64,000 nt of DNA from Sphingorhabdus sp. EL138 (GTDB taxonomy: Bacteria > Pseudomonadota > Alphaproteobacteria > Sphingomonadales > Sphingomonadaceae). Below, piece after piece: positions 1-64,000 of this stretch (positions within the stretch are counted from its first letter, which is position 1; every line of letters begins with the position of its first letter). The stretch covers positions 1,240,001 to 1,304,000 of the forward strand of contig NZ_OGVD01000004.1 in assembly GCF_900258045.1 (NCBI RefSeq). Reading direction: 5' to 3'. The notes beneath the pieces are model-generated. The model had not been told where the DNA came from. It did no database searches and saw only the letters and a program-made list of their open reading frames with translations. The position numbers and the translations under genes are program-made.

Positions 1-239
1 ACCTGATGATCAATATCCTCACCATGGGTGACGGCTGGCACAATAACCATCATCAACATCCCCGTTCGGCCACATCCGGTGTCGTCTGGTGGGAATTTGA
101 TCCTTGCGCCAACATCATCCGACTGTGGGAAAAAATGGGTCTGGTATGGAACGTCAAATGGGCGCCGCGTTATATCAAGGATGAAAATGGCGAATGGGTC
201 CCGGAAAAACCCAAGGCGAGCGCAAAGCAGGCCGCCTGA
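1..239 (+). CDS. Acyl-CoA/fatty acid desaturase, C-terminal fragment
   Basis: The window opens inside this gene, so only the last roughly 79 codons are present and the start is missing. The remaining protein carries the third histidine box of membrane fatty acid desaturases (GDGWHNNHHQHP near the start, with the HxxHH pattern), followed by the family-typical tail 'WWEFDPCANIIRLWEKMGLV'. By family, the enzyme would introduce a double bond (delta-9 type) into acyl chains at the cytoplasmic membrane with a di-iron centre. The tail ends in a lysine/alanine-rich stretch. It converges on rnhB with only 11 bases between the stops and no obvious terminator. Confidence 0.85.
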   Translation, partial: LMINILTMGDGWHNNHHQHPRSATSGVVWWEFDPCANIIRLWEKMGLVWNVKWAPRYIKDENGEWVPEKPKASAKQAA

Positions 240-250
240 AGCCCAACCAC

Positions 251-820
251 CTACAGCAAAGAAAACTGCGCTACTGGTGCAAAGCTCTTTCGATGGAGGG
301 GCGTTGGTCCATGTTTCCTGAGCGCTGCCATATGTTCAGCCGTGCCATAGCCCTTATTCCGCTCCCAGCCATATTCAGGATATTTTGCAGCCGCTGCAAT
401 CATCATGCGATCTCGATACTCTTTAGCGAGAATTGAGGCGGCCGAGATGCAGGCATGAATGGCATCACCACCAACCACCGCTTCGGCTTCATGATCCCAT
501 TCTGGCAGGCGATTACCATCAACCAGGATGTGATCGGGTTTCTGCGATAATCCATCAGCCGCTCGTGTCATTGCGGTCATAGTTGCCTGCAAAATATTGA
601 TAGAATCAATCTCAGATTCATCACATAATGCTATGCTATATATAGTTTTTTCTAGTATTTCTTGTTCAAGCTTCGCACGCCGTTTCGCCGTCAGTTTCTT
701 ACTATCATCCAGCCCGCTTATACCATGGCCATCCGGCAATATGACCGCCGCTGCAACCACCGGTCCGGCCAGCGGCCCCCTGCCCGCTTCATCAATACCG
801 GCCGTCAAAGTGATGGTCAT
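251..820 (-). CDS. rnhB: Ribonuclease HII
   Basis: A 189-residue protein that by family cleaves the RNA strand of RNA-DNA hybrids and excises misincorporated ribonucleotides in the cytoplasm. The N-terminal [14 protein letters not shown] motif contains the first two catalytic acids (Asp-Glu at about residues 10-11). 'DDSKKL' and 'LVDGN' further on are also family hallmarks. Length is normal for a bacterial RNase HII. The start ATG overlaps the thiD stop by 4 bases (817-820), so it is the last gene of the glmM-to-rnhB operon and probably translationally coupled to thiD. Confidence 0.97.
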
Positions 821-1569
821 GCCTTCGGCACACCCATGGGGCCATGACCGGCGCCAAAGCCTGGCGCGACCTCAAGGCTCGCTCTGACATAGTTACGCGC
901 TTTGCCAATCGCAGCAGCCAGTTCGTTTCCTTGTGCCAGATAGGTCGCGATCGCCGAGGATAAGGTACAGCCTGTTCCGTGGTTGTGGCGTGTATCGATC
1001 CGGCGGCCTTCCCAGCGTTCTATCTCACTATCTGCGCAGACCAGCTTATCGACCAAAATCTCGTCCTGCCCGTGACCACCCTTGATTAGAAACGGCACCT
1101 GATAACCAAGGATAGCACCCTCCCCACCCAAACGTTCCATTTCGTCCAGGTTAGGCGTAACAAGGCTGCTCAACGGAATGATCTTTTCAAACGCTGCAAT
1201 CGTGCGTTCATCCGCCAGTGTCGCGCCGCTGGTGGCTGCCATGACCGGGTCAAGAATAACCGGCTTGTTCCGCACGGATTTTAGAAACCCTGCAACCGCA
1301 AGAGCTATTTCCGGAGATCCCAACATGCCGATCTTGATCGCATCAGCATCAAAATCATCCATTACCGCCCAAATCTGGGCCAGCACCATATCTGGCGTCA
1401 TCAACTCAACAGCAGTCACACCTGCGCTATTTTGAGCGGTAACAGCCGTGATCGCGGTCATTGCATGGCCACCAAGATTGGTAATCGTCCGGATATCAGC
1501 CTGTATCCCTGCGCCGCCGCCGCTGTCCGAACCTGCGATGGACAGGACCCGCGGGCAATCCGCCTTCAT
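817..1569 (-). CDS. thiD: Bifunctional hydroxymethylpyrimidine kinase/phosphomethylpyrimidine kinase
   Basis: A 250-residue ribokinase-fold enzyme of thiamine biosynthesis. By family it phosphorylates hydroxymethylpyrimidine and then its monophosphate to HMP-PP in the cytoplasm. The N-terminal '[19 protein letters not shown]' substrate-binding signature and the C-terminal '[12 protein letters not shown]' anion-hole/catalytic motif are both intact. The start overlaps the stop of the upstream small membrane protein gene as ATGA (1566-1569), and the stop overlaps the rnhB start. Other thiamine genes are not next to it, and no TPP riboswitch is visible upstream. Confidence 0.96.
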
Positions 1570-1742
1570 ATCGCGAAAAATAGCAAGATAACTGCTGCAA
1601 ACAGCAGAAAATCAACAATTCCGATGCTGATAATGATGGTTTGCCGATTTTCCTGAGACCAGTCGGGCGCAATGATGAACAAGCCCAGACCAATCGCAAT
1701 CGGTACGAACAACAACATGACAATGATCGCCAGAAATATCAT
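1566..1742 (-). CDS. Small membrane protein of 58 residues, function unknown
   Basis: Reading the minus strand from the ATG at 1742-1740 gives a 58-residue protein with two hydrophobic segments (about residues 2-24 and 38-57) separated by a short polar loop 'APDWSQENRQT'. It fills the otherwise empty gap between the DUF1272 gene and thiD, starts 12 bases after the DUF1272 stop, and its TGA overlaps the thiD ATG in an ATGA, as expected of a real operon member. I do not recognise the family. A two-helix inner-membrane protein is the safest description. Hydrophobicity and junction geometry are the evidence for it being real. Confidence 0.72.
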   Translation of the reverse strand: MIFLAIIVMLLFVPIAIGLGLFIIAPDWSQENRQTIIISIGIVDFLLFAAVILLFFAI

Positions 1743-1754
1743 GAAAAACCCCGA

Positions 1755-1982
1755 TCAGCTTTTATATTTCCGCTCGGTAGATGCCGGAAATTTCTCTAAA
1801 AGAGCCATAGACCGCGTGGGCCTCGGCAGCAAGATGCCACCACAATTTGGGCATGTGCCTTTGTGCATGGCCGTATTGCAATCATCACAAAAGGTGCATT
1901 CGAACGAACAGATATGCGCACCGCTCTCGCTGGCCGCCAAGTCCTTGCCGCAGCTTTCACAGTCGGGGCGCATCTCCAGCAT
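1755..1982 (-). CDS. DUF1272 domain-containing small zinc-ribbon-like protein
   Basis: A 75-residue protein matching the DUF1272 pattern: '[15 protein letters not shown]' at the start, then 'ICSFECTFCDDC' and 'GTCPNCGG'. The paired cysteines (CxxC, CxxC, CxxC) suggest metal binding, though the function of the family is unknown. Its ATG shares one base with the glmM stop (TAATG at 1980-1984), so it is translated with the glmM operon. Length is typical of the family, and the C-terminal 25 residues after the last CxxC are variable and basic. Confidence 0.9.
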   Translation of the reverse strand: MLEMRPDCESCGKDLAASESGAHICSFECTFCDDCNTAMHKGTCPNCGGILLPRPTRSMALLEKFPASTERKYKS

Positions 1983-3322
1983 TAAGCCGCAACCTCCGCT
2001 ACTACATTGCAGATGCGATCGACGACCTTATTAACCTGATCACTATTATCGCCCTCTGCCATGACCCGGATCAGGGGTTCCGTTCCGGAAGCACGAATCA
2101 CCAGCCGCCCTGTTCCGTTCAGCTCTTTCTCTGCTTCAGCAATGACCGATTTAACACTGTCATCATCAAGCGGTGCACCGCCGGAATATCGAACATTCTT
2201 CAGAAGTTGCGGAACCGGGTCGAACAAATGCAAAAGCTCACTCGCGGGCTTTCCGCTTTCCACCAGTTCGCGCAAAACCTGCAAGGCGGCGATAGTCCCG
2301 TCACCAGTTGTGCCATGGTCCAGCATGATCATGTGGCCGGATTGTTCGCCACCGACATTGAAACCGCCCTTTTTCATCTCTTCCAGCACATAGCGATCAC
2401 CCACCTTGGAACGCACAAGGGTCAGGTCTTGCGACGTTAAGAACCGCTCCAGCCCGAGATTGGACATGACTGTAGCGACAATCCCATTTCCGCGCAGCAA
2501 ACCATTGCGGCTCCAGCTGGACCCGATCAGGGCCATCAACTGATCCCCGTCAACAATCTGGCCTTTCTCATCCACTACGATCAACCGGTCGGCGTCACCG
2601 TCAAGCGCTATGCCGATATGTGCGCCGCTGGCGACAACACTTTCCTGCAAGGTAGCGACATCGGTGGAACCACACTTATGATTGATATTCTTGCCATTGG
2701 GTTCGACACCGATGGTGATAACTTCGGCGCCCAATTCCCAAAAAGCCGAAGGCGCTACCTGATAGGCAGCTCCATTCGCACAATCGACCACCATCTTCAA
2801 TCCATCCAGCCGGATATGATCGGGCAGCGACATTTTTATCGCGTGAATATAGCGGCCACGTGCATCTTCAAAGCGTTTCGCGCGGCCAATATCCTCGGCA
2901 GGGGCCAGCTTGGCGTCCTCCGAGAGATAGCCTTCGATCTTCAGTTCGTCCTCGTCAGACAGTTTGAAACCATCGGGACCAAACAGTTTGATGCCATTGT
3001 CATAATAGGGATTGTGGCTGGCTGAAATCATCACCCCCAGGTCAGCCCGCATCGAACGTGTTAGCAAGGCAACCGCCGGTGTCGGCATTGGACCAACCTG
3101 CACAACATCCATGCCCACGCTGGTAAAACCCGCGACCAAAGCGTTTTCCATCATATAGCCGGAAAGCCTGGTATCCTTGCCGATCACAACCCGGTGACGA
3201 TGATCACCGCGGAGGAAATGCCGACCCGCTGCCTGCCCTACCTTCATGGCAATTTCGGCGGTCATCGGACTTTGGTTGGTCAGTCCGCGGATACCGTCCG
3301 TCCCAAAAAACTTCTTTGTCAT
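1982..3322 (-). CDS. glmM: Phosphoglucosamine mutase
   Basis: A 446-residue enzyme that by family interconverts glucosamine-6-phosphate and glucosamine-1-phosphate, feeding UDP-GlcNAc, peptidoglycan and LPS synthesis. The start chosen gives '[13 protein letters not shown]', the conserved N-terminus. A longer frame upstream (to 3430) has no family support. The phosphoserine loop '[17 protein letters not shown]' (Ser at about 102), the metal-binding 'DGDADR' loop and the C-terminal phosphate-binding '[12 protein letters not shown]' are all present. First gene of a five-gene minus-strand operon, divergent from the AGCS transporter gene. Confidence 0.97.
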
Positions 3323-3439
3323 AACAGACTGCAATCTCCAATTGATACGCCTGCCAATTAAAGGTTGGCATTGCGTTTGGTTAAGCCTTAGCGTCTGGCC
3401 CGAACAGTATAAAGCCGAAACAGGGAACAAAGCGGTAAA

Positions 3440-4852
3440 ATGATGGAAATTCTAAATGGTCTGATCGACCGCTTGTCCGACATGGTTTTCTATAAAACCC
3501 ATATATTCGGTATTGATATCGAGCTGGTGGTGCTTTGGCTGGCTTTCCCGATGCTGTTCTTCACTGTCTATCTGGGATTTATCAATCTGCGCGGTATGGG
3601 GGCCGGTTTCCGTGCGCTGCGGGGGAAGTTCACTAGCCCTGACCAACCGGGCAACATGTCACCCTTTGCTGCGCTTACCACGGCGTTGTCGGGCACTGTG
3701 GGTCTGGGGAATATCGCCGGCGTAGCGATCGCCCTTTCCACCGGCGGACCGGGCGCCGCCTTCTGGATGTTCATAATCGGTTGGGTCGCGATGACCTTGA
3801 AATGTGCAGAAGTCACACTCGGCCTCAAATATCGCGAAGTTCAGCCCAATGGCGATGTTCGCGGCGGCCCCATGTACACGCTGAAAAATGGACTGGCTGC
3901 AAAAGGGTTCGCCAAAATCGGGCTTGTCATTGGCGGCATTTATGCGTTCCTCGCCCTGTTCGGGGCAATCCCCCTGATTCAGGTGAACCAGAGTTATGCG
4001 CAAGTGGCCCATGTCACCGGTTTCACTGAGCCGTTGATCTACGGAATCATCATGGCGGCTCTCGTCGGTTTGGTGGTGATTAACGGTGTTGGCTGGCTGG
4101 CACGGGTCACGGCTTCTGTCGTCCCTGCTATGGGCCTCGTTTATCTGGGCGGCGTCTTTGCGATACTCGCGATCAATTTCGAGCAGGTTCCGGCAGCCAT
4201 CGCCCTGATTGTCTCAGACGCCTTCACCGGCGAAGCTGCTGCTGGTGGAGCCATCGGCGCATTTGTCGTAGGCATGCGCCGCGCGGTATACTCCTCTGAA
4301 GCAGGTATCGGCTCTGCAGTTATCGCGCATACCCAGGCACGTACTGATGAACCGGCCTCGGAAGGCCTGGTTGCCCTGCTGGAACCTTTTATCGATACAG
4401 TGGTCATCTGTTCTCTGGGCGCAATCGCGATGGTCGTTGCGGGCACCTATGTCGGCGATGTCGAGGGCATAGAGATTACATCTGCCGCGTTCGCGACTGT
4501 CGCAAACTGGTTCCCCTACCTACTCGCAGTGGCGGTTTTTCTGTTCGGCTTTTCCACTCTCTGCGCCTGGGGTTTTTATGGCCAGCAAGCCTGGTGCTAT
4601 TTGTTCGGCCACAACAAGGCAGCAATTTGGTCTTATAAGTTTGTCTATGTTATATGCTTGCCGATCGGCGCGATGCTGGAATTGGGGCAGGTCATCAAGC
4701 TGGTCGACAGTGCCTTTTTCCTGATGGCCATTCCCAATATCATCGCGCTCTACATTTTTGCGCCGGAGATCAAACGAGAGATTTTCGGTTATCTGGACAA
4801 ACAAAAGTTGCCATCAGAGGAACTGCATAATGAAATATCGCAAGCTCGGTAA
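3440..4852 (+). CDS. Alanine/glycine:cation symporter (AGCS family)
   Basis: A 470-residue polytopic inner-membrane protein of the AGCS (AlsT/DagA/YaaJ) family, which imports alanine or glycine with Na+ or H+. Family signatures include '[24 protein letters not shown]' split over about residues 70-93 and '[14 protein letters not shown]' in the middle. About ten hydrophobic segments can be read. Two adjacent ATGs (3440 and 3443) are possible starts. Its 3' end overlaps the aldo/keto reductase gene by 23 bases. The intergenic region to glmM (3323-3439) shows no recognisable glycine riboswitch. Confidence 0.93.
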
Positions 4853-5822
4853 AGAACTGGAAGTATCGGCATTGGGTCTTGGCTGCATGCCGATGTTCGG
4901 CATCGGCAGCGGTATGTATGGCCAGGCCGATATGACTGAAAGCCTGGCAACGCTCGACCGCGCGATAGAATTGGGCGTGACCTTTTTTGACACCGCCGAA
5001 GTCTATGGCCCCTACAAAAATGAAGAACTTCTGGGTCAGGCAATAAGGGGACGGCGCGACCGTTTGGTCATTGCCACCAAATTCGGCTTTGATCTTACCG
5101 ACATGCCGAATATTGGAACAGATTCATCCCCTGAAAATGTCCGCCGCGCCTGTGATGCCTCTCTCCAACGTTTGGGGGTTGATGTCATCGACCTGTTTTA
5201 TCAGCACCGTGTAGATCCCGATGTACCGATTGAGGATACGGTCGGGGCAATGGCAGAGCTCGTCCAGGCCGGTAAGGTTCGTTACCTCGGCCTGTCAGAG
5301 GCAGGAGCGGACACTATAAAGCGTGCACACGCCGTTCATCCAATTGCGGCGCTGCAATCGGAATATTCTCTGTGGGAACGCAGTATTGAGGAAGAAATTC
5401 TGCCGATCTGTCAGGATCTGAATATCGGTTTCGTACCATATAGCCCATTGGGCCGCGGATTCCTTACTGGCCAAATTACCAGCCGCGATGATCTCGATGC
5501 CGATGATTATCGCTTGCGTGATCCGCGCTACTCGGAAGAGAATTTTGATCAGAACCTGAAAATGGTTGAGGTCGTCAAGCAAGTCGCCGAACGCCACGGT
5601 GTTTCACCAGCGCAAATCGCGCTGGCATGGCTGTTGGCTCAGGGTGACTTCATTGTCCCTATCCCTGGTTCCAAACGCCGGGCCACGCTGGAAGACAGCA
5701 TGGCCGCAGTAGAGGTCGCGCTGACTGACGCTGATCTGGACGAACTGGAGAAGGCCGCGCCGGTCGGTGGTACTTCTGGCCCACGCTATGGCGAAGCGAT
5801 GATGGCCATGGTCCGCCTCTGA
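4830..5822 (+). CDS. Aldo/keto reductase
   Basis: A 330-residue NADPH-dependent oxidoreductase of the AKR superfamily, a TIM barrel reducing carbonyl substrates in the cytoplasm (exact substrate unknown). The catalytic tetrad is visible: Asp in 'FFDTAEVYG', Tyr in the same motif, Lys in 'IATKFGF' and His in 'LFYQHRVD'. The cofactor motif 'IPIPGSKRR' lies near the C-terminus. The start at 4830 gives '[19 protein letters not shown]' with an AGAGGA ribosome-binding site at 4815-4820. The longer frame from 4758 lies within the upstream transporter gene. The 23-base overlap with the transporter implies co-transcription. Confidence 0.93.
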
Positions 5823-5953
5823 CCAAAGCTGGTCATCCGGGCAGATGTCACTTTCCTGAGAGGCTTTCGCTATGAAATCCTGGCCAGTGCTCTTTCTCAG
5901 TTTGGAATAATCATCACCAGGTGTGATTTGTGTGAACTTTGAACCGCCGCCCG

Positions 5954-7249
5954 TTACCGATCATAAGCCTTGGGAAGCGCCCCCGGTGCCGGATTGCGAT
6001 AGCGTTCGCGCAAGCGCTCCTGACGATTGGAAAGCGATTGCTCGACACCATCGATGAACACGGTTTCCACCTGTGTGGACAGCTCCAGCGGATCGCCGGT
6101 CCAGATGACCACATCGCCCTGCCGTCCGGCTTTCAGTGATCCGAGTTTCGCGCCCATGCCCATAATTTCGGCCGGTTTGGAACTGATTGCGGCGAAAGCT
6201 TCGTCCCAACTCAATCCTGCTGCGCGAGGAATCCTGTTCAGTGCCACCAGATTGCCGGCATATTGCATCGAGTAGCGCAGTTGATGCGCATCGCGGTCGT
6301 TGATCATCCCGATGCCAACCTGCACGCCTGCCTGTTTCATCCGGCCGATATTGGACTGCGTCGCGGCCAGCTCCTCAAACCCTTCCGGCAGATCGGTAAG
6401 CGCCGACGCCAATACCGGAACTTTGGCTGCCGCAATGGCATTGGCCACCCGCCATCCTTCATGTGCACCGACCAGTACCAGTTTCAGCGACGGAAAGTCC
6501 TTGCGCAGATCGAGTACTTTCAAAATGTCATTGGCACTATTAACATGCACCATCAGCCGCGTGGAGCCGTTGATAATCGGCAATAATGCCTTGGCATCAG
6601 ATGCCTTCATCAGATCGCTGTCAAACAGCGACGGACTGCGCGAATAGGTCCGCGCTTCTTCCAGCATAGCACGGAACAGGATATGCGCTGCGGCACGGCT
6701 GCCCCCTGCCCGGCGGTGACCGGTTTCACCGAATTCAACAAATTGAAAAGCGCGTGCTTTGGTAATGGGATCGCTGTCCTGGCCCAGATCGACAATCGCG
6801 CCATAGCCGCCAAACATGGAATTGCCTGTACCCGGGGAAACAACCGCCCGGGTTACACCGGCAGCACGGTTTACCGCAACGGGTGCAGCGAAGGGATTAA
6901 CGGCATATTGAACATCAAGCGCCGCAGAGAAAACCGAGTCCGCCGCGCGGGTATCGTTGGTCGAACGAACCGCGCCGACTTCGACCAGGCCAATACGGCT
7001 GAAGCCTGCAAATATGCCGGGCGTCACCCATTTTCCCGACGCATCAATACGCCGGGCATTGGCCGGAACGGTAACATTGCTGCCAGCCGCCACTACGCGG
7101 CCGTTCCGGATAACGACCGTCGCATTGTCCATCGGCGCGCTGCCGTCACCGACAACTACCTTTCCGCCAGTAATCGCAATGGTTTCAGCCGCAGCAGGAG
7201 CCGCCATCAGGGCAAGAGAAGAGACAAGAATTGTGGCGAGGTGCTTCAT
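5954..7249 (-). CDS. Exported amidohydrolase-family protein lacking the HxH metal motif
   Basis: A 431-residue protein with a signal peptide (residues 1-21, cleaved after 'APAAA') and amidohydrolase architecture: an N-terminal beta sandwich ('IAITGGKVVVGDGSAPMDNA'), a 'GKWVTPGI' entry to the barrel and a C-terminal 'GSLKAGRQGDVVIWTGDPLE' return strand. Where active family members have HxH after 'TPG', this one has 'IFAGFSRIGLVE', so the first metal ligands are absent, although later histidines ('VGAHEGW', 'DRDAHQ') remain. It follows an intact paralogue with an ATGA overlap (7246-7249) and probably acts with it in the periplasm, perhaps as a pseudoenzyme subunit (inference). Confidence 0.85.
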   Translation of the reverse strand: MKHLATILVSSLALMAAPAAAETIAITGGKVVVGDGSAPMDNATVVIRNGRVVAAGSNVTVPANARRIDASGKWVTPGIFAGFSRIGLVEVGAVRSTNDTRAADSVFSAALDVQYAVNPFAAPVAVNRAAGVTRAVVSPGTGNSMFGGYGAIVDLGQDSDPITKARAFQFVEFGETGHRRAGGSRAAAHILFRAMLEEARTYSRSPSLFDSDLMKASDAKALLPIINGSTRLMVHVNSANDILKVLDLRKDFPSLKLVLVGAHEGWRVANAIAAAKVPVLASALTDLPEGFEELAATQSNIGRMKQAGVQVGIGMINDRDAHQLRYSMQYAGNLVALNRIPRAAGLSWDEAFAAISSKPAEIMGMGAKLGSLKAGRQGDVVIWTGDPLELSTQVETVFIDGVEQSLSNRQERLRERYRNPAPGALPKAYDR

Positions 7250-8646
7250 TTCACGTCTCCTTCGCCCGGCTGACCGAGTTCAAAATCACTCACCGGTCTA
7301 CGACCTGGGTCATTGGCATCGTAAAGCATTGCACCATCAATCCAGACCTTTTCCGGGCGGGCATAAACGCTCAGCGGATTACCATTCCATAACACCACAT
7401 CCGCCATTTTACCGGGCTTCAGGCTTCCGGTCTGATCGGATATACCCATGGCCTTGGCGGGATTATAGGTAATCCACTGGATCGCCTGCGCATCGCTAAT
7501 TTCGATACCCATTGCCCGGCCATCGGCAAGTGCCTTAGAGGCTTCTTGGTTCAGCCGCTGAATCTGGTTTTCATCATCAGAGTGGATGACGACGCAGGCT
7601 CCGGCCTGTTGCAGCAGGGCGGCATTTTCAGGGATCGCGTCATAGGCTTCCATCTTGAATCCCCACCAGTCCGCCCAGATCGCTGAACAGATATCTTCTT
7701 TGGCGAGGATATCGGCAATTTTGTAGCTTTCAACGGCATGATGGAAAGCGGTCACTTTATACCCGAACTCCTTCGACATATCGATGATCTGGTTGAGTTC
7801 ATCAGCGCGATAGCAATGGTTGTGCACCAATATATCGCCATCAAGCACGGCCACCAGTGTTTCCATCGCCAAATCGCGCTTCGGTGGTTTCGCTCCCTTG
7901 CTTTTCTTGCGATAGTCCTGTGCATTAATCCATGTCTGGCGGGTTAGTGACAGGCTACCCATCCGCGTGGAAGGTTTCCTGTTGCGTCCGCCATAAACTC
8001 TTTTCGGATTCTCGCCGCAGGCCATTTTCATGCCATAAGGCGCGCCAGGAAATTTCATCGCCTGCACGGTACGAGCCGGCACGTTTTTGAGCGTCACCGC
8101 CCGACCGCCGAACAGGTTTGCCGAACCGGGAAGGATTTGCAACGACGTTATCCCGCCATTGGCCAAAGCCCGGGAAAAGCCAGGATCCTGCGGCCAGACG
8201 CTATGCTCCGCCCAAACCTCCGGTGTGACAGGAGAAGTGGCCTCGTTTCCGTCGCTATGCGCAGGGACACTGGGCGTCGGATAATCACCCAAATGACTGT
8301 GAATGTCGATAATGCCCGGCGTTACATATTTACCGGTTCCGTCGATGATAGTGCTATCGGTCGGTATTGCGGTGTCGGGACCACCAATCGAGACGATCTC
8401 ACCCGCCGACATGAAGATCACGCCATTGTCAATCTGCTGGCCTTCGCCATCAAATATCGTCGCCCCGGTGATAACTACATTGTCAGACGGGTAGCGTTTG
8501 TAGGTGGAAGGAAATGCGGCTTTTGCCGAGCTCTTGCTCGAACCGCTTGCCGATGCACTCGCGGTTTCGGTTTCAGCCGCTGTGGCTGCGCAACCCGTAA
8601 CCAATGCTCCGGCAGCAGCCACTGCCAGCAAGTCCTTCCATTTCAT
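7246..8646 (-). CDS. Exported amidohydrolase (lipoprotein-like signal)
   Basis: A 466-residue amidohydrolase-superfamily protein (imidazolonepropionase/dipeptidase-like). The N-terminus has a signal with a lipobox-like 'LVTGC' at about residues 15-19 and then a Ser/Ala-rich linker, so it is probably membrane-anchored facing the periplasm. The metal-binding 'GIIDIHSHLGDYP' (HxH) is intact, followed by 'LVHNHCYRADE', 'TAFHHAVE' and 'VIHSDDENQ', which supply further histidines and the catalytic Asp. 'TGSLKPGKMADVVLWNG' closes the fold. It sits between a POT peptide transporter (29-base gap) and its degenerate paralogue. The context suggests hydrolysis of peptides or cyclic amides; the substrate is unknown. 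Confidence 0.9.
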   Translation of the reverse strand: MKWKDLLAVAAAGALVTGCAATAAETETASASASGSSKSSAKAAFPSTYKRYPSDNVVITGATIFDGEGQQIDNGVIFMSAGEIVSIGGPDTAIPTDSTIIDGTGKYVTPGIIDIHSHLGDYPTPSVPAHSDGNEATSPVTPEVWAEHSVWPQDPGFSRALANGGITSLQILPGSANLFGGRAVTLKNVPARTVQAMKFPGAPYGMKMACGENPKRVYGGRNRKPSTRMGSLSLTRQTWINAQDYRKKSKGAKPPKRDLAMETLVAVLDGDILVHNHCYRADELNQIIDMSKEFGYKVTAFHHAVESYKIADILAKEDICSAIWADWWGFKMEAYDAIPENAALLQQAGACVVIHSDDENQIQRLNQEASKALADGRAMGIEISDAQAIQWITYNPAKAMGISDQTGSLKPGKMADVVLWNGNPLSVYARPEKVWIDGAMLYDANDPGRRPVSDFELGQPGEGDVK

Positions 8647-8675
8647 ATTCGACCTCTACGTTAAAATTTGCCCAT

Positions 8676-10271
8676 TCAAGATTTTGTCGTCGGATGAATA
8701 CCGGCAGCCGCTGGTTCCCCAAATTCGCTTTGGCCTTCCAGATCATCGCCGATATTGTCGTCCTGAAGCGTATCGAGATGCATCAGTTTCTTGATCAATG
8801 GTGAAATCACCAACACACCGAAACCGACTGCCACAGCGACCCAGCCTACGGTGGAATATACATCAAGTACGACCTGCTTACCTGCTTCTTGACCAACGCC
8901 TTCCGCTCCAGTCGCTGAAGCGATCAGACCGGCGGCGAAATTGCCAGTTGCTGAAGCGAAGAACCAGGTCCCCATGATCAAGCTGGCCATGTGCCCCGGT
9001 GCCAACCGGTTCATGGCCGAAAGTCCAACCGGAGACAGGCAAAGTTCGCCGGTCGTGTGCAACAGATAGATCAGGAAGATGAAGATCACAGGCGTGGCAT
9101 TTTCAAGTCCTGCAGCTTGCGCACCCCAGACAAGAACCAGGAAACCAAGACCAACCTGGACAACACCAAGGCCGAACTTGAATGGCGCCGATGGCTCCAT
9201 GCCCTTGCGCCCAAGAACCGTCCACACAGTGGCAAAAACCGGTGCAAGCAGGATGATGTAAATCGCGTTGATTGACTGGAAAGTCGACGCTGGGACGCCT
9301 GCGCGATCCACGTGACGATCAGTGAACAGGTTGAGCGAGGAGCCCGCCTGTTCAAACAACGCCCAGAATATGATTGATGTAACAATCAGGAACATGGCGG
9401 CAAAAATCCGGTCACGCTCTTCCGACGACAGCTTGGAAACGGCGGTGTAGAGGACATAGAGGACGAGACCTCCGCCGAACACGCCAAGCACATAACCGAC
9501 CAGATCCTGATACTGAATAGCAAGCCAGCAGATACCAACCATGGCAAGACCGGCAATATACATCCACCATTCCAGCTTTAAGCCGGCTACGGGCTGTTCC
9601 AGTTTTTCCGGATTAGCCGGCTCACCGCGACCAAGCAGCAACGGCTTGCCCCAGATGAACACCATCAGGCCAAGCAACATGCCAATACCTGCCAAACCAA
9701 AGCCATAGGCCCAACCGTAGGTTTCACCAATATAGCCGCAAAGCAGTGAACCGAGCGCTGCGCCAAGGTTAATTCCCATGTAGAAGATCGTATAAGCACC
9801 ATCCCGGCGAACATCCGTTCTTGGATAGAGCTGGCCAACAATGACCGAAATATTGGCCTTCAGAAAACCCGATCCGACGATGATCAAAGCGAGAGCCAGC
9901 CAGAAGACATTGATGACCGGATTGTTATCATGACCAAAGGCCGCATCCCCTTCAAAGGCCATGAAGAAGTGCCCGAGAGTCAGGAGAACGGCACCAAACA
10001 ATACCGCCTTTCGCTGACCCAGATATTTATCGGCGAGATACCCGCCGACCACCGGTGTAATGTAGACTAGCGCTGTATAAGCGCCATAAATGATGCCGGA
10101 TTCGCTATCGGAGAAGAGCCAGTGCTTGGTGAGGTAAAATATTAGAAGAGCCCGCATGCCGTAGTAGGAAAAGCGCTCCCACATCTCGGCAAAAAACAGA
10201 ACAAACAGACCTTTGGGATGGCCGAGGAAAGTTCCCCTTGCGTCTCCCGCTTCTTGATACCCACTAGCCAT
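8676..10271 (-). CDS. Proton-dependent oligopeptide transporter (POT/PTR family)
   Basis: A 531-residue inner-membrane MFS transporter of the POT family, importing di- and tripeptides with protons. The hallmark 'EMWERFSYYGMRALL' (ExxERFxYYG) lies in the first helix, 'GGYLADKYLGQRK' follows helix 2, and 'FYMGINLGAALGSLLCG' contains the PTR2 signature. The C-terminal 'TTGELCLSPVGLS' is also conserved. The start is supported by AGGGAGG about 8 bases upstream. It is the first gene of a three-gene operon with two exported amidohydrolases, arguing that the operon deals with peptide-like substrates at the envelope. The 160-base gap to the divergent nitroreductase must hold its promoter. Confidence 0.95.
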   Translation of the reverse strand: MASGYQEAGDARGTFLGHPKGLFVLFFAEMWERFSYYGMRALLIFYLTKHWLFSDSESGIIYGAYTALVYITPVVGGYLADKYLGQRKAVLFGAVLLTLGHFFMAFEGDAAFGHDNNPVINVFWLALALIIVGSGFLKANISVIVGQLYPRTDVRRDGAYTIFYMGINLGAALGSLLCGYIGETYGWAYGFGLAGIGMLLGLMVFIWGKPLLLGRGEPANPEKLEQPVAGLKLEWWMYIAGLAMVGICWLAIQYQDLVGYVLGVFGGGLVLYVLYTAVSKLSSEERDRIFAAMFLIVTSIIFWALFEQAGSSLNLFTDRHVDRAGVPASTFQSINAIYIILLAPVFATVWTVLGRKGMEPSAPFKFGLGVVQVGLGFLVLVWGAQAAGLENATPVIFIFLIYLLHTTGELCLSPVGLSAMNRLAPGHMASLIMGTWFFASATGNFAAGLIASATGAEGVGQEAGKQVVLDVYSTVGWVAVAVGFGVLVISPLIKKLMHLDTLQDDNIGDDLEGQSEFGEPAAAGIHPTTKS

Positions 10272-10431
10272 TAAATCGGCCTCCCTAATAGTTGTGCGAG
10301 CTGTCGATCGCAGCCCAGTTGAACCGCACCCTAGTCAAAAATGATCGCGTGTGAAGCATATTGTTGCACTTGTGACCAGTTTGTGAACAAAAAACGTTGC
10401 AATCATTCGCTGTCACTACAAGGTTAAAAAC

Positions 10432-11022
10432 ATGTTCAATGACCTTTCCAGCCTCAACAGCTATTTATCCTCCCGCCGTTCCGGTCGGCCACGCAACATG
10501 ATCGCTCCGGGGCCGAGCGACGAACAGATTGAAGATATTGTCGCTACCGCGCTTCGAACGCCAGATCATGGGAAGCTGGCCCCTTGGCGCGTCATTCGGA
10601 TAGATAGCGATCAGCGCAGCCTTTTGGCTGCCGAACTGGCGAAGGCCTATCAGAGCGATAAGCCCGATGCAGGGCGTTTGGAGCTGGAAGCCCTGGAGAC
10701 AATGGCGCATCAAGCACCGGCCTTGCTGGTTGTCCTGTTTTCTCCCGTTACATCGACCAAAATACCGCTTTGGGAACAGGAACTGAGCTGCGGCGCATTT
10801 TCGATGAACGTGATTCACGCCATTCATGCCCACGGTTTTGTCGGAGGCTGGATTACCGGTTGGCCAACTTATAATGATGATGTCCGCGATCTTTTTGGAA
10901 AAGCACCTGAACGCATTGCTGGCTTTATTTTCGCTGGCACCGCAGATGGGGCGCTTGCCGAGCGTCCACGTCCAGAACTGGACGCGGTCCTTTCCCGTTG
11001 GACCGGTACACAATCTGGCTAA
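10432..11022 (+). CDS. Nitroreductase family protein (YdjA-like)
   Basis: A 196-residue FMN-dependent oxidoreductase. The N-terminal 'SRRSGRPRNMIAPGPSDEQI' and 'ATALRTPDHGKLAPWRVI' are the FMN-binding nitroreductase elements in the form seen in the short YdjA-type proteins, and 'GGWITGWPTYNDDVRDLFG' is the C-terminal substrate/FMN loop. By family it reduces nitro or quinone compounds with NAD(P)H as a homodimer; the physiological substrate is unknown. An AGG lies a few bases upstream of the ATG. It is divergent from the peptide transporter and followed by a small GntR regulator 80 bases downstream. Confidence 0.92.
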   Translation: MFNDLSSLNSYLSSRRSGRPRNMIAPGPSDEQIEDIVATALRTPDHGKLAPWRVIRIDSDQRSLLAAELAKAYQSDKPDAGRLELEALETMAHQAPALLVVLFSPVTSTKIPLWEQELSCGAFSMNVIHAIHAHGFVGGWITGWPTYNDDVRDLFGKAPERIAGFIFAGTADGALAERPRPELDAVLSRWTGTQSG

Positions 11023-11102
11023 CTGGTTTCAAACAATACTAAACGGCAGAATAATAACACTTACCCCTTGCCTGCATCGCTGTATTATGGCAGTGAAGCA
11101 GC

Positions 11103-11447
11103 ATGAACAATGCAAGCAAACCTGTCTATTTGAAATTGCGGGATATCATCTCGGAATCCATCCTCGATGGCGAATATGCCGAAGGTGATATGTTGCCATC
11201 CGTCCGCAGCTTTGCAGTGGAGCAAGGAGCCAACCCTCTTACAGTTGCAAAAGCCTATCAAGGTTTTCAGGAAGATGGCCTGGTGACAGTGAAACGCGGT
11301 GTTGGCATGTTCGTGGCAAGCGGAGCAAAGGCCAAATTGCGAGATGCACAGCGCGCGGATTTTATCAAGAATGTTTGGCCGCCAGTGGAACGTCAAATGA
11401 AGCGACTGAATATCAAGCTGGATGAACTGCTCGAAAACGAAGCCTGA
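11103..11447 (+). CDS. GntR-family transcriptional regulator, YtrA type
   Basis: A 114-residue DNA-binding protein. Residues 5-75 form the GntR winged helix ('KPVYLKLRDIISESI', 'GDMLPSVRSFAVEQGANPLTV', 'EDGLVTVKRGVGMFVA'), followed by only a short helical tail, as in the YtrA subfamily. Such regulators usually sit beside an ABC transporter operon that they repress. No such transporter is adjacent here; the neighbours are a nitroreductase (upstream, same strand) and prsT (convergent). The ligand is unknown. A TATTAT that could be a -10 element lies about 15 bases before the start, without a clear -35. Confidence 0.9.
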   Translation: MNNASKPVYLKLRDIISESILDGEYAEGDMLPSVRSFAVEQGANPLTVAKAYQGFQEDGLVTVKRGVGMFVASGAKAKLRDAQRADFIKNVWPPVERQMKRLNIKLDELLENEA

Positions 11448-11475
11448 GTTTCAAGCCCGCTGCTCTTTATCACAT

Positions 11476-13458
11476 TCACTGCTTGAGCGCAGCTGACGCC
11501 TGCGCAAGACTACGGCGATAAGTGGCATTTTGCGGCACCATCGTCACTGCTTTCTTGATCAGGTCATGTGCGTCCTTGTCCCGTGAACCATCTGCCAAGA
11601 GTGCCAGCCCATAGAGATGCGATACCACCGGACTTGAAGGTTGCACAGAATAGGCAATCCGCCCTGCACTGACCGCCTTTTCCGTTTGCCCTAATCCCGT
11701 GTAAGCTTGGGACAGCCCCGCCATGATCAAGGCGTCATTGTCACCAATACGTTTGCGCAGACTCTCCAGTATCCGGCTCGCGATGCCCCAGTTTTCCGTT
11801 TCGAGATGCTCATAAGCCATCCAGCGCAAACCGGCGATGTTACTGGGATTATAGTTCAGATATTCTGCCAATACCTGACCTGATTCTTGCATGGCCCCTT
11901 TTGCCCGAAGTGCTTCAACAATGCGCAGCATAACGGGTTCGGAAAAGCGGATACGGCGAGCGATAGCGAGCGCATCTAGTGCCTCGTCATAGTCATCCAA
12001 GGCTATGGCGGTGTCTGCGACCAGCAAATGAGCGTCGCTTGCACCGGGGTTACCGCGTTGCAAGCGCTTTGCTTGCGAAAAGGCGGCAGCAAAATCCCCG
12101 CTGTGATATAGCGCCCGGATATAGGGTATAACTGCGATCGCATTATCAGGCGCACGTTCAGCTTCGGCGCGCAAAACCCCAATTGGTGTTTTTGGCACAA
12201 AAGCCGTTTTGCCGCCGATATCATGCCGCGCTGCTCGATTCAGCATATCGACAGACCTGGCTTGCATGTCCATCGCCTCTAAAGCCCGTCCAGCCTGCCA
12301 TAACGCGTACGGGTCCGCGCCACTACTATTTGCCTGACGCTTCAAAACCTCGATCGTACCTTCCGGATCATCTGCAAGATAAAGCGACCGCGCCAGCAAG
12401 TTTTGTGCTTGCCGGTTATTTGGTTGTAGTGAGACGAGCCGCCTGAATTTATCGACCGCGCTGTTATAATTCGTTTCGCCATACTCAATGATGCCCTGCA
12501 CCAGCAATGCGGCCGGCACGTCATCTAAGCGCCCCTCCGTCTTTTGCATGAGCGTGCGCGCCAGACCATATTCGCCTGCCCGTGCCGCCAATACTGCCTG
12601 CATGAAGAAAGCGCGGGGGTTCCGACCATCGAGCGAAATGATTTTCCGAGCAACGATCAGCATATCCGTCATCCGGCCCATATCCCCGAGTGTCGCGGCA
12701 TATTCGGTCAGCAGGGACACATCATTGGGATCAATCTGTAGCGCCCTTTCAAACCATGGAAGGGCGGCCGCCAAGCCGAACTGAAAACGGATAAGCTCTC
12801 CGCGATACTGCAGCGCTCGAATATTGTTCGGTTCCAGCTTAACCGCCTCGTCTACCGCAGCAATCGCACCTGCCTGGTCGCCCGATCCGGCACGAAACCG
12901 CGCCACATCAACCCACAGGTCAGCGTTTGCAGGATCCTGTGAGATGGCTTGGTCGAAAGCTCTTGTTGCCAACGCATCGTCGCCAGTTTGGACAGCTACA
13001 CGACCGACAATTCTTGCGGCATAGGCCTGATGCTGAACCGGAATATCATTTGCAAAAAGTTGCTCTTTGGCTTGATCCCATTTCCCCTGCAGTTGCAAAG
13101 CATGACCATAAAGATGCCGCACTTCCGTAACTTCAAGACCCAGATCAAAGGCACGCTCCAGTTCCGCCTCCGCGCCGATTCCATCGAACAATTTCAATAA
13201 TATCTCAGCCTGCAAGACACGCGCATCAATCCACTGCGGGTCCGCCTTGATTGCGTTCATCAACTCGATACGGGCAGACCTTACATCACCGCGAGTGCGA
13301 TGTTCCTGGGCCTTTGCAAACGCGTCCCGTGCATCTTCGTTGCCATCGCTGGCCGCTTGAATTGCGGTCGAGAGTCCGGTCAGAACCAGTCCGAGCAACA
13401 GCGCCAAGACCACAAGCCTTGAACGTCGCACTGAGATGAACCGATCCGGCCAGACCAT
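11476..13458 (-). CDS. prsT: Tetratricopeptide repeat protein, PrsT-like (XrtA/PEP-CTERM system)
   Basis: A 660-residue exported TPR protein. Residues about 10-36 form a hydrophobic signal/anchor ('LVVLALLLGLVLTGLSTAIQA'), and the rest reads as about fifteen helical TPR units, for example 'SARIELMNAIKADPQWIDAR', 'TRAFDQAISQDPANADLW' and 'EAVKLEPNNIRALQYRGEL'. Position directly behind prsR, 4 bases after its stop, and length match the PEP-CTERM-associated TPR protein PrsT, proposed to be a periplasmic scaffold for exopolysaccharide export or protein sorting. The family assignment rests partly on context. It converges on the GntR gene. Confidence 0.85.
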   Translation of the reverse strand: MVWPDRFISVRRSRLVVLALLLGLVLTGLSTAIQAASDGNEDARDAFAKAQEHRTRGDVRSARIELMNAIKADPQWIDARVLQAEILLKLFDGIGAEAELERAFDLGLEVTEVRHLYGHALQLQGKWDQAKEQLFANDIPVQHQAYAARIVGRVAVQTGDDALATRAFDQAISQDPANADLWVDVARFRAGSGDQAGAIAAVDEAVKLEPNNIRALQYRGELIRFQFGLAAALPWFERALQIDPNDVSLLTEYAATLGDMGRMTDMLIVARKIISLDGRNPRAFFMQAVLAARAGEYGLARTLMQKTEGRLDDVPAALLVQGIIEYGETNYNSAVDKFRRLVSLQPNNRQAQNLLARSLYLADDPEGTIEVLKRQANSSGADPYALWQAGRALEAMDMQARSVDMLNRAARHDIGGKTAFVPKTPIGVLRAEAERAPDNAIAVIPYIRALYHSGDFAAAFSQAKRLQRGNPGASDAHLLVADTAIALDDYDEALDALAIARRIRFSEPVMLRIVEALRAKGAMQESGQVLAEYLNYNPSNIAGLRWMAYEHLETENWGIASRILESLRKRIGDNDALIMAGLSQAYTGLGQTEKAVSAGRIAYSVQPSSPVVSHLYGLALLADGSRDKDAHDLIKKAVTMVPQNATYRRSLAQASAALKQ

Positions 13459-13462
13459 GATT

Positions 13463-14845
13463 TTAGCTCGCCTGCTGCAACTGATATTGTTTCAACAGAT
13501 CATAAAGTGTCGGACGGCTGATACCCAAAAGCTTCGCAGCATTTGATATATTGCCATCTGTTTGTGAAATGGCGCGGATGATGGCAGCACGATCTGCCGC
13601 CTCCCTCGCCGCTTTGAGATTCAGCAAATCAGAGACTTCATCTTCAGCAGCCTCCAGATCCAGATCGCTGGCGGCAATCATTTTGCCGTCTGCCATTATC
13701 ACCGCGCGCTTTATACGGTTTTCCAGTTCCCTTACATTACCGGGCCATTTCCATGCCTCCAAAGCAGCCAACGCATCAGGCGCGATACCTTTGACCGCCG
13801 GATTAATCTCGTCGGCAAATTTTTTCTGGAAATGCCGCGCAAGCAGGCTCGTATCACCAGATCTCTCTGCCAAAGCAGGTATTTTGATGACGATCTCTGC
13901 AAGGCGGTAGTATAAATCTTCACGGAAGCTGTTATCCGCGATCATTTCCTCCAGATTTTGATGCGTTGCACAGACAATTCTAGTGTCTACGGCAATGGCT
14001 TTCCGGCCGCCTATCCGCTCGATAACGCGTTCCTGAATGAAACGGAGCAGCTTGACCTGCAATGGCAGTGGAATGTCACCCACTTCATCCAAAAACAAAG
14101 TCCCGCCGTTGGCTTGCTCAATCTTACCCTCGGTCATCTTCACGGCACCGGTAAACGCTCCCTTCTCGTGACCGAAAAGCTCTGACTCTAACAGGTTTTC
14201 CGGAATGGCCGCGCAGTTTATGGCCACAAAGGCCTTGTCACGACGGTCACTCGCATCATGCAACCCGCGAGCTAAAAGCTCCTTGCCGGTCCCGCTGGCG
14301 CCCAACAGCATCACCGAGGCGTTTGTATTGGCAACACGCTCAATCATCTGCGCCACTTTGAGCATCTCAGGAGCACCAGTGATGATCCGGCCGAGAACCG
14401 CGTGGTTGCCGTCTTGTTTCGCGGCAAGACTGGAATTCTCCAGTTCGAGTTTACGAACATGGAAAGCTCGGCGAACAATTAAGCCAAGCTCGTCAATATC
14501 TACCGGCTTTTGATAAAAGTCCCAGGCACCAGCCGCAATGGCGCGCAGTGCACTTTCCTTTTCACCATGCCCCGATGCAACGATAATTTTAGTATCCGGT
14601 TTCAGGCTGAGTATCGCGTCCATTGTTGCGAAACCTTCAGTCGTCCCATCCGGGTCTGGCGGCAAACCAAGATCCAGGGTGACAACATCGGGTTCTTCCG
14701 CGCGAAGCATGTTTATAGCCGTTTCGCGATCACCGGCAACAATGACCTCAAAATCCTCATAGGCCCACTTCAGCTGCTTCTGCAGTCCAGGGTCATCCTC
14801 GACGATCAGAAGTTTCTCCAGTGGTTTTTCGTCCTTATCAGACAT
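13463..14845 (-). CDS. prsR: PEP-CTERM-box response regulator, sigma-54 activator PrsR
   Basis: A 460-residue NtrC-type activator. Domains: receiver (about residues 10-125; phospho-acceptor Asp in 'VTLDLGLPPDPDG', Lys in 'YQKPVD'), AAA+ sigma-54 interaction domain ('LLGASGTGKELLARGLHDAS' Walker A, 'ESELFGHEKGAFTGAV' with the GAFTGA loop, 'GGTLFLDEVGDI' Walker B) and a Fis-type helix-turn-helix at the C-terminus ('NISNAAKLLGISRPTLYDLL'). The full-length layout is that of PrsR from XrtA/PEP-CTERM gene clusters. I chose the ATG at 14845 because AAAGGG precedes it; an ATG 18 bases upstream lies inside prsK. It is probably phosphorylated by PrsK. Confidence 0.93.
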   Translation of the reverse strand: MSDKDEKPLEKLLIVEDDPGLQKQLKWAYEDFEVIVAGDRETAINMLRAEEPDVVTLDLGLPPDPDGTTEGFATMDAILSLKPDTKIIVASGHGEKESALRAIAAGAWDFYQKPVDIDELGLIVRRAFHVRKLELENSSLAAKQDGNHAVLGRIITGAPEMLKVAQMIERVANTNASVMLLGASGTGKELLARGLHDASDRRDKAFVAINCAAIPENLLESELFGHEKGAFTGAVKMTEGKIEQANGGTLFLDEVGDIPLPLQVKLLRFIQERVIERIGGRKAIAVDTRIVCATHQNLEEMIADNSFREDLYYRLAEIVIKIPALAERSGDTSLLARHFQKKFADEINPAVKGIAPDALAALEAWKWPGNVRELENRIKRAVIMADGKMIAASDLDLEAAEDEVSDLLNLKAAREAADRAAIIRAISQTDGNISNAAKLLGISRPTLYDLLKQYQLQQAS

Positions 14846-14846
14846 T

Positions 14847-16943
14847 TCAAGCGACCCTTTCATTTACTATCTCATCATCTGCCAAATGGCTGGCGAGCGG
14901 CAATATCAATGTAAATCGGCTTCCTGCGCCTTCTTTACTTTCCACTTCCAGCCGGCCGTTCATCGCCATCGCCAAGGATCGGGCTTCAAAGGCACCGATG
15001 CCAAAACCGCCATCCTTGCTGGACGCAAAAGGCTTGAACAACTGACTGCGGATAAACTCACTCGACATGCCGACACCGCGGTCCAGAACTTCGATTGCAA
15101 CACTCAAATCCCGCCGGCGTGCATTTATCAATATAGGTTGACCGTCCGTACTGGCATCAATCGCATTTTGGATGAGATGTCCCAATATCTGATCAACCCG
15201 GGTGCGATCGGCCATTGCGGTCAGATCATCAATCTGTGCGCTCTCAATTGCATGCAGCAGACGTTTCTTTTCAATGATCGATTGCAACAAAGCTGCGACC
15301 TTGACCGGTTTCGGTTCCTCGGGTTTGGCTTTGTTATGCTGTGACAACCGCTCCAGAAGCCCATTCATTTTACCCGCAGAATCTTGCAACGTTGCAATCA
15401 TGTCAGCCTGAAATTCCGGATTGTCTGCATGCCGTTTTGCATTGCGGGCCAAGAGGCTAAGCTGACTGACGAGATTTTTGATGTCGTGCATGACAAATGC
15501 CATACGGCGGTTAAATTCGTCGAAGCGTTGTGCCTCCGAAAGTGATTCCTGACTGCGCGCTTCGGCCAAATAGCTTGCCACTTGGCGCCCAACCACCCGC
15601 AGCATATCAAGATCTTCCCAGTCTAGCGTCCGATTTATCCGCGGCCTCGCCAGCAGTACAATACCGGCCAGCCTGTCAAAGTGGACCAGCGGTACTGCTG
15701 CCCAAGTCTGTGGATCATTGGTCATCCATTCCGGAATAGCGCTGGCATCTATTTGATCGACCTTATCGGCCCTCAGGGCATCAAATTCGATAATGTGTCC
15801 GGTTTCTTCGAAAAATGGCACTGTCCCAGTCGTACAGGCTCGCGAAGGGACATGTATGGTGGGCCAGTTCCAACGAGACTGCAGCGTTAAACGGCCAGCA
15901 TCATCAGGCATCAACAATATACCTGCCGGGGATTCGGTAATATCGGCAATAGCTTTGACAACGCGTTCATGAAAAGGCGCACTGTCGCTGCCTGGTCGTC
16001 CAATGGTGTCGGTAAACCTGATCCATTCGGCCCGATAGTCATAACGATGCTGGAAGAAATTTTTCGCCAGTTTGACTTTAAACCAGGCACGGAATTTTCC
16101 TGATGGCAAAAGCAGCAATGCCGCGATGGACGTGCCGAAGAGAAAGCTGATCTGTGCCAGCCGCGCGTAGTCCCCGCCGATGATCTGCAACGCCGTTGCA
16201 ATGACAATCATCATCAGTAGATATCCACCGATGGCCACAAGCGACAAAGACCGGAACGCGACGCTCCGGGACAGTTTCAAACGCCATTCGGTGTTTCGCA
16301 CCGATGCCAATGCGAGGATGGGCGCGATACAGGCCATTGCCGGTCCACGCATAGCCGTCAGTTCGAGCGAAAACTGTTGTGTCAGATAGGTGATCGTGAA
16401 CAGATTAAGGTCGTAAGTCCAAATCGCAGCTAGTGCAGCCATTGGAAGCCTGATGCCTCCACGCGTTTCTGGTGCCGAAATCGAATATAGATTATGGACG
16501 AGCACCAGGGCACCAACGGCAAATAGCATACGAAGCACCAGCGAGGTGTAAGCCGCCATACTGGCAAGACGTGGGCTGCCGGTAAAGATCGGAATCAAGG
16601 AATCCACGACGATTTGGCCGATAAGAACAAACGCTAGCGCAAAATATATAATGTTCACAGCTGTGGGTTGGTGACGCCCCTCACCTACCCTCAAAAGGAC
16701 AAACATGAAAATCAGCCACCCCATGTTCCTCAGGGATTCTGCAAAATTGGATATCGGTGAAAAGGCACCTTCCACCGCAATGCTCAAAGCCCAGAAACTT
16801 GTGAAAGCCAGCGCCAGAACCAGTGACTGCTGTGTCCTGTTCCGCTCGGTTTTGCGTTGGAACTGCCATATCGTCAGCGCAGCAAAAAGCGCTGCCGCTA
16901 GCCCATGTCCCAATATGCTGATCTGACTCAAAATCGTCACCAT
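14847..16943 (-). CDS. prsK: XrtA/PEP-CTERM system histidine kinase PrsK
   Basis: A 698-residue membrane sensor kinase. About eight N-terminal transmembrane helices (residues 1-290) are followed by a GAF-like domain (about 320-480), an H-box in 'MAFVMHDIKNLVSQLSLLA' and an ATPase domain with 'HLIQNAIDAS' (N box), 'LDRGVGMS' (G1) and 'SSKDGGFGIGAFEARSLA' (G2). This unusual layout is the PrsK family. By knowledge of that family, it signals to PrsR to control exopolysaccharide and PEP-CTERM protein genes. The start at 16943 gives 'MVTILSQ' right at the epsB stop and has GAG upstream; a start 30 bases further up overlaps epsB. Confidence 0.93.
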   Translation of the reverse strand: MVTILSQISILGHGLAAALFAALTIWQFQRKTERNRTQQSLVLALAFTSFWALSIAVEGAFSPISNFAESLRNMGWLIFMFVLLRVGEGRHQPTAVNIIYFALAFVLIGQIVVDSLIPIFTGSPRLASMAAYTSLVLRMLFAVGALVLVHNLYSISAPETRGGIRLPMAALAAIWTYDLNLFTITYLTQQFSLELTAMRGPAMACIAPILALASVRNTEWRLKLSRSVAFRSLSLVAIGGYLLMMIVIATALQIIGGDYARLAQISFLFGTSIAALLLLPSGKFRAWFKVKLAKNFFQHRYDYRAEWIRFTDTIGRPGSDSAPFHERVVKAIADITESPAGILLMPDDAGRLTLQSRWNWPTIHVPSRACTTGTVPFFEETGHIIEFDALRADKVDQIDASAIPEWMTNDPQTWAAVPLVHFDRLAGIVLLARPRINRTLDWEDLDMLRVVGRQVASYLAEARSQESLSEAQRFDEFNRRMAFVMHDIKNLVSQLSLLARNAKRHADNPEFQADMIATLQDSAGKMNGLLERLSQHNKAKPEEPKPVKVAALLQSIIEKKRLLHAIESAQIDDLTAMADRTRVDQILGHLIQNAIDASTDGQPILINARRRDLSVAIEVLDRGVGMSSEFIRSQLFKPFASSKDGGFGIGAFEARSLAMAMNGRLEVESKEGAGSRFTLILPLASHLADDEIVNERVA

Positions 16944-16944
16944 C

Positions 16945-18333
16945 TCAGCGCGCACCTTCTGGCCAAAGCACAACCCGGATGGTCTGCAACAGGATCAGGA
17001 TATCAAGAAATGGCGTATAGTTTTTGGCGTAGTAGAGATCATATTCCAGCTTGTGCCGGCTGTCTTCAATCGATGCACCATAGGGATAATTGATCTGCGC
17101 CCATCCGGTAATCCCGGGCTTCACCATATGCCGCTCAGCATAGAATGGCATTTTGGTCTGCAGGTCATCAATAAACTGCGGACGTTCCGGGCGTGGACCA
17201 ACGAAGCTCATTTCGCCTTTCAAAACACTCCATGCCTGCGGAAGCTCGTCTATGCGCACCTTGCGGATAAAATGCCCTATCCTGGTGATCCTGGGATCAT
17301 TTTCACTCGCCCAAACAGCCTTGCCGCCAGTTTCAGCATCGGCACGCATTGAACGCAATTTGAGAATGTTGAACTTCTGGCCATACAGCCCAACACGTTC
17401 CTGTTTGAAAAAGGCACCGCCGCGGCTCTCCATCTTTATCAATCCGGCAAAAAGCAGAATGAGAGGGCCCGTAAAAAGCAGCAACAGTAAACTCAGAACA
17501 ATATCAAAACTGCGCTTGAAAACGGTGGATATCCTGCGTCCGGAGGAGAAACCATCTGAAAAAATAAACCAGCTTGGGTTAACGCTATCGAGATCGACCC
17601 GCCCAGTCTCTCTTTCCAGAAAGCTGGACATATCGTTTACATGAACCCCTGTGGTCTTGATCGTAAGCAGATCAGCCACCGGCAGTGAATTTCGTCTTTC
17701 TTCAAGCGCCAAGACAACTTCACTAACCCCCAGGTCAATCACATGTTGCGGCAAATCATCTATGTCGGTGCGTTTTATCGCCGTTTTAACGATAGCGGGA
17801 CCTTCATTCATGTCTACGTAACCGCTGACAACGAAGCTGCTTTCTTGTCTGCTCGCAAGTTCTGCGATGCGGTTCGCCCTCGGGCCGGCACCTAGGATCA
17901 AAAGACGGCGCTTAAATACTCTGCTATCGAGTATTGTACCCAGCATCACTCGCGCGGCCATCAAAAGGAAGATTGACAAGATCATCGCATAGAGAGAATT
18001 CGAGCGCCAAAGCGTCGTTCCCGGCAGTATGAATGCCACGATAGACAGGAAAATCACACCTAGTGAAATGGCCACCAATATACGTGCTGCTGCAAATCTC
18101 AGCGATTGAAGCGCTTCACTCCCGTAAACCCCGACGGCAATCAGGGCAATTTCGAGCGCCACGGCAAAGCTAATGATTGGCGCGGGGCGATCATAAATGG
18201 AACCGGCGTTCATCCCGATTTGGTTAGCGCGCAATACCCAGCTGATTTCAGCGGCAACCACCAATAGAAACAAGTCCAGAAGCCCCAGAAAAATGATGGG
18301 GTAGGGAATATAGTGTTTGAACAATCTGATCAT
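16945..18333 (-). CDS. Exopolysaccharide polyprenyl glycosylphosphotransferase (EpsB-type, XrtA-associated)
   Basis: A 462-residue membrane sugar transferase that by family loads the first sugar phosphate onto undecaprenyl phosphate at the inner membrane. The N-terminal half has four hydrophobic segments and a Rossmann-like CoA-binding region ('RLLILGAGPRANRIAELASR'). The C-terminal half is the WcaJ/PglC-like catalytic domain: 'FKRSFDIVLSLLLLLFTGPL', 'KQERVGLYGQKFNILKLRSM', 'RKVRIDELPQAWSVLKGEMS' and 'FVGPRPERP'. The ATG at 18333 gives 'MIRLFKHYIP', the usual N-terminus of these proteins; a GTG 27 bases upstream is possible. First gene of the epsB-prsK-prsR-prsT block. Confidence 0.92.
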   Translation of the reverse strand: MIRLFKHYIPYPIIFLGLLDLFLLVVAAEISWVLRANQIGMNAGSIYDRPAPIISFAVALEIALIAVGVYGSEALQSLRFAAARILVAISLGVIFLSIVAFILPGTTLWRSNSLYAMILSIFLLMAARVMLGTILDSRVFKRRLLILGAGPRANRIAELASRQESSFVVSGYVDMNEGPAIVKTAIKRTDIDDLPQHVIDLGVSEVVLALEERRNSLPVADLLTIKTTGVHVNDMSSFLERETGRVDLDSVNPSWFIFSDGFSSGRRISTVFKRSFDIVLSLLLLLFTGPLILLFAGLIKMESRGGAFFKQERVGLYGQKFNILKLRSMRADAETGGKAVWASENDPRITRIGHFIRKVRIDELPQAWSVLKGEMSFVGPRPERPQFIDDLQTKMPFYAERHMVKPGITGWAQINYPYGASIEDSRHKLEYDLYYAKNYTPFLDILILLQTIRVVLWPEGAR

Positions 18334-18385
18334 TAAGCAAGCAATCTTGTGGCAAGGCACTCACCTGATAGACAAAATTCGTAAG

Positions 18386-18457
18386 CTGTCGGTTAATTTT
18401 ACACTCTTTTTCCGACCAACCCTGGAATTCCATCAAAATTGTTCAGTTTTCCGACAG
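18386..18457. promoter_or_regulatory. Three GTCGG-type half sites upstream of epsB
   Basis: The 132-base gap before epsB holds CTGTCGG (18386-18392), TTCCGACC (18410-18417) and TTTTCCGACAG (18447-18457). The first and last form a perfect 7-base inverted repeat, and the last two share TTTTCCGAC in the same orientation. Such clustering in front of an operon that encodes a sigma-54 activator could be an enhancer or operator, but I could not find a clear GG-N10-GC sigma-54 promoter beside it. Confidence 0.35.
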
Positions 18458-18464
18458 TCGATTC

Positions 18465-19856
18465 TCAATCATTGACGAAACTATAAGGTGTCAGTCCGCT
18501 TTCCAGCTCGTCAAATTTCAAAGTCCGGTTTTTTGGTGCGGCAGATCGCTGAGGACATTTGTCCCTTGTGCAAGCGGGGCAGCCAAGACCGACGGGTGTT
18601 GCGCTTTCCGTCGAAAGGTCAATTCCCCGTGCATAGTATAAGCCGGCAGCCATATCCGCTGACAGTCCCAAACCGACGGCGAATTCTGGAAAATACCCGT
18701 TAACACCTGTTCCTACCCCCTGAACTGCGCGCGACAGAGTGAACCATGTCGACCCGTCTTCCAATCCTATCAACTGGCTTCTTTCCTCCAATGGCCGGTC
18801 AAAGACACGATGAATTTCCCAGAGCGGACAACGATGGGCACTTTCAACCAGGGACGCATTGCTCGCACCTGCGAAACGTTTGGAAACCAAACCTGACCGG
18901 TCAATCCGTATCATGAAAAATGGCAAACCGCGTGCACCGACCCGCTGCATAGTCGTCAGTCGATGGGCCACCTGCTCGAAACTGGCACCAAAACGGCGCT
19001 GCAAAACCTGTATTTGATATCCGGTTTGCTCACATGCCCTTAAAAAACGGGCATAAGGCATCATCAAAGCAGCCGCAAAGTAACTTGATAAATGGCGATG
19101 ATACAGGCGCTTTGACACTTTATCGGGGAGGTCCGCACCAGAAACCAACCCTTCGATTTCGGCCTGGGCCTCAATTTCTCCGAGCAATGCTGCGGCCTGA
19201 AAGGTACGAGAGGCTGGATCAAGCATTTCCGACAGCTGTAGCTGCCGAGCATGTAAATCCAGTCTTCTTACAATATCCGGCAAAACAGTTTCAGGGAGAA
19301 TTCTTATGGTAAGTTGATGGTTGACCCGGAGCCTCTCCGCGATCGCACCATATAAATCTGCCGCACCCAGGCGTAGCTCATCGGCAAGTGTCTCGGCCAT
19401 AGCGTCAAGATCAGCAAAATGATTGCGCCAGCGTTCAATTTCTGTGCGCACCAACTGAAACGGATCCAAAGTTTCAGGGGCATTATCATCACCTCCCGCT
19501 GAACGGCTGTCGAATAGTCTTACGAAGGCTTCTGCGGCATTTGGTGCCGCAATCAGCCATTCCTCCAACTCCGCTCGATCAACGACCAAGTCATCAAACA
19601 TGGGAGCAGCCAAACGCCTGCCAAGTCCATCAACCCCGCCACCAGGTTGGTCAGCCACCAGTTGCCGGGGATCAAAATCGAACCGATCTGCAAGCAATAA
19701 CATCAGTCGCGCACTTAACGGGCGCTGGTTCCGCTCAATCAAATTCAGATAACTGGGAGATATATCCAGCGCCTCAGCCAACGCCAATTGTGTCATGTTG
19801 GCGGTCCGGCGAAGCCGCTTTATCACCGCGCCAGCAAAAAGTTTTCGATCTGCCAT
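18465..19856 (-). CDS. XRE-family regulator with C-terminal sensor domain (ScfR/RamB-like, short-chain fatty acyl-CoA regulator)
   Basis: A 463-residue transcription factor. Residues about 8-65 form an XRE helix-turn-helix ('LRRTANMTQLALAEALDISP', 'SYLNLIERNQRPLSARLMLL'). The rest resembles the ImmA/IrrE-DUF2083 sensor part of RamB, PrpR and ScfR proteins that control acetate, propionate or glyoxylate metabolism in response to acyl-CoAs. The C-terminal 'GLGCPACTRDKCPQR' with three cysteines fits the conserved cysteine cluster of that group. No acyl-CoA operon adjoins it. TGTAAA dyads directly upstream suggest self-regulation (inference). Confidence 0.86.
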   Translation of the reverse strand: MADRKLFAGAVIKRLRRTANMTQLALAEALDISPSYLNLIERNQRPLSARLMLLLADRFDFDPRQLVADQPGGGVDGLGRRLAAPMFDDLVVDRAELEEWLIAAPNAAEAFVRLFDSRSAGGDDNAPETLDPFQLVRTEIERWRNHFADLDAMAETLADELRLGAADLYGAIAERLRVNHQLTIRILPETVLPDIVRRLDLHARQLQLSEMLDPASRTFQAAALLGEIEAQAEIEGLVSGADLPDKVSKRLYHRHLSSYFAAALMMPYARFLRACEQTGYQIQVLQRRFGASFEQVAHRLTTMQRVGARGLPFFMIRIDRSGLVSKRFAGASNASLVESAHRCPLWEIHRVFDRPLEERSQLIGLEDGSTWFTLSRAVQGVGTGVNGYFPEFAVGLGLSADMAAGLYYARGIDLSTESATPVGLGCPACTRDKCPQRSAAPKNRTLKFDELESGLTPYSFVND

Positions 19857-19868
19857 GGGTGATATCCA

Positions 19869-19938
19869 TGTAAATATTTTTACAAATTATCAAGCTTAAA
19901 TGGAAATAGTAATCATATTTACATTAGATTCTGTAAAT
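19869..19938. promoter_or_regulatory. Two TGTAAA/TTTACA dyads, candidate operators of the ScfR-like regulator
   Basis: TGTAAA-TATT-TTTACA is a perfect dyad at 19869-19884, only 12 bases upstream of the regulator start codon. A second, ATTTACA-N8-TGTAAAT, occupies 19917-19938. Both use the same hexamer in opposite order. Their place between the regulator and the divergent RNA candidate/hypothetical gene is typical of an autoregulatory operator pair. Which protein binds is an inference. Confidence 0.45.
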
Positions 19939-19953
19939 TTTCTTTGCGTCCTT

Positions 19954-20063
19954 CTTCATGATGACCCAAACGATGAGGGAACGGACCGTTTGATCGGTCT
20001 CGAAACAGTTTCCTGGGGAGGAAAAGCTATCCGTCGGAGCCTTGCCGCTCCGACGGATTTTTT
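19954..20063 (+). ncRNA. Candidate structured small RNA or leader ending in an intrinsic terminator
   Basis: No convincing protein is encoded here, yet four hairpins follow one another on the plus strand: CTTCAT/ATGAGG (19954-19978), GACCG-tttgat-CGGTC (19984-19999), TTTCCT-GGGG-AGGAAA (20009-20024), and a 12-base perfect stem with a U run (20029-20063). The third exposes purine-rich AGGAAA next to a G tetraloop. The block is compact, about 110-130 bases, and lies in a 283-base gap downstream of paired TGTAAA dyads. It could be a free small RNA or an attenuating leader of the gene at 20140. I know of no matching RNA family. Confidence 0.5.
20029..20063 (+). terminator. Strong rho-independent terminator
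   Basis: ATCCGTCGGAGC (20029-20040) pairs perfectly with GCTCCGACGGAT (20047-20058) across a 6-base loop and is followed by six T (20058-20063). Nothing coding precedes it on the plus strand, so it must end a non-coding transcript or attenuate the gene that starts at 20140. Confidence 0.85.
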
Positions 20064-20139
20064 ATGCACAAGGTGTAAGCATATTTTAAGGGCGAGCCGT
20101 TAAGGTGATCATATAAAAATCTAAAATTAGGTGCTCTTG

Positions 20140-20562
20140 ATGATCAAACAGGCAATTCTTTTCGTCGTTTCCACTGGTACACTCATTTACTTCATCGCAC
20201 CCGTTGATGATGAAAAAGCTGCGGAGCCGATTGCAGAAGAGACTTCCAAAACGAAGTCTGCAGTCAAGTCGAGTGCTTCAGACCAATGGAGCTACGACGA
20301 TGACGAGGGGACCGAGGAATTTGTTTTTGGCGAACCGCTTGAATATTCTGACGATGCAGATACTCCAGCCGGTAATAGCGGCGAAATCGCCGGAACCGCG
20401 GGACCAACAATCGACGAACCCACAAAACGGATCGCACGGACGAACTATATCAGCCCGGCGGTTTACTCCAAAGCTCCAAAACCCGGCGGGCCTGGCAGCA
20501 AGGAAAATCCAATCGATATGACGCCGCCAGGTGGCAGGAAGCTACCGCAGCCGAAACCCTAA
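20140..20562 (+). CDS. Hypothetical exported or membrane-anchored acidic protein
   Basis: A 140-residue protein I do not recognise. It begins with a short hydrophobic segment ('AILFVVSTGTLIYFIAPV'), then a low-complexity acidic part rich in Asp/Glu/Ser (about residues 20-90), and ends with a proline/glycine-rich tail ('APKPGGPGSKENPIDMTPPG', 'RKLPQPKP'). This suggests an inner-membrane anchor with a disordered periplasmic tail. The ATG at 20140 is preferred over a GTG at 20131 because AGGTG lies 6 bases before it. It starts 77 bases after the strong terminator, and its end converges on the next gene with a 28-base gap. Confidence 0.65.
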   Translation: MIKQAILFVVSTGTLIYFIAPVDDEKAAEPIAEETSKTKSAVKSSASDQWSYDDDEGTEEFVFGEPLEYSDDADTPAGNSGEIAGTAGPTIDEPTKRIARTNYISPAVYSKAPKPGGPGSKENPIDMTPPGGRKLPQPKP

Positions 20563-20590
20563 GCATTTCAAACCGCGAAAGACGAACGGC

Positions 20591-20974
20591 CTACTCGCAG
20601 CGTTTCATGACATAATTGTCGGGTTCTATATTCAAGATGAATTGATCCGGTCCAGATATCGTAACAGGCCCCTCCATCTGGAAACGACCTCCTGCCTCGC
20701 CTGTTTCTTCATCCTCCGCCAGATCGGTCAAGTTGAGCCTCAACTGACCGGCCGACCATTGCCAAATGCCGGTCAAGTCTTCCGATATGAAATTGCCGCC
20801 AGCCAATAGCGTCCAGTTTGTCGGTTGATCGCAAGTTTCTTCCGAAAAAGCCCAGCGCCCTTCGAAATATGACGCTTCAATAGCCTCTGCTGATTCCGGT
20901 ACTTCAACATTGGCAATAGACACGGTTGCTGCAACAGCAACGCTGACCGCGCCGATTGCCCTGGTCGCAGTCAT
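20591..20974 (-). CDS. Hypothetical exported protein of 127 residues
   Basis: The N-terminus 'IGAVSVAVAATVSIANVEVP' looks like a signal peptide. The mature part reads like a small beta-rich domain ('FEGRWAFSEETCD', 'AGQLRLNLTDL', 'GPVTISGPDQFILNIEP', 'NYVMKRCE') with two cysteines that could form a disulfide, reminiscent of small lipocalin-like 'resembles extracellular' proteins of sphingomonads. No named family can be assigned. It lies 3 bases downstream of the M20 peptidase stop on the same strand, so it is probably its operon partner. Confidence 0.7.
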   Translation of the reverse strand: MTATRAIGAVSVAVAATVSIANVEVPESAEAIEASYFEGRWAFSEETCDQPTNWTLLAGGNFISEDLTGIWQWSAGQLRLNLTDLAEDEETGEAGGRFQMEGPVTISGPDQFILNIEPDNYVMKRCE

Positions 20975-20977
20975 CCA

Positions 20978-22306
20978 CTAACCGCCCTTTTTCATAATAT
21001 CGAGCGCCGCAGCTGTGAGCGCTTCTGCACCCGTTGCGACGACTTTTTCCGCATCCGGTGCCCAAAGCGGACTATGGAGTGACGGCAATTTCGTACCCGC
21101 CTTTTTCGCAGCCAGATACTCATCCATCGGAACACCGCCGACCCAGAAAATCATGCTTTTGATTGATTCATCGGCACGGCGATAACGGCTGAAATCTTCA
21201 CCGCCCATCACAGGATTGGATTCCACCACCCGTTGTTTGCCGAAGCGCGCTTCAAAAAGCTTTGCCATCTCGCGGGTAAATTCGGGACTGTTATAAGTTG
21301 AAGGCGTAAATTCATCATCACGCACGCGAATTATGGGCATCCGGTCTTCCGGCAGCCCAGCTGTTACCGCCTCGCCTTTGGTAATCCGCTTGATCCCGTC
21401 AAGCAGTTTGGCCCGTGTCTCGTCGGAATAACTGCGAACCGTAAGCAACAGATTGGCTTTATCAGGGATAATATTATGCTTAAACCCTGCCTGAAAACTA
21501 CCCACCGTGACCACCGCAGGGTCTTGCGGATCAATCTCGCGACTGACCAGCGTTTGCAGCGCGCCGACAATGCGCGAAGCCACCACGATCGGGTCCTTCG
21601 TTGTGTGCGGATAGGCACCGTGGCCGCCGACGCCTCTTACTTCAATGTCCACACTATCGACGTTGGCCAGCGCATAGCCGGGTGAATAGCCGATAAAGCC
21701 TGCCGGTGCGCCCGCGGCGTCATGAAAGGCCATGACATAATCCGGTTTGGGGAAACGGGTATAAAGCCCGTCCTCCAGCATCGCCTTGGCTCCCTCCCCG
21801 GTTTCTTCGGCGGGTTGCAGGATCATCACCAACGTGCCCGACCATTCGCCCTTGCGCGCAACCAGCTGGCGCGCTGTTCCGACCCAACCGGTCATATGCG
21901 TATCATGGCCGCAGGCGTGCATCACACCGGTATCATTGCCCTCTCGGGTTTTGGCGCGCACTTTGGATGCAAAAGGCAGTCCGGTTTTTTCAACCAGCGG
22001 CAGGGCATCCATATCCGCGCGGACCATCACCGTCGGGCCATCGCCATTTTTCATCACCGCAACGACACCCGTGCCGCCGACTTTTTCGGTCACATCAAAG
22101 CCAAGCCGCTTGGCCTCAGCCGCCAGCTTGGCCGCTGTCTGAAACTCTTCGCCGCTCAATTCGGGATTGGCATGCAGATCACGATAAATTTCCATCAGCG
22201 ATGGCAAGTCCGCCTGGATCGCATCTCTCAGTGGATCAGCTTGCGCCGGTGTACACAACAAAACAGTACTGGCCGCAACCAAGGCGGCTTTCGAAATCAT
22301 ACGCAT
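20978..22306 (-). CDS. Exported M20-family amidohydrolase/peptidase
   Basis: A 442-residue zinc amidohydrolase of the M20D (N-acyl-amino-acid/hippurate hydrolase-like) group with a signal peptide ending near 'LLCTPAQA'. Metal ligands are visible in 'MHACGHDTHM' and 'PAEETGEGA', and in the C-terminal 'MGGEDFSRY'. The lid/dimerisation domain holds 'GGHGAYPHTTKDPI'. By family it hydrolyses acylated amino acids or small peptides, here probably in the periplasm. The ATG at 22306 is favoured by GGGGA 5 bases upstream; a GTG one codon earlier is the alternative. Followed by a small exported protein gene. Confidence 0.93.
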   Translation of the reverse strand: MRMISKAALVAASTVLLCTPAQADPLRDAIQADLPSLMEIYRDLHANPELSGEEFQTAAKLAAEAKRLGFDVTEKVGGTGVVAVMKNGDGPTVMVRADMDALPLVEKTGLPFASKVRAKTREGNDTGVMHACGHDTHMTGWVGTARQLVARKGEWSGTLVMILQPAEETGEGAKAMLEDGLYTRFPKPDYVMAFHDAAGAPAGFIGYSPGYALANVDSVDIEVRGVGGHGAYPHTTKDPIVVASRIVGALQTLVSREIDPQDPAVVTVGSFQAGFKHNIIPDKANLLLTVRSYSDETRAKLLDGIKRITKGEAVTAGLPEDRMPIIRVRDDEFTPSTYNSPEFTREMAKLFEARFGKQRVVESNPVMGGEDFSRYRRADESIKSMIFWVGGVPMDEYLAAKKAGTKLPSLHSPLWAPDAEKVVATGAEALTAAALDIMKKGG

Positions 22307-22374
22307 CACTATCCCCGAGTTATTTCACTAGCTTGTGAACCTAACTGCTCAAACACCGCTTGTCAGGCACAAAT

Positions 22375-23001
22375 TTAATCGGCGACGGGAGCCAGTTCCA
22401 TGACATTCACAACCGACTCATAATAGGGATAGGGAAAAACCATGCGCCAGCGTTTCGGACCGATACGTTCAACCACGGCGGCCTGATCCCGCTTTTCCGT
22501 TTTTCCATAAGGCACGGCCTTGTCTTCATAGCCATAGAATGACGTACCCAGATAGATGGAATGGCGAGTGCCTGCCTCATACAACCATCCTGTCGTGCGT
22601 TGAGAGCCGGTCAGTTTGATAAAATGGCGGCGATCACCATTAACGGTGACACGACATCGAAAAGCCGGATAGGCTATGTAAGGTAAGCCGCCACTGGCAT
22701 CGCCATCCAGTTTGGTGACCGAGCAGGAATAAAGTCCCGCCGGAATCTTGCTGTCCGGCAATGCTGCCTCTTCTTCAAAGAGCGGTTTCCTCGCGGAGAG
22801 TTTGCCCCCTTCGCCGCCTTGGGTAGCGCCGGCGCGCCCTTCCTGCAGAGCCTTTTGCCAGTCATCCAGTCGTTTTTGGTCTGCCGCTGTCGCAAGCTCT
22901 CGCCATTGCGATTCCGGATGCGGGCTGTCTTTGGCCACTGCTACCGAAACCAATCCGGCCGACGCCAGCATTGCCATGATCACAAGCCGCCCGCGGGTCA
23001 T
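22375..23001 (-). CDS. DUF4893 domain-containing exported protein
   Basis: A 208-residue protein with a signal peptide (about residues 1-23, 'LASAGLVSVAVA') and the DUF4893 pattern: 'WRELATAADQKRLDDWQKAL', 'IPAGLYSCSVTKLDG', 'RHFIKLTGSQRTTGWLYEAG' and 'PYYESVVNVMEL'. The function of the domain is unknown, and it is common in sphingomonads. Two cysteines in the mature part may pair. Its ATG overlaps the stop of the 3-hydroxybutyrate dehydrogenase gene by 4 bases (22998-23001), so the two are co-translated, which is a surprising pairing of a cytoplasmic enzyme with an exported protein. Confidence 0.88.
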   Translation of the reverse strand: MTRGRLVIMAMLASAGLVSVAVAKDSPHPESQWRELATAADQKRLDDWQKALQEGRAGATQGGEGGKLSARKPLFEEEAALPDSKIPAGLYSCSVTKLDGDASGGLPYIAYPAFRCRVTVNGDRRHFIKLTGSQRTTGWLYEAGTRHSIYLGTSFYGYEDKAVPYGKTEKRDQAAVVERIGPKRWRMVFPYPYYESVVNVMELAPVAD

Positions 23002-23783
23002 TGGGCCGTCCAGCCGCCGTCGATGGAGATATTCGCGCCGGTGATTGCACTCGCTTCATCCTTGCACAAGAACACAGCCAACGCAGCGATCTGATCGATC
23101 TGGACAAATTGCTTGGTCGGTTGCCCTGCTAAAAGCACATCATTCATCACCTGCTCACGGGTCATATTCCGCGCCTTCATTGTGTCGGGTATCTGGTTCT
23201 CGACCAGCGGCGTCCACGCATAGCCGGGCGAGATCGTGTTTACCGTAATTCCCTGTTGCGCAACCTCCAGCGCAACCGTCTTGGAAAATCCCGCAATCGC
23301 ATGTTTTGCGGCATTATAGGCCGATTTATAGGGGCTAGCGACCTTGCTGTGCATAGACCCTGTATTGATGATCCGGCCCCAGCCGCGTTCCTTCATGCCC
23401 GGCAAAACCGCCTTGGTCGTGTGGAATGCGCTGTTGCAGATGATGTCCATGATCGCGTCCCACTTGTCGTCGGGAAACTCATCGACCGGGGCAACATGTT
23501 GAATTCCGGCGTTGTTGACCAGAATATCGACTTCTCCCAATTGCTCTGTGCAGTCTGTCGCCATTTGCCGAATTTCCTCCGGCTTGGTCATGTCGGCATT
23601 GCTGTAAGCGGCCTTGGTTCCACTCAACTTTTCCAGTTCCTGCCGTAGCGTTTCGATTTCGCCTTCATCACCAAAGCCGTTGATCATCACCGCCGCGCCC
23701 TCAGCAGCCAGCGCTTTTGCATATCCACCGCCAATGCCCGAGGTCGACCCAGTCACGAGAGCGGTTTTACCCTTCAGAAACAT
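22998..23783 (-). CDS. 3-hydroxybutyrate dehydrogenase
   Basis: A 261-residue short-chain dehydrogenase that by family oxidises D-3-hydroxybutyrate to acetoacetate with NAD+, part of polyhydroxybutyrate and ketone-body use in the cytoplasm. The NAD-binding 'LVTGSTSGIGGGYAKALAAE', 'NNAGIQHVAPV' and the catalytic Ser/Tyr/Lys ('NTGSMHSKVASPYKSAYNAAKHA', split over about residues 139-160) are present. 'VNTISPGYAWTPLVENQIPD' is characteristic of the 3-HBDH group. A good ribosome-binding site AAAGGAG precedes the ATG. Confidence 0.94.
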   Translation of the reverse strand: MFLKGKTALVTGSTSGIGGGYAKALAAEGAAVMINGFGDEGEIETLRQELEKLSGTKAAYSNADMTKPEEIRQMATDCTEQLGEVDILVNNAGIQHVAPVDEFPDDKWDAIMDIICNSAFHTTKAVLPGMKERGWGRIINTGSMHSKVASPYKSAYNAAKHAIAGFSKTVALEVAQQGITVNTISPGYAWTPLVENQIPDTMKARNMTREQVMNDVLLAGQPTKQFVQIDQIAALAVFLCKDEASAITGANISIDGGWTAQ

Positions 23784-23909
23784 AGATTTTCTCCTTTGGG
23801 CGACCTTAAAACAGTCACAAGTGACTGCAACGGCTTTTTGTAAAAGAATTGCGCAACGCTTGCGCTTTTGTCCGATTCAGGCGAATTGAACTCTAATAGG
23901 AGAGAAGCC

Positions 23910-24818
23910 ATGCGTTTAGATGATCTGGACCCCAGCAAAAATGCCCGCGACCATGGAAGTGGTGGCGGCCGCAGAGGATTTGGCGGCGGCGGTGGAGGTG
24001 GCGGTCTGGGACTGCTACTAAGCTTCCTGCCCATGTTGCTCGGCCGGAAAATGGGCTGTGGAACCATCCTTTTGATTGGCGGCGCGGTATTGGCCTTTAT
24101 GTATTTCGGCGGCGGTGCCGGTATGTTGACGGGCGGTGGAACGCAATCCGGCGGGTCGGGGGACGCGGTTGCCTATGACACTCAGGAAGAACGTTTTGCC
24201 GGTCAGGTGCTGGCTTCTACCGAACAGACCTGGTCCAAGCTGTTTCAGGCCAATGGATCTCGATACCAACCAACAACAATCAACTTCTACCAGGGCGGTG
24301 TAAGTTCGAACGGCTGCGGCTCTGCCAGTTCGGCCGCGGGGCCATTTTATTGCCCAGCCGACCAAGGCATTTATCTCGACACGTCTTTTTTCAATGAACT
24401 TGAAACAAAAATGGGCGCACGCGGCGATTTCGCCAAAGCCTATGTTATTGCCCATGAAGTAGGCCATCATATCCAGACTCTAAGCGGTGTCTCCCGGCAA
24501 GTTCGGCAGGCCCAGAGCCGAGCAAGCAAAGCAGAAGGAAATGCACTTCAGGTGCGCATGGAGTTGCAGGCAGATTGCTATGCCGGTGTGTGGGCCGCAC
24601 AAAATGCCGATCGTATGGAACCCGGCGATGTCGAAGAGGGCCTGACCGCAGCCCATGCTATTGGTGACGACACCCTGATGCGCGGGGCTGGACAACGCCC
24701 TGTGGAAAGCATGTTCACCCATGGCACGTCCGAACAGCGCATGGCGTGGCTGAAAAAGGGTATGCAAACTGGCGATCCGGCCGCGTGCGATACTTTCGCA
24801 CGCGGCGCGGTTCGCTAG
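23910..24818 (+). CDS. Neutral zinc metallopeptidase (YpfJ/KPN_02809 family)
   Basis: A 302-residue protein with a glycine-rich N-terminal linker (residues 14-40), a transmembrane helix ('GCGTILLIGGAVLAFMYFGG', about residues 55-75) and a periplasmic peptidase domain with the zinc motif 'YVIAHEVGHHIQTL' (HExxH). 'FYCPADQGIYLDTSFFNEL' and 'MELQADCYAGVWAA' are family hallmarks, the latter supplying the third ligand region. Substrate unknown. The start at 23910 is fixed by AGGAGAG at 23898-23904; a frame extending to 23868 lacks support. It converges on creD with a 9-base gap. Confidence 0.93.
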   Translation: MRLDDLDPSKNARDHGSGGGRRGFGGGGGGGGLGLLLSFLPMLLGRKMGCGTILLIGGAVLAFMYFGGGAGMLTGGGTQSGGSGDAVAYDTQEERFAGQVLASTEQTWSKLFQANGSRYQPTTINFYQGGVSSNGCGSASSAAGPFYCPADQGIYLDTSFFNELETKMGARGDFAKAYVIAHEVGHHIQTLSGVSRQVRQAQSRASKAEGNALQVRMELQADCYAGVWAAQNADRMEPGDVEEGLTAAHAIGDDTLMRGAGQRPVESMFTHGTSEQRMAWLKKGMQTGDPAACDTFARGAVR

Positions 24819-24827
24819 TCTGTTGGC

Positions 24828-26243
24828 TTAGGTCGCCGGTCCTTTCTGCAAAGACCGCGACCAGTCAAGTCGGCGGGTAACGAACATCACCCCGGCCAGT
24901 GCAGCAAAGATCAGCAGCGATCCGATAAGCAGCGAGTAAGCCTCCAGGCTCAACAGGATATAGATCACGCCGTAAAGCGCAGCCAATAGTCCGCCGATAA
25001 TCGATGCCCTTCGCCAACTCGACAGGACCGATGCAGCATAAGCGGTTATCAGCCCGATAGTGGCTATCGATGCAACGACATAGGCCAGCGCAAAGCCGAT
25101 AATCTCGGCAAAGGCCAGCAGCAGGATGAAGAACAGTACCAGCGCTACCCCAACCAGAATATACTGAACGGACGAGATGCGAACGCCTCCGATCAGGTCA
25201 AACAGCAGAAACGCGACAAAGGTAAATCCGATAAACAGGAAACCATATTTGGTCGCGCGGCTCACCTGGTCATAGAGGTCAACCGGCTGGATCAGGTTTA
25301 CGGTCACGCTTGAAGGATTGCCCGCGCCGCCGCCGTCATAAGAGCTGTAAGATCGATTGCCGGACTGCGGGTAAACTTGTTGTCCAGCCTGCGTGGATGT
25401 CAGAGAGCTGCCCAGCGCGAGGTTCGAGATACCATATTTCGCATCAAAGCCGGCATCGCTTACTTCATTGTCCGGCAAGAACCCGCCGGTGAAGCTGGGG
25501 TGCGGCCATTTGGATTTTACTGACCAGTTGGTTTGTCCGGCATCCGGCACCATCGTCAGGCTTTCGGTTCCGCGGAATTTCACGTCAAAATTCACCGCCA
25601 TTTCACCATCTGCCAGCGCGGTGGCGTCCAGCCAGGCAAAGAAGCCGGTATTGCCCGTCTCGCCAAGACCTTTGCCAGGTTGCAGCACGAGCGACTGGCC
25701 GTCCACGGTCAACTTGTTATCTGCTGACAGGCCCCTTGCATCGGACAAGCCAAAGCGGATTTCGGCGCGAGCGAAATCAATGTCCGCGCGGTCAATACCG
25801 GAGCGATCGAAATCTTCCGGAAGTTTAAACGAAGCAGAGCCGGTCACATTGGTGTTGTAAATCACCACTTCATAGATGGAGCGGCTTTTGACTTCTGTCA
25901 GGATATCACTGTCAAAGGTCATGACTTCCGGCGAGATATAGAGTTCGCGGGTCACGACATTGGTGCGGGTTACGGTCTTGCCATCCTGCTCCACTGATTC
26001 CTGCACCTTGGCCTTGTAAGGTAGTACGATTTTCGGTCCGGCAAATACCTGCTGCCCGCCCCAACCGGTGACAATGGATTGCTCCGCCTGCTCACTCTGC
26101 GTCTGGCGGTCATATATCAGCAACCAACTCGCGAACAAAGGAATTGCCAGCAAAAAGCCGGTTAGCAGCACCAGCAGGAACTTGGCTCCGGGCGATCGTT
26201 CCGGTCGCCGCGGTGATTGAATATCTTCGTCGGTTTCAGTCAT
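24828..26243 (-). CDS. creD: Cell envelope integrity protein CreD
   Basis: A 471-residue inner-membrane protein. One N-terminal helix ('FLLVLLTGFLLAIPLFASWL') precedes a large periplasmic domain (about residues 45-325: 'GWGGQQVFAGPKIVLPY', 'FSLxDARG'-like segment, 'TNWSVKSKWPHPSFTGGFLP'). The C-terminus has about five close-packed helices. This is the CreD layout. In enterobacteria creD follows creABC and affects beta-lactam and colicin responses; here it stands alone. The ATG at 26243 follows GAGGGAAA. It is divergent from the lactate dehydrogenase gene with only 115 bases between start codons. Confidence 0.92.
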   Translation of the reverse strand: MTETDEDIQSPRRPERSPGAKFLLVLLTGFLLAIPLFASWLLIYDRQTQSEQAEQSIVTGWGGQQVFAGPKIVLPYKAKVQESVEQDGKTVTRTNVVTRELYISPEVMTFDSDILTEVKSRSIYEVVIYNTNVTGSASFKLPEDFDRSGIDRADIDFARAEIRFGLSDARGLSADNKLTVDGQSLVLQPGKGLGETGNTGFFAWLDATALADGEMAVNFDVKFRGTESLTMVPDAGQTNWSVKSKWPHPSFTGGFLPDNEVSDAGFDAKYGISNLALGSSLTSTQAGQQVYPQSGNRSYSSYDGGGAGNPSSVTVNLIQPVDLYDQVSRATKYGFLFIGFTFVAFLLFDLIGGVRISSVQYILVGVALVLFFILLLAFAEIIGFALAYVVASIATIGLITAYAASVLSSWRRASIIGGLLAALYGVIYILLSLEAYSLLIGSLLIFAALAGVMFVTRRLDWSRSLQKGPAT

Positions 26244-26358
26244 AGTGAATTTCCCTCTAAATCCCTGTATTTGCTGGACCACCGCTATTGCAAGCCGCAG
26301 CCATTGCTCTAATCATAAACCCCGAGCTCTTCCATCCGAGCGACGAATCGAGGCTTAC

Positions 26359-27522
26359 GTGCGACGAATTACCACAATTACGGATTGCCATAACGTGAAC
26401 GACTTTCGTTCTTTGGCCAAAAAGCGCCTGCCTTTCCCGATTTTTGACTATATTGATGGTGCCGCAGACGACGAAGTCACCCGTCGCCGTAACACCGAAG
26501 CTTATGAAGCATGTGATCTTGTGCCCAATGTGCTGGCCGGTGTCGAGGATATCGACATGACAACTTCGGTCATGGGGCAAAAACTCGCAATGCCATTATT
26601 TCTGTCTCCTACCGCCCTGCAACGACTGTTTCATTGGCAGGGCGAACGCGGTGTAGCGAGAGCGGCCGAGAAATTCGGAACCTTTTTCGGGATATCCTCT
26701 CTGGCCACGGTTAGCATCGAAGAAATCGGTGAAAGCATCGGCACTCCAAAGATGTTTCAGCTTTACGTCCACAAGGACAAAGGGCTTAACAAGTCGATGG
26801 TCGAACGCTGTAAGGCGGCAAAGTTTGATGCGATTACCCTGACCGTCGACACTATTGTGGGCGGCAATAGAGAACGCTGCCTGCGCTCTGGTTTTACCAG
26901 CCCCCCCAAAATCACGCCCGCCAGTTTTCTGAGCTATGCGACCAAACCGGCCTGGGCGCTTAACTACATGTTCCGCGAAAATTTTGAGCTGTCTAACCTC
27001 AAGGATCATGTCGCTGAGGGTACCAACGTTGCCCTGTCGGTAGCGGAATATTTCTCGACCATGCTCGATCAATCGCTGGACTGGACGATGGCCGAAGATA
27101 TCCGCAAGGACTGGGGCGGTGAATTTTGCCTGAAAGGAATTATGTCGGTGGAAGATGCCAAACGCGCCGTCGATATCGGTGCGACCGCGATCATGGTGTC
27201 CAACCATGGCGGGCGGCAACTGGACGGGTCACGCGCACCATTCGATCAGCTTGCCGAAATTTGCGACGCCGTGGGTGATAAGATTGATGTGATATGCGAT
27301 GGCGGCATCACACGCGGCAGCCATGTTCTGAAAGCGCTCAGCGTCGGTGCCAAGGCCTGTTCTGGCGGGCGCCTATACCTTTATGCACTGGCAGCCGCCG
27401 GACAGGCGGGGGTTGAACGTAGCCTCAGCTTGTTGCAAGCTGAGATTGAACGGGACATGAAACTTATGGGCGTGACATCCGTTGGTCAGTTGAACCGCGA
27501 CAATTTGCGGTATCGAGCTTGA
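26359..27522 (+). CDS. lldD: FMN-dependent L-lactate dehydrogenase / alpha-hydroxy acid oxidase
   Basis: A 387-residue TIM-barrel flavoenzyme that by family oxidises L-lactate (or a related 2-hydroxy acid) to pyruvate at the membrane, passing electrons to quinone. Motifs: 'FPIFDYIDGAADDE' near the N-terminus, 'LSPTALQRLFHWQGE', 'FGISSLATVSIEEI', 'QLYVHKDKG', and the active-site 'VSNHGGRQLDGS' with the catalytic His, plus 'CDGGITRGSHVLKAL' for FMN phosphate. I chose the GTG at 26359 ('VRRITTITDCHN'), which matches homologue N-termini and has GAGG just upstream. The frame extends further up, but those residues look non-coding. Confidence 0.9.
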   Translation: MRRITTITDCHNVNDFRSLAKKRLPFPIFDYIDGAADDEVTRRRNTEAYEACDLVPNVLAGVEDIDMTTSVMGQKLAMPLFLSPTALQRLFHWQGERGVARAAEKFGTFFGISSLATVSIEEIGESIGTPKMFQLYVHKDKGLNKSMVERCKAAKFDAITLTVDTIVGGNRERCLRSGFTSPPKITPASFLSYATKPAWALNYMFRENFELSNLKDHVAEGTNVALSVAEYFSTMLDQSLDWTMAEDIRKDWGGEFCLKGIMSVEDAKRAVDIGATAIMVSNHGGRQLDGSRAPFDQLAEICDAVGDKIDVICDGGITRGSHVLKALSVGAKACSGGRLYLYALAAAGQAGVERSLSLLQAEIERDMKLMGVTSVGQLNRDNLRYRA

Positions 27523-27541
27523 CCACAAACAGGGAAAAGTG

Positions 27542-28051
27542 ATGAAACATATTGCAAAATTAGCGACAACGTCAGCAGCAGCACTGCTTTTCCTGTCTGC
27601 CCCAGCGCAGGCACAAAGAGCCGATCCGGATGAAACAGCTGAAGAACATGCCCGGGATGCAGCAACCACGCCGGCCAAAGATGTCGGCCTAAAAAAGACC
27701 AAAATTCCTGCCAAGCTTATTGCCATTCAAGAAGATCCCTATTCTCTCGAAGGTTTGCGCCGCTGCTCCGCGATCATCAAGGAAGTCAAGGAACTGAATT
27801 CCGTGCTAGCGGCTGATGTGAACGAGAAAGTCGATAAATCCAGAGCCGAAAAGCGCGAAGAAACTGCGAGCCGTGTCGGTGGTGGATTGCTGGGCGGATT
27901 GATCCCCTTCCGGGGAATTGTGCGCGAAGTATCCGGGGCAGCAGGCGACGAACGCAAATATAACAGAGCCGTCTATGCGGGCGTCGTTCGTCGCGGTTTC
28001 CTAAAAGGTATTGGCAGAGAAAGAGGTTGCAAAGCCCCCGCCCGTCCATAG
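27542..28051 (+). CDS. Hypothetical exported protein, 169 residues
   Basis: A signal peptide is clear ('LATTSAAALLFLSAPAQAQ', residues 6-24). The mature part is charged, with 'PYSLEGLRRCSAIIKEVKEL' and 'LNSVLAADVNEKVDKSRAEK' predicted helical, and a glycine-rich hydrophobic patch 'VGGGLLGGLIPFRGIVREVS' that could touch a membrane. I do not recognise the family; it resembles conserved hypothetical proteins of sphingomonads. AGGGAAAAG precedes the ATG. It lies 19 bases after the lactate dehydrogenase stop, so it is probably in the same transcript. Confidence 0.78.
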   Translation: MKHIAKLATTSAAALLFLSAPAQAQRADPDETAEEHARDAATTPAKDVGLKKTKIPAKLIAIQEDPYSLEGLRRCSAIIKEVKELNSVLAADVNEKVDKSRAEKREETASRVGGGLLGGLIPFRGIVREVSGAAGDERKYNRAVYAGVVRRGFLKGIGRERGCKAPARP

Positions 28052-28100
28052 TCTATTTTATCAAGAGATGGCGTTCCTGTGTGCCGATCGGTTCGGCAGT

Positions 28101-28916
28101 TCAACGTGCCTGAACAATCCAGATACCACCAGGCAAAGCGACGCGTCCGCCATCATCATGAGGCGAAAGCGCTTCTTTCAAAGCCGCCAACAATCGAGAC
28201 TTGAGATCATCATCAACCTCGCCTAGCGCCCGTGAAGCTGGTCCGATTTGCGATGAAAAATAGACCGCATCGTCAACACCACCAGATTGCGACATACAAA
28301 TCTCAACAGAATGAGGTGCCATCGAAATCTCGTCAAAACCCGCTTCGGTCAATATATTTTTCAACCGCTCCGCATCGGCAAAAGCAAACGGACCAGGCGC
28401 ATGCGGGTCAGTTTCCGGTGCTTCCGGCAATAGAGGCTTAATAGCCGCCATTGGAACCATCACCCACAGATTGACCTTCGGGCTCTGCCAGCAAGCAAAG
28501 ACCATCCTGCCGCCAGGTTTCAGATTGGCTTTGATATTGGTGAAGGCCGCAACCGGATTTTCGAAAAACATCACACCAAAGCGTGACATGATCAGGTCAA
28601 AACCTTCGTCGTCCCGATATTCGGCGGCGTCAGCCAGCACAAGCGATCCACGTCCATTTGCCCTTGACCGTGCCAGTTCCAACATAGGTTCAGATACATC
28701 TACACCCGTGACCTCAGCGCCAGCGTCCATCGCAATTAACGACGTCTCACCAGTACCACAACCAATGTCCAGAACACGCTCGCCCGGCACAATCGCGGCA
28801 GCATCTATCAATAGGGATGTGACCGGCGCCAGCAAGGCGTCCATAACGTCCTGCTGTTCGGTCCACTTTACACCTGCATTGTCATTCCAATATTCGATCT
28901 GTTCTTCATTGGACAT
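28101..28916 (-). CDS. Class I SAM-dependent methyltransferase
   Basis: A 271-residue methyltransferase of the UbiE/Methyltransf_11 type. Motif I 'RVLDIGCGTGETSLIAMDAG' binds SAM, 'VTGVDVSEPMLELAR' is the acidic loop, and 'FDLIMSRFGVMFFENP' and 'LKPGGRMVFACWQSP' are the later motifs. The substrate cannot be inferred. The start reads 'MSNEEQIEYWNDNAGVKW', common in this family. It stands downstream of sdhA on the same strand, after a 71-base gap, in the position where sdhB is often found, and converges on an exported hypothetical gene. Confidence 0.9.
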   Translation of the reverse strand: MSNEEQIEYWNDNAGVKWTEQQDVMDALLAPVTSLLIDAAAIVPGERVLDIGCGTGETSLIAMDAGAEVTGVDVSEPMLELARSRANGRGSLVLADAAEYRDDEGFDLIMSRFGVMFFENPVAAFTNIKANLKPGGRMVFACWQSPKVNLWVMVPMAAIKPLLPEAPETDPHAPGPFAFADAERLKNILTEAGFDEISMAPHSVEICMSQSGGVDDAVYFSSQIGPASRALGEVDDDLKSRLLAALKEALSPHDDGGRVALPGGIWIVQAR

Positions 28917-28987
28917 GACAGGCGCAAACTCCGTTAGGATGGTTGGAAACGGTCACTAGTGCATCAGGATGTGGCGAAAGCAGCCAA

Positions 28988-30820
28988 TCAATAAACCCGC
29001 TTCTTCGGCTTCACATATTCTGCTTCGTCGGTCAGTGTAAAGTCATGGACCGGACGATAGCTGATATCGACTTTGCCGGTGCCGCGCGCCTTGTCAGGGC
29101 CGCCCCAACCGTCAAATGTCGCAACCGTGTGCTTCATCCATTCCTTGTCATTCCGGTCTTCATAATCTTCCTGCATATGGGCACCGCGGCTTTCCTTGCG
29201 GTTAGCGGCACTTTCCATTGTCACAACCGCCTGAGCCATCAGGTTATCGAGCTCCAGCGTTTCGATGAGATCGGTATTCCAGATCAACGAGCGGTCGGTG
29301 ACGCTGACATCGCTCAATTTATTGTTCACCGCCCGCATTGCCGTCACGCCTTCGGTCAACAATTCGTCATCGCGGAACACAGCACAGTTTTTCTGCATTG
29401 TTTTCTGCATTTCCGTGCGCAGTGCGGCGGTCGTTGTGCCGCCTTTCGCATAACGGAAATGGTCCAGACGGGACAGTGACAGATCAGTTGAATCCTTGGG
29501 CAATGGTTTGTGCGATTCACCCGGCTTCAGCTTCTCTTTGAGACGCAGGCCGGTTGCGCGGCCAAAGACCACAAGATCGATCAGTGAGTTGGAGCCCAAG
29601 CGGTTTGCACCATGCACGGAAACACAAGCCGCTTCGCCGACCGAATAAAGTCCCGGGACCACAGCATCCGGATCATCCTTGGTCGGATTCACCACTTCGC
29701 CATGATAATTACAGGGTATACCGCCCATATTATAATGGACCGTCGGCACCACGGGTAGCGCCTGACGCGTCAGATCAACGCCCGCAAAAATCTTGCCGGT
29801 TTCGGTGATTCCGGGCAGTCGTTCTGCCAATACGTTAGGGTCGATGTGGTCTAGGTGCAGATAGATATGATCTTTCTCTGGGCCAACACCACGACCTTCC
29901 CGAATTTCGGTAGCCATACAGCGCGATACCACGTCGCGAGACGCAAGATCTTTTGCGCTTGGCGCATAGCGTTCCATAAAACGTTCACCTTCGGAGTTGG
30001 TCAGATAACCGCCCTCCCCGCGCGCGCCTTCGGTAATCAACACGCCCGCACCGTAAATGCCGGTGGGGTGGAACTGAACAAACTCCATATCCTGCAAAGG
30101 CAGACCAGCGCGCAATACCATGCCGCCGCCGTCACCAGTACAAGCATGAGCAGAGGTCGCACTATAGTAGCAGCGGCCAGAACCGCCCGTCGCGAGCACT
30201 ACGGCATGCGCACGGAAGCGATGGATCGATCCGTCTTCGAGGCAGATAGCGATAACACCGCGGCACTCACCATCTTCCATGATCAGATCGATGGCAAAAT
30301 ATTCGATAAAGAAGTCAGCATCATATTTCAGGCTCTGTTGATAGAGCGCGTGGAGCATTGCGTGACCGGTTCTGTCCGCCGCTGCGCAGGTACGCTGTAC
30401 CGGAGGACCATCGCCCATATTCTGCATATGACCGCCAAAGGGACGCTGATAGATAGTGCCGTCTTCATTGCGTGAGAATGGCACGCCAGCATGTTCCAGC
30501 TCGTAAACCGCCTGTGGCGCTTCGCGGACGAGATATTCAATCGCGTCCTGATCACCGAGCCAGTCAGAGCCTTTAACCGTGTCATACATATGCCAGGACC
30601 AGTGATCCGGCGTATTGTTACCCAGTGAAGCGGCGATGCCGCCTTGCGCCGCAACGGTATGCGAACGGGTTGGAAAAACCTTGGTAATACAAGCGGTTTT
30701 CAGGCCAGCTTCGGCAGAACCCATGGTGGCGCGCAAACCGGATCCACCGGCACCCACGACAACCGTGTCGAACGTGTGATCAATAATCTTGTAAGCGGGT
30801 TTTGAATCTGTGTCAGTCAT
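28988..30820 (-). CDS. sdhA: Succinate dehydrogenase flavoprotein subunit
   Basis: A 610-residue FAD subunit of complex II, oxidising succinate to fumarate on the cytoplasmic face of the inner membrane. The N-terminal FAD site '[20 protein letters not shown]', the flavinylation segment '[19 protein letters not shown]', '[13 protein letters not shown]' and the active-site '[10 protein letters not shown]'-to-'[11 protein letters not shown]'-type regions are recognisable. The C-terminal '[15 protein letters not shown]' is family-typical. It overlaps the sdhD stop by one base (TAATG at 30820). The usual next gene, sdhB, is absent from this window. Confidence 0.97.
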
Positions 30821-31209
30821 TAAGCGACCACTCCGGTAAAGGCGACCTTGGCGACAGCGAAAATTCCCAGCGCTGCTCCACCAATGGCGAAAAAGTTAAG
30901 CAAGATGATAAGGCCGAATTTCATACCATGATCAGGAACATAGTCCTCGATCAGAACCTGAAGGCCCAGGCGCAAGTGCCAGAAGATACTCACCAGCATC
31001 AGCATCATCGGAACCGCAACCAGCGGCGAGGATAGCCAGCCAATCAGCAATTCATGCTCATAATTGGGCAATCTCAGTAAAGAGATGAGCAGCCATGCAA
31101 TCAGAGCGAGATTGCCGACCGCCGTAACCCGTTGGATGATCCAGTGATGAGCGCCTTCCTGAGCAGAGCCAAGACCGCGAACCTTGCCGATATTTGTTCC
31201 TGATCCCAT
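30820..31209 (-). CDS. sdhD: Succinate dehydrogenase hydrophobic membrane anchor subunit
   Basis: A 129-residue protein with three transmembrane helices and the motifs '[20 protein letters not shown]' (quinone site Arg) and '[16 protein letters not shown]', where the histidine is a haem b ligand candidate. It anchors SdhAB and helps bind quinone. The start at 31209 is an ATG 4 bases after the sdhC stop with GGATAAG upstream; a TTG four codons earlier would overlap sdhC. Followed directly by sdhA. Confidence 0.93.
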
Positions 31210-31213
31210 CGTC

Positions 31214-31612
31214 TTATCCAATCAGCTTTGCATAAATGACAAACCAGAGAGCGGCAGTCGAAAGCAGTGCCAGCACCGGCACGGCACCGGACCATAGTTT
31301 GTTCGTCTGAAGTTCATAACCTGCTCCGGCATCAAGCACGAAGTGGCGCAGGCCGGAATATGTATGTTCGAACAGGGCAAAGGTCATGCCTATCATCACG
31401 ATAAAACCCGGGATTGTCGTCATAATGCCGACAAAAGTCTCATAGGCCTCTGGACCAGCAGAAATACTGTACAGCCACCACACCAATATCGGGGCTCCCA
31501 AAAAGGCGAGCGCATCACCCGTAGCACGGTGAAGGATGGAAACCAGCATATGTGGTCCCCATTTATAAATTCCCAAATGCGGCGATAACGGCCGGTTCGT
31601 TGGCTTAACCAA
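31214..31612 (-). CDS. sdhC: Succinate dehydrogenase cytochrome b556 subunit
   Basis: A 132-residue membrane protein with the SdhC signature 'RPLSPHLGIYKWGPHMLVSI' and 'SILHRATG', plus the haem-ligand motif 'EHTYSGLRHFVLD'. Three transmembrane helices. Start choice matters: the TTG at 31612 has AGGGGA just upstream and yields a normal-length protein beginning 'MVKPTNRPLSPHL'. An in-frame ATG at 31687 would add 25 residues with no SdhC homology and no visible ribosome-binding site. I prefer the TTG, but the longer form cannot be ruled out. First gene of sdhCDA. Confidence 0.9.
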   Translation of the reverse strand: MVKPTNRPLSPHLGIYKWGPHMLVSILHRATGDALAFLGAPILVWWLYSISAGPEAYETFVGIMTTIPGFIVMIGMTFALFEHTYSGLRHFVLDAGAGYELQTNKLWSGAVPVLALLSTAALWFVIYAKLIG

Positions 31613-31852
31613 TTTCAGTCCCCTGATCACGGACCCCGCGTCTTCCTCGGAGTCTTTGTAAACGAACCAGTGCTTTAGCGAAAACATGACAGCATGCAAA
31701 CAGGATCACGGGGTTTTTATCGCCCACTTGTCAGCTTTTTGGGTGCAAATCCTTGCTTGGCGCCTGCAAATCACGAAAGTGCTGTCAAATTTATGAGGCT
31801 TTTAGCATCTCTTGTTGGACCTTTTGCGATCACGGCCTTATTCGTCCGCAGC

Positions 31853-32572
31853 ATGACTGATGCAAAAACACATATTTTGGTGACTGGCGCCAGCCGCGGT
31901 ATTGGCAAAGCGATATTGGATAGTTTCGGCGGGGCCGATGTTATGGCGGCTGGGCACAGTACTTCCGGTGAGGCAGACTTGCTGAAATCAGATTTTGCGA
32001 ACTCCGATGAAGTCTCGCAATTGTGGCAGGATGCACTGGAAAGGCTGGATGGCCGGATTGATGTCTTGATCAACAATGCCGGTATCTTTGATCCCAACCC
32101 TATTACCGGCAGCGACGCAGACTGGCTGGAAAGCTGGAGCCGCACCATGCAAATCAACCTCACCGCCTCGGCGCAGCTTTGCCGACTGGCCGTGCAGCAT
32201 TTTCAAGAGCGCGAGACCGCCGGGCGCATTGTCAACATCGCCAGCCGTGCTGCCTATCGCGGCGACAGCCCGGATCACTGGCACTATGCGGCATCCAAAG
32301 GCGGAATGGTCGCCATGACCAAAACCATCGCCCGCGCCTATGCCCATGAAGAAATTCTGGCCTTCGCCATCTGTCCGGGCTTTACCATGACCGGCATGGC
32401 CGAGGACTATCTGGAAAGCCGGGGCGGCGACAAGTTGCTCAAGGACATCCCATTAGGCCGCGTTGCGCAGCCAGAGGAAATTGCATCCATGGCGAAATAT
32501 TGCGCACTGGAAGCGCCGCCATCCATGACCGGCGCAGTGCTCGATGCCAATGGTGCGAGCTTCGTCAGGTGA
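31853..32572 (+). CDS. SDR-family NAD(P)-dependent oxidoreductase
   Basis: A 239-residue short-chain dehydrogenase. 'ILVTGASRGIGKAILDSFGG' binds the cofactor, 'DVLINNAGIFDPNPI' is the NNAG motif, and Ser-Tyr-Lys appear in 'VNIASRAAYRGDSPDHWHYA' and 'ASKGGMVAM'. 'FAICPGFTMTGMAEDYLESR' is the post-catalytic loop. The substrate is unknown. The start at 31853 gives 'MTDAKTHILVTG'; the frame upstream is non-coding in character and belongs to the sdhC promoter region. Its TGA overlaps the GTG of the next gene (GTGA at 32569-32572). Confidence 0.9.
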   Translation: MTDAKTHILVTGASRGIGKAILDSFGGADVMAAGHSTSGEADLLKSDFANSDEVSQLWQDALERLDGRIDVLINNAGIFDPNPITGSDADWLESWSRTMQINLTASAQLCRLAVQHFQERETAGRIVNIASRAAYRGDSPDHWHYAASKGGMVAMTKTIARAYAHEEILAFAICPGFTMTGMAEDYLESRGGDKLLKDIPLGRVAQPEEIASMAKYCALEAPPSMTGAVLDANGASFVR

Positions 32573-33237
32573 CACCGCGCGTTCTTTTGGACACAGCCGA
32601 AATTCCCAACGGCGGGGGTGAGCTTCGGCTCTTTCAGCGCGGCCATGAATTTTCAATCATGCTCGGCAGTAACGAGCTGATGAACAGCCGCCTCAGCGGC
32701 TCAGAAGAAGCGCTCGCCACTCTGCCCTGCGAACGTCTGTCCGACCGGACCGCAGCACGCATATTGATAGGCGGCATGGGCATGGGCTTTACCCTGCGCG
32801 CCGCCCTGCCCTTACTGGATGCAAAGGCAGAGATTATCGTCGCCGAGCTGGTACCCGCTGTCGTGCAATGGGCACGAGGGCCGATGGCGGAAACATTCGA
32901 TGGCAGCCTGGACGACCCGCGTGTTACCATTGAAACGGTGGATGTATTTGATCTGATTTCCCAGAATGAAAATCATTATGACGCGATCCTGCTTGACGTA
33001 GATAATGGGCCCGACGGTATTACCCACGCCTCTAATGATCGCCTATATACCACTGCCGGTTTGAAAACCGCGAAAGGGGCACTGCGTTCAGAAGGCATAT
33101 TGGCCGTCTGGTCCTCTGCGCCGGACACAAAGTTCACAAGACGGTTAAGAGATGTCGGCTTCGCGGTCGAGGAAGCACCAGTACGTGCCCGCGGCAAACG
33201 TGGGGCACATCATATGATATGGTTGGCGCAAAACTAA
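32569..33237 (+). CDS. Spermidine synthase-like methyltransferase-fold protein
   Basis: A 222-residue Rossmann-fold protein resembling the spermidine/spermine synthase superfamily: 'GHEFSIMLGSNELMNSRLSG' (substrate-binding entry), 'ILIGGMGMGFTLRAALPLL' (in place of the GGGDG nucleotide loop), 'AEIIVAELVPAVVQWAR' and 'YDAILLDVDNGPDG'. Polyamine-synthase acids are not all evident, so true aminopropyl transfer is doubtful. The GTG at 32569 overlaps the SDR stop as GTGA, indicating translational coupling with that gene. Confidence 0.82.
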   Translation: MTPRVLLDTAEIPNGGGELRLFQRGHEFSIMLGSNELMNSRLSGSEEALATLPCERLSDRTAARILIGGMGMGFTLRAALPLLDAKAEIIVAELVPAVVQWARGPMAETFDGSLDDPRVTIETVDVFDLISQNENHYDAILLDVDNGPDGITHASNDRLYTTAGLKTAKGALRSEGILAVWSSAPDTKFTRRLRDVGFAVEEAPVRARGKRGAHHMIWLAQN

Positions 33238-33246
33238 TATGCGACC

Positions 33247-33277
33247 AATGTCTGCTTTGGGCGCAAAAGCGGACGTT
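33247..33277. repeat. Dispersed palindromic repeat, copy 1
   Basis: AATGTCTGCTTT (33247-33258) pairs with AAAGCGGACGTT (33266-33277) with two G-T wobbles across a 7-base loop. In one frame it encodes 'TSAFAPKADIG', a peptide I have often seen in spurious short ORFs of sphingomonads and relatives, which suggests a widely dispersed intergenic repeat. A related copy in the same orientation is at 34462-34491. It may also act as a weak terminator behind the spermidine-synthase-like gene. Confidence 0.55.
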
Positions 33278-33352
33278 AGATATTCAGCTGATCGACAAAC
33301 TCTCGCGGCCACCCTAAGCATATGAAATGATGGCAAGTACGAGAGGTTAGAT

Positions 33353-33727
33353 TTGAGCACAACTCTATTTTACTGGGCAGCAGCGCTGATTTGCTATGCT
33401 ACGGTTCTGATCCATATATTCGCTGGCGGAAGAGTGTTCGTCCGGCCATTCATGGGCGTCGAAATGGAGCCTAATTTAAAATGGATGGCCTACTATAGCT
33501 GGCATATTGCAACCATAATTATTGCCGTGGTTGCCTTGGGTTACACGGCAGCGGCTATTTGGTCAGCGCGGTTGGACTATGCCATTGTCTCAACCGGGAT
33601 AGCCTTTTCTCTGGTAGCGCTAGCAATAGGCGTGGCGGTAAAAGCAAAATTGCCTTTACGGACTTTTCCAATCATCCCATTATTTGGTTTAGTGGTCGTT
33701 CTTGGGTTAGCCGGAATTTGGGTATAA
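33353..33727 (+). CDS. Hypothetical four-helix membrane protein
   Basis: A 124-residue, very hydrophobic protein with about four transmembrane helices ('LFYWAAALICYATVLIHIFA', 'ISWHIATIIIAVVALGYTAA'-like, 'VSTGIAFSLVALAIGVAVKA', 'IIPLFGLVVVLGLAGIWV'). I do not recognise a named family. It starts with TTG at 33353, supported by GAGAGG six bases upstream. It and the following GST-like gene have more A+T than the neighbours and lie between two copies of a palindromic repeat, which suggests later acquisition (inference). Confidence 0.75.
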   Translation: MSTTLFYWAAALICYATVLIHIFAGGRVFVRPFMGVEMEPNLKWMAYYSWHIATIIIAVVALGYTAAAIWSARLDYAIVSTGIAFSLVALAIGVAVKAKLPLRTFPIIPLFGLVVVLGLAGIWV

Positions 33728-33742
33728 TCTCGGTTGTTTCGC

Positions 33743-33749
33743 AAGGAGG
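33743..33749 (+). promoter_or_regulatory. Perfect Shine-Dalgarno AAGGAGG without a standard start codon
   Basis: AAGGAGG at 33743-33749 is the strongest ribosome-binding site in the area. In the frame of the glutathione-transferase-like protein, the codons at normal distance are ATC (33757) and ATA (33763); no ATG, GTG or TTG follows until well inside the fold. It decides the start of the next gene. Confidence 0.6.
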
Positions 33750-33756
33750 CTGGTCA

Positions 33757-34443
33757 ATCTCGATAGTCAAAGTCATAGGCCCATCAATCTCCCCCTTTGT
33801 GACAAAGGTAAAGGCAGCGATTGCCTATAAGAAACTTCCTTTCGAACATCAGGAATATGTAGGCATATCTGAACTCAGGAAGCTGAACCCTCAAACTGGG
33901 AAGGTTCCAATAGTTCTGATTGGCGATGAAGTGATTTTTGACTCCAGTCTAATCTTACGCAAATTAAATATCGAAAAACCATCGCCTCCTCTGATTTCAA
34001 AGGACACAGCGGTCGCTGCAAAGCAATATTTGCTCGAAGACTGGAGTGATGAATCTCTTTACTGGTATGTTCAGGCACTGCGGTGGAACGCAAGAAACGA
34101 ACCGCAGACACTTGAAGAAAATAGGCAGTTTGTTCCTGCTCCCCTCCGTTTTTTTGCAAAGCCGATATTGCGCCAACTGGTTGGCAAGCAACCGTTGAGC
34201 CAAGGGCTGGGCCGGTTACCTTACGAAACTCTTGTTGCCGAATTAGAGCGGCAATTGGACAATCTTGCAGAACTGCTCAAAGAGGAGCCGTTTTTCTATT
34301 CTGACCAGCCAAGTGTTGCTGACTTCGCTATCTACGGTATCAGTAGCACCGGCTTTTCTGGGGCCACACCGGAATTTGCCAATGCTTTCTCCAATAGAGC
34401 CGCGCTGCAGGATTGGCGCGAAAGAATGGATGCCATAATCTGA
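33757..34443 (+). CDS. Glutathione S-transferase-like protein (possible non-standard start)
   Basis: About 228 residues. The N-terminal thioredoxin-like domain reads 'VKVIGPSISPFVTKVKAAIA', 'LPFEHQEYVGISELRKLNP', 'TGKVPIVLIGDEVIFDSSLI' with the conserved cis-Pro and Ser. The C-terminal helical domain reads 'LERQLDNLAELLKEEPFFYS' and 'DQPSVADFAIYGI', the GST N-capping motif. The fold begins at about 33757, exactly 7 bases after a perfect AAGGAGG, but the codon there is ATC; a TTG at 33718 would give a longer protein without a ribosome-binding site. Either a rare start codon is used, or a point mutation removed the ATG and the gene is weakly expressed. Confidence 0.72.
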   Translation: MSIVKVIGPSISPFVTKVKAAIAYKKLPFEHQEYVGISELRKLNPQTGKVPIVLIGDEVIFDSSLILRKLNIEKPSPPLISKDTAVAAKQYLLEDWSDESLYWYVQALRWNARNEPQTLEENRQFVPAPLRFFAKPILRQLVGKQPLSQGLGRLPYETLVAELERQLDNLAELLKEEPFFYSDQPSVADFAIYGISSTGFSGATPEFANAFSNRAALQDWRERMDAII

Positions 34444-34461
34444 AGTCGGGGAATACTTCTA

Positions 34462-34491
34462 GTGTCCGCTTTCGGGATAAAACAGACGTCC
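34462..34491. repeat. Dispersed palindromic repeat, copy 2
   Basis: The segment aligns with copy 1 at 33247-33277 as TGTCYGCTTTSGG-N3-AAAA-N2/3-GACGT in the same orientation. The palindrome is less perfect (7 of 9 pairs in the stem). It encodes the same type of peptide ('DVCFIPKADTR') on the minus strand. The two copies bracket the membrane protein and GST-like genes. Confidence 0.5.
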
Positions 34492-34823
34492 CATTGCTTT
34501 CCTACAGCCCCTCTCATGGGTTATGTTCAAGCTGGCTCTTTGAATCTAGCAAATATGTGACGGTGTTGCGGTTTGATGGGCGTTTGCGAAAGGTCACACT
34601 CTCCAGAGTCGAATTAATTGTTAAACTATTGATACTAAAGTATTTTCTCCAGTCGAGATCGAAAACAAAACCGGCTTTGGGTGTGAACACCGGAAGCGAG
34701 CTTGTTATCCACTTTCGAGATGTAGCGGATAGTTTAATATAACGGGATCTCTGGCAAGAGGCTTTGAGGTCACCAAACCCACTCTCACTAGCCGAATCCC
34801 CAAAGCTCCGCTAACGAGCGCCC
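34492..34823. other. Stretch without a recognisable gene
   Basis: No reading frame here has coding character. One open plus-strand frame (34413-34742) begins inside the GST gene, carries no known motif and has no ribosome-binding site. The DNA is rich in A+T in its middle (around 34600-34680), like the GST region before it, and may be remnant sequence. No clear terminator or promoter for the following ABC-F gene was identified. Confidence 0.5.
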
Positions 34824-36698
34824 ATGCTGAATTTTAGCAACATCACGGTGCGCCTTGGCGGCACAGTCATATTGGACGGGGCGACCGCTGCCCTGCCTCC
34901 CGGCGCGCGCGTCGGTATGATCGGCCGCAATGGTGCGGGCAAGTCGACCCTTATGAAAGTCATCGCTGGATTGCTCGAACCGGATGATGGCAGCGTCGAC
35001 ATGCCAAAAGGCGCCCGTTTGGGATATATAGCGCAGGAAGCTCCAGCGGGATCGGAGACACCGCTCGAAACCGTGCTGGCGGCCGACATGGAACGCGCGG
35101 ACTTGTTGGCAGAAGCGGAAACGGCAGATGATCCGCACCGCATTGCCGAAATCCACGAACGGCTGAATATGATCGAAGCGCACAGCGCGCCTGCGCGTGC
35201 TGCCAAAATCCTAATCGGGCTGGGTTTCGACGAAGAAGCGCAGCAACAACCTATGGACAGCTTTTCCGGCGGCTGGCGGATGCGCGTCGCGCTTGCCGCA
35301 CTATTGTTTTCGCAGCCTGAACTGCTGCTGCTCGACGAGCCGTCAAACCATCTCGATCTTGAAGCGACCCTGTGGCTGGAAAATTTCCTGACCAGCTATC
35401 AGGCGACGATTTTGGTGATCAGCCATGAGCGGGATCTGCTCAACAATGTCGTCGATCATATCCTCCATCTGCAGGGCGGGAAGACGACGCTCTATCCCGG
35501 CGGCTATGACGCATTCGAGAAACAGCGCGCCGAACGTCAGGCGCAAATGGCGGCTGCCCGGGAAAAGCAACTGGCTCAGCGTGAAAAGCTGCAGGCCTTT
35601 GTCGACCGCTGGGGTGCCAAGGCCCATAGCGCCAAACAGGCGCAGAGCCGGGTCAAGGCGCTGTCCCGCATGGAGCCGATTGCGGCGGCGGTTGAAGATC
35701 CCTCGCTCAGCTTTCATTTTCCCAGCCCTGCCGAGCTCAAACCGCCGCTGATCACGCTGGATGATGCGGCCGTCGGATATGGCGACAATATCATATTGTC
35801 CGGCCTGAACCTGCGCCTCGATCCGGACGACCGCACAGCGCTGCTGGGCCGCAACGGCAATGGCAAGACCACGCTTGCCCGATTGCTCGCCAGCCAGCTC
35901 GATCCCAAAGCCGGTGCGATGAACAAGTCCGGCAAATTGACCGTCGGTTATTTCACCCAATATCAGGTGGAAGAGCTCGACCCGACCGATACGCCATTGG
36001 AACATATGACCCGGCTGATGAAGGATGCGAAACCGGGCGCGGTCCGGGCGCAACTGGGCCGGTTCGGGTTTTCCGGTGACAAGGCGACGATGAAAGTCGG
36101 CAAATTATCAGGCGGCGAACGCGCGCGGCTGGCGCTGGCCCTGATCACCCGCGATGCGCCGCATCTGCTGATCCTTGATGAACCGACAAACCATCTTGAC
36201 GTCGACGCCCGCGAAGCGCTGGTCCACGCATTGAATGAATATAGCGGTGCCGTCATCATGGTGAGCCATGATCGCCACATGCTGGAACTCACCGCTGACC
36301 GTCTGGTGATGGTCGACAGCGGTAAGGCCAAGGAATTTTCCGGCTCGCTCAACGACTATACCGATTTTGTGTTGGGGCGAAATCAAGAGGTGAAGACGGC
36401 CACAAACGGAGGTGGCGGGAATCGCAAGGAAGAACGACGTCTTGCCGCCGAACGGCGCAAGCAACAATCGGAGCTACGCAAAACGGCCAGTACCGCTGAA
36501 AAGAAAATAGAAATGCTCGGCAAGAAACTGTCCGGTATTGATCGCGCCATGTTCGATCCCGCCAGTGCGGAAAAGGACTATGCGGACCTGACGATGACCG
36601 AATTGATGAAATTGCGGGCCACGGTTCAGGATGAGTTGGAGCAGAATGAGGCCGCCTGGCTGGAAGCAAATGAAGCGCTGGAGATGGCGAATGCTTAG
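34824..36698 (+). CDS. ABC-F family ATP-binding protein (Uup/YheS-like)
   Basis: A 624-residue soluble protein with two ABC ATPase domains and no membrane part. Domain 1: Walker A 'GRNGAGKSTLMKVIAG', signature 'FSGGWRMRVALAALLFSQPE', Walker B 'LLLLDEPSNHLDLEA'. Domain 2: 'GRNGNGKTTLARLLA', 'LSGGERARLALALITRDAPH', 'LLILDEPTNHLDVDA'. The interdomain linker (about residues 235-300) and the charged coiled-coil C-terminus (about 550-624) are typical. By family, ABC-F proteins act on the ribosome (stalled or antibiotic-bound). The next gene, prmA, also modifies ribosomes. Confidence 0.94.
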   Translation: MLNFSNITVRLGGTVILDGATAALPPGARVGMIGRNGAGKSTLMKVIAGLLEPDDGSVDMPKGARLGYIAQEAPAGSETPLETVLAADMERADLLAEAETADDPHRIAEIHERLNMIEAHSAPARAAKILIGLGFDEEAQQQPMDSFSGGWRMRVALAALLFSQPELLLLDEPSNHLDLEATLWLENFLTSYQATILVISHERDLLNNVVDHILHLQGGKTTLYPGGYDAFEKQRAERQAQMAAAREKQLAQREKLQAFVDRWGAKAHSAKQAQSRVKALSRMEPIAAAVEDPSLSFHFPSPAELKPPLITLDDAAVGYGDNIILSGLNLRLDPDDRTALLGRNGNGKTTLARLLASQLDPKAGAMNKSGKLTVGYFTQYQVEELDPTDTPLEHMTRLMKDAKPGAVRAQLGRFGFSGDKATMKVGKLSGGERARLALALITRDAPHLLILDEPTNHLDVDAREALVHALNEYSGAVIMVSHDRHMLELTADRLVMVDSGKAKEFSGSLNDYTDFVLGRNQEVKTATNGGGGNRKEERRLAAERRKQQSELRKTASTAEKKIEMLGKKLSGIDRAMFDPASAEKDYADLTMTELMKLRATVQDELEQNEAAWLEANEALEMANA

Positions 36699-36725
36699 GG
36701 CTGGTAATGCTCCGGACCTGTTCCT

Positions 36726-37709
36726 TTGACCGACACATGGAAAATCAGCCTGCCCTGCACGCGTGAAGAGGCGGATAGACTGTCAGAGGACAGCCTGTTT
36801 GACGGCTCGACCGACAGCATGCCGACCATTGTCACACGCGAAGCAAATCCCGAAACACCCGATGACTGGGTGATCGAGATATACAGTGACGCCGAACCCA
36901 ATGCGGCATTTCTCGAAGAAACTGCCAAACTATCCGCGTCTGCGAAGGCGGTCAATGTCCATCCCGTAGTTGAAAAGCTGGATGACGAGGATTGGGTAAC
37001 ACTGAGTCAGCAAGGTTTGGAACCTCTGCGCGCCGGTCGTTTTTATGTGCATACGTCCAACAGTGCGCCGATGAAAGATAGCAATGTCACCAATATTTGC
37101 ATTGATGCCGGCCAAGCCTTTGGCACCGGACATCATGAGACCACCAAGGGATGTCTTGAAAGTCTTGATCGCCTGAAACGGTTAGGTCAAAGTTATAGCA
37201 ATATTATTGATGTTGGCACAGGCACTGGCCTGCTTGCTTTTGCTGCGCGCCATCTTTGGCCGACATCCCGGATTATCGCCAGTGACATTGATCCCGTCGC
37301 CGTTCAGGTCAGTGCTGAAAATGCCGAAGTCAATAATATCGCAATCGGCCGTTCCCATCGGGCAATCCAACTGCAGACCAGCAACGGTCTCGATCACCCT
37401 GCCCTTCGCGACCGCGCGCCTTATGATCTGATCATTGCCAATATATTGGCGGGTCCGCTGATCGCGCTGGCCCCGCAACTTGCCGCAGCGGCAACCTCCG
37501 GCACAGTTCTGGTCCTTGCAGGCCTATTGGAAACCCAGAGAGCGGAAGTCCTGCATGCTTATATCCGGGTAGGCTTTCGCCCGCGTCATAGCCGCATGGA
37601 AAATCAATGGCCGTGCCTGACGCTCGTCAAAGCAAAAGAATATGGGCCTGCTAAAACACACCGGATTTTGAGATCACCACTGGCATCAGACTATTTTGGA
37701 GAATGCTGA
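36726..37709 (+). CDS. prmA: Ribosomal protein L11 methyltransferase
   Basis: A 327-residue enzyme that by family trimethylates lysines and the N-terminus of ribosomal protein L11. The N-terminal substrate-recognition domain (about residues 1-110) is followed by the hallmark 'DAGQAFGTGHHETTKGCLES', SAM motif 'IIDVGTGTGLLAFAARHLWP', 'IIASDIDPVAVQVSAENAEV' and 'YDLIIANILAGPLIALAP' (NPPI-like loop as NILA). It starts with TTG at 36726 without a strong ribosome-binding site. It converges on phhA with 4 bases between stops. Confidence 0.95.
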   Translation: MTDTWKISLPCTREEADRLSEDSLFDGSTDSMPTIVTREANPETPDDWVIEIYSDAEPNAAFLEETAKLSASAKAVNVHPVVEKLDDEDWVTLSQQGLEPLRAGRFYVHTSNSAPMKDSNVTNICIDAGQAFGTGHHETTKGCLESLDRLKRLGQSYSNIIDVGTGTGLLAFAARHLWPTSRIIASDIDPVAVQVSAENAEVNNIAIGRSHRAIQLQTSNGLDHPALRDRAPYDLIIANILAGPLIALAPQLAAAATSGTVLVLAGLLETQRAEVLHAYIRVGFRPRHSRMENQWPCLTLVKAKEYGPAKTHRILRSPLASDYFGEC

Positions 37710-37713
37710 CCGG

Positions 37714-38610
37714 TTAAACGATAACCGCTCTGTCCGACTTTGCACTGGGATGGTCCTGCTTGCCACGCGTCAGTACAACGTCGTCGTCGATAATATCGGC
37801 AATCGCAATGTCCGGCATATCGGCAATTTTCTCGTAAACCGGTTTGAAATCGGTCTCGACAGTCACGCGCAACAGCTCGTCGAGACTGGGAATAACAAAG
37901 TAATTTTGCTGAAAATCATCAATCCGATATTCGGTGCGCAAGACCCTTTCCAGATCGAACATGATACGATTGGGGCTGTCGCTATCGAGTGCGAAGACAC
38001 TTTCGCCATAGCTGGAAACTATTCCGGCACCATATATACGCAGCCCTTCCGGTTCCTGAATCAGGCCGAATTCGACAGTGTACCAATATAGTCTGGCGAG
38101 CTGTTTCAGCGTCCCGAATTTCAGCGCTCTGAGGCCGCCACGCCCATAAGCGGCCATATAGTCAGCAAAGCGCTGATCCGCGAGCATTGGAACATGTCCA
38201 AAAACATCATGGAAAATATCCGGTTCCTGCAGATAATCAAGCTGATCCGGTTTTCGAATGAAGTTGCCGGATACGAAGCGCCGATTGGCAAGATGCTCAA
38301 AAAAAACGTCATCCGGTACCAGACCTGGAACGGCCACCACTTGCCAGCCAGTCGCATCCATCAATATCCGGTTGAGTTCCTCAAAATCCGGAATGCCGGG
38401 TTTCGACAGTTGCAATATGTCAATGCCATCAAGAAAGGCCTGCGCCGCACGCCCTGGCAACATTTCCCGCTGGCGCGCAAAAAGCGTGTCCCAGGTTGCA
38501 TGTTCCTCGGCGCTGTAAGCGGACCAGTTCTGATCTATTGTCCAGTCGGCATTTGCGTGCGCTGGCGGCTTGTCATAGACATGGGTTTCCGGGTCGGGGG
38601 CTGTCAACAT
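37714..38610 (-). CDS. phhA: Phenylalanine 4-monooxygenase
   Basis: A 298-residue non-haem iron enzyme that by family hydroxylates phenylalanine to tyrosine with tetrahydropterin. The iron ligands are visible: His134 and His139 in 'PDIFHDVFGHVPML' and Glu180 in 'YWYTVEFGLI'. 'GLRIYGAGIVSSYGE' is also conserved. The length is that of the compact bacterial enzymes without the regulatory domain. The usual partner phhB (pterin carbinolamine dehydratase) is not adjacent. It is divergent from the TIGR02117 gene with 29 bases between starts. Confidence 0.96.
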   Translation of the reverse strand: MLTAPDPETHVYDKPPAHANADWTIDQNWSAYSAEEHATWDTLFARQREMLPGRAAQAFLDGIDILQLSKPGIPDFEELNRILMDATGWQVVAVPGLVPDDVFFEHLANRRFVSGNFIRKPDQLDYLQEPDIFHDVFGHVPMLADQRFADYMAAYGRGGLRALKFGTLKQLARLYWYTVEFGLIQEPEGLRIYGAGIVSSYGESVFALDSDSPNRIMFDLERVLRTEYRIDDFQQNYFVIPSLDELLRVTVETDFKPVYEKIADMPDIAIADIIDDDVVLTRGKQDHPSAKSDRAVIV

Positions 38611-38639
38611 GACGGCATCTTACAGCAGAAAAGGTTTCA

Positions 38640-39317
38640 ATGGCAACTTCTCGCATGAAATGGCCCAAACGCATCATCAAAGGTCTCGTGGCTGTAGTCA
38701 TGCTGTATCTTGTCGCTGCGTTATTCGGCAGCATATTGCCAGCCAATCAATTCTGGAAAAGCCCGGATGATGGCATCGAATTGTTCATAGAAACCAATGG
38801 TATACATACTGGTATCATTATGCCGATTCAAACTGATGTGTATGATTGGTCAGAACTGGTCCGTCCCGAACATATGGGTGAACCGGCAAGATATGGCAGC
38901 CACATTCTGGTCGGTTGGGGTCACGAAGGTGTCTATCGCAACGCGGAATATTGGCAGGACCTGCGTTTCAAGGACGCCGCCAGTGCCGTATTCGGCAGTG
39001 ATGACGTCCTGTTGCATATCTATCACCTGAACTATCCACAGGCTTATCCCCATTATCGCCGGAGCTTCCGGGTCAGCGAGGCTGAATATCGTCTGATTGT
39101 CGCTGCGATAAAAGGCCGTTTTGTCCTGAATGATTCTGGCCAGCCGATCCCGTCCAAGGGCTACGGCCAGAGCGACCTGTTCTACAAGTCCTGGGGCCAC
39201 TACAACGCCTTTTATACTTGTAACAGCTGGACTGGCGACGTCTTGCGTAAAGCAGGTATCAGAACCGGAATCTGGACTCCTTTTCAGGGCGGCGTGATGC
39301 GATGGTTTTTGGAATGA
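38640..39317 (+). CDS. TIGR02117/DUF2459 family protein
   Basis: A 225-residue protein with one N-terminal transmembrane helix ('LVAVVMLYLVAALFGSILPA') and a periplasmic domain. Family features are 'IELFIETNGIHTGIIMPI', 'HILVGWGHEGVYRNAEYW', 'SDLFYKSWGHYNAFYTCNSW' and 'GIRTGIWTPFQGGVMRWF'. Conserved His and Cys residues suggest an enzyme related to papain-like/NlpC folds (inference), but the biochemical role is unknown. The name derives from a urease-region conserved hypothetical protein; no urease genes are near. Confidence 0.9.
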   Translation: MATSRMKWPKRIIKGLVAVVMLYLVAALFGSILPANQFWKSPDDGIELFIETNGIHTGIIMPIQTDVYDWSELVRPEHMGEPARYGSHILVGWGHEGVYRNAEYWQDLRFKDAASAVFGSDDVLLHIYHLNYPQAYPHYRRSFRVSEAEYRLIVAAIKGRFVLNDSGQPIPSKGYGQSDLFYKSWGHYNAFYTCNSWTGDVLRKAGIRTGIWTPFQGGVMRWFLE

Positions 39318-39348
39318 TTTTCGAAAATGGGCAAATCAAATTGACAAG

Positions 39349-40056
39349 CTATAAGGTTGCGGAATGATGGCGTCGCCGGGAGAGCAGCGGATTCAGCACG
39401 ACTATTTCCCCATAGTTTCGTTCTATATTACCTGATTGCTCAAGTTTGCCCAGCGCTTTGCCGAGCGAAACCCTTGATACGCCGACCAGATCGGCAAGCT
39501 CCTGCTGAGTAATCGATATCGAGACTGTGTGCCCCTCCCCCTCGCAAAGACCTAACAGGGCCCGGGCAACGCGTTCGACCGTAGACAGATTGCGCCCTGC
39601 ATTGACAAGGTCGAAGGCCTGTTGCACCATATGAGCCATTGTTTTCAGCAATATCCTCGCCACACGCGGATCGGACGTGATGGCTTCTTGAAGCTCTTTT
39701 TCGCCAATCCGAACCAGTGTCACGTCATTACCGGCAATGGCGTCTACCATCCTCGGAAATTCGCCGAGAAATGCCTGCTCTCCAAAACTTTCACCCGGTC
39801 CCAGCACCGCAAAGATCGACAATTTGCCATCAAAGGAATAGCGGCCGATTTGAACGTTGCCGCTGCGAATATGCCAGAACTCCTTGCCCGGATCACCGCG
39901 CTGCTGGATCAATTCTCCTTTTGCGAATTGACGTACTAGTCCGAGATTTAAAAGGCGGCAGCGAACATCTTCGGGTAACGCTGTCACAAATCCGGCAGCC
40001 GCAAAAGTAGACCGGGAGAAATGGCCTGATTCAACCAATTGTAAACCTCTTAGCAT
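39349..40056 (-). CDS. Crp/Fnr-family transcriptional regulator
   Basis: A 235-residue regulator. The cyclic-nucleotide-binding-like domain spans about residues 25-140 ('GELIQQRGDPGKEFWHIRSG', 'LSIFAVLGPGESFGEQAFLG'), then a dimerisation helix and a Crp-type winged helix ('ITQQELADLVGVSRVSLGKA'). The Fnr cysteine cluster is missing, so it is not an oxygen sensor of that kind. The residue pattern in the phosphate-binding cassette ('GEQAFLG', no Arg-Thr/Ser) makes cAMP binding uncertain. It is divergent from a sterol-desaturase gene with a 67-base gap, which it may control. Confidence 0.9.
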   Translation of the reverse strand: MLRGLQLVESGHFSRSTFAAAGFVTALPEDVRCRLLNLGLVRQFAKGELIQQRGDPGKEFWHIRSGNVQIGRYSFDGKLSIFAVLGPGESFGEQAFLGEFPRMVDAIAGNDVTLVRIGEKELQEAITSDPRVARILLKTMAHMVQQAFDLVNAGRNLSTVERVARALLGLCEGEGHTVSISITQQELADLVGVSRVSLGKALGKLEQSGNIERNYGEIVVLNPLLSRRRHHSATL

Positions 40057-40123
40057 TTGAGAAACCAGCTATCTGCTATCAGCGGATCGATTTCAAGACG
40101 TTTTAAGGTCGAGGAGCCCGGCA

Positions 40124-40981
40124 GTGAGGCCAGAGATATTTGCTATTGTGGGTATTTTCGCGCTGTTCGGCCTGCTCGAACTGTTCCGCACCAAGCTGTT
40201 CGCAAAGCCCGAGCAAAATTTCGACGATGCGATGGTAGAGATTATCGGCTCGGCCGTTTTGCTCATTTTCACCCAGCCCATGATCATTGTATCCGCGCAA
40301 TTCCTGATGGGTGCTGTCGCCCCTCAATGGGCCGGCGCACTGACCAACATCCCGATTCTCGCAGCCATCGCGCTGTTCCTGGTCTTTGACGATATGATGC
40401 AATACTGGCTGCACCGGCTGTCACACCAGATCCCGTTTCTCTACAACCTCCACCGGGCACATCATAATGCCAAATATATGAGCATCCGTCTCGTTTACCG
40501 GAACAACATATTCTATTATCTGCTGATGCCGAGCATCTGGTTTTCCGGTGTACTCATCTATCTTGGCCTGGGCTGGGTCTATGTCGGTTATATCATTGTC
40601 AAAATGGCCGTGATCATTGGCGCACATAGTGATGTTGCCTGGGATGAACCGCTTTATAAAATCAAATGGCTATCACCCGTAATGTGGCTTGTGGAAAGAA
40701 CCATCTCGACACCCGCAACGCACCATGCCCATCACGGCCGCCACATGGAAGATGGCGCGACCAACTATAAAGGCAATTACGGCAATCTTCTTTTCTTCTG
40801 GGACGTCCTGTTCGGCACAGCGAAAATCACGCGCCGCTACCCGGACAGTTATGGCGTCGAAAATCTTGCACCGGCAACCCTTGGTCAGCAACTGGCCTGG
40901 CCGCTTTTTCCTGAGAATACGGATGGCGGCTACGGGGTAAAAGAACTCGCAGCCAAGGAAGCTGCGGCGAAGGCCGGTTAA
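40124..40981 (+). CDS. Sterol desaturase/fatty acid hydroxylase family protein (first paralogue)
   Basis: A 285-residue inner-membrane di-iron enzyme. The eight-histidine set is visible: 'HRLSHQIPFLYNLHRAHHNA' (HxxxH and HxxHH) and 'PATHHAHHGRH'. Several transmembrane helices surround them. The substrate is a lipid or hydroxylated hydrocarbon, not otherwise known. It starts with GTG at 40124 after GAGGAG. It is followed by a stem-loop terminator and converges on a second, longer family member at 41073-42227. Confidence 0.9.
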   Translation: MRPEIFAIVGIFALFGLLELFRTKLFAKPEQNFDDAMVEIIGSAVLLIFTQPMIIVSAQFLMGAVAPQWAGALTNIPILAAIALFLVFDDMMQYWLHRLSHQIPFLYNLHRAHHNAKYMSIRLVYRNNIFYYLLMPSIWFSGVLIYLGLGWVYVGYIIVKMAVIIGAHSDVAWDEPLYKIKWLSPVMWLVERTISTPATHHAHHGRHMEDGATNYKGNYGNLLFFWDVLFGTAKITRRYPDSYGVENLAPATLGQQLAWPLFPENTDGGYGVKELAAKEAAAKAG

Positions 40982-41000
40982 CAGGTTGGGGTGGGACCAG

Positions 41001-41040
41001 GGCGGCTGACGGATGGGGGAAAACCGTCAGTCGCCTTGGA
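41001..41040 (+). terminator. Probable rho-independent terminator
   Basis: GGCGGCTGACGG (41001-41012) pairs with CCGTCAGTCGCC (41024-41035) in a 12-base stem with one G-T pair and an 11-base A/G-rich loop, 19 bases after the stop of the plus-strand sterol-desaturase gene. The following T tract is weak (CTTTTCCC at about 41040), so efficiency is uncertain. Confidence 0.6.
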
Positions 41041-41072
41041 CTTTTCCCGGTTCAGAAGATTTCGCACAGCAC

Positions 41073-42227
41073 TCAATAATCCGGCTTCTTGCGCGTCAGC
41101 GGATAAGCAAACTGCTTCAAATAACCCTTAGGCACATCTTCCGGTATCCCATAGCCTTCCGGCCATTTGGATGGCGGCAGATAGAAGGTCCCGAACAGCT
41201 TGTCGATCCACGGAAAATGGATCGCAAAATTCACATCAAACGCCTCCCGTTCCAGTCCATGATGCCAATGGTGAAAGCGCGGTGTTGCAATCCAGTGACC
41301 CAGCCAGTTGAAATCACCCTTGATATTCGCGTGCAGCAGGGACGAGTAGATATAGACGAATGCGATATAGGCCTGCAGCACGGACGGGCTGAACCCCAGG
41401 GTCATCATCGGCAAGGATGTGATACCGCGCAGCAATATGATCTCGATGAAATGCATCCGCGCACCGGCCAGCCAGTCCATCGATTTGGCCGAATGATGCA
41501 CCGCATGAAAGCCCCAGAGAAACGGGAACCGGTGAAAGGTCCGATGAAAGAAATATTGCACCAGATCGGTCAGCACCAGGACGATCAGAAACTGCAATAT
41601 CCACGGGATGGAGGCGACCATCGCCCGGAATGCATCCCAGCTGTTCGTATTGGCCACCACGACGTTGGACGGGGCCAGCGCCAGAAAGGTCAAAGCCTGC
41701 ACCATCATCGAGCTGATCAGATAGTAAAACAGATCCTCTCGCCATTCGATGCGGAACAGACGTTGCGACCGTTTATGCGGCAATATCCTTTCCAAAGGCG
41801 CGAACATCAGTCCAGTGGCCACCATATTGACGATGAAAAAGTCTAGGCCGAAAAATATGCCCCAGCTTCTCGTATCTTCCGGCTGCACATTGGCCCCTCC
41901 CAGAAACGCAGCAGTAATACCAATGGCGAGAGCAAAAAAACCGAGAGACTTGCGGGGGCGCAGCAGCAGGCTCAGCAGCGCCAGCGCATAGGAACCCAGC
42001 AACAACAGGTGAACCACTCCGCGAAAACCGGTCCAGTCCTTCACGGCCTGCAATTCCGGAGTGGCGAACCAATCGGGAAAGCGCAGCGCGATCACCATGC
42101 CCAGCCCTGCAATGGCCATCACGACCGCGAAAAAGCCGGCGAACCAACCGCTACCGAAACGGCGCACTTCAGGTGGTGCCTCCAGGTCCTTGGCAAGCTG
42201 CTTCAATATTCCCTGTTTCTTCGCCAT
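41073..42227 (-). CDS. Sterol desaturase/fatty acid hydroxylase family protein (second paralogue)
   Basis: A 384-residue polytopic membrane protein. Three extra N-terminal helices (about residues 25-130) precede the catalytic core with histidine boxes 'HRTFHRFPFLWGFHAVHHSA' and 'TPRFHHWHHGLER'. 'FAIHFPWIDKLFGTFYLP' and 'WPEGYGIPEDVPKGYLKQF' are typical of the bacterial branch. The reaction by family is di-iron lipid hydroxylation or desaturation; the substrate is unknown. It lies upstream of nothing obvious on its strand except ligA (22 bases away), which ends just before its start. Confidence 0.92.
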   Translation of the reverse strand: MAKKQGILKQLAKDLEAPPEVRRFGSGWFAGFFAVVMAIAGLGMVIALRFPDWFATPELQAVKDWTGFRGVVHLLLLGSYALALLSLLLRPRKSLGFFALAIGITAAFLGGANVQPEDTRSWGIFFGLDFFIVNMVATGLMFAPLERILPHKRSQRLFRIEWREDLFYYLISSMMVQALTFLALAPSNVVVANTNSWDAFRAMVASIPWILQFLIVLVLTDLVQYFFHRTFHRFPFLWGFHAVHHSAKSMDWLAGARMHFIEIILLRGITSLPMMTLGFSPSVLQAYIAFVYIYSSLLHANIKGDFNWLGHWIATPRFHHWHHGLEREAFDVNFAIHFPWIDKLFGTFYLPPSKWPEGYGIPEDVPKGYLKQFAYPLTRKKPDY

Positions 42228-42249
42228 TATTGTCCTCGCAAGTTTTGGC

Positions 42250-44759
<2,510 letters not shown>

Positions 44760-46424
44760 TCAAACACCCTCCAGCAAACGATCCGCCTGCGCCCTCGCCT
44801 CATCGGTCACGTCGGCGCCTGACAGCATCCGTGCAATTTCCTGACGACGGCCATCGTCATCCAACGCGTTGACATCGGTCCGCGACACCGTGCCGTTGGA
44901 GCTTTTGTTGATCAGCATATGGGCGTTACCCTTGGACGCGACTTGCGGACTGTGGGTCACGACCAGCAATTGCGCGCTGTCTGACAGGCGCGATAGCCGG
45001 TCGCCAATGGCTGAGGCCACCGCGCCGCCGACGCCGCGGTCGACCTCGTCAAAGATTATCGTCTTTGCCCCGCCCTCTTCGGCCAAGGCCACTTTTAAAG
45101 CCAATATGAAGCGCGACAGTTCACCGCCAGAAGCGATCTTGCCCAGCGGGGCCAAGGGTGCGCCGGGGTTTGTGGATATCAGAAATTCGATCCGGTCCAT
45201 GCCATTGGCACCCCAAAGATCTTCTTCCAGCGGTTCCAGCAACGTTTCAAAGCGTGCGGCATCCAACTTCAAAGGAGCGAGTTCCCCGGCCACGGCTTTG
45301 TCGAGTGATTTGGCCGCTTTGGTCCGTTTGAGCCGCAACGTCTCCGCCGCATCCACATAGGCCTGCCGGGCGGCTTTCACATTTGCTTCCAACGTCGCCA
45401 GCGACTTCCCGCCGTCGCTGATAGCAGCCAGCCGGCTTTCCAGGTCGATCAGTAACTGCGGCAAAGCATCGCCCTCAACCCGATGCTTGCGCGCCAAGGC
45501 ACGCAGGTCAAAGAGCCGCGTTTCCATGTCGTCGAGCCGCTGCGGATCAAAGGTGAGCGCATGGGCCGCGTCATTCAGCTTTTCTTCCGCCTCACTGGCT
45601 TCGATCACCGCGCGGTCAATGGCCTGCAACGCTTCTGCCAACAACGGATGATCTTCCGAAATCCGGTCCAGCCGCCGCGCCGCCGCCCGCAGGGACGCCA
45701 GACCGCCATTTGATCCATCAAAAGCCGCTCTGATCGCTTCGAGATCACCGGTTAGCTTCTCGCCCTTCATCATCGTCGCACGCTCGAGGGCTAATTCTTG
45801 TTCTTCACCCTTTTGCGGCGCGAATTTGGACAGTTCGGCTACGCTATGCTCAAGATATTCGCGGTCCTGTTCCGCCGCTTCCTGATCGTCCAACGCTGTT
45901 TGCAACACGGCTTTTGCAGACTGCCAACCTTCAAAGGTTTGCCTGACTTTTGCGCCGTCAGCGCCAGCATAGGTATCGAGCAAAGCCCGATGGCCCTTGG
46001 GATTGATCAAACCGCGATCATCATGCTGTCCGTGTATTTCGATCAACCTGCTACCGACTTCACGCAACAAAGCCGCTGAACATGGTTGATCATTGACAAA
46101 TGCCCGGCTGCCGCCATCGGCCTTGACTGACCGTTTGATAATCAATGGCTCGCCCGGCTCCACATCAATATCATTGTCCTGGAGATAGACCGCCAGTTTG
46201 CTGTCGTTAGTGGGCGCGTCAAAGCTCGCCGTCACCTGTGCCTTTTGCGTTCCTTGCCGGACCAAACCGCTATCCGCTCGATTGCCCAACGCCAGGCCAA
46301 GTGAGTCCAGCAGGATCGATTTACCCGCCCCGGTTTCGCCGGTCAGCACCGACAAGCCAGACCCGAATTCCAGGTCCAGCGCCTCGATAAGAACTATGTC
46401 ACGAATGGAAAGGGACTGCAGCAC
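44760..46424 (-). CDS. recN: DNA repair protein RecN
   Basis: A 554-residue SMC-like ATPase of double-strand-break repair. Walker A 'VLTGETGAGKSILLDSLGLA' at about residues 26-45, a long coiled-coil middle (about 160-350), signature 'LGKIASGGELSRFILALKVA' and Walker B 'TIIFDEVDRGVGGAVASAIG', followed by 'LLVVTHSPQVASKGNAHMLI'. Length is normal. No consensus GTTC-N7-GTTC SOS box was seen in the 73-base gap to bamD. It ends directly against the ABM gene. Confidence 0.96.
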   Translation of the reverse strand: MLQSLSIRDIVLIEALDLEFGSGLSVLTGETGAGKSILLDSLGLALGNRADSGLVRQGTQKAQVTASFDAPTNDSKLAVYLQDNDIDVEPGEPLIIKRSVKADGGSRAFVNDQPCSAALLREVGSRLIEIHGQHDDRGLINPKGHRALLDTYAGADGAKVRQTFEGWQSAKAVLQTALDDQEAAEQDREYLEHSVAELSKFAPQKGEEQELALERATMMKGEKLTGDLEAIRAAFDGSNGGLASLRAAARRLDRISEDHPLLAEALQAIDRAVIEASEAEEKLNDAAHALTFDPQRLDDMETRLFDLRALARKHRVEGDALPQLLIDLESRLAAISDGGKSLATLEANVKAARQAYVDAAETLRLKRTKAAKSLDKAVAGELAPLKLDAARFETLLEPLEEDLWGANGMDRIEFLISTNPGAPLAPLGKIASGGELSRFILALKVALAEEGGAKTIIFDEVDRGVGGAVASAIGDRLSRLSDSAQLLVVTHSPQVASKGNAHMLINKSSNGTVSRTDVNALDDDGRRQEIARMLSGADVTDEARAQADRLLEGV

Positions 46425-46497
46425 AGCCCCCTCTTAAATCACGTTTATCTTAGCTGCAACGCTCCATAACATTTGGAACGCGGCAATTTACAAATGA

Positions 46498-47280
46498 TCA
46501 GGTTGCGCCGTGTTTTTGCACCAGCTCATAAGCCCGTTCATACCATTTCGAGCCGGGATAATTTGTACCCAGAACAGCTGCGCTTTTCTTCGCTTCTGCA
46601 GGAATGCCCAATGCCAAATAGGATTCCGTCAAACGCATCAAGGCCTCGGCCGAGTGGGTCGTGGTTTCATATTTGTCGATAACCGTGCGAAACCGGATTG
46701 TCGCCGCCAGCCATTTGCCGCGACGCTGGTAAAAACGGCCAATTTCCATTTCCTTACCCGCCAGATGGTCGTTGACCAGATCCATCTTCAACAGCGCATC
46801 CGCAGCATAGCGTGTATTAGGATAGCGACGCGCCACTTCACCCAGAGTTGCAAGGGCTTGTTCGGTAATCTTCTGATCCCGTGTCACATCACTAATCTGC
46901 TCATAATAGCTGAGCGCGATCAGATAATAGGCATAAGGCGCGTCTTTATTGCCGGGATGGATAGACAGGAAACGGCGCGATGATTGAATCGCCTTGTTAT
47001 AGTCACCGGCTACATAATAACTGAACGCACTCATCTGCTGCGCACGGCGGGCCCAGGGCGAGTAAGGGTGTTGGCGTTCGACCTCGTCGAACAAGGCGGC
47101 TGCGATCTTGTACTGACCACGATCAAGCCGGTCTTTTGCAGCATTATACAGCGTGTTCACATCGCGAGCGACATAGCGGGTATCCGCACTGCCGCCACCT
47201 CCGCCACCTAGCCCTGCACAGGCAGACAGCATTGTTAGAGACAGGGTCGATGCGAGGACGAGGCTGATTTTTCTATTCAT
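46498..47280 (-). CDS. bamD: Outer membrane protein assembly factor BamD
   Basis: A 260-residue lipoprotein of the beta-barrel assembly machine on the inner leaflet of the outer membrane. Signal with lipobox 'LTMLSACAG' (Cys at about 20), then five TPR-like repeats: 'LYNAAKDRLDRGQYKIAAAL', 'DEVERQHPYSPWARRAQQMS', 'KAIQSSRRFLSIHPGNKDAP', 'RRYPNTRYAADALLKMDLV'. The start at 47280 follows AAGGGA; a frame running to 47436 is not supported. In proteobacteria bamD often sits beside recN, as here. Confidence 0.95.
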   Translation of the reverse strand: MNRKISLVLASTLSLTMLSACAGLGGGGGGSADTRYVARDVNTLYNAAKDRLDRGQYKIAAALFDEVERQHPYSPWARRAQQMSAFSYYVAGDYNKAIQSSRRFLSIHPGNKDAPYAYYLIALSYYEQISDVTRDQKITEQALATLGEVARRYPNTRYAADALLKMDLVNDHLAGKEMEIGRFYQRRGKWLAATIRFRTVIDKYETTTHSAEALMRLTESYLALGIPAEAKKSAAVLGTNYPGSKWYERAYELVQKHGAT

Positions 47281-47386
47281 GGCAAATCCCTTAAACGCAA
47301 ATCTTGAGCAGGCCAACAGGTTATTGGAGTGCGTGGTTAAAGGATCGCATAACGCGGCCTTGTTATCTGTAAGATGAATGATGCCT

Positions 47387-48133
47387 TTATTCTCCAGCAC
47401 TTTGGTTAGCGGCATCATTGACCAAAAATACCACATAGCCGCGAAAATTGGGATTTTGCTTCAATGAAGCGGGAGCACGCCATTCCCCGCCTTGCACCAG
47501 ACCAATACGAAACGGCATCGGCAAATCATCGATATTGTCGAGCCAGCGCTCGTAACCCGGTATAGTGCTACGCCCCTGATAAACCTGAAACACGGTCTCA
47601 TCGATCACATCAGCCAGCGAAGCTAGTGCGGCAGGATCTCCATTGGCGCTCCAGTCCAGCAGCCCGGTAATACCAAGGGTATATTGCTCCGGAAGCTGTT
47701 CCCGAAGGTCGCGCAAAAAAGCCGCATATTGATCCAGCGCGCGGGTATTTGCATCAAAGTCAATTTGTAAACCGACCACAACATTGCCTTTCGCAGACCA
47801 CTGCCCCAGCCGGGTCAATATCTGACGATAGACTTCCGGCGACAAGTCAAGTGTCTCCACCCGTATAACCATCCAGATTTTTGCATGTTTGATGTCAGGA
47901 ATTCCCGGCCGCAGCGACACCAAAGTCTTTGCATCCGACGCTCGCACTTCGCCCTCCAGAATATAGACGGTCTTCGCACGTTCAAGAACCGGCTGCGGCC
48001 TAACACCCGCCCACAGCCAAAAACTGTCATGATCAGAGGCGTTTACTGTTTGATCTACCTCCCGCTGCTCACAGGCCAAGAGTGTCAGCGACATGATCGC
48101 AATTATGAACCCCAGAAAGGTACGCCGGTCCAC
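47387..48133 (-). CDS. DUF3142 domain-containing putative lipoprotein
   Basis: A 248-residue protein with a signal and lipobox ('IMSLTLLACEQ'). The domain reads 'SFWLWAGVRPQPVLERAKTV', 'LRPGIPDIKHAKIWMVIRV', 'KGNVVVGLQIDFDANTRALD' and 'QYTLGITGLLDWSANGDPAA', the DUF3142 pattern, which looks like a TIM-barrel with an 'IDFDA' strand as in glycosidases (inference). Function unknown. The GTG at 48133 overlaps the upstream stop (TAGTG), so it is translationally coupled to the large exported protein before it; the frame could also start 30 bases earlier inside that gene. Confidence 0.85.
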   Translation of the reverse strand: MDRRTFLGFIIAIMSLTLLACEQREVDQTVNASDHDSFWLWAGVRPQPVLERAKTVYILEGEVRASDAKTLVSLRPGIPDIKHAKIWMVIRVETLDLSPEVYRQILTRLGQWSAKGNVVVGLQIDFDANTRALDQYAAFLRDLREQLPEQYTLGITGLLDWSANGDPAALASLADVIDETVFQVYQGRSTIPGYERWLDNIDDLPMPFRIGLVQGGEWRAPASLKQNPNFRGYVVFLVNDAANQSAGE

Positions 48134-50259
48134 TACCAGTAATATTTCAAGGCCTTGGCCCATTTCGAATTCGGATAACCGTTTTTCAACCGCCGGAACC
48201 AGGCTTTACGCTGCGACACTTCGACAGATTTGCCACCACAGCTATTATTTCCGGTGCGGGCATAGCAATAGACTGCCCGATACAAGGCATAGGATATATC
48301 TTCCTTGTTGGCACGCCGATCGGCAATGATGTCCTTGTAGATATCCTGTCGCACCAGCTCGTCACTGGCGAATTTTGATTCTGCGCTTCCCAATGCACCT
48401 TCTTTCGGCAAGCGGTTACTCATGCTGAAATAGTCGAAACCATTCAGGCGAATAAATTCCCCCAGGCACAGACGCGCGCGGTGCTGTTTCGGGCTTTTTG
48501 CCAGCGACCGAACCGTTGCCGTCAGGCTAGGGCATGAAAACTCATCCTCGACAATTCCCTTGTTGAATAGTCCCAGTGGAACATTTTCATCGGCGTGGAG
48601 CATTGTCAGATATCCGTTTATCACCGCATCGGCCGGGATTGATCTGGAATCCTTCAAAAAGTCCGAATATTGGCCGCTAGCCAGTTGCTTGTAGAGCAAG
48701 GTGAATAAGGCCACTTGCCGCTCATGCGCTGATCGTGACTGATCGCCAGCCGTACGCCGCAGGATGTCAGGGCCGACGGAATATTGCAGCAATATTTCGC
48801 GAATAGTCTGCTCCTGAACCAGGGAATCAGACTCAAAAACTTTGTCCACCTGACCTTTGGATTCCAGGCTGGTCGCCAGTCCTAGTTCAACAAACGGACG
48901 CTGATAAGGTTGCTTTGCGCCAGCGATCATATCTCGCCAGAACCCTTCTTCATTACGGTCGTTGAGCTGGGCAAGTGCCATGCCGCGCAACGCTTGCCGG
49001 CTGAATTGCAGATAGCTGAAGTTTTGCTGTCGTGCGGCATCCGGAATGAGTTGCAAAACTCTGCGAGCATCACCCTCCACGTGAAAGGCGTGGCTTGCCT
49101 GCAAAAATTCGTAAATTGCCGGGCTATCCGACAAGGCATCTTTCATTCCATTTAACTCGGCAAGGCTGATTTGCGTGCCCTCGTAAACCGGTTCACGCAT
49201 TTTTTGGAGGGCTATGACCGCCAATAGCAGTGGATCGGAAACCTGCGTTTTTGCCTTGTCGTTATACAACAGCTTTACATCAACCTCTTCTGCAAAAGCA
49301 CCAGGATCAAGACTGTTTGTTTGCGCCAGCATCTTCTCGTAAGCACCAACCAGGTTTTCATTCTCCCCTGCCAGCCAGAAAATACGCCGCATCAATCCCT
49401 TTGCCGAGGCTGTGTAACGACCTTCTGGAAAATTTTTGATGTAAGCGTCAAAAACCTTTTTCGCGTTCGTTATCGCTATTTTGTCAACGGCGTCCGGCCC
49501 TGAAAAATCACCCCAGTTACCGAAAGCGGATACCTGCGCACGATTTATCTCGGTACGGCCAATCATATAAATGGCGGTTTCGCTCAGCCAGCCATTCGAG
49601 CTTTTGGTAAGCTCTGCAAAACGATCATGCGCCACCTTGAAATCACCAATGTAAAACGCCTGCGCACCAAGCAGATATGTCAGAAACTCTCGCCCTTTTC
49701 TTGACCGGATCATTTTGGATGGATCACTCCATTCCAGTTTCGCCAGCGCCTTTTGTTCTTCAGAAAAATAATAACGGGAATAACCGCCGCGCTGCGGATC
49801 AGCGCAGATCGAAAAGATAGTGGAGCGAGCCGCTATCAGTGCATCTTGCTCTTTCCGTTTTATCTTTGCAGCGCGTAGTTCAGCTTCAAACAGCTGCGTT
49901 CCGGCGTGATAGCTTTGGCAACGAGAGCCGCCGAAACGGGACCGGTCGAGTTTTTGGGCAGGCTTGGGATAAAGTGCCTGATCAAATGTGTTCCAGCGGA
50001 AGAAATTTCGCCCTTGTCCTTCATAAAGATCAGTTTTGGGGTAGCTGAAATCGGAAGCATTGGGAACGCGGTCCGCAAGCAACAGCATCATATTGGTCCG
50101 CGTATCATTAGCCGGCGTGAGGACAGCTATCCCGGAACAAGTCGCGTCAGTGCCAAGCTTCCATTCAGGATAGCAGCCAAAGTCTCCGCTGGCCTGAGCC
50201 GGACCGGTCAACAAGAGAGCTGTGAAAGCTGCAAACCCCGCTAGCAAAAATTTTTGCAT
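48133..50259 (-). CDS. Large exported protein with helical repeat character, function unknown
   Basis: A 708-residue protein with a signal peptide ('LLAGFAAFTALLLTGPAQAS'). The body is mostly helical with several TPR/SEL1-like segments ('LTYLLGAQAFYIGDFKVAHD', 'AYIKNFPEGRYTASAKGLMR', 'RRVLQLIPDAARQQNFSYLQ', 'FFNKGIVEDEFSCP'-like region) and scattered cysteines (about eight), likely disulfide-bonded. It ends with 'WFRRLKNGYPNSKWAKALKY', similar in style to BamD-type repeats. I cannot name a family. The ATG at 50259 is favoured by GGGGGA; another ATG is two codons upstream. It is coupled with the DUF3142 lipoprotein gene, implying a shared envelope role. Confidence 0.8.
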   Translation of the reverse strand: MQKFLLAGFAAFTALLLTGPAQASGDFGCYPEWKLGTDATCSGIAVLTPANDTRTNMMLLLADRVPNASDFSYPKTDLYEGQGRNFFRWNTFDQALYPKPAQKLDRSRFGGSRCQSYHAGTQLFEAELRAAKIKRKEQDALIAARSTIFSICADPQRGGYSRYYFSEEQKALAKLEWSDPSKMIRSRKGREFLTYLLGAQAFYIGDFKVAHDRFAELTKSSNGWLSETAIYMIGRTEINRAQVSAFGNWGDFSGPDAVDKIAITNAKKVFDAYIKNFPEGRYTASAKGLMRRIFWLAGENENLVGAYEKMLAQTNSLDPGAFAEEVDVKLLYNDKAKTQVSDPLLLAVIALQKMREPVYEGTQISLAELNGMKDALSDSPAIYEFLQASHAFHVEGDARRVLQLIPDAARQQNFSYLQFSRQALRGMALAQLNDRNEEGFWRDMIAGAKQPYQRPFVELGLATSLESKGQVDKVFESDSLVQEQTIREILLQYSVGPDILRRTAGDQSRSAHERQVALFTLLYKQLASGQYSDFLKDSRSIPADAVINGYLTMLHADENVPLGLFNKGIVEDEFSCPSLTATVRSLAKSPKQHRARLCLGEFIRLNGFDYFSMSNRLPKEGALGSAESKFASDELVRQDIYKDIIADRRANKEDISYALYRAVYCYARTGNNSCGGKSVEVSQRKAWFRRLKNGYPNSKWAKALKYYW

Positions 50260-50419
50260 TACCATCCCCCATCCGCTTTGATCGCCCGAAACACCGGACT
50301 CGATAGATTTGAGTTTACCTTGGGCCCCACAAACAACAAGGTCGCAATATTTTCAAAACGTGCTGATCATTGCTTGAATCTATCTGTTCGCAAGATAACC
50401 GAGTCTTGATATCTGCGCG

Positions 50420-52174
50420 ATGAATGCGCAAACTGAGCTTATGACAGACGCCCCCAACACCCCCACAAACCCTGTCCCTCAAAATAATAGCGGTGTCCCG
50501 ACCGTTGATGGTGCTGATCCCTATCAGCGGGAGGAACAGACATTTCCCACTCTTAAAGAGAGTCACCTCGACCGAATGCTGTCTTTCTGTGAAAAGGAAA
50601 CGGTGAAAGACGGGGCTCTGTTGTTCGAACGCGGCGAACGCAGCGTGGACTTTTTCGTCATCCTGTCCGGTGCGGTCGAGATTTTCGACACAGATGATCA
50701 GGGCAATGCCAATGTTTTTACGGTCCACCGGAAAAACCAGTTTACCGGCGAGCTTGACCTGTTCAATGATCGCGAAATTCTGGTTAGTGGGCGCGCATCG
50801 GGTATAACCGAGGTTCTTCGTTTCAAGCGTGCCGATTTTCGCCGGATGGTGGTGGCCGAGCCGGATATTGGCGAAATCATCATGCGCGCCTTCATTCTGC
50901 GCCGGGTGGGACTGATCCAGCATGCACAGGGCGGCGTTACAGTGATCGGGCGCAAGCAAGATGCTGTCACGCTTCAAATTGATCGGTTCCTGACCCGCAA
51001 TGGCTATCCGCACCGCATGCTGGATATTGATGCCGATGAGGACAGCGCGAGCGCGATGGAAGGATTTAGCATTGATCGCGGTGACCTGCCGGTAGTCATT
51101 CTGCCGGACGGAAAACTGGTAAAATCGCCATCAGATAAGGAACTGGCCGATGCGCTGGGCTTGACCGAAGAATTGCGCCCTGACCATCTTTACGATCTTG
51201 CCGTTATCGGTGCAGGGCCTTCCGGCCTCGCAGCAGCCGTGTACGGAGCCTCAGAAGGGCTGGAGACTATCATAGTCGAGAAGCTGGCACCGGGCGGTCA
51301 GGCAGGTACAAGTTCCAAAATCGAAAATTACCTGGGCTTCCCAACAGGGATTTCGGGACAGGCACTGGCCGGACGCGCCCAGATACAGGCCCAGAAATTC
51401 GGCGCAAAGCTCGCCATTTCACGCAACGCGGTGGGGTTGGATTGCGATGGCGATTACAACAAGGTCAAGCTGGAAGGTGATGAAGCCATCTGCGCCCGGG
51501 CCTTGGTTATCGCGACGGGCGCCAGTTACCGCAAACTGAACCTGGAAAATGACGAAAAGTTTGAAGGTCAGGGCATTCATTATGCAGCTACTCCAATGGA
51601 AGCGAAACTATGCCATGATGAAGAAGTGGCGGTTATCGGCGGCGGCAACAGTGCCGGACAAGCCGCCATGTTCCTCTCCCAGACCGCTAAACATGTCCAC
51701 CTGCTGATCCGCAGCGACAGTCTGGCCGCCAGCATGTCGAGCTATCTTATCGATCGTCTTGAGGCATCGCCCAAGGTCACGATACGATTTGGAACGGCAA
51801 TCACGGAACTGATCGGCAAAAACCATCTGGAATACCTCCGCTGGAAAGGGCCTGATGGCATTGAGGACAAGGATATCCGAAATGTCTTCGTCATGATCGG
51901 TGCAGTTCCGAATACCGATTGGATTGGCGACTGCCTGCAATTGGACGGTTGCGGTTTCATTCGCACAGGCAGTGATTGTCAGGGCGAGCCAACCGACAGT
52001 CCCTATATGACAAGTCGCCCCGGTGTTGTCGCTGTAGGTGATGTCCGGTCCGGCTCGGTCAAGCGGGTGGCATCCGGCGTCGGCGAAGGGTCTGTGGTTA
52101 TTCAGGCTGTGCACAAATTTCTGGCCGATCAGAAAGAGGCCGAGCAAGTTAAGAGCCAATTGGAAATGACATAG
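50420..52174 (+). CDS. Cyclic nucleotide-binding domain fused to a thioredoxin-reductase-like flavoprotein
   Basis: A 584-residue three-part protein: cNMP-binding domain (about residues 45-165, 'GALLFERGERSVDFFVILSG', 'NQFTGELDLFNDREILVSGR'), a glutaredoxin-like domain (about 170-250) and a TrxR-like FAD/NAD module ('LAVIGAGPSGLAAAVYGASE', 'IIVEKLAPGGQAGTSSKIEN', 'VAVIGGGNSAGQAAMFLSQ', 'PGVVAVGDVRSGSVKRVAS'). The glutaredoxin part has no CxxC ('GRKQDAVTLQIDRF'), and where TrxR has CATC this protein has 'GIHYAATPMEAKLC'. It is therefore not a classical disulfide reductase. By known homologues the fusion is recurrent in bacteria, but its electron acceptor is not established. Confidence 0.9.
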   Translation: MNAQTELMTDAPNTPTNPVPQNNSGVPTVDGADPYQREEQTFPTLKESHLDRMLSFCEKETVKDGALLFERGERSVDFFVILSGAVEIFDTDDQGNANVFTVHRKNQFTGELDLFNDREILVSGRASGITEVLRFKRADFRRMVVAEPDIGEIIMRAFILRRVGLIQHAQGGVTVIGRKQDAVTLQIDRFLTRNGYPHRMLDIDADEDSASAMEGFSIDRGDLPVVILPDGKLVKSPSDKELADALGLTEELRPDHLYDLAVIGAGPSGLAAAVYGASEGLETIIVEKLAPGGQAGTSSKIENYLGFPTGISGQALAGRAQIQAQKFGAKLAISRNAVGLDCDGDYNKVKLEGDEAICARALVIATGASYRKLNLENDEKFEGQGIHYAATPMEAKLCHDEEVAVIGGGNSAGQAAMFLSQTAKHVHLLIRSDSLAASMSSYLIDRLEASPKVTIRFGTAITELIGKNHLEYLRWKGPDGIEDKDIRNVFVMIGAVPNTDWIGDCLQLDGCGFIRTGSDCQGEPTDSPYMTSRPGVVAVGDVRSGSVKRVASGVGEGSVVIQAVHKFLADQKEAEQVKSQLEMT

Positions 52175-52175
52175 A

Positions 52176-52205
52176 AAAAGGGCCCCGCTTTCGCAGAGCC
52201 CTTTT
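52176..52205. terminator. Bidirectional rho-independent terminator
   Basis: AAAAGGGC (52176-52183) pairs perfectly with GCCCTTTT (52198-52205) around a 14-base loop. It lies 1 base after the stop of the plus-strand cNMP-TrxR gene and 21 bases after the pnp stop on the minus strand, and has A and T tracts on both sides, so it can end transcription from both directions. Confidence 0.85.
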
Positions 52206-52225
52206 CATGCAATCTTTGCAAAGAC

Positions 52226-54493
52226 CTAGTCTTCGGTGATCGAGCTTGGCAATGGAATATCGCCGCCCTCATCTTTTGGACCGTCATTGTTTCGGCCACG
52301 ACCGCGTCCACCGCCGTCACGTCCCCGACCACGGCCACCGCCGCCATCCCGGCGCGGACCGCGCGGTTTGCTTTCGCGTGGAGGACGCGTGTCTTCCAGC
52401 TCTTCACCGGTTTCCTGATCGACAACCCGCATCGACAGGCGAACTTTGCCGCGCTGGTCAATCTCGAGAACCTTGACCTTGACTTCCTGACCTTCGGACA
52501 GTTCATCAGCAACCTTCTCGACACGCTCATTCTTGATTTCAGAGACGTGGACGAGGCCGTCTTTACCGCCCATGAAGTTCACGAACGCACCAAAGTCGAC
52601 GAGGTTCACGACCTTGCCTTCGTAGATTTTGCCAACTTCGGCTTCTTCCACAATGCCTTCGATCCATTTCAGAGCTGCTTCGATCTGCGACTTGTCGGAG
52701 GATGAAACCTTGATCAGGCCTTCATCGTCAATGTCGACCTTCGCGCCGGTTTCGGCCACGATTTCGCGGATCACTTTACCGCCGGTACCAATAACGTCGC
52801 GGATCTTCTCTTTGTTGATCTGCAGCGTTTCGATACGCGGAGCATGCTCGGACATTTCGGTACGAACCGATGACAGAGCTTTGCTCATTTCGCCAAGGAT
52901 ATGTGCACGGCCGCCGCTGGCTTGTTCCAGAGCAGACTTCATGATTTCCTGCGTAATGCCGGCAACCTTGATGTCCATCTGAAGCGACGTGATACCTTTT
53001 TCGGTACCGGCCACCTTGAAGTCCATGTCGCCGAGATGATCTTCGTCGCCGAGAATGTCGGAGAGAACGGCGAAATCTTCGCCTTCCAGGATCAGACCCA
53101 TCGCAATACCGGAAACCGGACGCGCCAATGGCACACCAGCGTCCATCATTGCAAGTGAACCACCACAAACGGTCGCCATGGAAGAAGAACCGTTGGACTC
53201 GGTGATGTCAGACAGCACACGGATTGTGTAAGGGAAATCATCCACTGTCGGCAATACCGGACGCAGCGCGCGGAAAGCGAGCTTACCATGACCGGTTTCC
53301 CGGCGGCTGGTAAAACCGAAACGGCCCACTTCGCCAACCGAATAAGGCGGGAAGTTATAGTGCAGCATGAAGTTGCTGTAGCTCAATCCGTCCAAGCCAT
53401 CGATCATCTGCTCGGCATCTTTGGTGCCAAGCGTCGTGGTTACAATCGCCTGTGTTTCACCACGGGTGAACAAGGACGAACCGTGGGTCCGCGGCAGCAA
53501 GCCAACCATGGCTTCGATCGGGCGAACCTGATCCAGCTTACGGCCATCAATACGCGTGCCGTCCTTGATGATCGCACCGCGAACGATTTCCGCTTCCAGC
53601 TTCTTGACCATCTTGCCAGCGGTCATTTGAACCTGACCTTCTTCTTCGGCATATTTCTCTTTGGCTTTTTCGCGAACCGCATTCAACGCGTCGCTACGCT
53701 CTGATTTGTCGGTTTTCTTGTAAGCCGCAGCAATATCGTCACCAACCAGCTTGCGCAGGTCTTCTTTGATGTCGCTATTGTCTTCGGCAGAAGCCAGTTC
53801 CCAAGGCTCTTTCGCAGCCTGTTCAGCAAGCTCGATGATCAGGTTCGCGACATCCTTGGATGCTTCATGCGCAAATTGAACGGCACCAAGCATGACATCT
53901 TCGGAAAGCTCTTTGGCTTCCGATTCCACCATCATTACAGCGCCAGGTGTCGCCGCAACAACCAGATCGAGATCGCCCTCGGCAACTTCTTCCATGGATG
54001 GGTTCAGCTGATATTCGCCTTCTTTGTAACCGACACGAGCCGCACCAATGGGCCCCATGAAAGGAACGCCGGAAATGGTCAGCGCAGCAGAAGCCGCAAC
54101 CATCGCCAGAATATCGGGTTCGTTCTGACCGTCATAGCTCATCACCTGACAGATCACGTTGATTTCGTTGTAGAAACCTTCGGGGAACAGCGGGCGGCAA
54201 GGACGGTCAATCAAACGCGATGTCAGTGTTTCTTTTTCCGTCGCGCGGCCTTCACGCTTGAAGAAACCGCCCGGAATACGACCAGCGGCTGAGAATTTTT
54301 CCTGATAGTGTACGGTCAGCGGGAAGAAATCCTGTCCTTCGCGTACCGATTTGGCGGCTGTCACTGCACAGAGAACAACCGTTTCGCCGAGGGTCGCGAG
54401 TACCGCGCCATCAGCCTGACGGGCAATACGGCCCGTTTCGAGGGTGAGGGTCTGTCCGCCCCACTCCATTTCAACTTTCTTTACATCAAACAT
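52226..54493 (-). CDS. pnp: Polyribonucleotide nucleotidyltransferase (PNPase)
   Basis: A 755-residue phosphorolytic 3'-5' exoribonuclease, trimer in RNA degradation. Two RNase PH cores (starting '[20 protein letters not shown]' and '[20 protein letters not shown]'), then a KH domain ('[20 protein letters not shown]') and an S1 domain ('[20 protein letters not shown]'). The C-terminal 55 residues are a low-complexity [10 protein letters not shown] tail, an unusual RGG-like extension that may bind RNA or a partner (inference). It follows rpsO after a terminator, and AAAGGAAA precedes its ATG. Confidence 0.97.
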
Positions 54494-54632
54494 TCGTATT
54501 TTCCTTTGTCCCGCCTGCCCTATGCAGTGCGGGGGCTTTCATTTGTCCAGCAATCCGGCTGAACAGCGGTTCGGGGTCATTTGTGCCCCTTGTGTGGAGC
54601 ATTGCTGCCTTATTGCTGCAACGCCCAATAAG

Positions 54633-54659
54633 AAAACGGCCCCGCAAGGAGGCCGTCTT
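54633..54659 (-). terminator. Terminator between rpsO and pnp
   Basis: On the minus strand AAGACGGCC pairs with GGCCGTTTT (core arms 54636-54641 and 54651-54656) across a 9-base loop, followed by a T-rich CTTATT. It lies 9 bases behind the rpsO stop. It probably attenuates read-through, so that pnp is partly transcribed from its own promoter in 54494-54630, which otherwise holds no gene. Confidence 0.7.
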
Positions 54660-54667
54660 CGAAACTC

Positions 54668-54937
54668 TTATTTCCGGAGACCAAGGTCTTTAATCAACTT
54701 GGAATAGCGTCCCGCATCTTTCTTGCGGAGATAGTCCAGCAAGCTGCGACGCTTGTTGACCATCATCAGCAAACCACGACGGGAGTGGTTATCCTTGTGG
54801 TGGCCTTTGAAATGCTCGGTCAGGTTCACGATACGCTCGGTGAGGATCGCAACCTGAACTTCCGGGGAACCGGTATCGCCTTTTGTCTGGGCGAATTTTT
54901 CAATCAGTTCCTGTTTTTTTTCTGCGGTAATCGTCAT
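54668..54937 (-). CDS. rpsO: 30S ribosomal protein S15
   Basis: An 89-residue primary 16S rRNA-binding protein. The sequence matches S15 throughout: '[20 protein letters not shown]', '[20 protein letters not shown]', '[20 protein letters not shown]'. Length is exactly typical. It stands between truB (25 bases upstream) and pnp, the classical order. S15 in other bacteria represses its own translation through a leader structure; the 25-base gap here is too short for the E. coli type of structure unless it includes the end of truB. Confidence 0.98.
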
Positions 54938-54962
54938 AATCTAATTTTTCCTTCGAACATCT

Positions 54963-56027
54963 TTACATATTAAATCCGCGAACAACCTTTACGGTTCCAA
55001 CAACAAGCTCTGCCAAGGCAACCGGAGAACCATCTTCGGTCGCTAGAAAAAGCCCGTCATTTGGCGGGTTCCCGATCAATTCCTGTTCGTCCAGCACTTG
55101 GCCTTGTCGAAGCAGTCTTGCCTGATCAGGAGTGAGGTCAAAAGCCGGGATGTCGTCCAGCCCCGCCTCAAGCGGCAAGAGACAATCTTTAATGTCCGCG
55201 CCCTTACCAATTTCATTGAGTTTGTCCAGCGAAATCGCATGATTGAGCGTAAACGGCCCCGCCTTTGTGCGGCGGAGCATGGAAACATGGCCAAAAGTAC
55301 CAAGCGCACGCGCAATATCGCGGGCCAGAGAGCGGATATAGGTGCCTTTGGAAACATTGGCTGTGAGAGTCACAGAATCAATCCTCTCCCCTTGAGGGAG
55401 AGGAAACGGAGACTTGACAGCTTGCTGCCCTAGTCGAGTTGGCGAGGGGGCTGGCTTGGCGCTCCCTCTCTTCCTCTCTCCAAGCTTAGCTAACTCGCTT
55501 TGCTCATAAGCATCGCTGTCCTCTCCCTCCGGGGGAGAGGAAATGGAAAGGGCATATATCTCCACCGCCCGCATCTTCATCTCAACCGCTTCGCCGGCCC
55601 TCGCCAGATCGTAAGCGCGCTTGCCATCAATTTTCAGCGCCGAATATTTGGGCGGTATCTGATCAATTTGCCCGGTAAATTGGGGCAAGACAGCCTTCAC
55701 CTCAACCAAGGTCGGAAAATTGTCAGAGGTTTCAGACACCTCCCCTTCAGCGTCCAACGTCTCGGTCTCTTTTCCGAAAGCAATCGTAAACTCATAGATT
55801 TTCGACGCGTCCAGCATACGCCCGCACAGCTTGGTCGCCTCGCCTATGGCAATCGGCAAAACCCCAGTCGCCAGTGGGTCCAGCGTCCCGCCATGACCAA
55901 CCTTGGTCTTGTCCTTGCCCTTACCGAGAAGCCCGGCCTCACGCATATTGCGTTTAACCGCACCAACGGCTTGCGTTGATCCCAGTTCCAACGGTTTGTC
56001 GAGAATGATCCAGCCGTGCGGTTTCAA
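54963..56027 (-). CDS. truB: tRNA pseudouridine(55) synthase with an in-frame repeat insertion
   Basis: A 354-residue enzyme that makes pseudouridine 55 in tRNA T-loops. The catalytic motif 'VGHGGTLDPLATGVLPIAIG' (Asp50), 'QIPPKYSALKIDGKRAYDLA' and 'VSKGTYIRSLARDIARALG' are intact. Between 'MRAVEIYALSI' and 'IDSVTLTANVSKG' about 54 residues (163-216, 'SPPEGEDSDAYEQSELAKLG', 'PAPSPTRLGQQAVKSPFPLP') have no counterpart in other TruB proteins and coincide with a palindromic repeat element (55380-55541). Without it the length is about 300, the family norm. The insertion is at a surface loop and keeps the frame, so the enzyme is probably active. Confidence 0.95.
   Translation of the reverse strand: MKPHGWIILDKPLELGSTQAVGAVKRNMREAGLLGKGKDKTKVGHGGTLDPLATGVLPIAIGEATKLCGRMLDASKIYEFTIAFGKETETLDAEGEVSETSDNFPTLVEVKAVLPQFTGQIDQIPPKYSALKIDGKRAYDLARAGEAVEMKMRAVEIYALSISSPPEGEDSDAYEQSELAKLGERKRGSAKPAPSPTRLGQQAVKSPFPLPQGERIDSVTLTANVSKGTYIRSLARDIARALGTFGHVSMLRRTKAGPFTLNHAISLDKLNEIGKGADIKDCLLPLEAGLDDIPAFDLTPDQARLLRQGQVLDEQELIGNPPNDGLFLATEDGSPVALAELVVGTVKVVRGFNM
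55380..55541. repeat. Palindromic repeat element inserted in frame within truB
   Basis: The 162-base element is bounded by two hairpin units in direct orientation: CCTCTCCC-CTTGA-GGGAGAGG followed by AAACGGA (55383-55410) and CCTCTCCC-TCCGG-GGGAGAGG followed by AAATGGA (55520-55547). Between them lie further CTCTCC-rich segments (55471-55490) and a G-rich block (55443-55452). It has no stop codon in the truB frame. The encoded 'SPTRLGQ...FPLPQGER' peptide resembles translations of promiscuous intergenic repeats seen in many proteobacteria. Confidence 0.8.
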
Positions 56028-56049
56028 ATATATTTCCTAGAATATTGCA

Positions 56050-56562
56050 TCAGGAATTCGGCCATGCCAGACCGATAGCGTGATCACGGACCGAAGCCGA
56101 CCATTGTTTGGACAGCAATTCAAAACGTTCGCGGTCATCTGCATAAAGCGCCCTTATGACTTCCTCAAATTGCGGCCAATCCCCCGCGATGACAGTCAGG
56201 AAATGATAGGCCGCATCTTGTCCCTTTCGTTTATCCAAGCCTGTTTTTCTTGCCTGATCAACCAATCGGCGCAATGTCGCTGACGCTCCACCGGATTGTT
56301 TTCCAAGCCAGTCCCAATGCCGTGGAAGCAAGGTAACCTCCTTGGAAACCACGCCAAGTTTTGGCCGCCCCCGCTTAGTCGGCGCTTCTGTTTCGTTGGT
56401 AGCCCGCAAATCAAAATCTATCTGGCTGCCGGTCTCGTCATCGAAAACCAAAATGTCGGAACTCCGCTTGACCGCAGGCAAAGCCCGCAAAGTGTCAATA
56501 ATCTCGGAGCGCGACCCTGTCGCTAACCAGTTTGCTTCCGAAAATGCTGTATAGGTTGTCAT
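56050..56562 (-). CDS. DUF2239 family protein
   Basis: A 170-residue cytoplasmic protein matching DUF2239: 'WLATGSRSEIIDTLRALPAV', 'ILVFDDETGSQIDFDLR', 'KRGRPKLGVVSKEVTLLPRH', 'WDWLGKQSGGASATLRRLVD' and 'AAYHFLTVIAGDWPQFEEVI'. The 'VSKEVTLLPRHWDWL' part resembles a ribbon-helix-helix DNA-binding segment (inference), so it may be a small regulator; its function is not established. It begins from what looks like its own promoter with a palindrome (56585-56623) and interrupts the usual rbfA-truB neighbourhood. Confidence 0.88.
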   Translation of the reverse strand: MTTYTAFSEANWLATGSRSEIIDTLRALPAVKRSSDILVFDDETGSQIDFDLRATNETEAPTKRGRPKLGVVSKEVTLLPRHWDWLGKQSGGASATLRRLVDQARKTGLDKRKGQDAAYHFLTVIAGDWPQFEEVIRALYADDRERFELLSKQWSASVRDHAIGLAWPNS

Positions 56563-56584
56563 GGGTAATCCTTTCGGACGCGCA

Positions 56585-56623
56585 TTTATACCCTGATAAT
56601 ATTAGAGTCAATATACCCGGGTA
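56585..56623 (-). promoter_or_regulatory. Candidate promoter and palindromic operator of the DUF2239 gene
   Basis: On the minus strand TTGACT (56606-56611) and TATAAA (56585-56590) are spaced by 15 bases, slightly short for a sigma-70 promoter. Immediately upstream of the -35 is the perfect palindrome TACCCGGGTA (56614-56623). A related half, ATACCCTGATAATATT, lies at about 56588-56602. The repeated ATACCC element suggests operator sites for a repressor, possibly DUF2239 itself. Confidence 0.4.
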
Positions 56624-56639
56624 AAATATTCTTACCGGC

Positions 56640-57185
56640 TTAAACGGGCTTTCCCCACTCCTCCTGGAGCAGGCCAAATACTGCCGTATCGCGAATATAG
56701 CCAGTCCAGGTAATCCGGTTTTTCCTAAGCGTTCCTTCATGCTTGGCACCCAGTTTGAGCACCGCCGCCATGGACCGCTTGTTACGCGTATCCACGCGAA
56801 ATTCGATGCGGGTAAAGCCGCAGGCAAAGGCGTGATCGATCATCAGCTTTTTCATCACATCGTTAAAGCCGCTGCCGCGCACTGATGGTGCGATATAGGT
56901 GCCACCTATTTCGGTGACTTTGGTCTTGGGATCGGCATTGATATAATTGCTCATGCCAACCAGCTTGCCAGTCTCGGTATTTATCACAGCGAGTTGCACC
57001 CAGTTGTCCGTACTGTGAAAAGCCTTCATCGCCTTGTCGAAATGTTCATCCAGCATCGAGACCGGGTAAATGTCCCAGATCTCCTGATCCTCTGCGCAGG
57101 CCGCACGCAGCGGTTCGATATGGTGCTGGGCCAATGGTTCCAGACGGACCGAACCTTCCTCCAGTACGGCCGACAATTCAGCCAT
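56640..57185 (-). CDS. GNAT-family N-acetyltransferase
   Basis: A 181-residue acetyltransferase of the RimJ/RimL type. 'SVRLEPLAQHHIEPLRAACA' is the N-terminal strand-helix, 'GGTYIAPSVRGSGFNDVMKK' contains the acetyl-CoA loop (RGxGxN form), and 'RIEFRVDTRNKRSMAAVLKL' with 'GAKHEGTLRKNRITWTGYIR' is typical of the RimJ-like clade. Substrate unknown. The start at 57185 overlaps the tdk stop by 8 bases; a longer frame (to 57290) lies inside tdk. Confidence 0.9.
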   Translation of the reverse strand: MAELSAVLEEGSVRLEPLAQHHIEPLRAACAEDQEIWDIYPVSMLDEHFDKAMKAFHSTDNWVQLAVINTETGKLVGMSNYINADPKTKVTEIGGTYIAPSVRGSGFNDVMKKLMIDHAFACGFTRIEFRVDTRNKRSMAAVLKLGAKHEGTLRKNRITWTGYIRDTAVFGLLQEEWGKPV

Positions 57186-57756
57186 TGAGCTTTTCCATGA
57201 AATGCTTGCGGCACAGCGCGACATATAACTCATTGCCACCAATTGCGGTCTGTTGACCCGCCAGAACGGGATTGCCCCCTTCATCGACACGCATGTTCAT
57301 TGTGGACTTGCTACCGCATTCACAGACCGCTTTGATTTCGACCAGCTCGTCCGCGATCGCCAGCAATTGGGCACTGCCGGGAAATAGAGCCGCCTGAAAA
57401 TCCGTGCGCAAGCCATAAGCCAGAACGGGAATACGTAGCTGATCTGCAACCAGGGCAACCTGAAAGACCTGATCCTTGGTCATGAACTGGGCTTCGTCAA
57501 TCAACACGCAATCCAGCGTATTCTCATCATGCTCCGTACTGATTTCAGCGAGCATATCTGTATCATTTTCAAAGAGATGTGCTTTTTTCTTCAGACCGAT
57601 ACGTGAGTTGATCCAACCAGCATCTTCCCGGTCATCAAGCGCCGCCGTCCACAGCATCGTGCGCATGCCGCGTTCACGATAGTTGAAATCGGCTTGCAGC
57701 AATGTGGTTGATTTACCCGCATTCATCGAGCTGTAGTAGAAATAGAGCTTGGCCAT
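57178..57756 (-). CDS. tdk: Thymidine kinase
   Basis: A 192-residue type II thymidine kinase that by family phosphorylates thymidine to dTMP in nucleoside salvage. P-loop 'YYSSMNAGKSTTLLQADFNY' at residues about 6-20, 'CVLIDEAQFMTKDQV' (Walker B/DEAQ), 'PVLAYGLRTDFQAALFPGSA' and the zinc-site and lasso region 'VCECGSKSTMNMR'. The zinc site shows the first CxC pair and a later Cys ('VALCRKHF'). It is followed by an overlapping GNAT gene and preceded by a palindromic repeat. Confidence 0.95.
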   Translation of the reverse strand: MAKLYFYYSSMNAGKSTTLLQADFNYRERGMRTMLWTAALDDREDAGWINSRIGLKKKAHLFENDTDMLAEISTEHDENTLDCVLIDEAQFMTKDQVFQVALVADQLRIPVLAYGLRTDFQAALFPGSAQLLAIADELVEIKAVCECGSKSTMNMRVDEGGNPVLAGQQTAIGGNELYVALCRKHFMEKLNG

Positions 57757-57773
57757 GGGATTGCCTCAGTCTT

Positions 57774-57833
57774 TCGTCATGCCGAACTAGTTTCAACATT
57801 CGCCATGACACTGAAACAAGTTCAGGGTGACGA
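57774..57833. repeat. REP-like imperfect palindrome between rbfA and tdk
   Basis: The arms 57774-57795 and 57812-57833 (22 bases each) match at 18 of 22 positions as an inverted repeat with a 16-base centre. They begin and end with TCGTCA/TGACGA and contain GAACT-GTTTCA / TGAAAC-AGTTC. This 'gTCATxCxGAACTxGTTTCA' type of palindrome is common between genes of sphingomonads. It fills most of the 103-base gap and could stabilise or attenuate the transcript. Confidence 0.65.
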
Positions 57834-57859
57834 TCAACCATTAATTGCGTTTTTTTCGG

Positions 57860-58261
57860 CTACTCGTCCTCACCCAAATCCTGAGCAACCTTAGGATTAC
57901 TCAACAGATTTTCGATATGCGCAGCTTCGTCAAAGCTTTCGTCGGCCAGAAATTTGAGCCGCGCGGCATATTTCATCTTCACTCGGCTGGCGACTTCCTT
58001 CTGGAAATAGGCGGTATTGGTTTTCAGCGCCTTGAGCACATCGGCCTCATTCGCGCCCAGCAAGGGTTTCACGAACACCGTCGCATGTCGCAAATCCGGA
58101 GACATACGCACCTCGGTGACACTGACACTGGTCGCTGTGAGAAGTTCATCATGCACCTCTCCGCGCATCAGCAGTTCCGAAAGGATATGCCGGACTTGCT
58201 CACCCACGCGGAGCAGCCGCACGGAGCGTCCTTCTGGAGATGTGTCGTTATATTTTGCCAT
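57860..58261 (-). CDS. rbfA: Ribosome-binding factor A
   Basis: A 133-residue KH-like cold-shock and 16S rRNA maturation factor. '[20 protein letters not shown]', '[20 protein letters not shown]' and '[20 protein letters not shown]' are typical. Its ATG shares one base with the stop of the thioesterase gene (TAATG at 58261), so the two are translationally coupled. An unusual visitor, the thioesterase, sits between it and infB. Confidence 0.95.
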
Positions 58262-58716
58262 TACTTTATCGTCGGTCCAACCTTAGCTGTCGATGTCGCC
58301 TTCACCAAAAGCTCACCCGCTTCATCATAGAGCTGCGCTTCCAAAAAAGCGATAGACCGTCCCATGCGGACAATCTGCCCTTCCCCATAAACCCGGCCCG
58401 GCAGAACCGGCTTGATATAGGTCACGCTCAAATCCAGTGTCAGCGGCGCATTTTCACCGCCGGATTTTACCAGCACCGGAATGCCAATCACTTCATCCAC
58501 CATCGCAGCGACAAAACCGCCCTGGATCGTGCCACGGGGGCTGGTGAAGGTCTGAGGCGCATCAAATCGCATCCGGACAGCTCCGGTTTCCTTGTCCGCC
58601 TCCAGAATTACCGCGTTTACCGCTTCGGAACATGGTGGGCGCTTAAAACCCAACACGTCTTCTTGCCTCAGCGCCTCAACCATTTCCGTTCCCCAGAAGG
58701 ACTGATCGGCCGTCAA
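58261..58716 (-). CDS. PaaI-family hotdog thioesterase
   Basis: A 151-residue hotdog-fold protein. '[20 protein letters not shown]' is the PaaI/YdiI-type active-site motif (with GG and the Asp/Glu-bearing helix), and '[20 protein letters not shown]' with '[20 protein letters not shown]' follows the usual pattern. By family it hydrolyses acyl- or aryl-CoA; the substrate is unknown. Its ATG overlaps the infB stop as ATGA (58713-58716) and its stop overlaps the rbfA start, so it is embedded in the infB-rbfA operon. Confidence 0.92.
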
Positions 58717-61259
58717 AGAACGCGTTCTTTCTCTTCAACCTCAAAGACTTCCAGCATATCGCCCGGTTTGATGTCGTTGGTGTCTTCCAGCACCGCACCA
58801 CATTCCATACCGGCGCGGACTTCCTCGACATCGTCCTTGAAGCGGCGCAGCGAGGCGATGGTCGTCTTGCTGACGATAACATCCTCGCGGGTAAGCCGCG
58901 CGAACAGGCCTTTGCGGAGAGAGCCTTCGGTGACCAGCAGACCAGCAGCCTTGTCCCGCTTGCCGGACTTGAACACCTCTTTGACCTCGGCGCGGCCCAT
59001 GACATTCTCGATCTTCTCTGGACCGAGTTCCCCTGCCATTTCAGCGCGGATTTCATCGGTCAGATCATAGATGATGTCGAAATATTTCAACCGCACGCCA
59101 TCGCGCTTCGCAATTTCGCGCGCCTTGGCATTGGGCCGCACGTTAAAGCCGATAATCGGGGCTTTGCTGGCGCTTGCCAGGGTCACGTCGGATTCGGTAA
59201 TCGCGCCGACGCCGCTGTGCAGGATGCGGACCTTGATATCGTCATTGGATATCTTGTTCAGCGCCTGGACAATCGCCTCGGTACTGCCCTGCACGTCGGC
59301 CTTGACGAGCAGCGGGAATTCAACCGCACTGTCTGCAGCCGCAGAGAACATGTTCTCCAAACTCGTCGGCGCTTGTGTCGTGCGCTGCAGTTTCTCTTGC
59401 TCGGCACGGTAGGTCGCGACTTCGCGCGCGCGTGATTCATTCTCGACTACGGTCAGCTTGTCGCCGGCAGACGGAACGCCGGATAGACCCAGCACTTCAA
59501 CCGGAACCGATGGACCGGCTTCCTTGGGCTGTGCGCCCTTGTCGTCGATCATTGCCCGGACCTTACCGGTTTGCGAGCCGACAACAAAGATATCGCCACG
59601 TTTCAAGGTACCGCGCTGGACCAAAACGGTGGCCACAGGACCACGTCCCTTGTCGAGCTTGGCCTCAATCACAATGCCTTCAGCGGCACGATCCGGGCGG
59701 GCCTTGAGTTCAAGCAGCTCCGCCTGCAAGTGAATCTTCTCGATCAGTTCTTCGAGATTGGTCTTCTTCAGTGCAGAAACCTCAACATCCTGCACATCAC
59801 CGGACATTTCCTCGACGATCACCTCGTGTTCCAGCAGACGCGTGCGCACCTGCATCGGGTCAGCGCCTTCCTTGTCGATCTTGTTGATCGCCACAATCAT
59901 CGGCACATCGGCCGCCTTGGTGTGGTTGATCGCTTCAATCGTCTGCGGCATCAGGCCGTCATCGGCAGCCACCACCAGGATCACGATATCGGTCGCATTC
60001 GCCCCGCGCAGCCGCATGCTGGTAAAGGCTTCATGGCCAGGCGTATCGAGGAAGGTAATCTTGTCGCCGTTTTTCATTTTGACCTGATAGGCGCCAATAT
60101 GCTGGGTAATGCCGCCTGCTTCGCCAGCAACCACATCGGTCCCGCGCAGCGCGTCGAGCAGCGACGTCTTACCATGATCAACATGACCCATGATCGTCAC
60201 GACCGGCGGACGCGGTTTCAGCGTTTCTTCCGGATCAACATCCGATTCCGTATCAATTTCGACGTCGGCCTCGGACACACGTTGAATATTGTGGCCAAAT
60301 TCCTCGACCAACAATTCTGCCGTATCCTGATCAATCGTCTGGTTGACGGTGACCATCGAGCCCATGTTGAACAGGGATTTGACGAGGTCAGCACCCTTTT
60401 CACCCATACGCTTGGACAGCTCCTGCACGGTAATTGCTTCTGGAACAATCACATCACGGATCTGCTTCTCACGCGGTTCGCGCGGCTGACCCGACATTTG
60501 CGCACGCTTTTCTTTCTCACGCGCCCGTTTGAGCGCCGCAAGCGAACGTGCGCGCGCTGCGCCATCTTCACCGCGTAGAGCGCGGTTAACGGTCAGCTTG
60601 CCGGATTGGCGGCGATCACCACGATCGCTGCGTCCGGTTTTTGGCTTTTGCTTCGGTTCAGGCCGCTTCGGAGCCTCAACCGGCGTAAATTTCCGCGCAG
60701 GCGGGTGCTGCGAGCCGCTGGTCACTGGCTTGGCCTCGGCAGCTTTTGGTGCTTCTGCCGCTTCGGCAGCCGCCGCAGCCGCCGCTTCTTCCGCCGCCTT
60801 AATTTCTTCCTGAGCCTTTTTAGCGGCTTCTTCTTCGGCCTTACGCTTCTCTTCCGCGCGCTTTTTCTCTTCGGCGGTCTGGTCTTTCTTCGCCTTGGTA
60901 TCGCGTTTGCGCGCTTCTTCCATGGCGGCCAGACGGGCTTCTTCGGCCTCGCGCAGCAATTTTGCCTGCTTTTCCTGACGGGTCAGCACATCTTCCTGCT
61001 TCGCCTTAGGGGCTGGAGCGGGTTTCTTTGCTTCTGCTGGAGCAGGCGCAGGGGCGGGTGCAGGCGTTTCCTTGACCACTTCTTTCGCGGCTTCCTGCGC
61101 TCCGGGCTTGCCCACCAGCTTGCGGCGTTTGACCTCGACGACGACCTTATTGGTCCGTCCGTGGCTAAACGTCTGTTTGACTTCACCGGGCTCAACCGAA
61201 CGCTTCAGTCCCAAAGGCTTGCGTGCAGGTTTTGCGGTATCTTTATTATCTTCACTCAT
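58713..61259 (-). CDS. infB: Translation initiation factor IF-2
   Basis: An 848-residue GTPase that delivers initiator tRNA to the 30S subunit. The N-terminus holds an IF-2-associated segment ('[20 protein letters not shown]') and a long charged Ala/Lys/Glu-rich linker (about residues 55-220). The G domain has '[20 protein letters not shown]', '[20 protein letters not shown]' and '[14 protein letters not shown]'. Domains II-IV follow. Codon order and neighbours (ylxR upstream, rbfA downstream) confirm the identity. Confidence 0.98.
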
Positions 61260-61325
61260 CGAACAGACTTAATCCTTAAAAAAATTCATTACTTCAATAT
61301 TTTAACTGATTAACTTCAAACCAGT

Positions 61326-62015
61326 TCACGCAACTTTCTTCTCCGCCTCGCTGCCGTCATCAGCCTTATCGGACCCGATAAAGTGACGCCATCTATCCAG
61401 CATGTGCGATATTCGCCCCGCCGCCCTGTGGTCGGTTATACCTATATGCACGACATTTTGACGGCCCAATGCCACAGAAAGGGCCTGTCGGTCCACCGGC
61501 AATATCTGACCGCGGACATCCTGCCCTTCCCGGTCACTGCCAACGCGCCATGCCTGATCCAGTTTAGAGGACCCGTCACGACCAGCATCAGCGGCGTGGA
61601 GGAGCATCTTAAGATCGCCCTGCCGTGCAGCCGTTTCAATCTTTTCTGAACCGGTCAGAAGCATCCCGCCACGCGCTTCCAGACCCAATCTATCTAATGT
61701 GGCGCGTTCAAGCGCATTTTCAACCTGTGCGGCCAGATCATCGGGAATATCAAGCTTGCCGGTTTTAAAAGCGCGCGACAATGCGCCTTTCAGTGTGCCC
61801 TTGGCCTGCGCCTGCTCCAATGCATTGCAATCGACGCTGATCCAGGCGCCCCGGCCCGGCGCTTTGGCGCGGACATCCGGAGCAATCCCGTCATCGGGGC
61901 TGAGCGCCAAACGCACCAATGCTTCCTGGGGAAAGCTTTCCCCAGTCAATATGCATTTACGGTGTGGTGCGCGATCTAAAGGTTTAGAAGGCGTCTCATT
62001 GGGGAGCTTCCGCAT
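61326..62015 (-). CDS. YlxR (DUF448) RNA-binding protein with L7Ae-like C-terminal part
   Basis: A 229-residue protein. Residues about 15-90 are the YlxR fold ('RKCILTGESFPQEALVRLAL', 'APGRGAWISVDCNALEQA'). The C-terminal part ('GMLLTGSEKIETAARQGDLK', 'LLHAADAGRDGSSKLDQAWR') resembles the L7Ae/YlxQ ribosomal-protein fold that in Firmicutes is a separate gene after ylxR. The start at 62015 is fixed by GGGAGG 6 bases upstream and overlaps nusA by 20 bases. A longer frame (to 62111) lies within nusA. It probably binds RNA near the ribosome or transcription complex. Confidence 0.92.
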   Translation of the reverse strand: MRKLPNETPSKPLDRAPHRKCILTGESFPQEALVRLALSPDDGIAPDVRAKAPGRGAWISVDCNALEQAQAKGTLKGALSRAFKTGKLDIPDDLAAQVENALERATLDRLGLEARGGMLLTGSEKIETAARQGDLKMLLHAADAGRDGSSKLDQAWRVGSDREGQDVRGQILPVDRQALSVALGRQNVVHIGITDHRAAGRISHMLDRWRHFIGSDKADDGSEAEKKVA

Positions 62016-63630
62016 TCGCGTCCTCCCCTGTTTCTGCCTCGGCTTCAGCAGCCGGAGCAGCTTCTTCCTCGTCGTCAAACCAGTGCGCACGAGCGGCCAT
62101 GATAATCTCATTGCCCTGCTCTTCGGTCAGACCATATTGCGCCAGTACGCCATCGGGCTCAGGCTTGCGATTGTCGTTGCGGCGGCGTGGTTCGGCTTTG
62201 CGCTTCAGGACCAGCTCGTCGGTTGCCAGATCGGCAACATCGTCAAGGGTCTTGAGGCCCGCTTTACCCAAGGTCACCAGCATGGCTTCGGTCATGTAAG
62301 GCAGTTCGGCAATGGCATCTTCAACGCCAAGCTCGGTACGCTCTGCCTTGGCAGCGGCTTCCCGGCGCTCCAACGCTTCCAGCGCACGGCTTTGCAGCTC
62401 GGCCGCCAGTTCATCGTCAAAGCCTTCGATATTGGAAAGCTCTTCCGGAGCGACATAAGCGACTTCTTCCATTTCGCTGAAGCCTTCGGCGACCAGGAGC
62501 TGCGACAGTGTCTCATCCACGTCGAGATCTTCCTGGAACATCGCGGTGCGGACAGCAAATTCGGCCTGACGCTTCTCGCTGCTGTCGGCTTCGGTCATGA
62601 TGTCGATGGCCAAACCGGTCAATTGTGACGCGAGACGGACATTCTGTCCGCGGCGCCCAATGGCAAGGCTGAGCTGATCATCAGGAACAACCACTTCGAT
62701 GCGGCCTTCTTCTTCGTCGATCAACACGCGGCTCACCGTTGCAGGCTGCAGTGCGTTCACCACAAATGTCGCGATATCGTCGGACCAAGGAATGATGTCG
62801 ATTTTCTCGCCCTGCATTTCCTGCACGACGGCCTGAACGCGGCTACCCTTCATACCCACACAGGCACCAACCGGATCGATTGAGCTGTCCTGGCTGATCA
62901 CACCGATTTTGGCGCGGCTGCCGGGGTCACGGGCGGCGGCTTTAATCTCGATAATGCCGTCATAAATTTCAGGAACTTCCTGAGCAAACAAGAGCTTCAT
63001 GAAATCGGGATGCGCGCGAGACAGAAAAATCTGTGGTCCGCGGTTTTCACGGCGGACATTCATGATCAGCGAACGGACGCGGTCGCCAACACGAGCGGCT
63101 TCGCGCGGAATTTGCTGATCGCGGCGGATAACGCCTTCGGTGCGGCCCAAGTCAACGACGACATGGCCGAATTCAACCGATTTCACGACACCAGTGATGA
63201 TTTCACCAGCGCGGTCCTTAAATTCTTCAAACTGCCGCTCACGCTCTGCGTCGCGGACTTTCTGGAAGATAACCTGTTTCGCGGACTGCGCATCAATCCG
63301 GCCAAGATCAACAGCAGGCAGAGGGTCAACGATAAAGTCACCCAGTTTCGAACCTTTTTCGAGCTTTTCAGCCTGCTTCAGGTCAACCTGCTTGAAATAA
63401 TCTTCGACTTCCTCGACCACCTCAACCACACGCCAGAGACGCAAGTCGCCGGTTTGCAGGTCGAGCTTGGCGCGAATGTCATTCTCTGCGCCGTAACGGG
63501 CCCGCGCGGCTTTCTGGATCGCTTCTTCCATCGCTTCAACGACGATGGTCTTGTCGATCATCTTCTCCGATGCAACGGCATTGGCGATAGCTAGCAATTC
63601 AGCCTTATTTGCAGAAATGGCACTGGCCAT
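61996..63630 (-). CDS. nusA: Transcription termination/antitermination protein NusA
   Basis: A 544-residue RNA polymerase-binding factor. N-terminal domain ('ELLAIANAVASEKMIDKTIV', 'EAIQKAARARYGAENDIRAK'), S1 domain ('RAGEIITGVVKSVEFGHVVV'), two KH domains ('IGVISQDSSIDPVGACVGMK', 'EVVVPDDQLSLAIGRRGQNV') and C-terminal helix-hairpin-helix repeats ('LSNIEGFDDELAAELQSRAL', 'LGKAGLKTLDDVADLATDEL'). The end is an acidic Ala/Glu tail. It lies 2 bases after rimP and overlaps ylxR by 20 bases. Confidence 0.97.
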   Translation of the reverse strand: MASAISANKAELLAIANAVASEKMIDKTIVVEAMEEAIQKAARARYGAENDIRAKLDLQTGDLRLWRVVEVVEEVEDYFKQVDLKQAEKLEKGSKLGDFIVDPLPAVDLGRIDAQSAKQVIFQKVRDAERERQFEEFKDRAGEIITGVVKSVEFGHVVVDLGRTEGVIRRDQQIPREAARVGDRVRSLIMNVRRENRGPQIFLSRAHPDFMKLLFAQEVPEIYDGIIEIKAAARDPGSRAKIGVISQDSSIDPVGACVGMKGSRVQAVVQEMQGEKIDIIPWSDDIATFVVNALQPATVSRVLIDEEEGRIEVVVPDDQLSLAIGRRGQNVRLASQLTGLAIDIMTEADSSEKRQAEFAVRTAMFQEDLDVDETLSQLLVAEGFSEMEEVAYVAPEELSNIEGFDDELAAELQSRALEALERREAAAKAERTELGVEDAIAELPYMTEAMLVTLGKAGLKTLDDVADLATDELVLKRKAEPRRRNDNRKPEPDGVLAQYGLTEEQGNEIIMAARAHWFDDEEEAAPAAEAEAETGEDANAEAPQ

Positions 63631-63632
63631 GA

Positions 63633-64000
63633 TTAGTCTTCCTGTTCTTCGTTTAGAGTATCTTCTTCAATTTCATCCGCGCCATCGGCAGAAACCGGAA
63701 TGGTCGCAGCAATCAGGGCATCGGTCAGAATCAGTTTTGCGCTATGCACATTGTCGAGAGTGGTCGTTTGACGCCCCGCCTTCTTGTCGTCAATCGCTAT
63801 TATCTCACCTTCGATGCCGTCTAGCAAGCCGCGCAATTGTTTCTTGCCCGAAACCGCCTCGATCAGATTGATCCGCGCTTCATGCCCGACCCAATTCGCA
63901 TAATCTTTTGCGCGGGTTAGCGGGCGGTCAATGCCGGGCGAGCTGACTTCGAGCCGGTAGGCATCCTCAATCGGATCGCGCCCCTCTTCTTCCAGTACAT
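63633..64000 (-). CDS. rimP: Ribosome maturation factor RimP, C-terminal part
   Basis: The window ends inside this gene, so the 5' part is missing. The readable part, about 122 codons, contains the RimP hallmark 'YRLEVSSPGIDRPLTRAKDY' followed by 'WVGHEARINLIEAVSGKKQL' and 'RGLLDGIEGEIIAIDDKKAG', then an acidic tail. By family it aids 30S subunit maturation. Its stop is 2 bases before the nusA ATG, the standard operon order. A shorter frame starting at 63836 is only its internal part. Confidence 0.92.
   Translation of the reverse strand, partial: VLEEEGRDPIEDAYRLEVSSPGIDRPLTRAKDYANWVGHEARINLIEAVSGKKQLRGLLDGIEGEIIAIDDKKAGRQTTTLDNVHSAKLILTDALIAATIPVSADGADEIEEDTLNEEQED

Follow-up and report, generated by a model that had tools for sequence, protein, structure and literature searches.

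Cases of protein-coding palindromes are limited in number, and the palindromic elements of Rickettsia (RPEs) were reportedly described by Ogata et al. in 2000 and 2002. As far as the accessible text of the pertinent papers goes, RPEs are palindromic repeats of about 100–150 bp, located in frame in conserved genes and at solvent-exposed positions (PMC3733652, PMC3767692, PMC10969869, PMC2229807), and truB of R. conorii is named as a carrier of RPE-1 (PMC3733652). In the accessible parts of their paper, Di Nocera et al. 2013 placed CGTC and GTAG REPs inside genes, including those of tRNA synthetases, listed REPs in truB of S. maltophilia, E. litoralis and S. alaskensis, and suggested that loop insertions of REPs may be neutral (PMC3733652). 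The CGTC REP is characterized there, again in the accessible portion, by an unpaired CGTC (or TGTC/CCTC) tag, an 8–9 bp stem usually starting with A-T pairs, a loop of 4–5 bases and a CCA tail (PMC3733652). For Wolbachia and Rickettsia, the available part of another report gives two kinds of element in one biotin ligase gene region, where hotspots cannot be excluded (PMC3767692). MITEs (ERIC, Correia and others) are presented, in the accessible text of PMC2229807, as short, non-autonomous elements whose open frames are fused to genes. The occurrence of palindromic elements in genes, truB included, is already in print in these accounts of RPEs and REPs, whereas neither a coincidence of truB sites nor replacement is stated for the REPs in the accessible text of PMC3733652.

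The locus described here, an insert of element family A in truB, lies in a 3.66-Mb Parasphingorhabdus genome, of which the window (the whole stretch of DNA analysed) covers 64 kb. The insert shows the RPE-like traits of an interspersed palindromic repeat (~100–160 bp), in frame in a conserved gene that has element-free orthologues. Element A and the RPEs, as presented in the accessible literature, are alike in being palindromic repeats in frame in conserved genes, truB included, but differ in host and in element sequence. Unlike with RPEs, one site is here common to several dissimilar element groups and changes between neighbouring species; in comparison with the biotin ligase case, as far as its accessible account goes, seven element groups use one truB turn in one genus. 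From the CGTC and GTAG REPs, family A differs in its CCTCTCCC ends, which lie inside the stem. By reading, a stem of 8 and a loop of 5 fit the CGTC REP, but CCTC is paired, and the A-T start and the CCA tail are missing. The GTAG REP/RAYT traits are absent as well. By reading, there is no terminal GTAG; this genome also lacks a Y1_Tnp match, on which ground a RAYT as its mover is rejected, while 13 of the 32 genus genomes have one. Classes B, C, C2, E and I, other elements at the same turn, start with CGTCAT or TGTCAT and look like CGTC-type REPs, and classes B, E and I presumably resemble widely seen alphaproteobacterial repeats. From the MITE traits, family A has inverted arms, and no target-site duplication was obvious by eye at 20 dispersed copies.

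A literature search that covered few subscription papers found no published account of family A, of its stop-free truB lineage, or of one shared site with turnover. What looks new here is the presence of protein-coding palindromes at one shared, repeatedly refilled turn. The truB turn lets such palindromes be followed at one site across a bacterial family; close relatives display it short, filled, truncated, switched or inverted. This allows tests of how selfish DNA turns into protein sequence, of any effect on the host enzyme, and of site choice by palindromic elements.

The truB gene and its insert

The truB gene (tRNA pseudouridine(55) synthase) is located at 54963–56027 on the minus strand and encodes 354 residues with a TTG start. 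Its product matched TIGR00431 with 212 bits against a cut-off of 151, and GTLDP, which we take to be part of the TruB catalytic motif, was invariant among 32 aligned homologues. The ORF is open across both palindromes of the insert. Among the listed truB matches of the genus, those that cover the whole gene lack internal stops, and a pseudogene is therefore rejected.

In the AlphaFold2 model, calculated with 32 homologues, the mean pLDDT was 81. Values <50 over at least three residues occurred solely at 164–208, inside the insert and between strands 152–161 and 217–224. The top PDB match of the model was 1k8w, the E. coli TruB-RNA complex (TM 0.86 by target and 0.75 by query). In the sequence alignment with TruB 1sgv, query positions 157 and 217 fall on its residues 151 and 166; therefore, the insert is placed at a short turn of TruB. 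The model shows a TruB fold that is predicted to be intact, and the insert occupies the turn that connects two core β-strands. We read the A insert as a putative disordered loop of ~55 residues, the translation of which is suggested by the open frames.

Element A was aligned with full-length copies from query position 1–4 to 163 and occupies 55382–55544 on the minus strand; the dispersed copies set its limits at 55382 to about 55541/55542, and the final 2–3 bases may be truB. It is ~160 bases long, has no visible gene of its own, starts on a codon boundary and encodes, in frame, residues ~161–215 (353-residue numbering). The terminal palindromes, at 55383–55403 and 55520–55540 with no strand assigned, both have the form CCTCTCCC-N5-GGGAGAGG and encode, in the minus-strand reading, PLPQGER and SSPPEGE, respectively. 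With ≤3 mismatches, this pattern had no further match in the window (0.21 expected), and two or more matches occurred in 3 of 100 shuffles of the window. The palindromes are embedded in a 29-nt direct repeat with 83% identity. The element as a whole forms a long hairpin (55382–55541, minus strand), whose outer arms of 34 nt, 55382–55415 and 55508–55541, are 79% complementary and were the longest inverted repeat found by a scan of the window. The minus-strand RNA fold of the hairpin reached −83.6 kcal/mol, and the folding z of the truB loop region was −5.3 against 60 dinucleotide shuffles.

The outer AAATGGA (55541–55547, minus strand) probably represents native truB codons. It seems to fall outside element A because the dispersed copies stop at the palindrome and the flanks of the 20 copies read differ there; similar codons also flank other elements in other truB genes. 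Hence, only the inner AAACGGA looks like a part of the element. The first-pass annotation had proposed that a palindromic repeat became part of the truB coding sequence, and the TIGR00431 match together with dispersed copies in this genome and the genus bears this out. Its statements that the insert keeps the frame without stops, and that it sits in a loop before VSKGTYIRS, agree with the open ORF and with the modelled turn between two strands. It had also described two palindromes, each followed by AAAYGGA; the palindromes and the inner AAACGGA stand, but the outer AAATGGA probably belongs to truB.

Dispersed copies and other elements at the same turn

In the same genome, the palindrome pattern was found at 9 places, two of which are the truB pair, compared with one place for a reversed control pattern. 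A 211-base query gave 9 matches including itself, among them a full-length copy at C2:330674–330835 (80%) and a partial copy at C3:326023–326093 (93%). Within Parasphingorhabdus, 28 of 32 genomes had matches to the A query at E ≤0.001, and the full-length copies end alike. The truB insert matched the dispersed copies at 77–84% over about 160 bp, and full-length copies in its own genome and the genus rule out a coincidental repeat likeness. These copies show the truB segment to be an INTERSPERSED element, a dispersed repeat. The recurrence elsewhere in the genome that the annotation had predicted was thus found, with one full-length copy besides that of truB. Similar segments in distant genera, which it had named as an argument against insertion, exist in part, as A-type segments are also present in truB of Sphingobium and Novosphingobium (several recognised by eye).

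We read 20 full-length A copies outside truB, from nine genus genomes and with one copy from the genome of the window. They form six groups by flanking sequence, and given the like flanks, many of them probably correspond to one site found in several species. Around none of the 20 did we find a spanning frame with at least 60 residues on both sides; the nearest case, 95+52 at L229, seems, by eye, to lie beyond the end of a real gene. In the frame used by truB, all 20 dispersed copies contain a stop, mostly an inner-arm TAG, compared with none of ten truB copies, although with only six groups of sites these are not 20 independent facts. The truB copies have a different inner arm, resembling by eye that of the A-type truB inserts of Sphingobium and Novosphingobium. 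Some A inserts may therefore be inherited or transferred between genera, but over the whole element the truB copies are 80% identical with dispersed copies in their genus, compared with 69% for the truB inserts of other genera, which speaks against it.

From the genus, 30 truB loops were extracted, 29 via searches of 32 genomes and one from a named locus. We sorted them by motif classes A–I, which are our own labels and regular expressions: ten loops belonged to A, six each to C and D, two to B (one a truncated relic), and one each to C2, E, F, G and H, whereas a single loop had no class. In total, 29 of 30 loops matched an element class, and nine motif classes were represented. Based on DNA similarity at E ≤1e-3, the classes, with I taken from other genera, fall into seven groups, {B, C, C2}, {E, I}, A, D, F, G and H. 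Arm sequence is common to B, C and C2, and likewise to E and I; between the seven groups no similarity was detectable at that threshold. The inserts of the classes examined mostly fold as one long hairpin, with a perfect 27-bp stem in the C insert of G006, and folding z was below −4 in 22 of the 30 loops.

The dispersal search covered 251 loci (0.92 Mb), taken for truB, glyS, a transposase family or the class survey; whole-genome searches cover classes A and C. Outside masked truB loops, there were 1 hit for A, 26 for B, 30 for C, 18–23 for C2, 8–14 for D, 8–19 for E, 9–14 for F, 8 for G, 19 for H and 9–11 for I, which are not copy numbers because the loci partly overlap and were freed of exact duplicates alone. 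Moreover, class B is backed by one arm common to C and class A by a single hit, and the C2 hit in L105 stems from a truB loop that was left unmasked. As controls, two Erythrobacter-like non-repeat loops gave no hits in the 251 loci, and two short loops matched just their own unmasked place. We also observed that C inserts in truB of G010, G012, G017 and G011, and in glyS of G011, often follow a short stretch that resembles part of their own end, reading RHPxxxT-RHPELV, which is perhaps a trace of the insertion mode.

Turnover at the turn and its explanation

In the tree of loop-free truB with flanks, different element classes pair closely: support is 100% both for L056 (H) plus G024 (A) and for G019 (D) plus G011 (C), 97% for G009 (D) plus G017 (C), and 99% for G003 (F) plus G026 (E). 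On the glyS tree, with 28 tips and 9 states, the truB types require at least 12 changes, compared with 16.5 on average and 13 at the least in 500 shuffles; therefore, the types follow clades in part, with the reservation that both trees have several low-support nodes and may be disturbed by recombination. The D element of G022 (L030) is inverted relative to those of G002 (L032), G009, G019 and G020 (further loci L031, L033 and L035). It matched the other D inserts at 80–86% reversed and 74–77% direct, with a baseline of 62–70% for own reverse complements. G022 and G002 pair at 100% in the truB tree despite the opposite orientation. Since the element is open in the truB frame in both directions, and inverted in G022, the G022 peptide at this insert is quite different. 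Among the ten A inserts of truB, no reversal was found.

The truB genes of G000, G027, G028 and G025 (L019, L021, L020 and L023) are mosaic, differing by up to ~17% upstream and 1–2% downstream. Upstream of, within and downstream of the insert, G000 differs from G028 by 3.8, 11.7 and 1.9%, and from G027 by 15.6, 3.1 and 1.7%. We take this mosaicism in the A clade as a sign of recombination near the insert. The A insert has dS 0.184 and dN 0.082, compared with 0.478 and 0.040 in the rest of truB, and dN/dS of 0.45 versus 0.085. This combination would not be expected of a neutral insert that had simply been inherited since ancient times; recent recombination between species that carries the insert accounts for the pattern, with constraint on the hairpin as the alternative. 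For truB of G019 (D), the nearest sequence is that of G011 (C) immediately upstream of the insert and that of A types immediately downstream; no D donor was seen, so that the notion that all element switches came by recombination with a sampled donor is unsupported.

The explanation that we consider likely is that an interspersed palindromic element came to lie in frame in truB, was tolerated in a permissive loop and was then exchanged. Elements would land widely, and most landings inside genes would be lost. The exposed TruB turn would be one of few permissive acceptors and, for this reason, would be hit or refilled repeatedly, and insert alleles would spread and switch between species by truB recombination. 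For the enzyme, the A insert is probably nearly neutral. That sphingomonad TruB simply has a variable loop of its own, coincidentally like the repeat, would accord with the non-repeat loop ..STFATTAGRPDPYDP.. that occupies the turn in 19 of 66 family genera; nevertheless, the A insert matches dispersed copies over about 160 bp, and an element precedes the non-repeat loop in five genera, making this reading exceedingly improbable. The insert might instead be selected as protein, providing TruB with a new contact to RNA or a partner protein, in line with its dN/dS below 1, the open frame in ten of ten A copies and their stop-free variant. We regard this as improbable, given that the insert is predicted to be disordered, dissimilar peptides fill the turn (even one element read both ways), dN/dS is fivefold higher than elsewhere in truB, and the loop length in the family sample spans 16–101 residues. 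Similarly small is the probability that a functional hairpin, such as an RNase III or attenuation site, is kept in the truB-rpsO-pnp transcript and can be supplied by any palindromic element. The long-hairpin folds, the genus z values and the lowered synonymous rate in the insert would agree with it, but two of the 30 genus loops, those of G014 and G018, lack a hairpin (z 0.1 and −0.4), none of the 24 short loops of the family sample has z < −4, no Rfam family matched at 54600–56200 up to E 1, and glyS, another gene, takes the same element kinds.

Re-use of the turn could also arise from site-directed targeting or replacement, in which the mover prefers a sequence or a palindrome, or hairpin arms recombine, and a new element replaces the old one. 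As judged by eye, elements enter truB at almost identical codons and mostly leave no trace of a predecessor; in several cases, in truB and glyS, a C insert comes after a short incomplete copy of its own end, and the D element of G022 lies inverted in place. On the other hand, the six groups of dispersed A sites differ in their flanks, a match to the Y1 transposase, the kind searched for, is absent from seven of ten A-bearing genomes including that of the window, and permissiveness alone already predicts re-use; we find targeting rather unlikely. Most likely, the turn is simply permissive, and replacement or flipping via the hairpin itself is possible. A related, doubtful though conceivable, idea is that the TruB turn and a linker in glyS are self-renewing, meaning that an existing hairpin attracts the next, or arms recombine, and elements swap or flip in frame. 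If so, truB and glyS would be standing nurseries of new protein loops in the family.

Spread across the family and a second site in glyS

For the family sample, 69 of 80 genomes (G032–G111) were taken, as 11 lacked listed coordinates or a match; loop extraction failed for 3, leaving 66 genera. Among these, 24 have short truB loops, 20 have an element in the loop (15 alone and 5 in front of the non-repeat loop), and, counting the long loops without elements, 19 are non-repeat and 3 unclassified. The annotation had expected orthologues to be free of the segment, which is true of the short loops but not of the genus itself, where nearly every loop matches some element class. Of 59 extracted named loops from outside the genus, 19 fell outside the motif classes, and several of them look, by eye, like A, C2 or D variants; element counts outside the genus are therefore lower bounds. 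Of 197 loci in total, four (L105, L286, L294 and L297) yielded no extracted loop. A family-wide TIGR00431 search gave the best matches only, and no count rests on it. Outside the family, 132 of 137 alphaproteobacteria with TIGR00431 matches had a truB excess of at most 5 residues and four had 9–13, compared with 37–58 in three family members of the class survey. The sole case above 20 residues among the 137, G275, had an excess of 25 near profile position 137–140.

A search with the family C peptide in four genomes gave 99 matches, from which 30 loci were read. In-frame C copies in recognisable conserved genes were found in truB (G006, G008 and G011) and in glyS (G008 and G011); long frames around the C copies in L351, L357 and L372 had no Pfam match. 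As judged by eye, the second host gene appears to be glyS, encoding the glycyl-tRNA synthetase beta subunit. Across the genus, its linker NILKKE..LSYTPEKAE (L376–L405) carries six or more kinds of insert that look, by eye, like elements, including C-, F- and G-like ones (classes by eye), and is short in the genome of the window and eight others. In the same loci, the region after ALRRAA also varies strongly in length between species and does not look palindromic.

Elements stand directly before another non-repeat truB loop, STF/SAF..GRPDPYDP.., in L288 (G037), L331 (G093) and L131 (G033), and the same layout was observed in L137 (G043) and L144 (G081), as expected of insertion into another loop background. 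L077 and L332 have very long truB loops with several tandem palindromic elements (C-type and H-type), all in frame. Finally, family F elements at the truB site are arranged in two ways, as FRGG..PSPEGEG or with the order reversed, in L138 and L323 versus L086 and L037, which suggests separate events.
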